DNA from: Bacteroidota bacterium
Lineage (GTDB): Bacteria > Bacteroidota > Bacteroidia > Bacteroidales > VadinHA17
Length of the DNA stretch: 50,938 nucleotides
Assembly: GCA_025350595.1 (NCBI GenBank)
Contig: JANXXP010000185.1
Location: forward strand, 1-50,938
Direction: 5' to 3'
Shown here: one piece after another, positions 1 through 50,938 of the stretch
Position numbering within the stretch: position 1 is the stretch's first letter
Layout of the letters: each line of letters starts with the position of its first letter
Notes under the pieces: generated by a model
Databases searched by the model: none
What the model saw: the letters and a program-made list of their open reading frames with translations, nothing else
Told to the model about the DNA's origin: nothing
Program-made: the position numbers and the translations under genes

Positions 1-3000
1 AGGTAATAGCGACCAAGGCTGTTCCATCCTCCTTCGGCAGTTTCATAATCAACGGTTATATCTTCAACACCTTCATCGTGATACACTTTATAATGCATGT
101 CTTTATATTCACTCTCAGCCTGAGCGGGTCCACCTGGTCCACCGGGTCCGGCCTGGCCACCTGGTCCACCCTGACCTCCACCGCCCTGTCCACCCTGACG
201 AGCCTGACGACCCTGACCACCTCCAGCACCGCCTCTTATCATCATCCTGTCGACCGACTTTCCGATGTAGCAATAGATATCATAATAGCCGGGTTCCTTA
301 ATAACTGCATGCCATGTAATTATTCTGTCACCAGTTCCGCTTCGGGTATATACTGATGAACGGATATATTTTCCATAATAATTGGCTGAGACAACTGGCT
401 GCCAGAATTCCGGCGTGTTCCACTGACTAATCTGCATGTAAGTTGTACTTTCCCTGTTTTTGATTCCGAGAAGTCTTTTCAGCGGACTAACAGAGGTACG
501 TTTTGTAATATTGAAGCCGGGATCTTCATTATCAACAATTATATCTGAAGGGTCTGCGGATGATGGCATCGTTGATTGAAGCTCTTCTCCCGTAAACTCT
601 TTTGTGGTACTTTTTGATTTTAATATCTCAGTTATAGGTTTGGTGATTTCACCCGGAATATTCTTGGCAAAAAGGGTGTTTATCATCATAGCTCTTGGCT
701 GAGCATCAAGCACGATTCCAATTTTCTTAGATTCGCGTGGACCCATAAACACTATCTTTGAGATATCCGCAGCTTCCATTCCTCTTCCCTGCATTGAGAT
801 CGTAAATCTGCTACCTCCTCCGCCACCCCCAGTGCCCTGGATATTCATTGCCATCATGCCTCCTCCGCCACCTCTTCCGCCTTGTCCTCCTGTTCTGAAC
901 GATACGTTAAAGAGTCCGGCAACCGGTTCTGGATTCGAAGCATTGAAAGTTACCTGGTATCTCGATCTGTCACCAACTACAATAGAATTAGCCTGAACAT
1001 TATCGATAAGAAAGCCTGGTTGTTCTTTCCCATTGTACCAGTCGTTCAGGTAAGGAAAGAATTCAAAGTCGAATTTGTCTTTTACATCTGCATTGAACTG
1101 AAGAATATCAACACTTTTAAATTTATGATCATCAATATATTTTGCGAACCATGTTTTAAATTCTTCTATCCCTGCCTTTGACCTTAAAAGATTGAAGAAC
1201 CAGTCACCTTTAACAGTAAGTACGGTTTTTATTGTATCTCCCAGAGGATTCCTGGCAAGAAGATCCTTAAAGCTGGATTCTTTAAGAATGAGGTTTGCCT
1301 TGTCATTATCAGAGAGTACTCCAAGCATGGCGGCAAAACCTGTACGAGGACCAGCTTGAGAGATCTGTTGAAGATGAGATTCGAATACAGCATTTATAAC
1401 AGGATAATCTGATGAGTAGAAATTGTTTTTAAAGAAGTAGAAACTTGGTCCGAGTCTATATCTGGTTGGTTCGTTTGATGCAACTCCGTTTGTGAACCTG
1501 AAATTTTCACCACTGATGAAAGCATTTCGGACAAACGTATTGAAGAGTCTGACCTGTAATTCTTTATCTGTTACGATCTGGTTGTTTCTAACGTTTCTCT
1601 TTTTTTGTCGGGTGAACTGTTTATAGAAACCTGCATTCTCGATGGTGGATAATTTCTCAGGAAGCAGAACCATAGAAGGTTGTACCTCGGCTCTGGTTTG
1701 AGTGTTATTCTTAGGGAAAGAGTAGAATTGAACCGGAACCTCAACCATACAAAGAGTTTTAAATGGATATTTGGTGGAGAAATTTGTTTCCAGTTCCCGC
1801 ATAATTCCGGAAATCAGGTTAGGAAGAGTGTCCTTTATCAGGGCAAGATCCTTTTTATAGTAGTCGTTTCCGGGGAAATAGTAGCTGATATATTTTACCG
1901 AATCAACTTTAAGGGTGTCGGATTTATAATTTCCGATAGCAAGAGTAATTCCTGTTAAAGGACCTTCGGGTTTGAAAATACTGTACTGATCGTCAAAGCT
2001 CTTTTTTCCCTGTGAAACTGCGACAAGTCCTTTTTCTGTTTTTACACGAAGGGTATAGCTGGTAAAATCAATCTTTATCCGGGCAGGGTTTGTCGGATAA
2101 TAATTTAATCCTGATACAGGATACCAGTGAGTTTCCGGAGTCAGAAGAACATAGCTGTTATCTAGAAAAGCCTGTCTTTTGTGAACGTTCAGTAATTGGA
2201 TTCTGTAAGCTGTCTCCTTAATATTGTCGTCATACTTCGGATAGCAGAATGATTCATTGATACCTCCTGAATACGAGATCTCCACACTGTCAATCTGTCC
2301 GCGATCCAGCTTTCTTCCCGGATCAATTTCAATTATATGATTTGTTTTTGTGAAAGGTAGATTTTTACCTCCGCTTGTTATCTTACTTACATTTAATGAA
2401 GGATTCAGCGAAAAGATATAAGTGCTTAACGGATCTTTGTTGTCGTTTTGAATTTTAAGATTTGCTGTGGCTTCTAATAATTCGCCCTTGTGAATAAAAT
2501 CTATTGAAGCTTTTATAGTAGTTGGAAAATTTTTGTTTTCAAACTTCCGGTTTGTTTCAATAACCAGACTCTTATTTTCCATTGAAGTGCTATAAACAGA
2601 ATATACATTCAGCCCGCATACAACTGAACCGGCTGTGAAAACAACCAGGAAAATATATGTCAGAGTTCGGTGGAGTTTAGACTGGGGTAAACGGTTGAAA
2701 AGCAATATTGTCAATGATACAAGCGCCATCCCAAGGAAAAAGTACAGGAGTCTCTGGTTAGCAATAAATCCAAGGTTGTCGAACCCGATTACCGCCGACT
2801 TAAAAACGGGAACTCCGAATGCCATATAGTCGAATATTGAACCAAATCTGAACCACAGGTAGAACATGTTGAGGGCGGCAATACCAAGAAGTATTAGAAA
2901 GGTAATAGCCTGGTTTCGAAGCAATGACATAAGAACAAAAGCAAGTCCTAGACTGAAGATTATTGTCGGCACACAAATTATAAGCAGATAGTAGAAATAC

Positions 3001-3434
3001 GACATATAATCGATCGACATGCTTTTCGATATGATATTCATTAGCAGACCAATTCCAAGAATAATAATGTCAAGTCCAAGGAAAAGACGCAGGATACCCC
3101 ATGTCTTTCCGATAATATATTCGAAATTCGACATTGACCTTGTATAAAGGACCTCATTGGTATCAACTTTCTTGTCGCGTTTCAGAAAATCAGCAGCAAG
3201 AAAAATTACAACTATTGACTGTGCTATATTCAGAATGAACAAATTGAAAAGGGGTAAGCATGATGAGATAGAAACCATGTCCCACGACTCGTTGCCTATT
3301 GGGGAAAAGAAACCGATATTGATAATTGTAAAGATGAACAGGGCTCCAAGTGAGAATAATCTGAAGAACCAGCTTCTCCTTAATGTTTTTGCTTCATACT
3401 TTGCAACTGTACTTATGTTATGAAGAAATTCCAT
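1..3434 (-). CDS. ABC-2 type permease fused to degenerate M1-like and golvesin-like domains (3' end outside window)
   Basis: The frame is open from the ATG at 3434-3432 to the window edge, giving more than 1,140 residues without a stop. About 275 N-terminal residues form roughly seven membrane helices of an ABC-2 permease. A long extracytoplasmic part then resembles the N-terminal beta domain and following region of M1 aminopeptidases, as in known permease/M1 fusions of Bacteroidota, but I found no HExxH zinc motif anywhere in the translation. The last part looks like a golvesin-type beta-sandwich (PGYYDIYCYIGK, then VDYETAEGGWNSLGRYY), with a Gly/Gln/Pro-rich tract (about 120-235) between its two halves. 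A second Gly-rich stretch lies near 795-895. The start is 13 bases after the ATPase stop, so the two genes form one transporter operon. Substrate unknown. Confidence 0.8.
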   Translation of the reverse strand, partial: MEFLHNISTVAKYEAKTLRRSWFFRLFSLGALFIFTIINIGFFSPIGNESWDMVSISSCLPLFNLFILNIAQSIVVIFLAADFLKRDKKVDTNEVLYTRSMSNFEYIIGKTWGILRLFLGLDIIILGIGLLMNIISKSMSIDYMSYFYYLLIICVPTIIFSLGLAFVLMSLLRNQAITFLILLGIAALNMFYLWFRFGSIFDYMAFGVPVFKSAVIGFDNLGFIANQRLLYFFLGMALVSLTILLFNRLPQSKLHRTLTYIFLVVFTAGSVVCGLNVYSVYSTSMENKSLVIETNRKFENKNFPTTIKASIDFIHKGELLEATANLKIQNDNKDPLSTYIFSLNPSLNVSKITSGGKNLPFTKTNHIIEIDPGRKLDRGQIDSVEISYSGGINESFCYPKYDDNIKETAYRIQLLNVHKRQAFLDNSYVLLTPETHWYPVSGLNYYPTNPARIKIDFTSYTLRVKTEKGLVAVSQGKKSFDDQYSIFKPEGPLTGITLAIGNYKSDTLKVDSVKYISYYFPGNDYYKKDLALIKDTLPNLISGIMRELETNFSTKYPFKTLCMVEVPVQFYSFPKNNTQTRAEVQPSMVLLPEKLSTIENAGFYKQFTRQKKRNVRNNQIVTDKELQVRLFNTFVRNAFISGENFRFTNGVASNEPTRYRLGPSFYFFKNNFYSSDYPVINAVFESHLQQISQAGPRTGFAAMLGVLSDNDKANLILKESSFKDLLARNPLGDTIKTVLTVKGDWFFNLLRSKAGIEEFKTWFAKYIDDHKFKSVDILQFNADVKDKFDFEFFPYLNDWYNGKEQPGFLIDNVQANSIVVGDRSRYQVTFNASNPEPVAGLFNVSFRTGGQGGRGGGGGMMAMNIQGTGGGGGGSRFTISMQGRGMEAADISKIVFMGPRESKKIGIVLDAQPRAMMINTLFAKNIPGEITKPITEILKSKSTTKEFTGEELQSTMPSSADPSDIIVDNEDPGFNITKRTSVSPLKRLLGIKNRESTTYMQISQWNTPEFWQPVVSANYYGKYIRSSVYTRSGTGDRIITWHAVIKEPGYYDIYCYIGKSVDRMMIRGGAGGGQGRQARQGGQGGGGQGGPGGQAGPGGPGGPAQAESEYKDMHYKVYHDEGVEDITVDYETAEGGWNSLGRYY

Positions 3435-3447
3435 AATGGTTTAATTA

Positions 3448-4341
3448 TTAGTCAGTGATATCGGCTTGTAATTTATGCTCCATAAAATAAACATAAGCAT
3501 GTTCGATGTTCGGTATAATGCTTGTTGAAGCATATTCGGGAACATCATCAGAAACGATCTGTACTTCCCAGCCCGATTCGACCGGAATTGTTGAGATCAC
3601 ATTATACCGTTCCTTAACCCTTTCATATTCGTATGGGTTTAGGTTTAGTTTAAATACGTGTCCTTCAGCATTTTTTACCAGGTTTTCAGGTGAGCCTGAG
3701 AAGACAAGTTCCCCTTTATTGAGAAGAGCCATTCCCTGGCAAGTGGAAGATATGTCACCTACAATGTGGGTTGAAAGGATAATTGTAACATCGTGCTGGG
3801 TTAACTGAGAGAGAATATTCCTGAACCGGATCCTTTCATCAGGATCAAGACCCGTTGTAGGCTCATCAACGACAATTATTCTTGGATTTCCAATAAGGGC
3901 CTGGGCAATTCCCAGACGTCGTTTCATCCCTCCCGATAACCTGTTTGCCTGCCTGTCGCGAACCTCAAGAAGTCCTACCTGGTCGAGAAGCCTGTCGACT
4001 TCCGTAAGCCTCTCCCTTCTGTTTTTCAGTCCTGCAAGCGATCCGGAATAATCGAGAAATTCCCAGGTTTTCAGAGAAGTAAAAAACCTGAAGTCCTGAG
4101 GAAGATAACCAAGCACTTTCCGAAGCTCTTTTCTGTGTTTCTGGATATCCATCCCATCAACCAGCACCAGTCCTGAGGATGGTTTCATGAGGGTTACCAT
4201 TATTCTCATGAGACTTGACTTCCCTGCGCCATTTGGTCCCAGAAGTCCGAACATACCGGTCCCGAATTCAAGGTTTATATCTTTTAATGCGTGATTGCCG
4301 TTTGGATATATTTTGTTAAGTCCCTGAATCTCAATTTTCAT
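3448..4341 (-). CDS. ABC transporter ATP-binding protein
   Basis: This 297-residue cytoplasmic ATPase should power the permease encoded immediately downstream. Walker A is GPNGAGKSS (residues 35-43), the ABC signature LSGGMK starts at 135, and Walker B IIVVDEPTTGLDP starts at 155. A switch histidine lies in LSTHIVGD. Domain order and length fit the CcmA/drug-exporter class of ATPases that pair with ABC-2 permeases. About 70 residues after the switch region form a C-terminal extension typical of this class. It probably heads the pair, although a possible 29-residue membrane peptide ORF lies 118 bases upstream on the same strand. The exported substrate cannot be told from sequence. Confidence 0.92.
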   Translation of the reverse strand: MKIEIQGLNKIYPNGNHALKDINLEFGTGMFGLLGPNGAGKSSLMRIMVTLMKPSSGLVLVDGMDIQKHRKELRKVLGYLPQDFRFFTSLKTWEFLDYSGSLAGLKNRRERLTEVDRLLDQVGLLEVRDRQANRLSGGMKRRLGIAQALIGNPRIIVVDEPTTGLDPDERIRFRNILSQLTQHDVTIILSTHIVGDISSTCQGMALLNKGELVFSGSPENLVKNAEGHVFKLNLNPYEYERVKERYNVISTIPVESGWEVQIVSDDVPEYASTSIIPNIEHAYVYFMEHKLQADITD

Positions 4342-4459
4342 ATATTCTCAGTTTAGGTATGAAGAGTGTCACCGATTCACGCATTTGACATATTAAAGAC
4401 GGAATTTATTTCAAATGTTACATAATAATTTAATGTTTTACAACATAAGTTAATGGCGC

Positions 4460-4549
4460 TCACCTTAACCTGACACTAATTGTTGCGGCAAGAATAATGA
4501 GAGCTATAAAACTGAGCAATGAAATAAATATGATTTTACTTGTTTTCAT
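4460..4549 (-). CDS. possible 29-residue single-helix membrane peptide
   Basis: A short ORF begins ATGAAAACAAGTAAAATC and ends in TGA. It encodes a lysine-containing N-terminus followed by about 20 hydrophobic residues (Ile, Leu, Phe, Ala) and ends SVRLR. This is either a small membrane protein or the surviving N-terminus of a longer secreted protein, since the pattern (MKTSK, then a hydrophobic helix) also suits a signal anchor. A 21-codon ORF (4634-4569) lies 19 bases upstream on the same strand and includes KILGITFEELKPYF. Neither could be matched to a family. They lie in the 485-base gap between the ABC operon and the HD gene, which otherwise holds only a promoter and a dispersed repeat. 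Confidence 0.3.
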   Translation of the reverse strand: MKTSKIIFISLLSFIALIILAATISVRLR

Positions 4550-4670
4550 CTGTTTGTGTGTTAATTGTTTAAGTGAAATAGGGTTTAAGTTCTTCGAAGG
4601 TGATTCCTAAGATTTTGGTCTGTCTCACTATCATCGGCAATTCTCCCTCCTAAACCTCTCAACAATAATG

Positions 4671-4700
4671 ATGTCATCCCGAGCGTCTGCGAGGGATCCT
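4671..4700. repeat. dispersed GTCATCCCGAGCG-type intergenic element
   Basis: The sequence GTCATCCCGAGCG followed by GCGAGGGATCC makes an ATCCC/GGGAT stem. I recognise this wording as a repeat common between genes in Bacteroidota and other bacteria. It indicates that the stretch before 4827 is non-coding, even though the HD frame stays open through it. Confidence 0.55.
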
Positions 4701-4780
4701 TTGGCTTATAGAAGTATTAACAAAACGATACTTTTAATGGGGAATGTATCTCCCTGCTTCCAACTTCCGGCTCCCTGCTA

Positions 4781-4810
4781 CTTGCTTTCCAAAACAAATT
4801 CCTATTTTTG
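4781..4810 (+). promoter_or_regulatory. Bacteroidota-type promoter for the HD gene
   Basis: CTTG (4781-4784), 18 bases, then TATTTTTG (4803-4810), an exact match to the -7 consensus TAnnTTTG. Transcription would start near 4815-4818, about 10 bases before the proposed GTG start at 4827. This argues against the longer reading frame from 4668. Confidence 0.55.
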
Positions 4811-4826
4811 TATTAAATTTTTCCAT

Positions 4827-6080
4827 GTGGCTTATCTTACAAACAAGCATAAAATTATTAATGATCCGGTTTATGGCTTTATCAGCATTCCGGGCGATTT
4901 TATTTTTGACCTCATAGAACATCCTTGGTTTCAGCGGTTGAGAAATATCAAGCAACTTGGTTTAACAAGTTTTGTATATCCCGGGGCAAATCACAGCAGG
5001 TTTCAGCATGGCCTGGGAGCACTGCACCTTATGCACATGGCTATCCGTACTCTCCGAAGTAAAGGTGTAAATATTTCACCTGAGGAGGAGGAGGCCACTT
5101 ATATTGCTATCCTGCTTCATGATATCGGACATGGTCCATTCTCTCATGCTCTTGAAACTTCAATAATCGGTGGTATTACTCATGAAGATCTTTCTCTTCT
5201 TTTGATGCGAAAACTAAATGAGCAGTATGACGGAAAGCTTACCCTTGCGATTAAAATATTCCGGGGAACTTATCCCAGAAAATTCCTGCATGAACTTATT
5301 TCAGGTCAGGTTGACATGGACCGTCTTGACTACCTAGGCAGGGATAGTTTTTTTACTGGTGTTATAGAAGGTTCTGTTGGATCAGAAAGAATTATCCGAA
5401 TGCTGAATGTTGTTGATGACAGACTTGTTATCGATGAAAAAGGGATCTACTCACTTGAGAATTTTATAATTGCCAGAAGACTGATGTACTGGCAGGTTTA
5501 TATGCATAAGACGGTCCTTTCATCTGAAAGTCTGCTTGTTAATATTCTCAGGAGAGCAAAAGAACTTGCAAATGAAGGAGCAGATCTTTATGCAACTCCT
5601 GCACTCAGATTTTTTCTTTACAATAAAATAGGTCAGCCTGATCTTGCTGAAAAAGGTAACTTTCCTTCAGGATTGATTGCAGCAAATTTTACCCGACTCG
5701 ATGATACTGATATTTTGGTTGCTGCAAAATACTGGGCCGATCATTCCGACAGAGTTCTTTCAGACTTGTCGGGCAGATTAATACGAAGAGATCTGTTCGC
5801 CATCGAGTTACAGAATGAACCGTTTCATCGTGAAAGGGTAAAAGATCTTAAATCCCTGGCCGGAAAATTAATGAAAGTCGGACCTGCACTTGAAGGATAC
5901 TATGTTTTCACAGACAGTATCTCAAATCTGGCTTATACACCTGAAGCTACCGATGTTAAAATTGTACTTAAAAATGGTAAAACAGCGGATATTACCACTG
6001 TTTCTGATATGTTCGATCATAGATTCCTTTCCGAAAGAATTACAAAGTACTTTCTTTGCTATCCAAAAGAATGCCGATGA
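4827..6080 (+). CDS. HD domain phosphohydrolase (dNTPase/SAMHD1-like)
   Basis: This is a 417-residue HD-superfamily metal-dependent phosphohydrolase, probably acting on nucleotides such as dNTPs. The family signature runs from NDPVYGFISIPGD through EHPWFQRLR, H61 (FQHGLG) and H98-D99 in LLHDIGHGPFSH, to the downstream aspartate in DMDRLDYLGRDS, completing the H..HD..D metal site. The frame is open back to an ATG at 4668. I chose the GTG at 4827 because family members begin just before the NKHKIINDPVYG segment, the upstream translation is Cys/Pro-rich and unlike the family, and a promoter lies at 4781-4810. It is transcribed towards the lpx genes, 180 bases ahead of lpxD. Exact substrate unknown. 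Confidence 0.85.
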   Translation: MAYLTNKHKIINDPVYGFISIPGDFIFDLIEHPWFQRLRNIKQLGLTSFVYPGANHSRFQHGLGALHLMHMAIRTLRSKGVNISPEEEEATYIAILLHDIGHGPFSHALETSIIGGITHEDLSLLLMRKLNEQYDGKLTLAIKIFRGTYPRKFLHELISGQVDMDRLDYLGRDSFFTGVIEGSVGSERIIRMLNVVDDRLVIDEKGIYSLENFIIARRLMYWQVYMHKTVLSSESLLVNILRRAKELANEGADLYATPALRFFLYNKIGQPDLAEKGNFPSGLIAANFTRLDDTDILVAAKYWADHSDRVLSDLSGRLIRRDLFAIELQNEPFHRERVKDLKSLAGKLMKVGPALEGYYVFTDSISNLAYTPEATDVKIVLKNGKTADITTVSDMFDHRFLSERITKYFLCYPKECR

Positions 6081-6137
6081 CTAAAAAAATAGTTATAATT
6101 ACTAATATGTTTAAATTCAGTTATTTGTCGAGTTTTT

Positions 6138-6177
6138 GACCCCTTTCTTGGGGGTGTTGAAAAAGTCCTTTTTCTAC
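6138..6177 (+). repeat. small hairpins after the HD gene
   Basis: ACCCC/GGGGT (around TTTCTT) is followed by GAAAAA/TTTTTC around GTCC. The wording resembles dispersed intergenic repeats of Bacteroidota. They could end HD transcription, but no clear T-tract follows the GC-rich stem. Confidence 0.35.
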
Positions 6178-6260
6178 AGCCTCAAGGGATAGCGGTAATA
6201 TAGTGTAAGACAAATACTTAAATCGAAAATAAAGCTATTTCTAATTTAAAAATATTTATC

Positions 6261-7298
6261 ATGGAATTTACTGCTGCTACAATAGCCGGATTTTTAAAAG
6301 GTGAAATTGAAGGTGACCCTGAGATTAAAGTTAACACCGTTGCCAAAATAGAAGACGGGCAAGCCGGAGCTTTATCATTTCTCGCTAATCCGAAATATGA
6401 ACACTATATTTATACAACAAAATCATCCGTAGTACTTGTTAATAAAAGTTTTATTCCATCCTCAAAGATTTCGGCGACACTTATTAAAGTCGAAAACTCA
6501 TATGAAGCTTTTGCTTCACTGCTTACCCTTGTAGAAGAAGCAAGACCTAAGAAGAAAGGTATTCATCCGACAGCTGTTATTGAACCAACTGCAAAAATCG
6601 GAACAGATGTTTATATCGGACCCTTTGTTTCCATTGGAGAAAATTGTACTGTTGGGGATGGCTGTTCGTTATATCCTCATGTTGCTCTTGGGGATAATTC
6701 ACGAGTCGGAAAAAACACCATTATTTATCCGGGTGTCACAATTTATCATGAATGTGTTGTCGGCTCAGGTTGCATAATACATGCCGGAACAGTGATTGGG
6801 AGTGACGGATTTGGTTTTGCACCACAGGATGGAAGTGAATACAAGAAGATACCCCAGATCGGGAATGTCATCATTGAAGATAATGTTGAGATCGGGGCAA
6901 ATGTTGCAATCGACAGGGCGACAATGGGATCCACAATTTTACATAATGGTGTTAAACTCGATAATCTCATTCAGATCGGACATAACGTGGAGATAGGAGA
7001 GAATACAGTAATGGCTGCTGAGTCAGGGGTTGCCGGATCAGCGAAAATCGGAAAGAATTGTATGATAGGTGGTCAAGTTGCAATTAACGGTCATATTCAG
7101 ATTGCAAACGGAACTAAAATCGGAGCTCAGTCAGGTATTCTGGGTGAAATTAAAGAAGAGAATACAGTTCTTATTGGGACTCCTGCGATTGAATTAAAAC
7201 AGTTTCTGAGATCCTCAGTGATTTTCAAAAGGTTGCCCGATCTGAAAGCTAAAATTGATACTCTTGAAAAAGAGTTGGAATCATTGAAAAAGAAGTAG
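6261..7298 (+). CDS. lpxD: UDP-3-O-acylglucosamine N-acyltransferase
   Basis: LpxD adds the N-linked 3-hydroxyacyl chain from acyl-ACP to UDP-3-O-acylglucosamine, the third step of lipid A synthesis, in the cytoplasm. The 345 residues show the usual three parts. An N-terminal uridine-binding domain has the family phrase [19 protein letters not shown] left-handed beta-helix of hexapeptide repeats follows ([14 protein letters not shown], then [13 protein letters not shown] and many more), with the catalytic-type segment [13 protein letters not shown]-terminal helix ends in a charged tail. Length is normal. It begins the cluster lpxD, lpxC-fabZ, lpxA, with 121 bases before lpxC. The acyl donor carrier, AcpP, is encoded at 45519. 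Confidence 0.96.
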
Positions 7299-7419
7299 TT
7301 TTACTCTCCGGTCGGAATTGAATATGTTGCAGGAAATTAAGTTATAAGAGATTTTTCTGGATTGTTCGAAATATTTTTCTTTTTTTTGTATCCGGAATTT
7401 AACATAATATCTGGTATTG

Positions 7420-8814
7420 ATGAGTGAAAAACAAAGGACTCTTGCAAAAGAAATAAGTCTGACCGGAAAGGGGTTACATACAGGCATTGAGGTAATAATG
7501 ACATTCAAGCCGGCTCCGGCCAATCATGGCTATAAATTTTGCAGGGTTGATCTTCCCGGCAAACCTGTAATTGATGCGCTTGCAGAACACGTAACTGATA
7601 CTTCTCGTGGTACAACACTTGTTCAGAACAATGCTTCTGTCTCAACTATTGAGCATGTTCTGGCTGCATTTCATGGATTACAGGTTGATAATGCCCTGAT
7701 AGAATTGAACGGTGCCGAGGCCCCTATTATGGGTGGGTCATCATCGGCGTTTGTCGAAGCTATTAAAGAAGCAGGTATTGTAGATCTGAGAGAAGACAGA
7801 AATTATTTTGTTGTAAAACAGAAGATTACCTTTTCTGATGAAGAACATGGAGTGGATCTGATTGTATATCCTGATGACCATTTCAGTGTCAATGTTCTTA
7901 TTGATTACAACTCCAAAATACTTGGTAACCAGTATTCTATTCTCGATAATATTGATCGTTTTGAAAAAGATATAAGCAGGAGCAGAACCTTTGTATTTTT
8001 TCACGAACTGGAGCCTCTTTTCAAGATGGGTCTCATAAAAGGCGGTGATCTTGATAATGCAATTGTTATACTTGAAAAAGAGGTCGAACAGTCAGAATTA
8101 GATCGCATTGCCAAACTGTTTAATCGTCCCGGAATAAGTACTCATACTGCCGGCATCCTAAATAGTACAGAGTTACGTTACCCAAATGAACCTGCCCGAC
8201 ATAAGTTACTTGACATTCTTGGTGATCTGGCTCTTGTCGGTCATCCGATAAAAGGGAAGGTGGTAGCAACTCGTCCCGGCCATAGTGCCAACACAAAGCT
8301 GGCTAAACTTATGAGACTGGAGATGAAAAAGGCTCTTTCGAAAAAAGATATACCGGTTTATGATCCTTCTCAGCCACCTGTGTTCACAGTTGAGGAGATT
8401 AAGAAAAGGTTGCCTCACAGGTATCCATTTTTACTTGTTGATAAAGTAATTTCCCTTGATGAATCCTCGATTGTTGGGATAAAAAATGTCACCTTCAATG
8501 AGACCTTCTTTCAGGGACATTTTCCTGATGAACCAATCATGCCGGGGGTTTTGCTTGTTGAAGCGCTGGCACAGACAGGAGGATTACTTGTTCTAAGTAC
8601 CGTTGAAGAACCCGAAAAGTATTCCACATATTTCCTTAAGATCGACAAAGTGAAATTCAAGAATAAAGTTGTTCCCGGTGATACAGTTATTTTGAAAATG
8701 GAATTGACCGATGTTGTAAGAAGGGGAATCGTTACAATGTTCGGACAGGCATTTGTTGGAAATAAACTTGTCCTTGAAGGTGAGCTGACTGCGCAGATTG
8801 TAAAAAATAGATAG
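7420..8814 (+). CDS. lpxC-fabZ: bifunctional UDP-3-O-acyl-GlcNAc deacetylase / 3-hydroxyacyl-ACP dehydratase
   Basis: Residues 1-305 are LpxC, the zinc deacetylase that commits UDP-3-O-acyl-GlcNAc to lipid A. Residues 320-464 are FabZ, which dehydrates 3-hydroxyacyl-ACP in fatty acid elongation. LpxC metal ligands are H79 (TIEHVLAAF), H261 and D265 (HKLLDILGD), with the general acid H288 in RPGH. FabZ carries LPHRYPFLLVDKV, catalytic H367 in GHFPDEPIMPG and E381 fourteen residues later, the standard spacing. This fusion is characteristic of Bacteroidota and joins the two enzymes competing for the hydroxyacyl-ACP pool. I chose the ATG at 7420 over the TTG just before it. lpxA follows after 6 bases, so they are co-transcribed. 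Confidence 0.97.
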   Translation: MSEKQRTLAKEISLTGKGLHTGIEVIMTFKPAPANHGYKFCRVDLPGKPVIDALAEHVTDTSRGTTLVQNNASVSTIEHVLAAFHGLQVDNALIELNGAEAPIMGGSSSAFVEAIKEAGIVDLREDRNYFVVKQKITFSDEEHGVDLIVYPDDHFSVNVLIDYNSKILGNQYSILDNIDRFEKDISRSRTFVFFHELEPLFKMGLIKGGDLDNAIVILEKEVEQSELDRIAKLFNRPGISTHTAGILNSTELRYPNEPARHKLLDILGDLALVGHPIKGKVVATRPGHSANTKLAKLMRLEMKKALSKKDIPVYDPSQPPVFTVEEIKKRLPHRYPFLLVDKVISLDESSIVGIKNVTFNETFFQGHFPDEPIMPGVLLVEALAQTGGLLVLSTVEEPEKYSTYFLKIDKVKFKNKVVPGDTVILKMELTDVVRRGIVTMFGQAFVGNKLVLEGELTAQIVKNR

Positions 8815-8820
8815 AAGATA

Positions 8821-9594
8821 ATGATTTCAAAATTAGCCTTTATTCACCCCGATGCAAAAATAGGTAAAGACGTTATTATTGAACCATTTGCCTATTTAGC
8901 TGGAAATGTTGTGATTGGTGATGAAACATGGGTTGGTCCCAATTCAACAATTTTGGAAGGTGCCCGGATCGGTAAAAAATGCAAAATATTTCCTTCTTCA
9001 GTTGTCTCAGGAATCCCTCAGGATCTTAAGTTCAGAGGAGAAGAAACAACAGCCGAGATAGGTGATAATACTACCATCAGAGAGGGAGTCACTGTTAACA
9101 GAGGAACTGCGGCAGTGGGGAAAACAATTGTGGGAAATAATTGCCTGTTGATGGCTTATTCACATATTGGTCACGATTGTGCAATCGGAAACTATGTCAT
9201 TATTGGTAATGCAACCAGTATGGCTGGTGAAGTAAAAGTCGATGATTTTGCTATCATCAGCGGGGGTACTCTTGTGCACCAGTTTACACGGGTAGGCGCA
9301 CATGTTATGATAGGGGGCGGATCAAAAATACGTACAGATGTTCCTCCATTTATTAAAGCTGACCGCGATCCTCTTTCTTACATGGGATTAAATTCAGTTG
9401 GACTTACCAGGCGTGGTTTCGAAAAAGAGAGAATTGACGAAATTCACAATATCTACAGAGTTATTTATCAGAAAGGCTTCAATATAACCCAGGCACTTGA
9501 TGAGGTGGAAAAGGAATTCAAACCTTCACCTGACAGGGATTATATACTGAAATTCATAAGAACATCTGAGAGAGGAATAATAAGGGCCAGGTGA
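8821..9594 (+). CDS. lpxA: acyl-ACP--UDP-N-acetylglucosamine O-acyltransferase
   Basis: LpxA catalyses the first step of lipid A synthesis, transferring a 3-hydroxyacyl chain from ACP to UDP-GlcNAc. The 257 residues match the normal length. Hexapeptide repeats begin at once (IHPDAKIGKDVIIEPF). The catalytic-histidine region reads LMAYSHIGHDCAIGN, and the C-terminal helical domain begins at GLNSVGLTRRGF. It starts 6 bases after lpxC-fabZ, completing the cluster; lpxB is not in the window. The stop codon lies in the loop of a terminator hairpin shared with the convergent thiL. Confidence 0.96.
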   Translation: MISKLAFIHPDAKIGKDVIIEPFAYLAGNVVIGDETWVGPNSTILEGARIGKKCKIFPSSVVSGIPQDLKFRGEETTAEIGDNTTIREGVTVNRGTAAVGKTIVGNNCLLMAYSHIGHDCAIGNYVIIGNATSMAGEVKVDDFAIISGGTLVHQFTRVGAHVMIGGGSKIRTDVPPFIKADRDPLSYMGLNSVGLTRRGFEKERIDEIHNIYRVIYQKGFNITQALDEVEKEFKPSPDRDYILKFIRTSERGIIRAR

Positions 9595-9605
9595 GGCCCT
9601 TTTTT
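9582..9605 (+). terminator. terminator between lpxA and thiL
   Basis: AAGGGCC (9582-9588) pairs with GGCCCTT (9595-9101 side, 9595-9601) around a 6-base loop that contains the lpxA stop, and T6 follows. Because thiL converges from the right, the hairpin may serve both strands. Confidence 0.8.
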
Positions 9606-9609
9606 CTTT

Positions 9610-10641
9610 CTATTTCCAGCCCTGGGCTGAAAGTTTTACCTCAGAACCATCATCTCCGACAAGAAAGTTTCCTAAGCCCTGTTCAGTCATGTGCCCAATT
9701 AATTTTACTGATTGAATCGATTTGATCTTTTCTGCTGCTTCAAGTGGTATGGTGAAAAGGAGTTCATAGTCTTCCCCTCCGTTTAATGCCGGAATTATTG
9801 GATCAATATTAAACTCTTCAGCCAACTTTGATGTTTCGTAATCTATTGGAATCTTACTATAATAAATTCTGCAGCATGTATGAGATAGTTTGCAGATCTG
9901 CAGCAGGTCGGATGATAATCCTTCTGAAATGTCGATCATTGAGGTTGGTCTGATATCCGTGTTTCGAAGTTCTGTCAAAACCTCAGCAGGAAACTCCGGT
10001 TTTAGCTGCCTCCCGATTGCATATTCAGAACCGGAAAGGTCGGGTTGGGTAACTTTCTCTTTTTCAAAGAGTCTCCGCTCTCTTTCCAAAAGCTGGAGTC
10101 CCATAAATGCCGCACCGAAATCACCTGTTACACAAATAAGATCATTTGGTTTTGCACCGCTTCTTTTAACTGTTTTATCTTTTTCTACAGAACCAACTGC
10201 TGTTACCCCAATTGTTAAGCCAGTAAGTGAGCTGGAAGTATCTCCACCGGCAAGATCAACATTGTACTTTTCACAAGCCAGATATATACCTTCGTAAATT
10301 TCCTCAATCTGCTCAACTGAAAATCTTGCACTTATTCCTAATGAGATTAATATCTGATGGGGAGTCCCGTTCATGGCATATATATCAGATATTGCCCTTA
10401 TAACAGCCTTATATCCAAGATGTTTTAATGGAGTGTATATCAGGTTGAAATGTATCCCTTCCAGTAAGAGGTCAGTTGATACCAGAGTAAGCAGTTTGCC
10501 TGAATCGATAATTGCTGCATCGTCTCCGATAACAGATAAAGTTGAGCTGTTTACTGGTTTTGACTTATCAGTTATCAGGTCGATCAAACCAATCTTCCCA
10601 AGTTTATTAATTGAAGTTTTATTGCTTTCAGAATCTGGCAT
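9610..10641 (-). CDS. thiL: thiamine-phosphate kinase
   Basis: ThiL phosphorylates thiamine monophosphate to thiamine pyrophosphate with ATP in the cytoplasm. The 343 residues carry the PurM/ThiL fold marks: an acidic N-terminal motif SVIGDDAAII, STDLLLEGIHFNL, GYKAVIRAISDIYAMNG, the Mg-ATP loop DLAGGDTSSS, and a C-terminal NGGEDYELLFT. Length is normal. It is convergent with lpxA (15-base gap) and sits downstream of yccF on the same strand, separated by about 80 bases with a 23-base palindrome. No other thiamine gene or TPP riboswitch is visible nearby. Confidence 0.94.
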   Translation of the reverse strand: MPDSESNKTSINKLGKIGLIDLITDKSKPVNSSTLSVIGDDAAIIDSGKLLTLVSTDLLLEGIHFNLIYTPLKHLGYKAVIRAISDIYAMNGTPHQILISLGISARFSVEQIEEIYEGIYLACEKYNVDLAGGDTSSSLTGLTIGVTAVGSVEKDKTVKRSGAKPNDLICVTGDFGAAFMGLQLLERERRLFEKEKVTQPDLSGSEYAIGRQLKPEFPAEVLTELRNTDIRPTSMIDISEGLSSDLLQICKLSHTCCRIYYSKIPIDYETSKLAEEFNIDPIIPALNGGEDYELLFTIPLEAAEKIKSIQSVKLIGHMTEQGLGNFLVGDDGSEVKLSAQGWK

Positions 10642-10689
10642 ATCTGTTTATTTATTAGTTAAATTTTTAACCATGGACTACCTGAGGCA

Positions 10690-10712
10690 AAGCGAAGTTT
10701 TAAACTTCGCTT
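10690..10712. repeat. 23-base palindrome between yccF and thiL
   Basis: AAGCGAAGTTT, one T, then its exact reverse complement AAACTTCGCTT. It could form a hairpin on either strand, but no T-tract follows on the minus strand, so it is more repeat-like than a clear terminator. Confidence 0.5.
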
Positions 10713-10721
10713 AACGAAAAT

Positions 10722-11096
10722 CTAAACACTTACGATATCTCTTCCAAATGGACTAAGTGCTATAGCTGTAAGTTTAAAATGCTGTAGGCCAAAGGGGATT
10801 CCGATGATTGTTATACAAAGCAGAAATCCAAATATCGCATGAGTTGCTGCAATCCACAGTCCTCCGGTAAGTAGCCAGATAACATTCATTATTATGTAAA
10901 GGCAACCAGAAGCTCTTACATGAACCCGTGTATCTCTTCCAAAAGGCCAGAGTGCCAGAGCTGCCATTTTCAGAGTCTGAATTCCAAATGGGATACCAAT
11001 AATAGTGACCATAAGTATCAGACTGCCAATCAGATATTCAATGGCTATGATTATGCCTCCGAAAACAAGCCAGATCAGATTTCCCAGGAATCTCAT
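10722..11096 (-). CDS. YccF domain inner-membrane protein
   Basis: A 124-residue membrane protein made of two similar halves, each with a hydrophobic segment followed by TIIGIPFG and then a conserved P-F-G-R turn (WPFGRD and SPFGRD). This duplicated pattern is the YccF domain (DUF307), a small integral membrane protein of unknown molecular function. Length agrees with the family, slightly shorter than E. coli YccF. It starts 19 bases after the end of the DUF4139 gene on the same strand, so the two are probably co-transcribed, possibly continuing into thiL. Confidence 0.85.
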   Translation of the reverse strand: MRFLGNLIWLVFGGIIIAIEYLIGSLILMVTIIGIPFGIQTLKMAALALWPFGRDTRVHVRASGCLYIIMNVIWLLTGGLWIAATHAIFGFLLCITIIGIPFGLQHFKLTAIALSPFGRDIVSV

Positions 11097-11114
11097 GAAT
11101 TAATGAATTAAGAT

Positions 11115-12734
11115 TTACTCAAGTATAACGGTTTTATCTTTAGGATATTTGACTGAATAGGTGAGTATTATCTGCTTGGTTTCCTGCTGCTTAATTTCGA
11201 GGTCCCACTTAATTTCACCTGTCTCTGCATTATGTTTTCCTCCCGATAACTCAATAGCTTCAACGGTGATTCCGCTGTTTGACGAAATTGGAATCTGATC
11301 GTTAAGAGTAATTTTAATCGGGTTTGCTTTATTATTTCTCACTGTGAGAAGGAATGAGTATATCTCGGTTTTATTTACTCCTATCACCTTTTTACTGGTG
11401 AAGTCTTTCCGTTTTTCTCTTTTTACAAGAATGCTGTTGTCGTTTCCCAGGGATATTGTCAGAGTATCTGATAACTGATTTACATTCAGTGTTGATTTGC
11501 CTACGAATGAGTTCTCAAAATAGAGTGTTGCTTCCCCGCTCTGAAGACTTAATTTCGCCCAGTCGGTAATATTTGCAGTGAGGTAAGCCAGTTGTGACAA
11601 CTTAGGTAAGGTAACGTATTTGTAATCAGCTGGGGCCGTAAGACGTTGAATTTCAACTGTCTGTATCTTTCCGTCAGTAGGAATTGTGTATGGGACAGCA
11701 ATATCAAATGTGATCGTTGTCTCCCCAACCTGTTTCCCGACAACCACCTGAGGAGCAGCTAGAAGGACTTTCTCTTCAGAAGCATCAGAAACAGCAATTT
11801 CTTTCATCACAGCAGGAGCTTCGCTCCTTTTTGAAGCAGCACCATAACCTTTTGCCATAACTGGTCTTGGGTAATAAAAATCTATGAACCAGGGATAAAG
11901 AACAGGTATGTCACCGGCAACCCATGGAGTGGCATTTGAAAAGCTTAGCTTAACGTCTTTCCATGCAACGCCTGAATTCTGGAAAACATTAGCCTTGTAA
12001 AAAATTGTAACCGGGTTTTTGATATCATCAACCCTTATATCATAAGAAGGGTACCATCCGCAATTTGATACTACATAACTAAAGGTAAATTTACCGGTAA
12101 GCTGCTTCTCCGAAGTAACTGTAACAAATATTTCTCCCGAAGGAAGCTTTTGTTTACCAAGTTTGTCTGCAATCTGCTGCTGAAGGGCATTTCCCTGTTT
12201 CTCATAGTCCTTAATCAATCGTTCCTTTTTCAAAGTAGTTATTGTGACCTGCTCTATGTTGGTGGTATACATATCCATAACACTTTTGAACTGATCGATA
12301 GTAAAAGTTGTCTTTTTGTCAAGTACGGCTCTGTTGGCAATAAGGAAATCCTGTTTTTCATTAAGTACCTTTATGGCAGCTTTCTCATCTTCAACTTTTA
12401 TCTTCAGTTCCTCAATCTGAGTCCTGATGCTTTTCACTTCAGGAGAGTCTTCAAGGTTTTGAAGATAATTGTTCTGCTGATTTACAGATAGAATTGTGAA
12501 CTCGCCAAATCCTTTGACCTGAATGCTTTGCGGATCAATGTAAGGAGAGAGTCCTGACAGCTTAAGGATTGTCTTTCCGGGAATAAGTGATACTGATATC
12601 TCCTGATCAATTTGTGCCCTGTCGGGGAAGACTGTAACATGCTTTATTTCAGCCTTTATTTCCTTTTCTGTCTGAGCATTCAATTTAAGAATAACCAGGA
12701 AGAGAAGTATCGGAATAATTAATATTTTTTTCAT
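11115..12734 (-). CDS. DUF4139 domain protein (mucoidy inhibitor MuiA-like)
   Basis: A 539-residue exported protein. Residues 1-20 are a signal peptide (MKKILIIPILLFLVILKLNA). The N-terminal DUF4140-like region has EIKHVTVFPDRAQIDQE and PYIDPQSIQVKG. A central coiled coil covers about residues 95-195. The DUF4139 domain follows (FSYVVSNCGWYPSYDIRVDD, WKDVKLSFSNATP), ending in a beta-rich region with VRNNKANPIKITLNDQIPIS. Homologues are called MuiA-family proteins and their biochemical role is not settled. The protein is probably periplasmic or outer-membrane associated. The upstream gap (12735-13039) holds only repeats and the promoter of the opposite gene. Confidence 0.85.
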   Translation of the reverse strand: MKKILIIPILLFLVILKLNAQTEKEIKAEIKHVTVFPDRAQIDQEISVSLIPGKTILKLSGLSPYIDPQSIQVKGFGEFTILSVNQQNNYLQNLEDSPEVKSIRTQIEELKIKVEDEKAAIKVLNEKQDFLIANRAVLDKKTTFTIDQFKSVMDMYTTNIEQVTITTLKKERLIKDYEKQGNALQQQIADKLGKQKLPSGEIFVTVTSEKQLTGKFTFSYVVSNCGWYPSYDIRVDDIKNPVTIFYKANVFQNSGVAWKDVKLSFSNATPWVAGDIPVLYPWFIDFYYPRPVMAKGYGAASKRSEAPAVMKEIAVSDASEEKVLLAAPQVVVGKQVGETTITFDIAVPYTIPTDGKIQTVEIQRLTAPADYKYVTLPKLSQLAYLTANITDWAKLSLQSGEATLYFENSFVGKSTLNVNQLSDTLTISLGNDNSILVKREKRKDFTSKKVIGVNKTEIYSFLLTVRNNKANPIKITLNDQIPISSNSGITVEAIELSGGKHNAETGEIKWDLEIKQQETKQIILTYSVKYPKDKTVILE

Positions 12735-12792
12735 AATGTCTGAATGAAAAGTGAAGGCTAAAGGTAAGATATTTTATTCACAACGACACTTC

Positions 12793-12872
12793 GGCACAAT
12801 GGCACAATGGCTCAACGGCACAACGGCACAATGGCACAATGGCACAATGGCTCAACGGCACAACGGCACAAT
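12793..12872. repeat. tandem 8-bp repeat, ten units
   Basis: Ten consecutive units of GGCACAAT or close variants (GGCACAAC, GGCTCAAC). GGCTCAAC recurs at units 3 and 8, giving a 40-base higher-order period. An open frame through it (from 12751) encodes only repetitive QWHNGTMA-like peptide and is not credible. Confidence 0.9.
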
Positions 12873-12893
12873 GGCATACTGCTCCTTTCCACA

Positions 12894-12925
12894 GTCATTG
12901 CGAGGAGCTTGCGACGAAGCAATCC
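12894..12925. repeat. dispersed GTCATTGCGAGGAGC-type intergenic element
   Basis: GTCATTGCGAGGAGC followed by GCGACGAAGCAATCC, with an ATTGC/GCAAT stem. This wording is a familiar intergenic repeat in several bacterial phyla. Together with the tandem repeat at 12793 it fills the 305-base gap before the flavin oxidoreductase gene. Confidence 0.6.
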
Positions 12926-13010
12926 TTCACTCTCCTCTGAAACATCCTGCCTTTGCGCCGTTAATATATGTTAAATATCTCTTTTCATGCCATGGATCGG
13001 TTTAATAATC

Positions 13011-13018
13011 TACCTTTG
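13011..13018 (+). promoter_or_regulatory. -7 promoter element before the flavin oxidoreductase
   Basis: TACCTTTG matches TAnnTTTG exactly, 22 bases before the ATG at 13040. No good -33 TTG is seen at the usual distance. Confidence 0.4.
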
Positions 13019-13039
13019 GTTTTTATTAAAAATTCCAGA

Positions 13040-14110
13040 ATGAAGGCATTAAGAATTGGTAATCTTTCAATTGCAGTACCTATTATACAGGGTGGAATGG
13101 GAGTTGGAATTTCCCTATCAGGACTGGCATCAGCTGTTGCAAATGAAGGAGGAGTAGGTGTTATCTCGAGCGCCGGATTAGGACTTTTATATAAAGAATT
13201 TTCATCTGATTATCTTGAAGCCAGCATACACGGGCTACAAGAAGAGATCAGAAAAGCGCGTGAAAAGACATTGGGTGTTATCGGTGTTAACGTTATGGTT
13301 GCTATGACCAATTTCACCGATATGATTAAAACATCAATTGCTGAGAAGGTAGACATTATTACTGCAGGAGCGGGACTTCCTCTTGATCTGCCATCTTTTT
13401 TGAAGAAGGACAGTGTTACAAAGCTCATCCCTATCGTATCTTCAGCAAGAGCAACCAAGATAATATGTGAGAAGTGGAAAACAAATTACGACTACCTGCC
13501 TGATGCGGTTATTGTAGAAGGGCCGAAAGCCGGTGGTCATCTTGGTTTTAAAGAGGACCAGATTAGTGATTCGGATTATTGCCTTGAAAAACTTGTCCCG
13601 GAAATCGTTAGCGAGCTTAAAATCTTTGAAGATAAGTATGACACAAAGATTCCTCTTATTGCTGCCGGTGGGATTTATACCGGAGAGGATATTCATAATA
13701 TTTTAAATCTCGGTGCTTCAGGTGTTCAGATGGGAACCCGTTTTGTAACAACCAATGAATGTGATGCTTCTGTTGCATTCAAACAAGCATATATCGATGC
13801 AAAAAGCTCTGATATAGAGATAATAAAAAGTCCGGTTGGGATGCCGGGTCGTGCAATATTAAGTAACTTCATTACAAAAGTAAGGGAGGGTAAAAAGCAG
13901 CCTAAGGTTTGTCCATTCAAGTGTATCAAGACGTGTGATATTTCGAAAAGTCCATATTGCATAATTATAGCCCTTATAAATGCACTTAAAGGCAATTTTG
14001 AAAATGGTTATGCCTTCGCAGGCGCAAACGCTTTCAGGGCAACAAAGATTTATTCTGTAAAAGAGACTTTTCAATCCCTATTAAAGGAATATAAAGAAAG
14101 TAAAAAGTAA
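13040..14110 (+). CDS. nitronate monooxygenase / FabK-like NAD(P)H flavin oxidoreductase
   Basis: A 356-residue TIM-barrel FMN enzyme of the 2-nitropropane dioxygenase/FabK family. The FMN-binding N-terminus is VPIIQGGMGVGISLSGLASAVANEGGVGVISS, read here in two overlapping parts. Mid-protein there is VEGPKAGGHLG, and the phosphate-binding loop is IAAGGIYTGEDIHNILNLGA followed by GVQMGTRF. Near the C-terminus is a four-cysteine motif CPFKC-IKTC-x7-C, known in a subgroup of these enzymes and suggestive of a metal or Fe-S site. It could act on nitronates or as an enoyl-ACP reductase; sequence alone does not decide. I chose the ATG at 13040 rather than 12968 because homology starts at KALRIGNLSIAVP. 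Confidence 0.85.
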   Translation: MKALRIGNLSIAVPIIQGGMGVGISLSGLASAVANEGGVGVISSAGLGLLYKEFSSDYLEASIHGLQEEIRKAREKTLGVIGVNVMVAMTNFTDMIKTSIAEKVDIITAGAGLPLDLPSFLKKDSVTKLIPIVSSARATKIICEKWKTNYDYLPDAVIVEGPKAGGHLGFKEDQISDSDYCLEKLVPEIVSELKIFEDKYDTKIPLIAAGGIYTGEDIHNILNLGASGVQMGTRFVTTNECDASVAFKQAYIDAKSSDIEIIKSPVGMPGRAILSNFITKVREGKKQPKVCPFKCIKTCDISKSPYCIIIALINALKGNFENGYAFAGANAFRATKIYSVKETFQSLLKEYKESKK

Positions 14111-14119
14111 GTGGATAGA

Positions 14120-14185
14120 AGTCAGAAGACTGAAGGCCGAAGACAAAATATCAGTCATTTATCTTCCGTATTCCGTCTTCTGTCT
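14120..14185. terminator. imperfect word-repeat hairpin between convergent genes
   Basis: Left arm 14120-14143 and right arm 14162-14185 pair at about 19 of 24 positions. Both arms are made of loose GAAGAC/GGAAG words. It fills the gap between the oxidoreductase stop and the antiporter stop, so it probably terminates both strands. Confidence 0.5.
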
Positions 14186-15600
14186 TATTTATTCAGTTCC
14201 AGATAACTAACTGTTCCCGGAATTCTTACTGCTTCTCCTTTATTTGCCATCGGACAACCAGGTACAGGGCAATTAATTATTTTATGTTCTTTGTTATCTG
14301 CAGGTTCCCATCCCATGACAAAATACAAAACAAAGAAACCAAGTAAGTATGCAACAGCTATGTGCCATCCGTTCTTAACCCAGAGAAGTACATTGCGGGA
14401 TTCAGGAAACTTATTTGTAATTGCCACACCGGCAGATGAACCAAACCAAATCATTGATCCTCCAAATCCAACACTGTAAGCAAGCATACCCCAATCATAA
14501 TGACCCTGATCGAGACAAAGCTTTGTAAGAGGGATATTATCAAATACGGCTGAAAGAAATCCGAGAGCAAGAGCGGTGAACCATGAAGCGTTTGGCAGCT
14601 CTTCCACTGGCATCAATGAAGCGCAATATACAAGACAGAGAAGGAAGATAGTTCCTTTTATTGCTCCTGGCACTTCCTGCCATGGAACTGGTCTGAGGAA
14701 TGCTCCGATTACTATGGCTATCCACACACCCAGGGCAGGCATGTCATAAAGTATATTAGAAATAATGGCGCCCGCAAGAATCAGTGCAACATTAAATATT
14801 TTGACCCAGTCAATTTTTGCATCCGGACTTGCATCCTTCTGAATCCTCTGGTATTTATCCTGCTGGCGGGAAGCGAAGTATGCAAAAAACATAAGGGCAA
14901 CACCTGCTGCAACAAATCCATGAAATACATTAAAAGCGCTTACCCCATCGATCCACATCATGGTAGTTGTCGTATCGCCAACAACACTACCGCTACCTCC
15001 TCCATTACTGGCGGCTACTATAGCTGCAATATATCCGATATGTACTCTCTTTTTAAATACAACAAGTGCAATAGCTCCTCCAATAAGAGCTGCCGCAATG
15101 TTATCGAGGAAAGAAGATAATACGAATACGAAAACCAAAAGAATAAACGGGCCCTTCCAGTCATCAGGAAGAAACCTGGGTAATACATCAGGAACACCCG
15201 ATTCTTCAAATATTTTTGAAAGAATTGCAAATCCAAGTAATAATCCAATCAGGTTTAGAATAATGCCCCATTCACCCTGACGCAGTCCTTTATCCATTAA
15301 TTGTCCGACAAATGGGTTTTGCCCGAAAAGATGATCCATCAGATGAAATCCAGGATCTAACACAAGCTTAAAAGTCAATAATACGGTAAGTCCTATCACC
15401 GCAACCCAAAATGTTTGCTTGTGAAACAGAGCAACACCGAGAAGTATGAGTCCGAAAATGATAAATTCAACCCTTACAGGTCCTACTGACGGTACCGGTA
15501 CTCCTGCTGCAAACAGATAAAGAGGGGAAAGCAGCATTAATGCCGAAAGAAACAATCTTTTAAAGTTCGCCTCAATAATTCGTTTAAATAGTTTTATCAT
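14185..15600 (-). CDS. NhaD-type sodium:proton antiporter / citrate-transporter-like protein
   Basis: A 471-residue polytopic inner-membrane protein with about 12 hydrophobic segments. Motifs fit the ion transporter (CitT/NhaD) superfamily: SSFLDNIAAALIGGAIA in the first half and SAVFDNIPLTKLCLDQG in the second form the two pseudo-symmetrical DN-containing hairpins. GGSGSVVGDTTTTMMW is typical of the antiporter subgroup. The N-terminus (residues 10-32) is a hydrophobic leader. The C-terminal tail has CPVPGCPMANKG. The likely role is Na+/H+ exchange, with other anions possible. It is divergent from suf and convergent with the oxidoreductase. Confidence 0.85.
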   Translation of the reverse strand: MIKLFKRIIEANFKRLFLSALMLLSPLYLFAAGVPVPSVGPVRVEFIIFGLILLGVALFHKQTFWVAVIGLTVLLTFKLVLDPGFHLMDHLFGQNPFVGQLMDKGLRQGEWGIILNLIGLLLGFAILSKIFEESGVPDVLPRFLPDDWKGPFILLVFVFVLSSFLDNIAAALIGGAIALVVFKKRVHIGYIAAIVAASNGGGSGSVVGDTTTTMMWIDGVSAFNVFHGFVAAGVALMFFAYFASRQQDKYQRIQKDASPDAKIDWVKIFNVALILAGAIISNILYDMPALGVWIAIVIGAFLRPVPWQEVPGAIKGTIFLLCLVYCASLMPVEELPNASWFTALALGFLSAVFDNIPLTKLCLDQGHYDWGMLAYSVGFGGSMIWFGSSAGVAITNKFPESRNVLLWVKNGWHIAVAYLLGFFVLYFVMGWEPADNKEHKIINCPVPGCPMANKGEAVRIPGTVSYLELNK

Positions 15601-15741
15601 TTATTTAAGTTTATCATAATGACATTATTGGGAAAAATATAATAAGCAATTTAGAAATATTTTTGTATTCCGCATAAACAAAAAAAATATCCTTTAGTGT
15701 CAGGCAAAAACATGTCTTAATTATCAATTTTCTGTATTGTT

Positions 15742-15774
15742 TTTGTCAGGATTCCTGTAATTTTTATATTTTTG
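15742..15774 (+). promoter_or_regulatory. candidate promoter of the suf operon
   Basis: TTTG (15742-15745), 21 bases, then TATTTTTG (15767-15774), an exact TAnnTTTG. It predicts a leader of about 130 bases before sufB. A second exact TATTTTTG lies at 15658-15665 without a good -33 partner. No recognisable Fur or IscR box was found in the 318-base gap 15601-15918. Confidence 0.5.
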
Positions 15775-15810
15775 CATGTTTATTTAGATTAAATACAAAC
15801 AAGAAGTACT

Positions 15811-15842
15811 TAAAGTGAGCTAAAGTTCGGAGTGCCTAAAGT
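15811..15842 (+). repeat. AAAGT word repeat in the suf leader
   Basis: Three spaced copies of (C/T)TAAAGT: TTAAAGT, CTAAAGT and CTAAAGT, between AGTGAG and GGAGTGC words, in the predicted untranslated leader. Function unknown. It resembles other degenerate word-repeat gaps in this window but has no inverted partner. Confidence 0.4.
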
Positions 15843-15918
15843 TAATCAATTAAAAAATTAACAAATTAGTGTGCAGCTTGTTGTTCAACTGTAGAATTCG
15901 ATGGTGATACATAGTATA

Positions 15919-17367
15919 ATGGAAAAAGATCAGGATAAGATATTAAGTGATGTAACCTCAGGCGAATATAAATATGGATTCTATTCTGATATTGAAATGG
16001 AAAGGATCCCGAAAGGGCTTAGTGAGGAAGTAGTCAGAATTATTTCAGCAAAGAAGAATGAACCTGAATGGTTACTCGACTTCAGACTGAAAGCTTACAA
16101 GCATTGGCTGACAATGAAAATGCCTGCATGGCCTAATCTAAGAATACCAGAGATTAATTATAATGAGATCATCTTTTATGCTGCTCCTAAGGCCCGGCCT
16201 GTTCTGAACAGCATAGATGATATAGACCCGGAACTGAGAAAAACGTTCGACAAGCTGGGGATTCCTCTAAACGAACAAAAACATCTTGCCGGAGTGGCAG
16301 TGGATGCGGTTATTGACAGCGTATCGGTTAAAACAACTTTCAAAGAGACCCTGGCTGAGATGGGAATCATTTTCTGCTCATTCAGTGATGCCGTTAAGGA
16401 ATATCCCGAACTTGTAAGGAGATATATGGGTTCAGTTGTTCCTTACACTGATAATTTTTTTGCATCCCTTAACTCAGCAGTATTCAGCGATGGGTCGTTT
16501 TGTTATATTCCAAAGGGCGTCAGATGTCCTATGGAACTCTCAACATATTTCAGGATCAACTCGGCAAACACAGGACAGTTTGAACGAACACTTCTGATAG
16601 CCGATGAGGAAAGTTACGTAAGTTATCTGGAAGGCTGTACAGCTCCAACAAGAGACGAAAATCAGCTCCATGCAGCAATTGTCGAGATCATTGCTGAGAA
16701 AAATGCTGAAGTGAAATATTCAACAGTCCAGAATTGGTACCCCGGTAATAAAGAAGGCCTGGGCGGAATCTTTAATTTCGTGACTAAAAGGGGAATGTGC
16801 AAAGGCGAAAACTCAAAAATTTCATGGACCCAGATTGAAACAGGATCGGCAATTACATGGAAATACCCTTCATGCATATTACGCGGCGATAATTCAACAG
16901 GTGAATTTTATTCGGTTGCAGTTACAAATAATTACCAGCAGGCTGATACCGGAACGAAGATGATTCATATAGGTAAAAATACAAAGAGCACAATTGTATC
17001 AAAAGGGATATCAGCAGGTCATGGTCAGAACAGCTACCGTGGTTTGGTCAAGGTTCTGAAAAATGCATCAAATGCCAGGAATTTTTCTCAGTGTGATTCG
17101 TTGCTTTTAGGCGATAAATGCGGAGCTCACACATTTCCGTATCTTGAAGTTGATAACCAGACAGCCATTGTCGAGCACGAAGCAACAACTTCAAAAATAG
17201 GGGAAGACCAAATCTTTTATTGCAATCAAAGGGGTATTTCAACTGAAGACGCAATCGGTCTGATCGTAAACGGCTATGCACGTGAAGTAATAAATAAACT
17301 GCCAATGGAATTCGCAGTAGAAGCTCAAAAGCTTTTGCAGATAAGTCTTGAAGGCAGTGTAGGATAA
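15919..17367 (+). CDS. sufB: Fe-S cluster assembly scaffold SufB
   Basis: SufB is the scaffold subunit of the SufBCD complex, where iron and persulfide sulfur are assembled into clusters. Family phrases are clear: [69 protein letters not shown], and the C-terminal [20 protein letters not shown] with conserved cysteine. The ATG at 15919 is preferred because homologues start around the EKDQDK-like segment; 15901 would add six residues. Length (482) is normal. It heads the operon sufB-C-D-S-E-T and queG. The 134-base gap to sufC contains a very stable UUCG hairpin. Confidence 0.97.
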
Positions 17368-17398
17368 GACAAATGACAAAAGTCGAAGCGAAGCGAAG

Positions 17399-17416
17399 AC
17401 CACGCTTCGGCGTGGT
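17399..17416 (+). promoter_or_regulatory. cUUCGg hairpin between sufB and sufC
   Basis: ACCACGC, loop TTCG, GCGTGGT: a perfect 7-bp stem closed by the extra-stable C(UUCG)G tetraloop. An A-rich stretch follows rather than T, so it is not a standard terminator. It could stabilise the sufB mRNA or be a dispersed repeat. After it (17443-17476) comes a GGAGGGGATGGGGGG-type repeat. Confidence 0.5.
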
Positions 17417-17501
17417 AAAAAGATAAAAGTGAAAGAAAAAGCCTCATAAGCCACCTCTTGGAGGGGATGGGGGGTAAAAACTATAGTAAGAAAAAAATAT
17501 T

Positions 17502-18266
17502 ATGCTGATTATAAATAATTTAAAAGCCTCGATCGGAGGGAAAAGTATATTAAAAGGGATAACACTTGAAGTTAAGCCGGGTGAGATACACGCAATAATG
17601 GGTCCTAACGGATCTGGAAAAAGCACTCTGGCAGCAGTTCTCGCCGGACGGGAATTTGTTGAAGTCACAGAGGGAAGTGTTACTTATTTAGGAAAGAATC
17701 TTCTTGATATGTCTCCTGAAGACCGTGCCAAAGAGGGGATTTTCCTGGGATTTCAATATCCAATAGAAATACCTGGAGTAAGTATGGTTAATTTTATGAA
17801 AACTGCTGTCAATGAACATCGTAAACATAATGGTCTCGATCCTCTCTCCGCTTCGGACTTTCTGAAATTGATGCGCGATAAAAAGGAGTTGGTTGAGATT
17901 GATTCGAAACTAGCCAACAGATCTGTTAATGAGGGGTTTTCCGGTGGTGAAAAGAAGAAAAATGAGATTTTTCAGATGGCTATGCTGGAGCCTAAACTGG
18001 CAATTCTCGATGAAACCGATTCCGGACTCGATATTGATGCGTTGCGGGTTGTGGCAAACGGGGTAAATAAACTAAAACGTCCCGATAACTCTTTCATTGT
18101 TATTACTCACTACCAGAGACTGCTCGATTATATTGTACCTGATGTTGTGCATGTTCTCTATGATGGACGGATAGTAAAAACTGCAGGAAGAGAACTCGCT
18201 CTTGAACTGGAAGAAAAAGGATATGACTGGATCAAAAAAGAAGTCGAAAATAATGTTTTGTCATGA
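17502..18266 (+). CDS. sufC: Fe-S cluster assembly ATPase SufC
   Basis: SufC is the ABC-type ATPase that drives the SufBCD scaffold. Walker A GPNGSGKST lies near residue 35. The Q-loop is GFQYPIEIPG, the signature FSGGEKKKNEI is the SufC-specific form, and Walker B is LAILDETDSGLDID. The D-loop and the switch histidine ITHYQRLLDYI follow. Length (254) is normal. Its stop overlaps the sufD ATG by four bases (ATGA), indicating coupled translation. Confidence 0.97.
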   Translation: MLIINNLKASIGGKSILKGITLEVKPGEIHAIMGPNGSGKSTLAAVLAGREFVEVTEGSVTYLGKNLLDMSPEDRAKEGIFLGFQYPIEIPGVSMVNFMKTAVNEHRKHNGLDPLSASDFLKLMRDKKELVEIDSKLANRSVNEGFSGGEKKKNEIFQMAMLEPKLAILDETDSGLDIDALRVVANGVNKLKRPDNSFIVITHYQRLLDYIVPDVVHVLYDGRIVKTAGRELALELEEKGYDWIKKEVENNVLS

Positions 18267-19621
18267 ACGGAAGATCTGAAGTCACCGAAAGGTATATAGG
18301 ACTTTATAAGGAAAATATAGAGAAGATAACCACTTCTTCTTCACCTTATATTAATTCTTTCAGGGAGGCTGCCTACGAGAGATTCAGAGATATGGGTATC
18401 CCTACAAAGAAAAATGAAGCTTATAAATATACGAACCTCAATATTTTTTTTGATCACGATTACAAAAGCTATTTTATGCCTGTTACTTCGGATTTTATTA
18501 AAGCCGAAGAATTCAGGTGTGATGTTGCTGATCTTGATACTCACGGGATTGTTTTACTGAATGGATTTTATCCAACCATAAACGAAAAATTACGTCAGCT
18601 TCCAAGCGGGGTCTGGATTGGAAGTCTTAATGCAGCCGCTATAAAATTTCCTGATCTGGTTAAAAAGCATTATGGGAAATATGCAAAGAGTGATACCGAC
18701 GGACTGATTGATCTTAATACAGCAATGGCTTCCGACGGAGTATTTGTATATGTTCCTGAGGGTGTAGCCCTGACCAAACCAGTTCAGGTTGTCAATCTCG
18801 TTCAGTCTGATGAAGATATGTTCAGTCAGCACAGGAACCTGATAATAGTTGAGAAGGGTGCTGAATTTTCTATCATAATCTGTGATCATACACTTTCGCC
18901 ACAAAAGTTTCTTACGAATGCTGTAACTGAGGTGTTTGTTGGTGAAAATGCACATTTCGATTTAATAAGAGTGCAGAATGAACATAATGCTGCATGCAAA
19001 GTAACCCATACCTTTATACATCAGGAAAAAAACAGTGTTGCTTCTTCAAATAATATGACACTTCACGGGGGTCTTATCCGGAACAGCACATATCATTACC
19101 TTGGCGGGGAAGGAGCTGAGTGCTTCTCGTATGGGTTGTTTCTCACAGATAAATGGCAGCATGTCGATAATTTTGTAAATGTAGATCATGCTTTTCCTAA
19201 ATGTACGAGCAACCAGTTGTTCAAGGGAGTTCTTGATGACATGTCAACAGGTGCTTTTAATGGACGTATCCTGGTTCGTCCCGATGCACAGGGGACCCTT
19301 GCTTATCAGAAGAATAACAACATCCTCCTTACCGACGATGCAAAAATGGATACCAAACCTCAGCTCGAGATATTTGCTGATGATGTAAAATGCAGTCATG
19401 GCGCAACAATCGGTCAGGTTGATTCTGATGCTCTCTTCTATCTTCAATCACGGGGAATAAATAAACGCGAAGCCAGGCTGATGCTTATGTTCGGATTCGC
19501 CCACGAAGTAATTCAGAATATAAAAATTGAAGCGCTTCGGGATAGAATGGATAACCTGGTTATGCAGCGTCTGAAAGGAGAACTGTCGCGTTGTGCAAGT
19601 TGCATGGTTAAGTGCGGATAA
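18263..19621 (+). CDS. sufD: Fe-S cluster assembly protein SufD
   Basis: SufD is the SufB paralogue that completes the scaffold and helps bring iron. The 452 residues have an N-terminal helical region (SFREAAYERFRDMGIPTKKNEAYKYTNL, in two pieces) and a beta-helix core with the conserved late segment LLTDDAKMDTKPQLEIFADDVKCSHGATIG, which includes the histidine shared with SufB. The ending is LQSRGINKREARLMLMFGFA. It overlaps sufC by 4 bases and precedes sufS by 12. Confidence 0.96.
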   Translation: MNGRSEVTERYIGLYKENIEKITTSSSPYINSFREAAYERFRDMGIPTKKNEAYKYTNLNIFFDHDYKSYFMPVTSDFIKAEEFRCDVADLDTHGIVLLNGFYPTINEKLRQLPSGVWIGSLNAAAIKFPDLVKKHYGKYAKSDTDGLIDLNTAMASDGVFVYVPEGVALTKPVQVVNLVQSDEDMFSQHRNLIIVEKGAEFSIIICDHTLSPQKFLTNAVTEVFVGENAHFDLIRVQNEHNAACKVTHTFIHQEKNSVASSNNMTLHGGLIRNSTYHYLGGEGAECFSYGLFLTDKWQHVDNFVNVDHAFPKCTSNQLFKGVLDDMSTGAFNGRILVRPDAQGTLAYQKNNNILLTDDAKMDTKPQLEIFADDVKCSHGATIGQVDSDALFYLQSRGINKREARLMLMFGFAHEVIQNIKIEALRDRMDNLVMQRLKGELSRCASCMVKCG

Positions 19622-19633
19622 TCTGTAGAAAAG

Positions 19634-20851
19634 GTGAAAGATATTGCAGAAATAAGGGCTGATTTCCCGATTCTTGGAAGGAAGGTTTACAATAAACCTC
19701 TTGTTTATTTTGACAATGGAGCTACGACACAGAAACCTCAAAGTGTTATTGATGCTCTGACAGAAGTATATACAACATATAACTCAAATATTCACAGAGG
19801 GGTTCATTACTTAAGCGACACATCATCAGAAGCTTATGAGGCTGCGCGAGAGAAAGTAAGGTCATTTATCAACGCAGGGAGGAGAGAAGAAGTTGTTTTT
19901 ACATCAGGTACAACAGGTTCAATAAACGGAATCGCTTTCTCTTTTGGTGAGCGCTACATAAAAACTGGTGATGAGATAATTGTCAGCCATCTTGAGCATC
20001 ATGCAAATATTGTCCCCTGGCAGATGATGTGCGAAAGAAAAGGTGCAGTTTTAAGGGTTATCCCCATAAATGATTCAGGAGAGATTATTTTTGAAGAATA
20101 CCTTAAGATACTTTCCAAAAAAACAAAGCTTGTCTCAGTAACTCAGGTATCCAATGCACTTGGAACAATTCTCCCGATAAACAAAATAATCACTGCCGCG
20201 CATTCTGTATCTGTCCCGGTTCTTATAGACGGAGCCCAGGGTATTCAGCACGGAATGGTTGATGTAAAGGCAATGGATTGCGACTTTTATGTTTTCTCCG
20301 GACACAAGATATATGGTCCTAACGGTATTGGTGTTCTTTACGGGAAAGAGAAATGGCTGACAGAGTTGCCTCCATTTCAGGGTGGCGGAGATATGGTTGA
20401 TAAAGTGACGTTTGAAAAAACCACTTATAACGCTCTTCCTTTTAAATTTGAAGCAGGAACAATGAATTATCCGGCAGCAATTGGTCTTGGCAGTGCTCTT
20501 GACTATGTTACCGGAATTGGCAGAGTTGATATTGCAATGAGGGAAAAAGAACTTCTTGCCTATGCTACTGAAAAACTTTCAGGTATTAAAGGATTAAAAA
20601 TATATGGAAATTCTGCAAGCAAAATTTCAACGATCTCATTTCTTCTTGATAAAATACATCAGTATGATACAGGGATGATCCTGGACAAGATGGGGATAGC
20701 AGTCAGAACAGGGACACATTGTGCCCAGCCTGTTATGGATCATTATGGTATTGGTGGCACCATTCGGGCATCAATCTGTTTCTATAATACCAAAGAAGAA
20801 ATTGACTCTCTGGCAGCAGGAATCGAAAAGGTAATAAGTATGTTTGAATAA
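19634..20851 (+). CDS. sufS: cysteine desulfurase SufS
   Basis: SufS is a PLP enzyme that takes sulfur from cysteine as persulfide and passes it to SufE. The start is a GTG preceded by AGAAAAGG, 12 bases after sufD. Motifs: DNGATTQKPQSVIDAL, HRGVHYLS, SHLEHHANIVPW, the PLP-lysine region FSGHKIYGPNGIG, and the catalytic cysteine in RTGTHCAQPVM. The ending RASICFYNTKEEID is typical of group II desulfurases. Length (405) is normal. The partner SufE is encoded 9 bases downstream. Confidence 0.97.
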   Translation: MKDIAEIRADFPILGRKVYNKPLVYFDNGATTQKPQSVIDALTEVYTTYNSNIHRGVHYLSDTSSEAYEAAREKVRSFINAGRREEVVFTSGTTGSINGIAFSFGERYIKTGDEIIVSHLEHHANIVPWQMMCERKGAVLRVIPINDSGEIIFEEYLKILSKKTKLVSVTQVSNALGTILPINKIITAAHSVSVPVLIDGAQGIQHGMVDVKAMDCDFYVFSGHKIYGPNGIGVLYGKEKWLTELPPFQGGGDMVDKVTFEKTTYNALPFKFEAGTMNYPAAIGLGSALDYVTGIGRVDIAMREKELLAYATEKLSGIKGLKIYGNSASKISTISFLLDKIHQYDTGMILDKMGIAVRTGTHCAQPVMDHYGIGGTIRASICFYNTKEEIDSLAAGIEKVISMFE

Positions 20852-20860
20852 AGAAATGAT

Positions 20861-21286
20861 ATGACTATCAGCGAAATACAAAATAGTATTATTGATGAGT
20901 TTTCAATGTTTGACGACTGGATGGATAAGTATAACCTGCTTATTGATCTGGGAAAAGAACTGCCGGTTATTGATCCTAAATTCAAAGTAAAGGATTTTCT
21001 TATTGAGGGGTGTCAGTCAAAGGTCTGGCTTCATCCTGAATTTGATGGGAAACTCATAACTTTTACAGCCGATAGCGACGCTATAATAACAAGAGGTATT
21101 GTTGCTCTTCTGATTAAAGTTTTGTCTGGGAGGACTCCGGAAGAGATATTGGCGACAGATCTCTATTTTATTGAAAAGATAGGCCTTAGGCAGAATCTTT
21201 CTCCTACACGTTCCAACGGATTACTATCAATGGTCAGGCAAATGAAATTGTATGCGATGGCTTATCAGGCGCAAATGAGTAAGTAG
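20861..21286 (+). CDS. sufE: sulfur acceptor protein SufE
   Basis: SufE (141 residues) accepts persulfide from SufS and delivers it to SufB. The active cysteine is in FLIEGCQSKVWL. The family pattern LGKELPVIDPKFKVKDFLIEG and the later GRTPEEIL...GLRQNLSPTRSNGL match well. Length is normal. The next gene follows after about 100 bases that contain an imperfect word-repeat hairpin, so sufT and queG may be expressed at a different level from sufBCDSE. Confidence 0.96.
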   Translation: MTISEIQNSIIDEFSMFDDWMDKYNLLIDLGKELPVIDPKFKVKDFLIEGCQSKVWLHPEFDGKLITFTADSDAIITRGIVALLIKVLSGRTPEEILATDLYFIEKIGLRQNLSPTRSNGLLSMVRQMKLYAMAYQAQMSK

Positions 21287-21288
21287 TA

Positions 21289-21342
21289 GGTAGTAAGTAG
21301 TATGAAGTGAGTAGAAAAGCCTCACGCCTCATACCTCATACC
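21289..21342. repeat. imperfect word-repeat hairpin between sufE and the SufT-like gene
   Basis: GTAGTATGAAGTGAG-type words on the left, then CTCACGCCTCATACCTCATACC on the right in pieces, forming an imperfect inverted repeat around TAGAAAAGC. It may be a partial terminator. Confidence 0.45.
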
Positions 21343-21389
21343 TCACACTTTAACAACCGATAAATAATAGATTATTAAAACATTATTAT

Positions 21390-21710
21390 ATGGATTCATC
21401 AGAACAACTCGAAATTGAAACCAGAATTGGAGCAGTATTGAAGAGTATTTTTGACCCTGAGATACCGGTGAATATTTATGATCTGGGTCTTATTTATGAA
21501 ATTCGGGTAGACGACGATTATATTGCTCATATAACAATGACACTAACAGCACCAAACTGTCCTATGGCAGAGGAGCTTGTTGAGGAGGTAAAATATAAGG
21601 TTGGAGGAACCAGGGGTGTCAAAGAGTGCGATCTTAAACTTACTTTTAGCCCTCCATGGGATAAAAGTATGCTCACCGATGAGGCAAAACTGGAACTTGG
21701 ATTTCTATAG
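21390..21710 (+). CDS. sufT: SufT-like Fe-S maturation protein (DUF59/MIP18 domain)
   Basis: A 106-residue protein of the DUF59 family, placed in the suf cluster as in many bacteria, where SufT helps mature Fe-S proteins. The family motif DPEIPVNIYDLGLIYEI is followed by TLTAPNCPMAEELVEEV, with the conserved cysteine, and the final LTFSPPWDKSMLTDEAKLELG. Length is complete for the minimal DUF59 fold. queG follows after 12 bases. PaaD-like proteins share the fold, but the suf context makes SufT the best reading. Confidence 0.88.
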   Translation: MDSSEQLEIETRIGAVLKSIFDPEIPVNIYDLGLIYEIRVDDDYIAHITMTLTAPNCPMAEELVEEVKYKVGGTRGVKECDLKLTFSPPWDKSMLTDEAKLELGFL

Positions 21711-21722
21711 GACTCTTTATAA

Positions 21723-22667
21723 ATGACCACTTCAGCAGACATAAATCTTTCTGTGCTGATAAAGGATAAAGCACATGAACTAGGCTTTGATCTTTGTGGT
21801 ATTGCCCAATCAAGGTCTCTTAGAGAACGTGAAACAATTTTGAAGAGCTGGTGTTCTGAAGGGATGAATGCGGATATGGCTTATCTTTTTAAGGATGTTG
21901 AAAAGAGGATCAATCCGGATTTCCTTGTAAACGGAGCAAAATCGTTGATTGTAACCGGACTCGGATACTACTCTGATAAACGCCAAAAAGAACCAGGTGT
22001 TCCAATCCTTTCGAGGTATGCTTATGGTGAAAGTTACCATACCGTAATAAAAAGGAAGCTTGACAAACTTATGTCTTTTATTAAGTCTGTCAAACCAGAG
22101 ACATCTGGCAGATCATTCGTCGATTCAGCTCCACTTTTAGAAAAAGCATGGGCAGCAGAGGCAGGTTTGGGCTGGCAGGGACGGCATTCAATCATAATAA
22201 ACAGTAAAATTGGTTCTTACTTCTTCATTGGGATTCTGGTTCTGGCTATTGAACTGGAATATGATGAGCCTGTTAAAGAAGAATACTGTGGCTCTTGCAG
22301 GTTATGTATTGATTTATGTCCAACAGGTGCAATAAACGAAAACCATACAATTGACGCTCGAAAGTGTATTGCTAATCTGACAATCGAAAACAGAGGACCT
22401 GTTCCGGAAGAGATTCTTCCTAAAATAGAAAGGCGGGTCTATGGTTGCGACAAGTGTCAGGAGGTTTGTCCATGGAACAAAGACGCAAAACCAAATACAA
22501 ATCCGGAGTTTGATCTTCCCGGGGAAATTGAATTGATGACAAAAGAAGATTGGCTGAATCTTTCAAGAGATAATTTCAAAAGGCTATTCAAGGGAACTCC
22601 GATAGAAAGACGGAAATATGAACCGTTTATGAGAAATGTAACGGATGTCACAAAACAATTGGGCTAA
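21723..22667 (+). CDS. queG: epoxyqueuosine reductase
   Basis: QueG reduces epoxyqueuosine to queuosine in the wobble position of tRNAs, using cobalamin and two 4Fe-4S clusters. The first cluster ligands are in CGSCRLCIDLCPTGAI and the second in CDKCQEVCPWN. The N-terminal corrinoid-binding half has RYAYGESYHTVIKRKL and KAWAAEAGLGWQGRHS, with the expected conserved aspartate region FVDSAPLLEK. At 314 residues it lacks the C-terminal HEAT extension found in some homologues. Its position directly after the SUF genes suits an Fe-S enzyme. Confidence 0.95.
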   Translation: MTTSADINLSVLIKDKAHELGFDLCGIAQSRSLRERETILKSWCSEGMNADMAYLFKDVEKRINPDFLVNGAKSLIVTGLGYYSDKRQKEPGVPILSRYAYGESYHTVIKRKLDKLMSFIKSVKPETSGRSFVDSAPLLEKAWAAEAGLGWQGRHSIIINSKIGSYFFIGILVLAIELEYDEPVKEEYCGSCRLCIDLCPTGAINENHTIDARKCIANLTIENRGPVPEEILPKIERRVYGCDKCQEVCPWNKDAKPNTNPEFDLPGEIELMTKEDWLNLSRDNFKRLFKGTPIERRKYEPFMRNVTDVTKQLG

Positions 22668-22691
22668 ACCCCTCTTCTGCCTCGGGAGCTC

Positions 22692-22811
22692 TTAACCCGT
22701 TGGTTTCAGCCAACGGTAATTGAGCGTTCTGTCAAAGTATCAGGATTCGGCAAAACGGTTGAATAATAAATATTCCGGACGCTTTTTTGTATTAATTACC
22801 GTCGGGGTTAA
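22692..22811. repeat. nested inverted-repeat element between queG and the ECF sigma gene
   Basis: CCGTTGG/CCAACGG form a 7-bp hairpin (22697-22716). Outside it, CGGTAATT (22714-22721) is the reverse complement of AATTACCG (22794-22801), and TTAACCCG (22692-22699) nearly that of CGGGGTTAA (22803-22811). The layout is that of a small non-autonomous or REP-like element about 120 bases long. Confidence 0.5.
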
Positions 22812-22894
22812 CCGGTGAATTACTGAAAAATTCTCCTTTTATTTTTACCTTGCTGTAGATTCTACGTCTTATTGTTATAAAACGTCAAAGAATT

Positions 22895-23440
22895 TTGATT
22901 GATATAAAACTCATAGAAGAATGCAGGGGCGGAAATTTTTACAATTTCAGGAAACTTGTAGAGCTTACTTCCCCGATGGCTTTCTCCGTTGCTTTCAGGA
23001 TTCTTTGCGACGAAGATCTGGCGAAGGATGTTGTCCAGGAAACAATGATAACTATATGGCAAAAACTAAAAAAGATAAAATCAGCTGAAGTCTACAGAAC
23101 GTGGATATACAGAATTGTTGTCAATAAATGCTACGATGAATTGCGAAAAAGGAAAAGACATCCTGAATTTGTAACCGATGAACAAACCTGGTCTCTCATA
23201 TCAAACAGTGTATTTGAAGAGCCATCTGCCAACCTCGAAAACAAAGAGACTGAAAAGGTTATAAGCCAGCTCACGAACAGATTGACTCCAAAACAAAAAA
23301 CGGTTTTTGTCTTATCAGATCTCGAGCAAATGACGAATGACGAAATATCGGAAATAACGGGTATGAGTAAATCAGGGATTAAGGCAAACCTTTATTATGC
23401 AAGAAAGAATATTTCTGAAATGATTGAAAAATATTTATAG
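22895..23440 (+). CDS. ECF-type RNA polymerase sigma factor
   Basis: A 181-residue sigma-70 family factor with only regions 2 and 4. Region 2 has AKDVVQETMITIWQKLKKI and TWIYRIVVNKCYDELRKRKR. Region 4 has LTPKQKTVFVLSDLEQMTNDEISEITGMS, then SGIKANLYYARKNI. The only start near the homology is TTG at 22895; the frame is closed by TAG at 22856 and has no ATG. The next gene begins 2 bases after the stop and encodes a likely membrane anti-sigma factor, so the pair probably forms a membrane stress switch. Regulon unknown. Confidence 0.92.
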   Translation: MIDIKLIEECRGGNFYNFRKLVELTSPMAFSVAFRILCDEDLAKDVVQETMITIWQKLKKIKSAEVYRTWIYRIVVNKCYDELRKRKRHPEFVTDEQTWSLISNSVFEEPSANLENKETEKVISQLTNRLTPKQKTVFVLSDLEQMTNDEISEITGMSKSGIKANLYYARKNISEMIEKYL

Positions 23441-23442
23441 TT

Positions 23443-23988
23443 ATGGAACAGGAAAGCGGGAAATATAAAAAAGTGTTAGAGATCCTCAGAAATTCAAAAC
23501 CTGTTTTAAACTCAACAGAAGATATTGAAAATGAGGTGATAAAAAGGATTTTAAAGGTTAACAAACATGGACTAAACCTTTTGAACATAATTGATTTCCT
23601 CTTCGGTTGGGTTTATATCGGATGGATAAGGAATGGTCTTATAACAGCTTCAGTATTATTGGTAATGTTTTTTATCTGGCAGCAAAGTATCATTCTGAAT
23701 CGGATAGACTTCCTCAGCCGGCAGACTATTATTGAGAATGCAGAAACCATTTCAAATCCTGCCTCTGAAGTTGAAAGAGGTATTATGATGTATAAAATTA
23801 CTGGCCGCAGATTGCCATCACATAACCTGACTATTTCTGAAAAACAGATGAATCAGCTTCTGGATTCTGTCTATGAGTTACAGGTTAAATATAAAGATCT
23901 TATAAAGCTCATTGAAGATGATCCTGAACTAAAGAGTTCTATTGAGAAGAAACTGAAGGATCATAATCAACAAAAAACTAAAATTTAA
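23443..23988 (+). CDS. membrane protein, probable anti-sigma factor
   Basis: A 181-residue protein with a charged N-terminal segment (about 1-60), one strong membrane helix (about residues 63-87, ITASVLLVMFFIWQQSIIL), and a C-terminal part of about 90 charged, helical residues rich in Lys and Glu. No family motif was recognised. The size, the single helix and the 2-base spacing after an ECF sigma gene make anti-sigma factor the most likely role, with the N-terminus binding sigma in the cytoplasm. It is followed after 4 bases by a lipoprotein gene. The assignment rests on context rather than homology. Confidence 0.6.
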   Translation: MEQESGKYKKVLEILRNSKPVLNSTEDIENEVIKRILKVNKHGLNLLNIIDFLFGWVYIGWIRNGLITASVLLVMFFIWQQSIILNRIDFLSRQTIIENAETISNPASEVERGIMMYKITGRRLPSHNLTISEKQMNQLLDSVYELQVKYKDLIKLIEDDPELKSSIEKKLKDHNQQKTKI

Positions 23989-23992
23989 AGTC

Positions 23993-25057
23993 ATGAAAAC
24001 AAATTCATTCAAACTAATTGTATCAATAATTATTCTTCTGGTAGTATCATGCGATGAACCGGAGACAGTAGTTACTAATTATGTACATCCCGATGGTTCT
24101 GTTACCAGAAGAATCGAAATGAAAAGTATTGATGGTGATATTAATAAGAGGTTTAAAAAATCTGATATTCAGGTTCCATTTGATGATACCTGGAGTGTAA
24201 AAGACTCTTTTAAATTAGATAAGAAAGGTGATACGATATGGATCAAGCAGGCAGTGAAAGAATTCAGGAATGTCCACGAACTCAACCTGGCATACAAAGC
24301 AGATTCAGGAGCCAATAGAACTTTTTCAAGAGAAGCCGGCTTCATAAAAAGATTCAGGTGGTTTAATACGGAATTCCGATTCTCAGAAAAAATTGACAAA
24401 GTGCTGTCATTTGGCTATCCGGTAAAAAACTTTCTGAACAGTGAGGAACTTCTCTATTTTTATTCTCCGGAAAGACTGAAAAGCGACAAAGAGAATGGTG
24501 CTGATAGTCTTAAATACAAGGCTCTAAGTGATTCAATCAAACATAAAACAGATAATTGGACTGCAAGAAACCTGGTCTCAGAGTGGATTGGTGAATTTTC
24601 AAAACTTACAAAAGATAAATCAGTTGGAGACATGTCCTTTCAATCATTAAAATCGCGGGAAGATGAATTTGTAGGAATAGTTGAAAAAGATGACAAACAG
24701 CTGGACAGTTTGTGGAAAAATGGGATTCTGCTTAAGGAATTTGTTGGGGAGGTGAATGCATTGAAGTTTAAGTCTGAAGCTGATTCTGCCCTTACTATAA
24801 CAACCAATAAACTTATGAAGGAATTCCACGATTATTCAGTCAGGATAGTAATGCCAGGGAAGCTAATCGGGACCAACGGTTTCATTGACAGCAGCCAGGT
24901 CTTACTGTGGCCTGTTAAATCCGACTATTTTATGGCTGAACCTTATGAAATGTGGGCTGAGTCGAAGGTTCCAAATATGTGGGCATGGATAGTCTCAGGC
25001 TTATTTCTGATTTTCGTATTAACAGGAGTGATAGTAAGGATAATAAAAAAAGGCTGA
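23993..25057 (+). CDS. lipoprotein with C-terminal membrane helix, unknown function
   Basis: A 354-residue protein not matched to a known family. Residues 1-20 are a lipoprotein signal ending VVSC, followed by acidic DEPE. The body is hydrophilic, rich in Lys, Asp, Ser and Trp (DDTWSVKDSFKLDKKGDTIW). Residues about 329-350 form a membrane helix (WIVSGLFLIFVLTGVIV) with a basic tail RIIKKG. It would thus be anchored at both ends, with the middle outside the cytoplasm. As third gene of a sigma/membrane-protein/lipoprotein operon it may be a sensor or accessory of the anti-sigma factor. The stop codon lies inside a terminator stem. Confidence 0.65.
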   Translation: MKTNSFKLIVSIIILLVVSCDEPETVVTNYVHPDGSVTRRIEMKSIDGDINKRFKKSDIQVPFDDTWSVKDSFKLDKKGDTIWIKQAVKEFRNVHELNLAYKADSGANRTFSREAGFIKRFRWFNTEFRFSEKIDKVLSFGYPVKNFLNSEELLYFYSPERLKSDKENGADSLKYKALSDSIKHKTDNWTARNLVSEWIGEFSKLTKDKSVGDMSFQSLKSREDEFVGIVEKDDKQLDSLWKNGILLKEFVGEVNALKFKSEADSALTITTNKLMKEFHDYSVRIVMPGKLIGTNGFIDSSQVLLWPVKSDYFMAEPYEMWAESKVPNMWAWIVSGLFLIFVLTGVIVRIIKKG

Positions 25058-25075
25058 ATTGCTCAGCCTTTATTT
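25049..25075. terminator. bidirectional terminator between convergent operons
   Basis: AAAGGCTGA (25049-25057) pairs with TCAGCCTTT (25063-25071) around ATTGC, with A-rich DNA before and TTTATTTAT after. It is symmetrical and so can end both the lipoprotein operon (plus) and the ECF sigma gene at 25107 (minus). Confidence 0.85.
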
Positions 25076-25106
25076 ATCCTTTTAACTAACTAACCTAAAC
25101 TATTTT

Positions 25107-25613
25107 TTATCTCACATAATCTTTTAGTATCAGCATAAGTTTCTGACGTGTGAAGAAAATTCTGCTTTTTACTGTTCCTATTTTCAATCCCAGTTCGTCA
25201 GCAATCTCTTTATATTTGTAACCGGCTACATGCATTCTGAATGGAATTTTAAAATCATCACTCAACGAATCAATTGCTTTCTCTATTTCCCCCTCGGCAT
25301 AGGTTGATTCAGGAGAAATAAAACCTTTGTCGCCCGGTTGGTTAATATAATATAGATCCTGAGTACCATCTATTATAGTATTCTCTTTTACATTTCGTCT
25401 GTAATTATTAATGAAGGTGTTTTTCATTATTGTGAAAACCCATGCTTTGAGATTCGTATAATCAACAAATTTATCTTTGTAAGTGATAGCTTTAAGGTAG
25501 GTATCCTGAACAAGATCCAGAGCGGTATCGCGATCAGATGTGAGACTCATGGCAAATCTCTGAAGGTTTGTCTTCATTCCGATCAGGCTGTTATTAAATT
25601 CATACTGTGTCAT
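25107..25613 (-). CDS. ECF-type RNA polymerase sigma factor
   Basis: A 168-residue sigma factor of the compact Bacteroidota ECF type. Region 2 contains ALDLVQDTYLKAITYKDKF and LKAWVFTIMKNTFINNYRR. Region 4 contains LSDDFKIPFRMHVAGYKYKEIA, then GLKIGTVKSRIFFTRQKL. It has its own strong promoter (25639-25670) and no anti-sigma gene beside it; the neighbouring ECF operon is convergent, ending 50 bases away. The 3' untranslated region carries AGGTTAGTTAGTT before a terminator, resembling the candidate small RNA at 42398. B. fragilis EcfO-like factors have a similar build, but the regulon is unknown here. Confidence 0.93.
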   Translation of the reverse strand: MTQYEFNNSLIGMKTNLQRFAMSLTSDRDTALDLVQDTYLKAITYKDKFVDYTNLKAWVFTIMKNTFINNYRRNVKENTIIDGTQDLYYINQPGDKGFISPESTYAEGEIEKAIDSLSDDFKIPFRMHVAGYKYKEIADELGLKIGTVKSRIFFTRQKLMLILKDYVR

Positions 25614-25638
25614 AGCTCTTAGTTTTATATTGTTGAAA

Positions 25639-25670
25639 CAAATTTAAACCGATAAATAAAGATATGCAAA
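25639..25670 (-). promoter_or_regulatory. promoter of the ECF sigma gene
   Basis: On the minus strand TTTG (25670-25667), 20 bases, then TAAATTTG (25646-25639), a near-ideal TTTG-N19-TAnnTTTG promoter for the housekeeping sigma. The start codon is 26 bases beyond the -7 box. The rest of the gap to 25896 is AT-rich with no other clear signal. Confidence 0.65.
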
Positions 25671-25896
25671 TCTTATTATCTTAAAATCGTTTAATTCTAT
25701 GAATTATATAAATAAGAACAAATCGTAATTAATAGATATGACGACTATTACAGCTTAAATGTTTAACATTTTCTAAGTTCAGTATAAATTAATATTTTGA
25801 AAAAATTTAACATTTGGCTATATGGGCATAATGATTTTCAAGGCCTTACTATATTACTTATTTGATCAATTTTCGTACTTTTAAAGAAAAATATTT

Positions 25897-26709
25897 ATGG
25901 ATTTCCATATTAAACTTCGAAGCGGACAGATTTTAAAAGGGATGATTCAAAGTCCGGGTGAAAACCTGAAAGCAGTTATTGTTTTTGTACATGGGATAGG
26001 CGAACACATTCATCGCTATGATCATTGGGCCGCATTATTTAATAAAGAAGAAATAGGTTTTGTGGGTGTTGATCTTCCCGGGCATGGAAGTTCTGAAGGC
26101 AGAAGAGGGTACATTAAAAACTATGCTCAGGTAGGGGAGATGATAGATATACTTCTTACTACCTGTAAAAAAACATTCCCGGGAATTCCCGTATTTCTAT
26201 ATGGACACAGTCTCGGTGGAGGAATAGTCCTTGATTATATTCTCCATAAAGATCCACGGATTAAAGGGGCAATAGTAACTGGTCCATTACTTCGTCTGGC
26301 ATTCGAACCCCCAAAAATAAAATTAGTTCTGGCTTCGGTAATGAAAAACCTTCTCCCCGGGCTAATTCAACCAACAGGGCTCAACCCAGGTCATATCTCT
26401 CACGATGAAACAGTTGTTGAGAAATATAAAAATGATCCGCTTGTTCATGGGAAAATCTCAGTCAGTCTTTTTCACGCCTCAATGACCGCTGCAAAGTATT
26501 CACTTTCACATGCTTCGGAATTGAAAATTCCATTACTTATCATGCATGGCAGTGATGATTTGTTAACCTCTCCGGAAGGGAGCCGCGAATTTGCAGCAAA
26601 AACAAATATGGCTGAATTGAAAATTTGGGAGGGAGGTTATCATGAATTACATAATGAACCATTTAAAGAAGAAGTGTTTAAGTATATTATAAATTGGATA
26701 AAAAAGTAA
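25897..26709 (+). CDS. alpha/beta hydrolase (monoacylglycerol lipase-like)
   Basis: A 270-residue cytoplasmic serine hydrolase of the lysophospholipase/monoacylglycerol lipase group. The oxyanion motif HGIGEH lies at residue 32, followed by VDLPGHGSSEGRRGYI. The nucleophile is S105 in GHSLGG, the acid D220 in MHGSDDLLT and the histidine H249 in GGYHELHNE, so the triad is complete. There is no signal peptide. It likely releases fatty acids from monoglycerides or lysophospholipids. The next gene follows after 83 bases of word-repeat hairpin. Confidence 0.9.
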   Translation: MDFHIKLRSGQILKGMIQSPGENLKAVIVFVHGIGEHIHRYDHWAALFNKEEIGFVGVDLPGHGSSEGRRGYIKNYAQVGEMIDILLTTCKKTFPGIPVFLYGHSLGGGIVLDYILHKDPRIKGAIVTGPLLRLAFEPPKIKLVLASVMKNLLPGLIQPTGLNPGHISHDETVVEKYKNDPLVHGKISVSLFHASMTAAKYSLSHASELKIPLLIMHGSDDLLTSPEGSREFAAKTNMAELKIWEGGYHELHNEPFKEEVFKYIINWIKK

Positions 26710-26716
26710 ATATTTC

Positions 26717-26780
26717 GGATTTCGGAACTACGATTTCGGATTGAAAATATCAAAAATCCGCAATCTCAAATCCGCAATCC
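26717..26780. repeat. imperfect GATTTCGGATT / AATCCGCAATC hairpin
   Basis: Left arm 26717-26742 and right arm 26755-26780 pair at about 20 of 26 positions. Each arm is itself two to three loose copies of a GGATTTCG or CCGCAATC word. It separates two co-directional genes. Confidence 0.55.
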
Positions 26781-26792
26781 GCAATCAGAAAC

Positions 26793-27779
26793 ATGGAACT
26801 CCGGACTACCTTTTATATTGAACCCTCTGCCGATAAAATCTCCTATAACGACAAGGTTATGTTTATAGGATCGTGTTTTGCATCATCCATAGGTTCGCGG
26901 ATGGTGATGGGACGCATGCCGGTACTGATAAACCCTGCCGGTGCCGTATTCAATCCGGTTTCAGTCTGTAATACCTTAGATACAATTACGACTGGTAGAA
27001 AACTTAATCAGAATGATCTGTATTATCATGATGGCACCTGGTTAAGTTTTCTTCATTATACAGATTTTTCAGGGGAAGATCCGGTTAAAGTTATTGAGAA
27101 GATTAATCTGAATTCAGCGGAGGCATTGAATTTTTTAAAAAGTGCAAAATTCATTTTTGTTACCCTGGGTACTGCACGGGTCTACAGACTGAAAAAAACA
27201 GGACAGATTGTTTCAAACTGCCATAAGATACCTTCTAACCAGTTCGAAACTGAACTGCTTACCGTCGATAATGTTATAAAGTTATGGGAGAACCAATTGG
27301 ACAGGCTGAATACTCTCTTTCCTGATCTGAAAGTTATTTTTACCATTAGTCCTGTCAGACATTGGAAAGATGGAGCCCATGGTAATCAGGTCAGCAAATC
27401 TGTTTTATTTCTTGCTGTTGAGGAACTCCTGAAACATGCTGTTCTGCCACGATATTTCCCTGCTTATGAGTTGGTTATGGATGACCTTCGAGACTATAGG
27501 TTCTATAATGATGATATGCTCCATCCTTCACCTGTGGCGATTAATTATATCTGGGAAGCTTTTTCAGGATGTTATATGGAAAAGACAACTTTAAATACCT
27601 GGAATGAGGTTGTTAAAATTACTAAAGCCTGCACTCATCAGTTACATACTGATTCAAGAAATAAGACAGAAAGCTTTGCTTCCCTGATGCTTTCACGTAT
27701 TTCGGAAATAGAAGCCAGAGTTCCTTTATTAAACCTGTCATCAGAAAAGAGTTATTTTCTGAATCTCTTAAAAAAGTAG
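26793..27779 (+). CDS. GSCFA domain protein
   Basis: A 328-residue protein with the family-defining GSCFAS motif at residues 26-31 (VMFIGSCFASSIGSRM). INPAGAVFNPVSV, HYTDFSG, FVTLGTARVY and TISPVRHWKDGA follow, the last including the late His that, with the early Ser-Cys region, suggests an SGNH-hydrolase-like active site. DDMLHPSPVAINYIW near the C-terminus resembles the SGNH block V (DxxHP). The family is common in Bacteroidota and may act as a carbohydrate or lipid esterase; the substrate is unknown. It has no signal peptide. Confidence 0.88.
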   Translation: MELRTTFYIEPSADKISYNDKVMFIGSCFASSIGSRMVMGRMPVLINPAGAVFNPVSVCNTLDTITTGRKLNQNDLYYHDGTWLSFLHYTDFSGEDPVKVIEKINLNSAEALNFLKSAKFIFVTLGTARVYRLKKTGQIVSNCHKIPSNQFETELLTVDNVIKLWENQLDRLNTLFPDLKVIFTISPVRHWKDGAHGNQVSKSVLFLAVEELLKHAVLPRYFPAYELVMDDLRDYRFYNDDMLHPSPVAINYIWEAFSGCYMEKTTLNTWNEVVKITKACTHQLHTDSRNKTESFASLMLSRISEIEARVPLLNLSSEKSYFLNLLKK

Positions 27780-27843
27780 CATATTATTCTATTTGTGATG
27801 AACAACCTCTGCTAAAGTATTGTTAAGAAGATAAAAATTTAAT

Positions 27844-30237
27844 ATGAAAAGACTTCTCTTAACTTTATTTATATCATTTTTAATAGGTAACATTTTATCA
27901 TCACAACAAAATGGCGGAGTAATAAAAGGGCGGGTATTTGACTCCAAAACAAACGAAGGAGTGCCGTTTGCAACGGTACAGATCTGGGGAACAACAACCG
28001 GAGTAGTTACTGATGTCTCCGGTAATTTTTTATTTACGGGAGTTAAGCCCGGATTTGTGGAACTGAGAGTATCTTCAATCGGATTCAAGCCATATATTTC
28101 AAGTTCGATAATGGTCACTAATAGTCATAAGGAGGAACTTGAAATACCGTTGGAAGAAGCTGCAATAGGGATTGGGGAAGTTATTGTTAAGGCTTCACCT
28201 TTTACTAAAAAAATTGAAACTCCGGTATCAGTCAGAATAATCGGGATCGATGAGATAGAGAAGAATCCGGGTGGTAATCGTGATATCTCTAAAGTTATTC
28301 AGTCTTTTCCCGGAGTTGCATCAACTCCTGCTTTCAGAAATGATGTCATAGTACGGGGAGGAGGTCCAAATGAGAATAGATTTTATATTGATAATGTCGA
28401 AATTCCATATCTTAATCATTTTTCTACTCAGGGATCATCAGGTGGTCCTGTCGGAATTATCAATGTTGACTTTGTTCAGTCGGTTGATTTCATTTCATCT
28501 GCCTTCCCATCTTCAAAAGGAAATGCATTGAGCTCTATTCTGAACTTTACTCTTGTTGACGGGAATTCTGATAAGCTGAAGATTAAATCCACACTGGGAG
28601 CATCAGATCTCGGACTGACGCTCGATGGTCCGGTTGGAAAAAAGGGCAGCCTGATAATGTCTCTAAGGCGGTCATACCTTAAATATCTTTTTAGCGCTTT
28701 GAAGCTTCCTTTCCTTCCGACTTACACTGATTTTCAGTTTAAGTACAAAATCCGTCTTAACACTAAAAATGAATTGACAATTTTAGGACTTGGTGCTAAA
28801 GATGACTTTAGCTTGAATCTAAAAGCAAATGACACAGATTTTCAGCGCTATATCCTCGATTATATACCTGTACAGACTCAATACAGTTATGTTGCTGGGG
28901 CAGTATTAAAACACTTCAGGGATAATGGTTATGATACCTGGGTTCTGAGTCGTAATTACCTTAATAATAATCAATACAAGTACCTTAATAATATTGAAAC
29001 GCCAGAAAATAAAACTTTAGACTATCTTTCAGGAGAAGGTGAAATTAAAGCTCGTTATGAAAGCACTATCCTTGGTGAGAATGGTTTCAGATTAAGCTAT
29101 GGTGCCGGCTATGAATATGCCCATTACAGGAATTCGACTTTCAAACTCTTATACTTTGGGGGGCAGCAAAATGAAATAAATTATAAAACCAATCTGATGC
29201 TTAGCAAGTATGGCGCTTTTGGTCAGGTCAGCAAATCATACTTAAATGAAAAGCTTAGTCTCTCTTTTGGTGTAAGGACGGATGCAAATACATATTCTTC
29301 CGGAATGTCAAACCCGCTTAGCCAGCTATCACCCAGGTTTTCTGCATCATACAGCCTAACTGAGAAACTAAATCTCAACCTTAGCATCGGAAAGTATTAT
29401 CAGCTTCCTCCATATACTGCACTTGGTTATTCAAACCCGGCCTCCGTATTCATAAATAAACAAAATAATCTAAAATATATGGCTGCTGATCATTTTGTTG
29501 CAGGATTAGAACTTGTCCCGGCAGAGAATGTACAAATAACCCTCGAAGGGTTCGTGAAGAATTACTCCCATTACCCATTTTCAGTAAGGGATTCTGTGCC
29601 TTTATCAAGTAAAAGTGCCGACTATGGCATATTTGGTGATGAAGAACTTACTTCGACTTCAAAAGGAAAAGCTTATGGAGTGGAATTTCTGGCAAGACTC
29701 AAAGAGTTTAAAAGGATTAACCTAGTTTTTTCATACACCTTCGTAAGGAGTGAGTTTCTTGGAATTAATTCCGTAATGATACCATCTTCATGGGATAATA
29801 AGCACCTTATTAATCTTACAGCTACAAAGAAGTTTGATCGTAACTGGGATCTTGGTTTAAAATGGAGATTAGTTGGAGGAGCGCCGTATTCCCCTTATGA
29901 TCTGGAAAAGTCAGCTAATAAGGCAGCCTGGGATGTTCAGGGTCAGGGTTACCTCGATTATTCTAAGTTTAACACCTTGAGGTTAAAGGCATTTCACCAG
30001 CTCGATATTCGTATAGATAAAGAATACTTTTACACAGGCTGGTCGTTAATGTTTTATCTTGATGTTCAAAATGTTTATGACCAGAAAGCTGATCAGCCTG
30101 CTATTCTGATTCGAGAATCGGACAGTAATGGAATACCGCTTACTGACCCATTGAATCCTATGAAGTACAAGCTGAAATATCTGAATAATACTACAGGGAC
30201 TGTGTTACCAACAGTCGGGATAATAGTTGAGTTCTAA
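27844..30237 (+). CDS. TonB-dependent outer-membrane receptor with carboxypeptidase-like N-terminal domain
   Basis: A 797-residue outer-membrane receptor. A signal peptide (residues 1-20) is followed by a carboxypeptidase regulatory-like domain (about 25-110: KGRVFDSKTNEGVPFATVQIWG, in two halves), then the plug (about 120-235: SVRIIGIDEIEKNPGGNRDI, VIVRGGGPNENRFYIDNVEIP). A long beta-barrel follows, ending with an aromatic residue (VGIIVEF) as required for outer-membrane insertion. No SusD-like lipoprotein gene follows, so the ligand is more likely a metal complex, vitamin or other small compound than a large glycan. The stop is only 7 bases from that of the convergent MerR gene. Confidence 0.9.
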   Translation: MKRLLLTLFISFLIGNILSSQQNGGVIKGRVFDSKTNEGVPFATVQIWGTTTGVVTDVSGNFLFTGVKPGFVELRVSSIGFKPYISSSIMVTNSHKEELEIPLEEAAIGIGEVIVKASPFTKKIETPVSVRIIGIDEIEKNPGGNRDISKVIQSFPGVASTPAFRNDVIVRGGGPNENRFYIDNVEIPYLNHFSTQGSSGGPVGIINVDFVQSVDFISSAFPSSKGNALSSILNFTLVDGNSDKLKIKSTLGASDLGLTLDGPVGKKGSLIMSLRRSYLKYLFSALKLPFLPTYTDFQFKYKIRLNTKNELTILGLGAKDDFSLNLKANDTDFQRYILDYIPVQTQYSYVAGAVLKHFRDNGYDTWVLSRNYLNNNQYKYLNNIETPENKTLDYLSGEGEIKARYESTILGENGFRLSYGAGYEYAHYRNSTFKLLYFGGQQNEINYKTNLMLSKYGAFGQVSKSYLNEKLSLSFGVRTDANTYSSGMSNPLSQLSPRFSASYSLTEKLNLNLSIGKYYQLPPYTALGYSNPASVFINKQNNLKYMAADHFVAGLELVPAENVQITLEGFVKNYSHYPFSVRDSVPLSSKSADYGIFGDEELTSTSKGKAYGVEFLARLKEFKRINLVFSYTFVRSEFLGINSVMIPSSWDNKHLINLTATKKFDRNWDLGLKWRLVGGAPYSPYDLEKSANKAAWDVQGQGYLDYSKFNTLRLKAFHQLDIRIDKEYFYTGWSLMFYLDVQNVYDQKADQPAILIRESDSNGIPLTDPLNPMKYKLKYLNNTTGTVLPTVGIIVEF

Positions 30238-30244
30238 GATATTA

Positions 30245-31162
30245 TCAGGGTTTGCCTGACAATTTTAATGAATCTATTGCTTTAATAAATCCTGCCGGAT
30301 CTTTAGTCATTATAAGATTGTCAAAAGATTTCTTGCTATGATCATCAGGGGAATCTGTAAGAATGATCTTTTTAATCATCAGTGATTTTCCAATACTGCT
30401 GAAGTACCCTATTTTCTTTTCAGCAAAATCGAAAGCGCTGGAGTTAACAACCAGATAATCAAACGATTTTATTTTGTGCATCTCAACTACCTCTGATGAA
30501 GGAAGTATCCCTCCGGTAAAGATTACATCAAACCCTCTTTTCTTAAGAGCAAATTTGTAAAACAGGAAATTATTATCAGTGAGATTATCTGAAGTATTTA
30601 TCATTGCAATAGAAGCTACAGCTTTTCCGGTAATAATAGGTTTGAGAAAACTATCCTCAATTATAATAATTTGTTTGATTGTATTTCTGATGAATTGTTC
30701 CTGTGCTCTTGACAGACTTCCTGTTTGCCATAAAATCCTTGCTTTTTCAAGCAATGGGAAAAGATATCTTGAATAAGCTTCTTCTATCCCCTGAAATTTA
30801 ATAAACGGGAGTATTGCTTCTTTAAATAATTCTTCATTGAACCTGATGGCCGACATCAGAATTTTCCCTGGCTGGAAATCCTGGTCAGGATTATCATGCT
30901 TGCTGCTCACTGTCATTACCTGCTGGGTAAGTTCGTCTTCGTCGAGCCTGGCAATTTTTGATATTTTCAGTCCGTTGCGGTTAAGATATGCAACATTGAG
31001 AATTTTCTTAAGTTCAGCTTCACTGTAAGTTCTTATATTTGAGTCGGTTCGGTCTGGTTCAAGAATCTTGTACCTTTTCTCCCAAATCCGTATGGTATGG
31101 GCTTTAATCCCCGAGAAATTCTCAAGATCTTTAATTGAAAATACGTTTAACCCGTCTTCCAT
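30245..31162 (-). CDS. MerR family regulator with a B12-binding-like C-terminal domain
   Basis: A 305-residue transcription regulator. Residues 8-75 are a MerR winged helix (FSIKDLENFSGIKAHTIRIWEKRY, with the linker RTYSEAELKKIL). The C-terminal two thirds have the layout of the LitR/CarH cobalamin domain: a four-helix part (about 95-180), then a Rossmann-like part with KKRGFDVIFTGGILPSSEVVEM. In true B12 photoreceptors an E/DxHxxG-type histidine precedes this. Here the aligned stretch reads NTSDNLTDNN with no histidine, so cobalamin is probably not bound in the usual way. An inverted repeat upstream (31214-31238) overlaps a possible -33 box and could be its operator. Confidence 0.85.
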   Translation of the reverse strand: MEDGLNVFSIKDLENFSGIKAHTIRIWEKRYKILEPDRTDSNIRTYSEAELKKILNVAYLNRNGLKISKIARLDEDELTQQVMTVSSKHDNPDQDFQPGKILMSAIRFNEELFKEAILPFIKFQGIEEAYSRYLFPLLEKARILWQTGSLSRAQEQFIRNTIKQIIIIEDSFLKPIITGKAVASIAMINTSDNLTDNNFLFYKFALKKRGFDVIFTGGILPSSEVVEMHKIKSFDYLVVNSSAFDFAEKKIGYFSSIGKSLMIKKIILTDSPDDHSKKSFDNLIMTKDPAGFIKAIDSLKLSGKP

Positions 31163-31187
31163 AGTGATTTATCAATAATATTTAGAA

Positions 31188-31238
31188 CAAATAATTATTA
31201 CTATAAATAGATTAAACAATCGTAAAAGAGGATTGTTT
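31188..31238 (-). promoter_or_regulatory. possible MerR promoter with overlapping inverted repeat
   Basis: AAACAATC (31214-31221) and GATTGTTT (31231-31238) are exact inverted repeats around nine bases. On the minus strand a TTG inside one arm lies 21 bases before ATTATTTG (31195-31188), a weak -7 box. It could be an operator, or a terminator for the T9SS gene. Confidence 0.35.
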
Positions 31239-31329
31239 TAATTTTTTTTAATTAGTTGCAAAGAGTTTTAAAATACCGCTGACCCTTCCCCGGAAATCCT
31301 TGGTATGAGGCGAAAATAATAAAATAATT

Positions 31330-31701
31330 CTATTCAGCCTCTTCAACCATAATTTTCTTTACCACCCTTGTACCGTCACTGAAAACTATCGTTACCAGAT
31401 AAAGTCCTCGCTTGGGATTATCGAGAGAAATTCTGATTAATTGCTGTGGGTCATTGTATTGAAATCTGAAAATATCCTGTCCTATTATATTTGTGATCTT
31501 GACAAAAGTGACATCTTTATCGGTTTTTATTGTAAAATTATTTGCCGTAACAGGTACAGGATATATACTTACAGTGATATTAGATGCGTTTCGTAATGGT
31601 TCTCTTGAAGACAGGGAAGAAACGATATTGGCAGAATCCTTCTGTGCATGAAGGGATAAAGTAAGAATTAAAAGGAAGGTAGTGAGTAGAATTTTATTCA
31701 T
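31330..31701 (-). CDS. very small T9SS-secreted protein (signal peptide plus sorting domain)
   Basis: A 123-residue exported protein. Residues 1-19 form a signal peptide (MNKILLTTFLLILTLSLHA). From about residue 45 the rest is a type A T9SS sorting domain: ISIYPVP-like start (VSIYPVPVTANNFTI), VTFVKITNIIGQDIF, and the ending GLYLVTIVFSDGTRVVKKIMV. Only about 25 residues lie between, so there is no room for a cargo domain. Such proteins should cross the outer membrane through T9SS and be attached to A-LPS or released. It precedes the MerR gene and follows kdsB on the same strand but has its own AT-rich upstream gap of 52 bases. Confidence 0.85.
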   Translation of the reverse strand: MNKILLTTFLLILTLSLHAQKDSANIVSSLSSREPLRNASNITVSIYPVPVTANNFTIKTDKDVTFVKITNIIGQDIFRFQYNDPQQLIRISLDNPKRGLYLVTIVFSDGTRVVKKIMVEEAE

Positions 31702-31753
31702 AAATACCTTTTAAACATTCTCTATCAAAAATTGTGCTAAAGTTAAACAAATC

Positions 31754-32527
31754 TTAAATATTATTTTCTAAAAGCAAATTAGCCTTCACAAGATCCTCAG
31801 GAGTATCAATACTTATTGTATCCCATTTTGTAATCGCAGTTCTTATTCTGAATCCGTTTTCCAACCATCTGTTCTGTTCAAGCGATTCTGCTAACTCAAG
31901 AGAACTGCTTGATAATTTAGTTAATTTCTTAAGGGTATCAGTCCTGAATGCATAAAGTCCGATATGTTTGTAAAACACAAAGTGTTTTGACCATTCTCCC
32001 TGTTCGTAATCTCTGATATATGGAATAACAGCACGGCTGAAATATAGTGCATCTCCATTCAAAGCGATAATCACCTTTGGCTCATTCGGGTTGAATATAT
32101 CTTCTCCCGGTTCGATCTTTTGGATTAGTGTTGCTATTTCTACATCTTCACTTGTAAAACATTCCTGTAGGAGGTTGATCTGCTCTGGTATAATAAATGG
32201 CTCATCTCCCTGAATATTAATTACTATGTCGATATTTGTATGTGTTTTCTGAACAATTTTGGTTACAGCTTCTGCGCAACGGTCTGTTCCATTCAGGTGA
32301 GTGGTTAAAGTCATTATAGCCTTTCCGCCGAAATTTATTACTGCATCGTATATCCTCTGGTCATCTGTAGCCACATAAACCAGGTCAAGAGATTTAGAGG
32401 CTTGCTCGTAAACTCTTTGTATCATAGTTTTGCTTCCTATCAATGCCAGAGGTTTGCCAGGGAACCGCGAAGATGCGAATCGTGCAGGAATTATTCCGGC
32501 AAATTTGTAGTGAGGATTTTCTTTCAT
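31754..32527 (-). CDS. kdsB: 3-deoxy-manno-octulosonate cytidylyltransferase
   Basis: KdsB activates KDO to CMP-KDO, needed to complete the inner core of LPS. The 257 residues show the nucleotidyltransferase N-terminus GIIPARFASSRFPGKPLALIGSKTMIQRVYE in sequence, then YVATDDQRIYDAV and NIQGDEPFI (Mg and CMP site), with IPYIRD and a C-terminal EQNRWLENGFRI. Length is normal. It is divergent from the sigma-54 activator gene, sharing a 74-base promoter region, and belongs functionally with the lpx genes and lptE of this window. Confidence 0.96.
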   Translation of the reverse strand: MKENPHYKFAGIIPARFASSRFPGKPLALIGSKTMIQRVYEQASKSLDLVYVATDDQRIYDAVINFGGKAIMTLTTHLNGTDRCAEAVTKIVQKTHTNIDIVINIQGDEPFIIPEQINLLQECFTSEDVEIATLIQKIEPGEDIFNPNEPKVIIALNGDALYFSRAVIPYIRDYEQGEWSKHFVFYKHIGLYAFRTDTLKKLTKLSSSSLELAESLEQNRWLENGFRIRTAITKWDTISIDTPEDLVKANLLLENNI

Positions 32528-32601
32528 GTTGCGAATTTACGAAAAATGCATTTCCCTATGTTTTAAAAAAACGTTAAATTCGCAGGATTGTAAAATACGA
32601 A

Positions 32602-33846
32602 ATGAAGGATCTGCAAATTATTAAGCAAAGGTTTGGAATAATTGGCAACTATGAGGGACTAAACCGGGCTATTGATATTGCTGCCCAGGTTGCTCCAACT
32701 GATCTATCAGTACTCATTACCGGGGAAAGCGGAACAGGTAAGGAAACTTTCCCACAGGTAATTCATAGTTATAGCACCAGAAAACATGGGCAATACATTG
32801 CAGTTAACTGTGGTGCAATTCCGGAAGGAACGATTGATTCCGAACTCTTTGGTCATGAAAAGGGTTCATTTACAGGTGCTACAGAAAGCCGAAAAGGCTA
32901 TTTTGAGGTTGCCGACGGAGGAACGATTTTTCTTGATGAAGTAGCGGAATTGCCATTATCAACACAGGTTAGGCTTTTGAGAGTGTTGGAAACCGGTGAA
33001 TTTATAAGGGTTGGGTCTTCTAAGGTTCAGAAAACAAACGTAAGGGTTATAGCAGCAAGTAATGTTGAGGTTCCAAGAGCAATAGATAATGGCAGGTTCA
33101 GAGAGGACCTTTTTTACAGACTTAATACTGTTCCTATACGAATGCCTGCTCTCCGGGAAAGGGGTGAAGATATTTTCCTTCTGTTCCGGAAATTTGCAGT
33201 TGATTTTTCCGAAAAATACAGAATGCCGGCAATAAGATTGGATTCCGAAGCTAAAAATGCTCTGCTCAATTATTCATGGCCCGGAAATGTAAGACAGCTT
33301 AAAAACATTACTGAGCAGATATCTATCATTGAAAACGAAAGGGAAATCACTGTCGCTACTTTGCGTAATTATCTTCCTGAATATGGTGGTGTTAAATTGC
33401 CGGCAATAATAAAAAAGGAGGACGAAAAGTCATTTTCCTCTGAAAGAGAAATCCTTTATAAGATCCTTTTCGATATGAAAGGTGATATGAATGACCTGAA
33501 GAAGCTGGTCTATGATTTAATAAGGGGAGGAGACGCTAATCTTACTTTTCATGAAAGTAATTCAAGGATAATAAAGAACCTTTATAGAGAAGCCGATAAA
33601 GAGGAAACAGTTACCAAAAGTCCGGAAAGCGCCTCTGTAGAATTTTCTCAGCATCAGGTAAGGAATGATATACAGGATACGGAAGAGATTATTGAAGAAT
33701 CATTTTCGCTTGCCGACAAAGAGGTTGAAATGATAAATAAAGCTCTTGAAAAATATAACGGGAAGAGAAAGATGGCAGCGAATGAGCTGGGAATTTCGGA
33801 AAGAACCCTCTACAGAAAGATAAAAGAGTATGGAATTGAATCGTAA
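32602..33846 (+). CDS. sigma-54 dependent transcription activator without receiver domain
   Basis: A 414-residue bacterial enhancer-binding protein. The AAA+ domain starts almost at the N-terminus: Walker A GESGTGKE (41-48), the sigma-54 loop GSFTGA (88-93, canonical GAFTGA), Walker B TIFLDEVAEL (108-117), and RAL-type arginine region FREDLFYRLNTVPIRMP. A linker of about 100 residues leads to a Fis-type helix-turn-helix (KRKMAANELGISERTLYRKIKEYG). With no receiver, GAF or PAS domain, it has no evident input domain and may be controlled by a partner or by its level. The lptE ATG lies about 20 bases after the stop. This gene order with lptE and secG recurs in Bacteroidota. Confidence 0.93.
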   Translation: MKDLQIIKQRFGIIGNYEGLNRAIDIAAQVAPTDLSVLITGESGTGKETFPQVIHSYSTRKHGQYIAVNCGAIPEGTIDSELFGHEKGSFTGATESRKGYFEVADGGTIFLDEVAELPLSTQVRLLRVLETGEFIRVGSSKVQKTNVRVIAASNVEVPRAIDNGRFREDLFYRLNTVPIRMPALRERGEDIFLLFRKFAVDFSEKYRMPAIRLDSEAKNALLNYSWPGNVRQLKNITEQISIIENEREITVATLRNYLPEYGGVKLPAIIKKEDEKSFSSEREILYKILFDMKGDMNDLKKLVYDLIRGGDANLTFHESNSRIIKNLYREADKEETVTKSPESASVEFSQHQVRNDIQDTEEIIEESFSLADKEVEMINKALEKYNGKRKMAANELGISERTLYRKIKEYGIES

Positions 33847-33865
33847 AAAAAATGTTTCTGTATGT

Positions 33866-34372
33866 ATGAACAGATTTATAATGTTCATCCTGGTTATTTG
33901 CATTGCTTCAGTAACCGGGTGCAAGGTCTCTTATTCATTTTCAGGAGCCAGCATTTCTCCCCAGGTTAAAACATTCAGTGTACAATACTTTCAGAACAGA
34001 GCCCCGCTTGTTCAACCCCAACTGAGTCAGTCTCTTACAGATGCTATGATTGATAAATGCAAGTCCCAGACAAGCCTTTCATATGTTACCCAGACAGGTG
34101 ATGTCAGCTTCACCGGAGAGATTACTGATTATAACACACGGCCACTGACTGTTGCCGCAGACGCACAGGCAGCTATGAACAGGTTTACAATAACTGTAAA
34201 GGTTAAATTCACAAATACTGTTCAGCCTGAACTAAGTTATGACCAAACGTTTTCCAGATATGAGGACTATGACAGTAATCTGGATCTAAGTGCAGTTGAA
34301 AAAGAACTTTCGGATAAGATTATTGAAATGATTGTAGAAGATATTTTTAACCAGGCCTTCGTTAACTGGTAA
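33866..34372 (+). CDS. lptE: LptE-like LPS transport lipoprotein
   Basis: LptE is the outer-membrane lipoprotein that plugs the LptD translocon and helps insert LPS in the outer leaflet. From the ATG at 33866 there is a short lipoprotein signal ending SVTGC (Cys19). An ATG at 33830 overlaps the previous gene and spoils the signal, so I prefer 33866. The mature part is about 150 residues: YSFSGASISPQVKTFSVQYF at the start, and VEDIFNQAFVNW at the end, both typical of the Bacteroidota LptE family. It is encoded between the sigma-54 activator and a TPR protein, close behind both. Confidence 0.88.
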   Translation: MNRFIMFILVICIASVTGCKVSYSFSGASISPQVKTFSVQYFQNRAPLVQPQLSQSLTDAMIDKCKSQTSLSYVTQTGDVSFTGEITDYNTRPLTVAADAQAAMNRFTITVKVKFTNTVQPELSYDQTFSRYEDYDSNLDLSAVEKELSDKIIEMIVEDIFNQAFVNW

Positions 34373-34377
34373 CAAGC

Positions 34378-35304
34378 ATGAATAGAAATGACTTTTTAAA
34401 TATGATTGGGAATGAAGTATCTGTTGACCGAAAGATGATAGGTGAGGTTTACGATCTGGTTGAAATATACCCTTATTTTCAAAGCGCCCATTTGTTATTA
34501 TTAAAAGGTCTTCAAAATAATGAGGATGTAAAATTTGAAAATCAACTTCGGAATTCTGCTATTCATATTGCTGACAGAGAAGTTCTTTATTACCTGTTAA
34601 ATAATAAAACATTTGGGATTATAGACCAAACCAAAACCAGGAATGAGAAAGCTTTGCCGGAAGAAACAGATAATCAGCAGACTGTTATTGAATCTGCAAA
34701 AAACAGTAACCACCTGATTACCGAAATTGAAAATTTTGATGGAGATCCCAAATCCAATGAACTACAAGACTCAGAAATTCTTCCTCATGGCCATTCAATA
34801 TTACTTTCTTCAGAGTCAGATAAGGAAGAATCAGCAGGAATAATGCTTCTCCTCGATGAAGAAACATCTCCGGATGAAGAAAGTGTATTTTACATGGACC
34901 CTGGAATTTCAGTTCCTGAACAGAGCGACCTTCTTGAACTGGAAAGTGACGATGACCTGAAAGAAAGATCAAAAGAATATGGAGTTGTTTTTGAGGAAAT
35001 TGACCAAAAAGAAAGGATTTCCAAAAAGCAGTTGCAGTCGGAGCTTATCGAAAAATTCATTATAACTAACCCTAGAATAGAACCAAATAAAGATAAATCG
35101 CATTTTTCTCCCGAAGACCTCTCAAAGCCTGCTATAGAGGCAGAGGGAGGTTTTGTTACTGAAACTCTTGCAAAAATTTACATTAATCAGGGCTACTACT
35201 CGAAGGCAATAGATATTTATGAAAAATTATGTTTGAAATTTCCGGAAAAAAGCAGTTACTTTGCGTCTCAAATTGAAAAAGTTAAAGAGTACATAAAAAA
35301 GTAA
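34378..35304 (+). CDS. TPR-containing conserved protein of the lptE-secG cluster
   Basis: A 308-residue soluble protein without signal peptide. The N-terminal 90 residues are helical (MIGEVYDLVEIYPYFQSAHL is a typical family phrase). Residues about 95-230 are acidic, Glu/Asp/Ser-rich and probably disordered. The last 50 residues form a TPR-like pair of helices (TETLAKIYINQGYYSKAIDIYEKL, ending KEYIKK). The gene sits 5 bases after lptE and 4 before secG, an arrangement conserved in Bacteroidota, suggesting an envelope-related role. Its molecular function is not known. Confidence 0.75.
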   Translation: MNRNDFLNMIGNEVSVDRKMIGEVYDLVEIYPYFQSAHLLLLKGLQNNEDVKFENQLRNSAIHIADREVLYYLLNNKTFGIIDQTKTRNEKALPEETDNQQTVIESAKNSNHLITEIENFDGDPKSNELQDSEILPHGHSILLSSESDKEESAGIMLLLDEETSPDEESVFYMDPGISVPEQSDLLELESDDDLKERSKEYGVVFEEIDQKERISKKQLQSELIEKFIITNPRIEPNKDKSHFSPEDLSKPAIEAEGGFVTETLAKIYINQGYYSKAIDIYEKLCLKFPEKSSYFASQIEKVKEYIKK

Positions 35305-35308
35305 ACAG

Positions 35309-35683
35309 ATGGGAATATATATTTTTGTTTCGGTATTAGTAATTACAGCATGTTTTCTCCAGATTCTGATCGTACTTGTTCAGAATTCTAAAGGAGGAGG
35401 TCTTGCAGCTAACTTTACTTCAGCAGGTCAATCAATGGGTATTCGCAAAACTGCTGACTTTCTTGAGAAGTCAACATGGACCCTTGCAGCAGCTATTTTA
35501 ATTCTGTGTGTTGTTGCGACAGCTACAATTCCCAGGGGAACTACCTCAGGTCGTTCAAGGATTCAGAATCAGATACAGAATGCAGTTGACCCTAATGCAA
35601 TTCCAACATTACCAACAGCAGTCCCGGCTCCGGCTTCTACTACACCAGCTACTACTCCGGCTCCGGTTAAACCTGCAAAATAG
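35309..35683 (+). CDS. secG: protein-export membrane protein SecG
   Basis: SecG is the small subunit of the SecYEG translocon in the inner membrane. The 124 residues contain two membrane helices (about 2-22 and 52-72) with the conserved cytoplasmic loop QNSKGGGLAANFTSAGQ between them. A Pro/Ala/Thr-rich tail of about 35 residues, with repeated PAP and TTP words, extends beyond the usual end and is common in this phylum. It ends the sigma-54-activator/lptE/TPR/secG run; a strong terminator follows. Confidence 0.92.
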   Translation: MGIYIFVSVLVITACFLQILIVLVQNSKGGGLAANFTSAGQSMGIRKTADFLEKSTWTLAAAILILCVVATATIPRGTTSGRSRIQNQIQNAVDPNAIPTLPTAVPAPASTTPATTPAPVKPAK

Positions 35684-35710
35684 CTATAAACGGAAAAAAT
35701 ATTTTCCGAG

Positions 35711-35742
35711 AGTGTCAGTTTGTCACATACTGACACTTTTTT
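35711..35742 (+). terminator. rho-independent terminator after secG
   Basis: AGTGTCAG (35711-35718) pairs with CTGACACT (35730-35737) around an 11-base loop, followed by T6. It separates secG from the groESL transcription unit. Confidence 0.88.
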
Positions 35743-35866
35743 GTTATATTACTAAAGTATTGTAATAAAGAATTTTACAGAAGTGGAATTTAATTTTTTT
35801 AAAGTAAATGTCAGGTCTGCGTATCTGAAAAATCACAGTGAACTCAAAAATGACATTATTTTCAAT

Positions 35867-35884
35867 TTGGCATGGAATATGCTT
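35867..35884 (+). promoter_or_regulatory. sigma-54-type promoter upstream of groES
   Basis: TTGGCATGGAATATGCTT has GG and GC separated by exactly 10 bases, with -24 element TTGGCATG (consensus TTGGCACG) and -12 element ATGCT (consensus TTGCT). Transcription would start near 35895, leaving a 35-base leader before groES. No CIRCE inverted repeat was found, and no exact TAnnTTTG box. Confidence 0.55.
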
Positions 35885-35929
35885 ATCCATGGAGTCGGAA
35901 AATGATTATTAACTTTAAAACTAAATAGT

Positions 35930-37874
<1,945 letters not shown>

Positions 37875-37902
37875 AACATACATTATCACATAAATATCAT
37901 TG

Positions 37903-37932
37903 TGTAGGGTCAGCTCGCGAGCTGACCCTACA
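37903..37932. repeat. 30-base perfect palindrome after groEL
   Basis: TGTAGGGTCAGCTCG is followed directly by its exact reverse complement. No T-tract follows, so it is not a standard terminator, though its hairpin could still stabilise the groESL mRNA 3' end. The wording matches a dispersed repeat seen in many bacterial genomes; a partial copy (ACCCTACAT) follows at 37944-37952. Confidence 0.7.
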
Positions 37933-37967
37933 TATTTATAACCACCCTACATATTTATTTAATTTTA

Positions 37968-37975
37968 TATATTTG
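37968..37975 (+). promoter_or_regulatory. -7 promoter element of lepA
   Basis: TATATTTG matches TAnnTTTG exactly, 26 bases before the lepA ATG. The -33 region is not convincing. Confidence 0.4.
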
Positions 37976-38001
37976 CACCTGATTAAAAGACAACCTTTTT
38001 A

Positions 38002-39789
38002 ATGGACAATATCCGGAATTTCTGCATTATAGCACATATTGATCATGGTAAGAGTACCCTGGCTGACCGCTTACTGGAGAAGACTAATACAATAACCGAA
38101 AGAGAATACCAGGCACAGATACTCGATGATATGGACCTTGAGAGGGAGAGAGGTATAACCATCAAGAGTCATGCCATCCAGATGGAATATTTTCATGACG
38201 GGAAAAAATATATCCTGAACCTTATTGATACCCCCGGGCATGTCGATTTTTCTTATGAAGTCTCGCGATCAATTGCTGCATGTGAAGGGGCTCTGCTTGT
38301 TGTCGATGCTACCCAGGGAATTCAGGCTCAGACAATTTCAAACCTTTATATGGCTATAGACCATAATCTTGAAATAATTCCTGTACTTAATAAAATGGAT
38401 AGCATAGCTGCGATGCCGGAAGAAGTTAAGGATCAGATTGTTGATCTGGTAGGTTGTAAAAGGGAGGATATTATTGAAGCAAGTGCGAAAACCGGAATGG
38501 GAGTGGAAAAAATTCTTCGCGATATTGTCACCAGAATCCCTTCTCCCAAAGGTAATCCTGATGCCCCACTACAGGCTTTAATTTTCGACTCGATTTTTAA
38601 TTCTTTCAGAGGGATTATTGCATACATTAAAATAATAAATGGAACATTACGAAAAGGGGATAAGGTTAAATTCGTCAATACCGATCATGAATATAATGCA
38701 GAAGAAATCGGCGTTTTAAAACTCAGACAAGATCCCCGTAACGAATTGGGCCCCGGTGATGTTGGTTATATTATATCTGGGGTGAAAGTTTCTGCGGAGG
38801 TTAAGGTTGGAGATACTATCACTCATGTGAAAAACCCATGCGATAAGGCAATAGCCGGATTTGAGGATGTAAAGCCTATGGTATTTGCAGGAATATATCC
38901 TGTTGATGCTGATGATTATGAAGATCTCAGGATCTCAATTGAAAAGTTGCAGCTGAATGATGCATCACTTTCTTTTATCCCTGAATCATCGGCAGCTCTG
39001 GGATTTGGTTTCAGGTGCGGCTTCCTTGGATTGCTTCATATGGAAATTATCCAGGAACGGCTTGACAGAGAGTTCGATATGGACGTAATTACAACAGTTC
39101 CAAACGTTTCTTTTAAAGCATATACTACCAAAGGGGAAGTGATTGATGTTCATAACCCATCAGGATTGCCCCCTGTAAATCATCTTGAGCGTATTGAGGA
39201 ACCTTATATAAGTGCTCAGGTAATAACACTGTCTGAATATGTTGGTTCCATAATGACTCTTTGTATTGATAAAAGAGGAATTCTGAAAAATCAGGTATAT
39301 CTTACACGAGACAGGGTGGAATTGACTTTCGAAATGCCCCTGGCGGAAATTGTTTTCGATTTCTATGATAAACTAAAAAGTATCTCAAAAGGGTATGCCT
39401 CTTTTGATTATTATTATACTACCTATCAGAAAGCCGACCTTGTAAGACTTGATATTCTATTGAACGGAGAGATGGTCGATGCACTTTCCACACTCATTTA
39501 CAAAGGTCATTCTTACGAGTTTGGACGTAAGATGTGCGTTAAGCTTAAAGAATTGATCCCTCGTCAGCAGTTCGACATTGCCATACAGGCTGCAATCGGA
39601 GCAAAAATAATTTCGCGAGAAACAGTTAAAGCAGTCAGAAAAGATGTTACTGCGAAATGCTATGGCGGAGATATTACAAGGAAAAGAAAACTACTGGAGA
39701 AACAGAAGAAAGGGAAAAAGAGGATGCGGCAGGTAGGTAATGTTGAAGTTCCTCAGTCGGCATTCCTGGCAGTACTAAAACTCGATTAA
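38002..39789 (+). CDS. lepA: elongation factor 4 (LepA)
   Basis: LepA is a ribosome-associated GTPase related to EF-G, involved in initiation and possibly back-translocation. The 595 residues carry G1 [10 protein letters not shown] (residues 11-20), the switch region RERGITIK, G3 [10 protein letters not shown]4 NKMD and G5 SAKTG. The LepA-specific C-terminal domain ends [13 protein letters not shown], with [21 protein letters not shown] before it. Length is normal. The gene stands alone, with a palindrome upstream and a G-rich repeat downstream. Confidence 0.97.
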
Positions 39790-39880
39790 ACACCCCCTGT
39801 CACACTGACGCGGGACATCCCCCTAAAGGTGGCCTAATTCTGTTGTCATAATTGAAATTATCTAAAAGACAGCGGATTAA

Positions 39881-39903
39881 CCCCTCTTTGGGGGGGAGAG
39901 GGG
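39881..39903. repeat. CCCCTCT/AGAGGGG hairpin between lepA and the response regulator
   Basis: CCCCTCT (39881-39887) pairs with AGAGGGG (39897-39903). The surrounding 39790-39910 is C/G-rich wording typical of dispersed intergenic repeats. It lies between convergent genes and may act as a terminator. Confidence 0.5.
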
Positions 39904-39910
39904 GCAAAAC

Positions 39911-40597
39911 TTAACTTATCAGTTTATAACCTTTACCGTGGATATTCAGTATTTTCACTGCAGGATCCTTCTTCAGATACTTTCTCAAACGGGTTATATA
40001 AACATCCATACTTCTGGCATTGAAGTAATTATCATCAATCCATATAGTCTTTAGTGCGAAATTGCGTTCAAGGATCTGATTCCCATGACGACAGAGCAGT
40101 TCCAGAAGTTCCGATTCCTTCGTTGTAAGTTTGATTGGCTGATCCCTGTAACTAAGAATTTGCTTCAGAGTATCAAAAGTATAACCTCCGATATTATAAG
40201 TTTCCTCCTTTTTATTGTATATTGTATTGGATGTCCTTCTCAGGATGGCTTCAATCCTGTAAAGAAGCTCCTCCATCGAAAAAGGTTTTGTGATATAATC
40301 ATCTGCGCCTGATTTAAAGCCTTCAATTATATCCTCCTTTTGATTTTTTGCTGTCAGAAAAATTATCGGCATTTCCGGGTTTTTCAGTCGTATCTCTTTT
40401 GCAAGAGTCAGCCCATCCATTTCGGGCATCATAATGTCGAGGATGCACAAGTTGTATATCCTTACTGCAAACCCTTCAAGGGCAAAACTGCCATTAGTAA
40501 ACAGAGATGTTTCATAATTTTTGGCAGTGAGATAGTTCTTTAGAAGATTGCCAAGATTGTTGTCATCTTCAGCTAAAAGAATTCTGATATTATCCAT
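39911..40597 (-). CDS. OmpR-family response regulator (RprY-like)
   Basis: A 228-residue two-component regulator. The receiver has acidic D11/D12, the phospho-acceptor D54 in LCILDIMMPEMDG, T82 in FLTAKN, and K104 in YITKPFSMEELL. The OmpR winged helix follows (about 130-228: LTTKESELLELLCRHGNQIL, MDVYITRLRKYLK, IHGKGYKLI). The kinase gene lies 11 bases upstream. Order and sequence type fit the RprXY pair of Bacteroides, but the target genes are unknown. Confidence 0.93.
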   Translation of the reverse strand: MDNIRILLAEDDNNLGNLLKNYLTAKNYETSLFTNGSFALEGFAVRIYNLCILDIMMPEMDGLTLAKEIRLKNPEMPIIFLTAKNQKEDIIEGFKSGADDYITKPFSMEELLYRIEAILRRTSNTIYNKKEETYNIGGYTFDTLKQILSYRDQPIKLTTKESELLELLCRHGNQILERNFALKTIWIDDNYFNARSMDVYITRLRKYLKKDPAVKILNIHGKGYKLIS

Positions 40598-40608
40598 CTG
40601 TTATAAAA

Positions 40609-42165
40609 TTATTTTATTCCGTTTTGTGGAAGAAAAATAGTGAACCTTGTCCCTTTATTAATCTGACTATCAGCTTTAATCGATCCATCATGTTCTTCTA
40701 TGATTTTTTTAACATAGCTTAAACCAAGTCCAAACCCCTTTACAGTATGCACATTTCCGGAAGGTACCCGATAGAATTTGTCGAAAATCTTATTCATATT
40801 TTCTTTACTTATTCCGATCCCTTTATCTTCAATTGTAATAACTACACTTTTCTTGTTATTTCTTGTGGATATAGTTATTTCAGGTTTGTCTTTCGAATAC
40901 TTAATTGCGTTATCAATAAGATTGGATATTGAATTCAGAAAGTGAATTTCATCAATCATAACCAGGGAAAATGTTGCCTGATAGTCTTTCTTAATTACTC
41001 CATTGCAATTTGCGATCTGAAGTGCAAAATTCTCGACAGTTTTATCAAGGATTAAATGAACATCCATTTCAACTATATTGAACTTCATTTTCATTTTTTC
41101 AAATATTGCCATCTGAAGAACTTTCTCAACCTGAAATTTGAGTCTCATACTCTCATCGTTAATAATTCTTGCAAGGCTGTCGATGTTTTTATCTTTGTCG
41201 GCGATCGATTTGTCGGCCATCATCTGCGAGGCCAGGGATATAGTAGAAATTGGTGTTTTAAGCTCATGAGTCATGTTGTTTATGAAATCACTTCTCATCT
41301 CTGAAATTTTTTTCTGCCGAAAGATTACGATAAATGTACCGGTTGCGAGGATAAGCAGAAACAAGGTAAAAAGTAATGACAGGAATCCCAGGATTCCGAT
41401 TTTCTCGATTTTATACTGTTTTTCCTGAAGACAGTATAAAACGATCTGATTCTGACTTGGGACAGGATCATTAGGAAAAAGCTGGATAATGAATTTATTT
41501 GTCCCGGGTTTGTCTTTAAAACTTGGAGTGTTCCATATATTCCCAAATCGTCCCGAACGGATCGAGAATTCAAAATCAAGATTTATTCCGACGTTGTTCA
41601 GGGCGGTTCTAATCTGTTGTTTAAGTTTCTCGGGATCAATCCTTTCTCTGATGTCAGGAGTATTCCTGAGAATTTTTTCCATTATATTTTCAAGAAAAAC
41701 AATTTTATTACTCACCCTGCCTGTAATATCTGAAGTTGTAAATTGTGGGGATGGTTCTGACGTTTCATCAGGTGAAAACGGAGATGAGTCTTCGGCTGTT
41801 AAAAATATTTTATGTCCTGAACTGGTTATAGCTATTGGTTCTCCCGGAGTATTAAGTCCATACATTTTAAGAAGCGCAGAATTAGGCTGGTATCCATGGA
41901 GTTTTTTAGCAAGCGGGGAATTTGCCGGGACAATCGCAGTTATTGAATCAGTGGATGCCGGATCAATATCTTCAACAATATTCTTTATCAATTCCTTCTC
42001 TTCAAGATCGAGGACCACCGATTCAAGAGCTTTATTTGCTGAATAACGGAATTGCTGATCGGTTATAGCTATAGCATTGCGTATCCAGGAAAGTTGTATA
42101 AGAATCAGTCCGGATATGACCAGAAAAAAGAAAATGGCCAATAATACTATGGTTTTCCGCTTCAT
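40609..42165 (-). CDS. membrane sensor histidine kinase (RprX-like)
   Basis: A 518-residue inner-membrane kinase. Membrane helix 1 spans about residues 5-27 and helix 2 about 256-282, so roughly 225 residues face the periplasm as the sensor region, which has no recognised domain. The cytoplasmic part has the H-box MTHELKTPISTISLASQM (H300), the N-box SISNLIDNAIKYS, the G1 box EDKGIGISKENM and GFGLGLSYVKKIIEEHDG. There is no HAMP domain between helix 2 and the H-box. It is co-transcribed with the response regulator downstream. Signal unknown. Confidence 0.92.
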   Translation of the reverse strand: MKRKTIVLLAIFFFLVISGLILIQLSWIRNAIAITDQQFRYSANKALESVVLDLEEKELIKNIVEDIDPASTDSITAIVPANSPLAKKLHGYQPNSALLKMYGLNTPGEPIAITSSGHKIFLTAEDSSPFSPDETSEPSPQFTTSDITGRVSNKIVFLENIMEKILRNTPDIRERIDPEKLKQQIRTALNNVGINLDFEFSIRSGRFGNIWNTPSFKDKPGTNKFIIQLFPNDPVPSQNQIVLYCLQEKQYKIEKIGILGFLSLLFTLFLLILATGTFIVIFRQKKISEMRSDFINNMTHELKTPISTISLASQMMADKSIADKDKNIDSLARIINDESMRLKFQVEKVLQMAIFEKMKMKFNIVEMDVHLILDKTVENFALQIANCNGVIKKDYQATFSLVMIDEIHFLNSISNLIDNAIKYSKDKPEITISTRNNKKSVVITIEDKGIGISKENMNKIFDKFYRVPSGNVHTVKGFGLGLSYVKKIIEEHDGSIKADSQINKGTRFTIFLPQNGIK

Positions 42166-42355
42166 ACAGATGTAAAAGTACTTGTATATATTTTATAATT
42201 CCATACTTTAACTTTCTTTAACACCTTTGATTGTCTCAGCTGAAGGCTACAGAAATAGGAAGTATAAATAAATATTATATTTTAACATATCATTAAAATA
42301 TTGTTAATATTCAATTATTTAGGAGATTATATTTTTTTTATCCGGGAACTGGTAA

Positions 42356-42388
42356 TATATTTGCAGAGTATTTGGCACGATATTTGAA
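42356..42388 (+). promoter_or_regulatory. two overlapping promoter-like sites, one sigma-54 type
   Basis: TATATTTG (42356-42363) is an exact housekeeping -7 box. TTGGCACGATATTTGAA (42372-42388) has a perfect -24 element TTGGCACG and a TTG at the -12 position, with G to G spacing as in sigma-54 promoters; only the C of the -12 GC is missing (GA). Both point into the gap 42389-42480, which has no ORF on the plus strand. Confidence 0.5.
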
Positions 42389-42397
42389 TCACAGTAT

Positions 42398-42480
42398 ATA
42401 AAGGTTTTTTTCATAGGTTAGGTTAGTTTTAGGGTTATCAAAAGTGAGGCTGACGATCATCGTCAGCCTCTTCTTATTTT
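42398..42480 (+). ncRNA. candidate small RNA ending in a strong terminator
   Basis: Downstream of the promoter sites lies a gene-free stretch of about 80 bases. It contains AGGTTAGGTTAG (42415-42426) and ends in a 10-bp hairpin (42446-42470) followed by TTCTTATTTT. A promoter, a short body and a terminator without an ORF are what a small RNA gene looks like. The 5' end is estimated. It fills much of the 355-base gap between the kinase gene and the gene at 42521; the rest (42166-42355) is AT-rich with no other clear signal. Confidence 0.5.
42446..42480 (+). terminator. terminator of the candidate small RNA
   Basis: GAGGCTGACG (42446-42455) pairs perfectly with CGTCAGCCTC (42461-42470) around ATCAT; TTCTTATTTT follows. 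It could also end, from the minus strand, the gene that stops at 42521. Confidence 0.8.
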
Positions 42481-42520
42481 ATCTGCCTGAAGTGCATTCT
42501 CAGGATCGGGAATAAAACCT

Positions 42521-43015
42521 TTACTTAACAAGAATTTTAACCTTGGTAATTTTGATGTTCTTATCTAGTGCCATCTTGTAAATATTTTTAATGATACTTA
42601 CAGATTTTTTCTTCTCAATCCAGTTCAGATTAATGATAAAGAATCCCCCATCATTAAAGTTCAGCATTACTCTTTTTTGTTTGGATGGAAAAACAAGTTC
42701 CCTTATATCAGCCCATTTAAATAGCTTCATTTTTGGATTAATAATTCCAAACCGGAATTCTATTTTATCATCCGTTATTGAAAAATACAGATTTTTTCTT
42801 TTTGCCGTTGCGTAGTAAGCTATAAGGGTGACAAAAAGACTAATGCCGAAAGGTACAAAGGCGAAGGTCGCGTTTATATCCTTATTTCCCAGGATAAAAA
42901 CCCTAAATAAGATAAATACCGCAGCAACAAGAAAAAAGACAGCAACGATCCATAAAATGACTTTCCCCTCTTTTGAAAATTCGGCTTCTGCTAAATCGTA
43001 ATGTTGGTTTTCCAT
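42521..43015 (-). CDS. small membrane protein with a PH-like C-terminal part, unknown function
   Basis: A 164-residue protein with two membrane helices (about residues 18-38 and 48-67: VILWIVAVFFLVAAVFILF and FVPFGISLFVTLIAYYA). A cytoplasmic tail of about 95 residues follows, with the alternating pattern NLYFSITDDKIEFRFGI, WADIRELVFPSKQKRVMLNF and a final helix. This resembles bacterial PH-like (YdbT/DUF304-type) domains, but I cannot assign a family with certainty. It starts 3 bases after the IPExxxVDY-type gene and ends the acpP-fabF-rnc run on the minus strand. Confidence 0.6.
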   Translation of the reverse strand: MENQHYDLAEAEFSKEGKVILWIVAVFFLVAAVFILFRVFILGNKDINATFAFVPFGISLFVTLIAYYATAKRKNLYFSITDDKIEFRFGIINPKMKLFKWADIRELVFPSKQKRVMLNFNDGGFFIINLNWIEKKKSVSIIKNIYKMALDKNIKITKVKILVK

Positions 43016-43018
43016 AAT

Positions 43019-43465
43019 CTACTGCATTAGGTAGTGTAAATTTTTATCCTTAAAAGTATTTAGGTCAATTCTGAAGACTGCATTTACAGATTCGATTTCT
43101 TTGAGTGAGCCGGAGATCTGATTTATGTTATTATTATTTTCAGAATCATGTACCTGAAAAATGAAATCAACATTTTTAAGATTTTTTAGAAGGAAGTTTT
43201 TACCTGACCGATTTGAGAATAGATTGAAAATGATATCAGGAGAACCATTCGTATCAGAGAATCGGCTAAAAGTATGTTCAGGTCCTGTAACCTCAGAGAC
43301 CTTAACCGGAACCGTGTTCTTTAGAGAAATCCGGAATTTTTTATTGATAGAAAGAGAGAGTTTATAATCGGGTTCAGCTGAAACCAGGCCTACCAGTAAT
43401 ATATCGTTATTCTGGCTGATTTCAAGTTTTACACGTGTTACTTTTGATGCACTCTTCATCTTCAT
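43019..43465 (-). CDS. IPExxxVDY-family-like protein
   Basis: A 148-residue soluble protein. NDILLVGLVSAEPDYKLSLSINKKF near the start, IIFNLFSNRSGKNFLL in the middle and ESVNAVFRIDLNTFKDKNLHYL at the end match the layout of the Bacteroidota IPExxxVDY family, which commonly sits beside rnc and pyk. The literal IPE motif is not visible, so the call rests on layout and neighbourhood. A pyk gene, its usual partner, is absent here and the small membrane protein at 42521 follows instead. Function unknown. Confidence 0.55.
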   Translation of the reverse strand: MKMKSASKVTRVKLEISQNNDILLVGLVSAEPDYKLSLSINKKFRISLKNTVPVKVSEVTGPEHTFSRFSDTNGSPDIIFNLFSNRSGKNFLLKNLKNVDFIFQVHDSENNNNINQISGSLKEIESVNAVFRIDLNTFKDKNLHYLMQ

Positions 43466-43507
43466 TTACTGAATCAGCTAAGTTATAAATAAATGACATA
43501 TATATCA

Positions 43508-44248
43508 TTATCCATCAAATTTATCTTTGAGCTTGAACCATGCCTTGCATGCTGCTTCCTGTTCCGCTTCTTTTTTTGAATCACCATGGCCATTTCCCAA
43601 TTCTTCTTTATCAATAATTAAAGTTGTTGAGAAGACAGACCTTTTCAGATTGAAATCATATTCTTCGTTATATGTGAAGATAAGGTTTGATTTATGTTTT
43701 TGTACCCATTCAAAGACCATACTTTTATAATCTGAATCGGTATTTACTATAACATTAAGATCGAGATACTTGTTCAGTACATTATTGATAAAGAGTTTTT
43801 TTGTTTTTTTAAATCCCTTATCAATGAATACCGAGCCGATAAGTGCCTCAAGTGCATCACCATAAAGATTTTTTGTGGGATGTATTGAATTAACATTGCT
43901 TATGAGAATTTTATTGATCCCCATAGATACTGCCAATTGATTCAGGACATCGCGGTTTACGATTCTTGATCGTATCTTGGTCATGAAGCCTTCATTTGCA
44001 TCAGGGAATTTCTCAAAAAGAAAATCTGAAAGGATGGCATCAAGTATGGCATCGCCAAGAAACTCAAGCCTTTCATTATTCACTTTTTTACCATCAGGAA
44101 GGGTAAATGTAGCTGATCTGTGAATAAATGCTATTTCATATAATTTCAGATTGCCGGGACTGAATCCCAATATTTTTTTTAAACGGGAATTTAACTCCCG
44201 TTTATCAAGAAGATACAGAACATTTTTCCTTTTTCGGAATAAAGACAC
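43508..44248 (-). CDS. rnc: ribonuclease III
   Basis: RNase III cuts double-stranded RNA in rRNA processing and RNA decay. The 246 residues have the signature NNERLEFLGDAILDAILSDFLF (about 57-78), the second acidic site GDALEALIGSVFIDKGF, and a C-terminal double-stranded RNA-binding domain ending GNGHGDSKKEAEQEAACKAWFKL. The start is GTG sharing its first base with the fabF stop (TAGTG), so translation is probably coupled. This fabF-rnc pairing is widespread in Bacteroidota. Confidence 0.96.
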   Translation of the reverse strand: MSLFRKRKNVLYLLDKRELNSRLKKILGFSPGNLKLYEIAFIHRSATFTLPDGKKVNNERLEFLGDAILDAILSDFLFEKFPDANEGFMTKIRSRIVNRDVLNQLAVSMGINKILISNVNSIHPTKNLYGDALEALIGSVFIDKGFKKTKKLFINNVLNKYLDLNVIVNTDSDYKSMVFEWVQKHKSNLIFTYNEEYDFNLKRSVFSTTLIIDKEELGNGHGDSKKEAEQEAACKAWFKLKDKFDG

Positions 44249-45495
44249 TAAATATCAGCTTTTTTTACAACGACTGAAGCATTATGACCGCCAAACCCAA
44301 AAGTATTACTTATTGCAATATTAACTTTTCTGTGCTGTGCTTTATTGAGAGTTAGGTTAAGTTTTTGATCAATGTCGGGATCAGGAACCTTGAAGTTAAT
44401 GGTAGGGGGAATAATATCATGAACAGTAGCCATAATTGCGGCGATGGCTTCAATAGCACCGGCAGCTCCGAGAAGGTGCCCGGTCATTGATTTTGTTGAA
44501 CTTATATTAAGATTATAAGCATGCTCCCCAAAAACATTCACAATAGCTCTTGTTTCAGAAATATCCCCAAGTGGAGTGGATGTTCCATGTACGTTAATGT
44601 AATCAACATCTTCAAAGTTTAATCCGGCATCTTTTACTGCAATCTTCATAACATTTCTTGCACCCAGTCCTTCGGGATGAGGTGCAGTAAGATGATAAGC
44701 GTCAGCTGTAAGACCTGTGCCAACCAATTCAGCGTAAATTTTTGCGCCTCTTGCTTTGGCATGTTCATACTCTTCCACGATCAGGGCTCCTGCCCCTTCG
44801 CCAAGAACAAACCCGTCACGAGTTTGATCGAAAGGTCTCGATGCAGATTGAAATTCGGCATTATTTGTAGAAAGGGCCTGCAAAGCGTTAAACCCTCCAA
44901 TTCCGGGTTCATTTACACCAGCTTCAGAACCTCCGGTAATAAATATATCCGCCTTTCCCCACTTAATGTAATTAACAGCATCAATTATTGCATTGGTTGA
45001 GGAGGCACATGCTGATACTGTAGCGAAGTTTGGCCCTCTGAACCCGTATTTTATTGATATTGATCCTGCTGCTATGTCACTAATCATCTTGGGGATAAAG
45101 AAGGGACTATATCTCGGTGTCCCATCCCCAAGAACATAATTTTTTATTTGCAGAAAGAATGTCTCCAGTCCACCAATACCTGAAGCCCATATAACACCAA
45201 CCCGGTCCTTGTCAATTTTCTCAAGATTTAAACCTGAATCAACGATCGCTTCATCGGTTGCTATAAGGGCATACTGGGCATATGGGTCCAGTTTATTGGC
45301 CTCTTTTCTGTCAAAATACTTTGATGAGTCGTAGCCTTTTAATTCACATGCAAATTTTGTCTTGAACTTTTCAGTATCAAAACGGGTAATCATACACGCA
45401 CCGCTTACTCCATTGATAAGCCCTTCCCAATATTCATGCAAATTATTGCCTAAAGGAGTCAACGCCCCAAGGCCTGTTACTACAACTCTTATCAT
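44248..45495 (-). CDS. fabF: beta-ketoacyl-ACP synthase II
   Basis: FabF condenses malonyl-ACP with acyl-ACP in fatty acid elongation. The 415 residues contain the N-terminal VVTGLGALTPLGNN, the catalytic cysteine in SACASSTNAI, the two histidines in INVHGTSTPLGD and STKSMTGHLLGAAG, and the terminal NTFGFGGHNASVV. Length is normal. It lies 23 bases after acpP and overlaps rnc by one base. It supplies acyl chains also used by the lpx enzymes. Confidence 0.97.
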   Translation of the reverse strand: MIRVVVTGLGALTPLGNNLHEYWEGLINGVSGACMITRFDTEKFKTKFACELKGYDSSKYFDRKEANKLDPYAQYALIATDEAIVDSGLNLEKIDKDRVGVIWASGIGGLETFFLQIKNYVLGDGTPRYSPFFIPKMISDIAAGSISIKYGFRGPNFATVSACASSTNAIIDAVNYIKWGKADIFITGGSEAGVNEPGIGGFNALQALSTNNAEFQSASRPFDQTRDGFVLGEGAGALIVEEYEHAKARGAKIYAELVGTGLTADAYHLTAPHPEGLGARNVMKIAVKDAGLNFEDVDYINVHGTSTPLGDISETRAIVNVFGEHAYNLNISSTKSMTGHLLGAAGAIEAIAAIMATVHDIIPPTINFKVPDPDIDQKLNLTLNKAQHRKVNIAISNTFGFGGHNASVVVKKADI

Positions 45496-45518
45496 AAATG
45501 GCTTATTAAAAATGCAAA

Positions 45519-45755
45519 TTATTTTGCATTTTCCTCAATGTACTTGATTGCATCACCAACGGTACCGATTGATTCTGCCTGATCGTCTGGAATACCGATA
45601 TTGAATTCTTTTTCGAATTCCATGATCAACTCAACGGTATCAAGAGAGTCTGCTCCTAAATCGTTAGTAAAACTGGCTTCCGGAGTTACTTCTGATTCGT
45701 CTACTCCAAGTTTGTCAACTATTATTTCCTTTACTCTTGTGGCAATGTCCGACAT
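45519..45755 (-). CDS. acpP: acyl carrier protein
   Basis: AcpP (78 residues, strongly acidic) carries growing acyl chains on a phosphopantetheine attached to the serine of [18 protein letters not shown]. The pattern [22 protein letters not shown] and the ending [16 protein letters not shown] are standard. It heads the acpP-fabF-rnc run and is divergent from purN, with 182 bases of AT-rich intergenic DNA between them. No exact TAnnTTTG box was found there. Confidence 0.97.
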
Positions 45756-45937
45756 AATAATAAATTTTAATTAATATTAATTTTTGAACCATGCAAAGAA
45801 ATATATTTGTACTTTATTTTTCAAATGATTTGATGTTTTTTTATTTACTGTACAGTTCAATGTGTTGATAATTAGAAAAATAATCTTATTTTAAGCCATT
45901 ATTAATATTTGTTGACAATTATGCTAATTATCAAAAT

Positions 45938-46540
45938 ATGAGGAATATAGCTGTTTTTGCTTCTGGCTCCGGCACCAATGCTGAAAATATAATTACTTAC
46001 TTTTCGAACAGAAACAGCGCAAAAGTAAGTCTTGTTTTGTCAAATAACCGTCAGGCAATGGTTTTAAAAAGGGCTGAAGCGCATAATATAAGAACCGTTT
46101 TTTTCGAACGTAAAGAATTTTATGTCACTGGAAAAGTACTTCGTTACCTTACATTGTATAAAATTGATTTTATTGTTCTTGCAGGATTTTTATGGCTGGT
46201 ACCTGAAAATATCATTGATCAATACCCCGGGCGCATAATAAATATTCATCCGGCTCTTTTACCGGCATATGGAGGAAAAGGTATGTATGGCGATACGGTT
46301 CATAAGGGTGTTATTGCAAATAAGGACAAGGAATCAGGAATAACTGTTCATTATGTTAATAAATTATACGATACCGGTGATGTGATCTTTCAGGAGCGCT
46401 GCAAAGTGGACCCTTCAGATACCCCGGAATCTCTTGCAGCAAGAGTTCACGCTCTTGAATATTTACATTTTCCAAAGATCATTGAAGATCTGGTTGAAAA
46501 ATTGCCTGATTTTCTAATTAAAAGTCCCGAGGAGGCTTAA
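45938..46540 (+). CDS. purN: phosphoribosylglycinamide formyltransferase
   Basis: PurN transfers a formyl group from 10-formyl-THF to GAR in purine synthesis. The 200 residues have the phosphate-binding start IAVFASGSGTNAENII, the folate site region IDFIVLAGFLWLVPENII, catalytic Asn/His in INIHPALLPAYGGKGMYG, and the late aspartate in YDTGDVIFQERC. Length is normal. Its last 27 bases overlap the end of the convergent M23 peptidase gene. Confidence 0.95.
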   Translation: MRNIAVFASGSGTNAENIITYFSNRNSAKVSLVLSNNRQAMVLKRAEAHNIRTVFFERKEFYVTGKVLRYLTLYKIDFIVLAGFLWLVPENIIDQYPGRIINIHPALLPAYGGKGMYGDTVHKGVIANKDKESGITVHYVNKLYDTGDVIFQERCKVDPSDTPESLAARVHALEYLHFPKIIEDLVEKLPDFLIKSPEEA

Positions 46541-47755
46541 AACAACGGTTTTATTCTTTTCAAACCTCATTCTGTTTTGTTTCGACACCGGCTCAACAGA
46601 TGGGGCATCAATTTTTAGAGGATCAACCGGATATTCATTCTTAAAAAATCTGAAATCGAGATGAGGACCGGTAGAAAGACCGCTGCTGCCTACATATCCG
46701 ATAACATCACCTTGCTTTACCATTACTCCGGGTGCAATACCCGCGCCGAACCGGCTTAAGTGCATATATGCCGTAGAATATACACTGTTATGCTGAATTT
46801 TTACCATCCTGCCTGATCCGTCATCGGTGGTTGTTGAAATAATTCTGCCATCGCCTATTGAAAAAACAGGAGTCCCGATTGGCGCAGCGTAATCTACTCC
46901 GTAATGTGGCCTTACTATCCTCAAAATAGGATGCATTCTTCCTGATGAGAACCTGGAACTAATTCTCGAAAACTGAAGGGGGGCTTTTAAAAATGCTTTT
47001 CTCAGACTATTTCCTTCCAGATCATAAAATGACTCTTTCCCTTCCTGAATAAATGGTATTGCTGTTATTGATGAACCAGCCCTGTTAAACTGTGCTCCAT
47101 ATATCCTGAATATTCCTAATGATTTACTATCAATGAACCGTTCTTCATAAATAACTTTAAAATTATCTCCTTTCTGCAATCCGAAAAAGTCAACAGTCCA
47201 TGAAAAAATTTCCGACAACTCATTAACCAGTGACGGATGCAGTCCTTCTGCTTTCATCGCATACCAAAGCGATGTTTCAATAGTAGCAGAAGCATATTTA
47301 ATAAGACTTTCTGACTTTTTCCTGACAGGTGTTATATTTAGAGAATCATTGAAACTGAAGACATAGCAGGTAGACAGATCCTGTTCATATACCATGTATC
47401 TGGCTCTTGCATCACTGTCCTTTTCACAAAAAAGAATGTAGTTGTTACCTGATCTTATATTCCTGACGTCGAAAACACTTCTTGAATTTCTGATTACCTG
47501 ATCAATCTCCTGCATACTAACTCCGTGTTTTACCAGGATTTCGGAAAGAATTCCATTTGGCTTAACGTGTCCTGGTACCAGTTCGAATGAATCAGCCGGA
47601 ATGCCATACAACAGAACCGGCTTTCTGATTTCCCTTATGACAGTTGAATCTGGCGCTGAAATAATAACTCCGGAATTGTCATTCACAGCTTTTTTACAGG
47701 AGACTGAAAAGAGAACAAGAGAAATATTGAGAAGGGCTATAAGTCGGGAATACAT
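46514..47755 (-). CDS. M23 family peptidoglycan endopeptidase, probable lipoprotein
   Basis: A 413-residue envelope protein. A hydrophobic leader ends LFSVSC (Cys20), a loose lipobox. Residues 45-265 have the MepM-type layout: a LysM/OapA-like region (ILSEILVKHGVSMQEIDQVI), then YAMKAEGLHPSLVNELSEIFSW and LQKGDNFKVIYEERF. The M23 domain (about 270-385) has H284 and D288 in HYGVDYAAP, H332 in MHLSRFG, and GPHLDFRFF at 363-371. The usual HxH is HxD here (H365, D367), which may keep metal binding through Asp or weaken it. It probably cleaves peptidoglycan cross-links. It lies downstream of leuS on the same strand. Confidence 0.88.
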   Translation of the reverse strand: MYSRLIALLNISLVLFSVSCKKAVNDNSGVIISAPDSTVIREIRKPVLLYGIPADSFELVPGHVKPNGILSEILVKHGVSMQEIDQVIRNSRSVFDVRNIRSGNNYILFCEKDSDARARYMVYEQDLSTCYVFSFNDSLNITPVRKKSESLIKYASATIETSLWYAMKAEGLHPSLVNELSEIFSWTVDFFGLQKGDNFKVIYEERFIDSKSLGIFRIYGAQFNRAGSSITAIPFIQEGKESFYDLEGNSLRKAFLKAPLQFSRISSRFSSGRMHPILRIVRPHYGVDYAAPIGTPVFSIGDGRIISTTTDDGSGRMVKIQHNSVYSTAYMHLSRFGAGIAPGVMVKQGDVIGYVGSSGLSTGPHLDFRFFKNEYPVDPLKIDAPSVEPVSKQNRMRFEKNKTVVLSLLGTFN

Positions 47756-47783
47756 GAATGGAAGAGAATTTCAGACGGAAGAA

Positions 47784-47834
47784 GGAAGACAGAAGACGGA
47801 AGGTTTTACTTCTGACTCAGGTCTTCTGACTTCC
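47784..47834. terminator. word-repeat hairpin between leuS and the M23 gene
   Basis: GGAAGACAGAAGAC (47784-47797) pairs with GTCTTCTGACTTCC (47821-47834) with one mismatch. The surrounding words (GGAAGAAGG, ACGGAAGG) repeat the theme. It may end leuS transcription. Confidence 0.5.
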
Positions 47835-47841
47835 AACCTTT

Positions 47842-50496
47842 TTAGTTTTTTATAACAATATTCACAATCCTGCATGGCACAACAATAATATTCGAAGGAG
47901 TATTTCCTCCGAGCCATTTCTGAGATCTTTCATCAGCAAGAACAATTTTAATGATCTCTTCTTTTAACATGTTAACAGGAAGAGAGATGTTATACCTCGT
48001 TTTACCGTTGAAAGAAACAGGATAATCAAAATTGTCTTCTTTAAGATATTCTTCATTGAAGAGAGGCCAGGGTTCGTAGGCAAGAGAATTTTTATTACCA
48101 AGAAGACTCCAAAGCTCTTCAGCTGCATGTGGTGCAAAAGGAGCCAGTACTTTTGTAAAAGTGTTGGCTGTTTCAAGTGTCACTTTTCCTTTTTTGTTAG
48201 CCAGATTGATGAATATCATCATTTGAGAAATTGCTGTATTGAAGCGTAAAGTTTCAATATCTCCCTCTGCTTTTTTAATAGTATAGTGAAGACTTTTCAA
48301 TATCTCAGGATCTTCTGCTCCACTGGTGATATTCTCAGGGGAAGACATGAATCTGAATGCTCTTCCAAGAAATCCGAATACTCCTTTTACACCTTTATCG
48401 TCCCATGGTTTTGTAACATCAAGAGGGCCCATAAACATTTCATAAAGACGCAGCGAATCGGCACCGTATTTTGATGTGACATCATCGGGATTCACCACAT
48501 TTTTGAGCGATTTCGACATCTTGGCGACAATCTGTCTAAGTTCAGCGCCGGTTTCTTTATGGAAGTATTTATTTTCGCGTTCCTCAACCAGGTCTCCCGA
48601 GACTTTTGATCCTGATTCTGTTTCATATGCAAATGCAAGTATCATTCCCTGGTTGAACAATCTTCTGTAAGGTTCGTCGGTTGAAACAATTCCAAGGTCG
48701 GATAATACTTTATGCCAGAACCGGCTATACAGAAGATGAAGGACAGCATGTTCAGCACCGCCGATATACAAATCAACAGGCATCCAGTATTTTTCTTTTG
48801 CCACGTCGAAGATCACTTCGTCATTTTTCGGATCGATAAAACGAAGATAATACCAGCACGATCCAGCCCATTGAGGCATTGTATTTGTTTCCCTTCTGCC
48901 TTTCCGTCCGTTTTTGTCGGTTACATTTAACCATTCATCTGAATTCGAAAGTGGCGATTCACCTGATTCTCCGGGAAGGTACTTTTCGAGTTTAGGAAGC
49001 TCCAGAGGCAGTTCATTATCATTCATCAGGGTAATTTCTCCATCTTCCCAATGAATAACAGGGAATGGTTCGCCCCAGTATCTCTGACGGCTGAAAAGCC
49101 AGTCGCGGAGTTTGTAATTAATTTTTGCAGTTCCAAGGTTTCCGGCTTCCAGCCAACTGGTTATCTGTGCTATGCCGGCTTCTTTATTCAAACCGTTAAT
49201 ATCTATCCCGGTTAATTTATCTGAGGAGTTAATATATTTCCCGTCTTCTGTCCAGCATTCCTTACCTTCAAGAATTCTTTTTTTCTGGTCGTGATCAGAA
49301 ACATCCGGATCCTGAATGCAAACTATCGGAAGTTTGAATTTAAGAGCAAATTCGAAGTCTCTGTTGTCGTGAGCCGGCACTGCCATTATCGCACCGGTTC
49401 CATAACCAGTTAAAACGTAATCTGCAACCCATATCGGGATAAGCTTTTTATTTACCGGATTAACTGCATACCTTCCTGTAAATACACCGGTTTTATCCTT
49501 AGCCAGATCAGTACGATCGAGGTCCGATTTAAGTGAAGTGGCTTTGATATAATCGTTTACTGAGTTTTTATGGTCATCAGTTGTAATTATACCGGTAAGA
49601 GGATGTTCAGGGGCAATTACCATATACGTTGCTCCGAACAGAGTGTCGGGACGGGTTGTAAAGACTCTTAAGTTTTCATTTAATCCATCAATTTTAAAGT
49701 CAACTTCAGCACCTGTTGAACGTCCTATCCAGTTGCGCTGCATATCTTTAATACCTTCCGGCCACTCAAGACTATCAATACCTTTCAGCAGTCTTTCTGC
49801 ATAAAGCTGAATGCGAAGCATCCACTGTTTAAGATTTTTCTTTTCGACCCTGTTACCACATTTTTCATGCGATCCGTCGGTGAGTACCTCTTCATTTGCA
49901 CAAACTATTCTGCAGCTTGGACACCACCAGACCTGTGCATTGGCATAATAGGCAAGTCTCTTCGAATCGATGTATTTGGTCTTATCTGATCCGGTAAGTT
50001 CTTTAGGTATATGCAATTCAGATACTGGTCTTCCTTTCTGTAGTTTATCATCGAACCAGGTATTGTAAAGACGGATAAAGATCCACTGTGTCCATTTAAA
50101 ATACTTAGGATCAGTTGTGTTAATTTCTTTGTCCCAGTCGTAGCTCAATCCTAGTTCTTTTATCTGACGCCTGAAAGTATCGCAGTTATTTTTTGTTGTT
50201 ATCGAAGGATGTGTTCCGGTTTGAATGGCATACTGTTCAGCAGGAAGTCCAAATGCATCCCAGCCCATTGGGTGGAGGACATTGAATCCCTTCATGCGTT
50301 TGTATCTGCTGAATATATCAGTGGCTGTATATCCTTCAGGGTGACCAACATGCAGTCCTGCTCCGGATGGATAGGGGAACATGTCGAGGATATAGCATTT
50401 ATTTGGATTTGTTAAATCTTCAGGAGTTTTGAAAGTTTTATTATCTTCCCAATACTTCTGCCACTTTTTTTCTATTTCGTGAAAATTGTAATCCAT
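47842..50496 (-). CDS. leuS: leucyl-tRNA synthetase
   Basis: LeuS attaches leucine to tRNA-Leu. Motifs: the HIGH box as HVGH in [18 protein letters not shown], the zinc-binding [13 protein letters not shown], the editing domain with [20 protein letters not shown], and [14 protein letters not shown]. The anticodon-binding domain and a C-terminal domain follow, ending KN. I start at the ATG 50496 ([13 protein letters not shown]), because the open frame upstream to 50538 adds a basic stretch absent from homologues. Length (884) is slightly above that of E. coli LeuS, with the insertions usual in Bacteroidota. Confidence 0.96.
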
Positions 50497-50595
50497 CTCC
50501 CGTCTTTTAAGTCTGCGAAAATAGAAAAACTTTGGCAAATATCCTTGACAGCGTGGCGCAATAGGATAGAGGATTGGGTAAATTTTCGATATAAG

Positions 50596-50626
50596 TTGTA
50601 AAACCCGCCTTTTGGTTATACTTTTG
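50596..50626 (+). promoter_or_regulatory. promoter of tRNA-Arg
   Basis: TTG (50596-50598), 20 bases, TACTTTTG (50619-50626), an exact TAnnTTTG. Transcription would start a few bases before the tRNA 5' end. Confidence 0.65.
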
Positions 50627-50638
50627 CGATATAGATCT

Positions 50639-50711
50639 GGTCCCGTAGTTCAATGGATAGAATGACAGATTCCGGTTCTGTTGGTTGGGCGTTCGAGTCG
50701 CCCCGGGATCA
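50639..50711 (+). tRNA. tRNA-Arg (anticodon CCG)
   Basis: All arms fold. The acceptor GGTCCCG pairs with CGGGATC (one G-T). The D-stem GTTC pairs with GAAT. The anticodon stem ACAGA/TCTGT encloses TTCCGGT, anticodon CCG at 50672-50674, reading CGG. There is a 5-base variable loop, and the T-stem GGGCG/CGCCC encloses TTCGAGT. The discriminator is A and CCA is not encoded. Confidence 0.95.
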
Positions 50712-50715
50712 CAGC

Positions 50716-50748
50716 AGAGGCAGCTAATCTGGCTGCCTCTATAATTTT
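50716..50748 (+). terminator. terminator after tRNA-Arg
   Basis: AGAGGCAGC (50716-50724) pairs perfectly with GCTGCCTCT (50732-50740) around a 7-base loop, followed by ATAATTTT. Confidence 0.8.
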
Positions 50749-50799
50749 AAAAGGGAAAAGGTTTAAACTAGACAAAGGACAATCCATCTTCGCTCAAAT

Positions 50800-50938
50800 C
50801 TATTGCCATCTATAATCAGTTTCTACAAGAGGATCTGACTTCATTTTGTCATTAAAGATGTAAAGAGCATGCCACCATTGATAATATGCTTTTGCCGCTT
50901 CATTTTGAGAATTGTTGTCATAGACTAACTTTAGCTCA
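50800..50938 (-). CDS. unknown protein, C-terminal 45 residues only (5' part beyond window)
   Basis: On the minus strand a frame is open from the window edge to TAG at 50802-50800. It encodes a plausible protein end with aromatic and charged residues (NEAAKAYYQWWHALYIFND, then a tail ending ETDYRWQ). No family was recognised from so short a piece. It faces the tRNA-Arg unit convergently. Confidence 0.5.
   Translation of the reverse strand, partial: ELKLVYDNNSQNEAAKAYYQWWHALYIFNDKMKSDPLVETDYRWQ

Follow-up and report, generated by a model that had tools for sequence, protein, structure and literature searches.

A locus in the 50,938-nt stretch of Bacteroidota DNA analyzed here (the window) is almost certainly the gene of a small RNA (sRNA). 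Its predicted product is a stand-alone regulatory RNA of about 80 nt, related to the FopS and GibS sRNAs of Bacteroides, and the joint explanation, that this RNA is sigma-54-driven and acts as a FopS-like repressor of SusC synthesis, is probably correct. A reading made from the letters of the window without database searches (the sequence-only reading) had proposed a promoter-to-terminator regulatory RNA at positions 42356-42480. The coordinates were correct on re-reading, and comparison with related genomes supports the proposal: the promoter and the body are conserved, the hairpin has been kept by replacement of its arms, and the sequence downstream is unconserved. The features of the locus are collected in Table 1.

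Table 1. Coordinates of the sRNA locus, its neighbors and related promoter features in the window.
Feature	Position	Strand	Basis
Sigma-54-dependent activator gene; candidate activator by neighborhood	32602..33846	+	PF00158 (222.5 bits), PF02954
groES sigma-54-type promoter TTTGGCATGGAATATGCT	35866..35883	+	46 nt before groES ATG at 35930
Response regulator gene, adjoining the kinase gene	39911-40597		
Sensor histidine kinase gene, divergent left neighbor	40609..42165	-	Pfam PF00512, PF02518
TATATTTG, sigma-A-type -7 box (TAnnTTTG), possible second promoter	42356..42363	+	
-24/-12 type promoter TTTGGCACGATATTTG+A, sigma-54-like, -12 C absent (TTTGGCACGATATTTG itself 42371-42386)	42371..42387	+	
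Predicted sRNA, about 80 nt	42399..42480	+	5' end from -24/-12 spacing, 3' end from terminator
C-poor body GTTTTTTTCATAGGTTAGGTTAGTTTTAGGGTTATCAAAA	42404-42443	+	
FopS-like seed GUUUUUUUCAUAGGUUAGGUUAGUUUUAGGGUUAUCA	42404..42440	+	seed identity and SusC pairing profile
Intrinsic terminator hairpin, 11 bp, 3-nt loop	42446..42470	+	terminator-like site list, comparative stems
T-rich terminator tail	42471..42480	+	
164-aa protein gene, convergent right neighbor	42521..43015	-	
IPExxxVDY-type gene, beyond the 164-aa gene	43019-43465		

Conservation of the unit and of its hairpin

A BLAST search with positions 42330-42520 found the locus in 22 of 24 same-genus genomes (E 3.3e-19 or better). It occupies the same place in each: all 22 syntenic loci are flanked by the kinase and response regulator genes on one side and by the IPExxxVDY-type gene on the other. 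The 164-aa gene, whose product was taken for a small membrane protein in the sequence-only reading and matched no Pfam or NCBIfam family, was found by tblastn in 17 of them. In one of the two genomes without a match (G020) the kinase gene begins at base 12 of its contig, so that the sRNA site lies off the contig; in the other (G013) the best kinase match is only 33% identical. Conservation of promoter and body in relatives, which the sequence-only reading had suggested as a check, was thereby found. A search with the exact 33-nt seed pattern returned 49 named contigs, which belong to metagenome-assembled genomes (MAGs) titled Bacteroidales, Bacteroidia, Bacteroidota or Bacteroidetes in every case bar one, and the exact 33-mer was absent from the viral collection. 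One contig carrying both the sRNA and its promoter (L113) is filed under a methanogen MAG and is most likely a mis-binned Bacteroidales contig. Pooling the window, the 22 syntenic loci and the 49 named contigs gave 52 distinct sequences.

Because loci retrieved by an exact seed cannot measure the conservation of that seed, mean pairwise identities were taken from the 22 BLAST-found loci and the window only (23 sequences). Identity was 97.2% in the seed and body (42402-42440), 92.3% in the -24/-12 element and 88.3% in TATATTTG; it was 55.7% in the spacer, 54.2% over 42331-42355, 64.6% further upstream, 45.8% in the hairpin and 28.5% in the 60 bases 3' of the hairpin. A TTGTTAAT-type stretch at 42300-42308, about 90 bp upstream of the predicted start, is also conserved in the genus and could be an activator site or part of the divergent kinase promoter. 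A locus from another family of the order (L031, E 6e-4), in which motif and hairpin can be made out by eye, was set aside for want of synteny and of an RF04319 match at E<=10.

No reading frame was seen to be conserved in the unit. The body stretch CATAGGTTAGGTTAGTTTTAG contains four TAG triplets that close all three forward frames, in agreement with the earlier statement that no plausible ORF lies between promoter and hairpin, and a coding reading of the + strand was rejected. On the - strand ATGAAAAAAACC is start-like, but the frame that follows it is broken by indels between relatives (alignment, by eye).

The hairpin has the most pairs of the six terminator-like sites listed between 40000 and 46000 (the list gives the same stem once per strand). 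It had been described as a perfect 10-bp hairpin with a T-rich tail; both hairpin and tail are present, and the stem comprises 11 pairs, not 10. A stem of at least 6 pairs, located 38-42 nt after the seed start and followed by a T tail, is present in 52 of 52 sequences, and the tail contains 5-7 T within its first 8 bases in every one. There are 24 distinct 5' arms in the 52 sequences, with the stem found in each; at stem pair 3, for example, C-G occurs 23 times, G-C 19, A-T 8 and T-G 2. The compensatory changes that were to be looked for in the hairpin therefore take the form of wholesale replacement of both arms with pairing kept. Covariation was counted by script, since MAFFT leaves the replaced stems unaligned, and the stem finder takes the best stem, so that full pairing is true by construction. 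As a control, stems were sought 130 nt further downstream in the 50 loci (of 52) that extend so far; these had 3-10 pairs and an average of 2.2 G/C per 5' arm, where the real stems average 7.3. When arms were swapped between sequences, 64% remained paired. At the level of sequence, these comparisons show that the hairpin has been kept through replacement of both arms; terminator function alone would explain this. When the RNA was folded alone, the mean unpaired probability was 0.57 in the seed (lowest 0.35) and 0.02 in the stem, so the single-strandedness of the seed is moderate only.

The -24/-12 element and the probable use of sigma-54

The consensus of sigma-54 promoters comprises YTGGCAC at -24 and GC at -12, with GG-N10-G spacing between the two. 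At the sRNA locus TTTGGCAC occupies 42371-42378 and TTG 42384-42386, giving GG-N10-G, the exact -24/-12 spacing, with an A at 42387 where C is expected. This is what the sequence-only reading had claimed, namely a perfect -24 block and a TTG at the exact -12 spacing with only the C differing. The TTTGGCAC element is the only mismatch-free TTGGCAYN5TTG in the window. When columns were counted by anchoring on TTTGGCA, this block was followed by TTTG at a fixed distance in 50 of the 52 distinct sequences, the window included; the exceptions are L142, which reads TCTGGCA, and L106, which is without the -24 block. The base after TTTG is A in 31, T in 13 and G in 7 of 51 sequences and G in L106, and is C in none of the 52. 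This absence of the -12 C makes the sigma-54 reading weak when the sRNA sequence is taken alone.

The promoters of groES genes offer a comparison. The window groES gene (PF00166) is preceded by a similar element (Table 1), and TTGGCAY-N6-TG was found at all 20 groES loci of the genus, 59-73 nt before the assumed start (19 read TTTGGCAY). The base after TG, counted by hand, is C in 7, A in 7 and T in 6 of these loci, and the -12 letters are TATG in 16 and TGTG in 4, never the TTTG of the sRNA. The sigma-54 (SM4) promoters listed for Flavobacterium psychrophilum include those of groESL and lon, and the regulon also takes in a putative sRNA, Rfp36, according to the available part of PMC9723704; no FopS-like seed is mentioned for Rfp36 in that part. 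The likeness of this regulon, with its chaperonin and protease genes and putative regulatory RNA, to the present case is one of description. The sigma-54 reading is likely because groES of the genus shares the -24 block and the spacing, has a free next base, and has a sigma-54 counterpart in F. psychrophilum. The simplest account would be that sigma-54 in this lineage can do without C at -12 and has the sRNA in its regulon; transcription of the sRNA by sigma-54 is thus fairly likely. As the -12 C is not conserved at groES, promoter scans demanding GC would miss sites of this kind, and GC is an unsafe criterion for sigma-54 in the lineage.

The element also recurs elsewhere. The pattern TTGGCACGN4TTGNW gave 10 matches in 8 genus genomes (own genome included), against 2 for a reversed control, and none of them has the C. 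Four are at the sRNA locus, four precede an sRNA-like unit beside trpS (described below), one is some 90 nt upstream of a lon gene (PF02190, one genome) and one falls within a gene. RpoN is encoded in the genome with its three Pfam domains (PF00309, PF04963 and PF04552). The gene at 32602-33846, previously read as that of a sigma-54 activator, does contain PF00158; only its class is certain, since the NCBIfam matches listed for it are all below their cut-offs. In the same genome, TTTGGCAY-N5-TTG occurs about 60 nt before two long ORFs (L159, whose start has no Pfam match, and L154), which are possible further promoters of the -24/-12 class.

The same sRNA could instead be made from a housekeeping sigma-A promoter with TATATTTG as its -7 box and a start near 42369, TTTGGCAC...TTTG then serving as a site for an activator or as a conserved 5' element of the RNA. 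A TAnnTTTG-like box does precede the -24 element in 51 of 51 sequences (at a gap of 7 nt in 43, 8 nt in 5, 6 nt in 2 and 9 nt in 1), and both the missing -12 C and the TTTG unlike the groES form would suit such a promoter, as would the sigma-ABfr promoters of FopS in B. thetaiotaomicron (available text of PMC11697453). Those promoters lie directly upstream, however, whereas TATATTTG ends 40 nt before the seed with TTTGGCAC-N4-TTTG between. The spacing within the element is fixed in 50 of 50 sequences while the box floats over 6-9 nt, groES shares the same -24 block, and the trpS-side unit has the TTTGGCAC element with no TATnTTTG box just before it (by eye). A sigma-A origin is therefore unlikely, and sigma-54 is the preferred factor.

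Probable kinship with FopS and complementarity to SusC start regions

A scan of the whole window against Rfam at gathering scores returned a tRNA only. In a permissive scan, RF04319 (BTncRNA_FopS) matched 42404-42483 with 34.8 bits against a cut-off of 56, in an alignment that spans the whole model with an insertion in the R1/R1' seed. The locus is the top RF04319 match of its own genome (E 0.0034, with 150 of 801 candidates scored). RF04319 also matches at E<=10 in 8 of 14 control genomes, Escherichia coli included, so that the weak score by itself means little. At E<=1, matches were obtained in 7 of 11 orthologous loci scanned (of 22), at 30.6-37.4 bits with the other four falling below the reporting limit, and in one of three paralogous loci (L173). 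As the curated cut-off is not reached, the RNA is referred to as FopS-like and not as a FopS member; a FopS-like kinship is very likely.

The 14 paralogous FopS RNAs of B. thetaiotaomicron carry a single-stranded seed at the 5' end as well as a terminator; they pair with SusC mRNA start regions, repress translation and are bound by RbpB; conservation is reported within Bacteroidaceae (available text of PMC11697453). The present RNA resembles them in the kind of seed, GU(U)nCAU-G...UUAG..UUUA-GGUUA, followed by an intrinsic terminator, as well as in the predicted pairing over the SusC start codon, an RRM protein encoded in the genome (one, L101) and candidate further copies in the genomes, some of them after stop codons. 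It differs in the extra GGUUAG repeat of its seed, in having one syntenic main copy and weak paralogues where FopS has 14 similar copies, in its -24/-12 element where FopS has sigma-ABfr promoters, and in its uncultured Bacteroidales hosts, whereas the available FopS text speaks of Bacteroidaceae. With GibS of B. thetaiotaomicron, as that RNA appears in the available text, it has in common an R1-type seed at the 5' end, predicted here to act on start regions, and the form of a single intergenic gene with a non-housekeeping promoter (PM2 in GibS, a probable one here), a likeness of description and not of letters. A covariance model of the genus built from these loci (model R1) matched 9 of 345 phylum genomes, own included; the best E values of the other 8 were 0.0025-0.0095 (12 candidates scored per genome). 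Some of these phylum matches look antisense over ATGAAAA starts (by eye). Among the best matches of longer lists from the openly licensed PMC literature, taken by title and start of abstract, no sigma-54-driven FopS-type RNA is described, which is weak evidence for novelty.

The reverse complement of the seed, AACCCTAAAACTAACCTAACCTATGAAAAAA, resembles a start region. Duplex energies were calculated between the seed and positions -40 to +20 of start codons and expressed as z against 200 dinucleotide shuffles of the seed. SusC start codons were assumed to be the first ATG of the frame; for L087 the second ATG was taken by likeness to L088 after the energies, among which it scored best, were known. 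The own genome has 23 SusC-family matches, 15 of them with a usable start. Nine SusC genes, being those of the 11 matches with at least 689 bits that have their start in the contig, gave a mean z of -2.85 against -0.37 for 41 window genes (p 3.5e-6), and the difference held when all 15 starts were compared with the window genes (p 3.2e-5). In four relatives, the 30 of 72 SusC matches that were given as loci had a mean z of -2.59 against -0.38 for 120 internal ATGs (p 2e-12); p<=0.025 was reached by 21 of the 30 and by 6 of the 120, the other 9 SusC starts not being significant singly. Over the 39 SusC starts, pairing mostly involves the seed from 42405 to 42436, the start codon is paired in 85-87%, and a second paired block covers roughly -15 to -29. 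The pairing with the translation initiation regions of SusC mRNAs that characterizes FopS is thus found here in silico.

SusC is likely to be the main target of the RNA. It is unlikely, by comparison, that the main job lies elsewhere, whether with other starts of the MKK type, with a single special target or in sponging the RRM protein. In favor of such a job, FopS RNAs bind RbpB (available text of PMC11697453), 5 of the 15 own SusC-family starts, which are shorter and lower-scoring, show little complementarity, and the start regions of the SusD-like genes downstream in the same loci are complementary too, with a z of -1.76 and 12 of 30 at p<=0.025. SusD starts score above window genes, and part of the complementarity is therefore generic and common to SusD. 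The SusC starts, however, pair more strongly than SusD with the full seed (p 0.003, dinucleotide shuffles as in the main SusC test). With the leader-pairing half of the seed, which excludes the start codon and was scored against mononucleotide shuffles, z was -2.79 for own SusC, -1.75 for SusC of the relatives, -0.83 for SusD and -0.01 for window genes (relatives' SusC versus SusD, p 0.001; SusD versus window genes, p 0.003). ACTAAC occurs in 12 of 39 SusC leaders, against 0 of 30 SusD and 0 of 41 window genes. Judged by this complementarity, the AGGUUAGGUUAG part of the seed is the more SusC-specific one.

The existence of many near-perfect targets was considered and rejected, as TTTTTTCATAGGTTAG with 2 mismatches gave 6 matches against 10 for a reversed control. 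The start region of the neighboring kinase gene showed no complementarity to the sRNA (z +1.27). Four ORFs of relatives (L044, L047, L048 and L049) have start regions with ATGAAAAAA that match the seed in antisense and are further candidate targets.

It is very improbable that the locus yields no sRNA at all and instead combines a bidirectional terminator of the convergent 164-aa gene with leader elements that serve the kinase operon on the opposite strand. In favor of this reading, 50 nt separate the hairpin from the 3' end of the 164-aa gene. Against it, the hairpin tail reads ACTTTTGATA on the - strand and TTCTTATTTT on the + strand, the stretch that hardly varies is the 37 nt preceding the hairpin on the + strand, and the unit is still present in the 5 of 22 loci in which no 164-aa gene was found.

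A proposed circuit and further candidate copies

In the proposed mechanism of the sigma-54-driven, SusC-repressing RNA, RNA polymerase with sigma-54 and an enhancer-binding activator would start the sRNA about 12 nt after TTTGGCACGATATTTG, and the intrinsic terminator would end it at about 42480. The UUUUUUUCAU segment of the 5' part would pair with AUGAAAAAA across the SusC start codon, and AGGUUAGGUUAGUUUUAGGGUU with the upstream SusC leader, in sequences such as AACCUAA or CUAACUAA. This pairing would block translation initiation of SusC-type outer-membrane transporters and may be modulated by the RRM protein of the genome, in the part of RbpB. As with groESL and lon, stress on proteins or on the envelope may be the signal. 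Of this scheme, the sequence comparisons bear out the conservation, the pairing of the hairpin, the likeness of the seed to FopS, the complementarity to SusC and the shared promoter element, while transcription, the use of sigma-54, repression and the signal are inferred. The logic proposed, less large outer-membrane protein under proteostasis or envelope stress, is drawn from the presence of the same -24 block before groESL and, in one genome, lon. In enterobacteria, sigma-E, an envelope-stress factor, drives the sRNAs RybB and MicA, which lower outer-membrane protein synthesis; the parallel is offered as an analogy only, as the sigma factor is different and no relation in sequence is claimed.

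On this basis, Bacteroidota could have an envelope-stress sRNA circuit of their own, in which sigma-54, along with chaperonin and protease genes, drives the FopS-like sRNA and the trpS-side sRNA, so that SusC-type synthesis stops when protein quality control is strained. This wider proposal is tentative, its chances being a little short of even. If it is true, FopS would be an old regulator, wider than Bacteroidaceae, whose promoter has been rewired in different lineages. Repression of SusC by start-codon-pairing sRNAs would then extend beyond gut Bacteroidaceae and be tied to an alternative sigma factor; the hosts are uncultured Bacteroidales, and their isolate names suggest an origin in fens, digesters and sediments. 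With two sRNA candidates sharing one promoter element, a stress signal and a nutrient signal become testable against each other.

The second of these candidates is a conserved sRNA-like unit beside a gene for a class-I tRNA synthetase (PF00579; trpS by letters), found by pattern search in 5 of 8 genomes (L157, L221, L223, L224 and L225). The own-genome copy, L157, lies at G000:C206 near 24037 and has one change in the pattern. The unit consists of TTTTGGCAC(G/A)NAATTTG, a conserved body with ACTCAA/TCTCAA and TTGA...TTCA-type stretches, and a terminator-like hairpin GCCAGG...CCTGGC with a T-rich tail. Rfam matches in its vicinity were miRNA and snoRNA noise away from the unit and were discarded, none being on the unit.

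There are further candidate copies of the FopS-like RNA as well. The own genome has a second one, L051 (G000:C79:5847-5918; RF04319 33.4 bits), its other matches being weak. L051, L172 and L173 each consist of TTTTTTCATGGATTTAGGTTTAGGGTA and a hairpin, about 100 nt after a 119-aa ORF, and an RNA of the L051 type also occurs in G013, a genome without a match to the main copy. In the 13 same-genus relatives searched (of 24), model R1 gave 2-7 matches per genome at E<=1, most of them weak, and in the relatives the same motif also occurs in copies with different hairpins, some directly following stop codons. At L175 (G017:C29) and L186 (G014:C323) the FopS-like seed and terminator start no more than about 10 nt from a stop codon, which gives these RNAs the look of 3' UTR-derived sRNAs.
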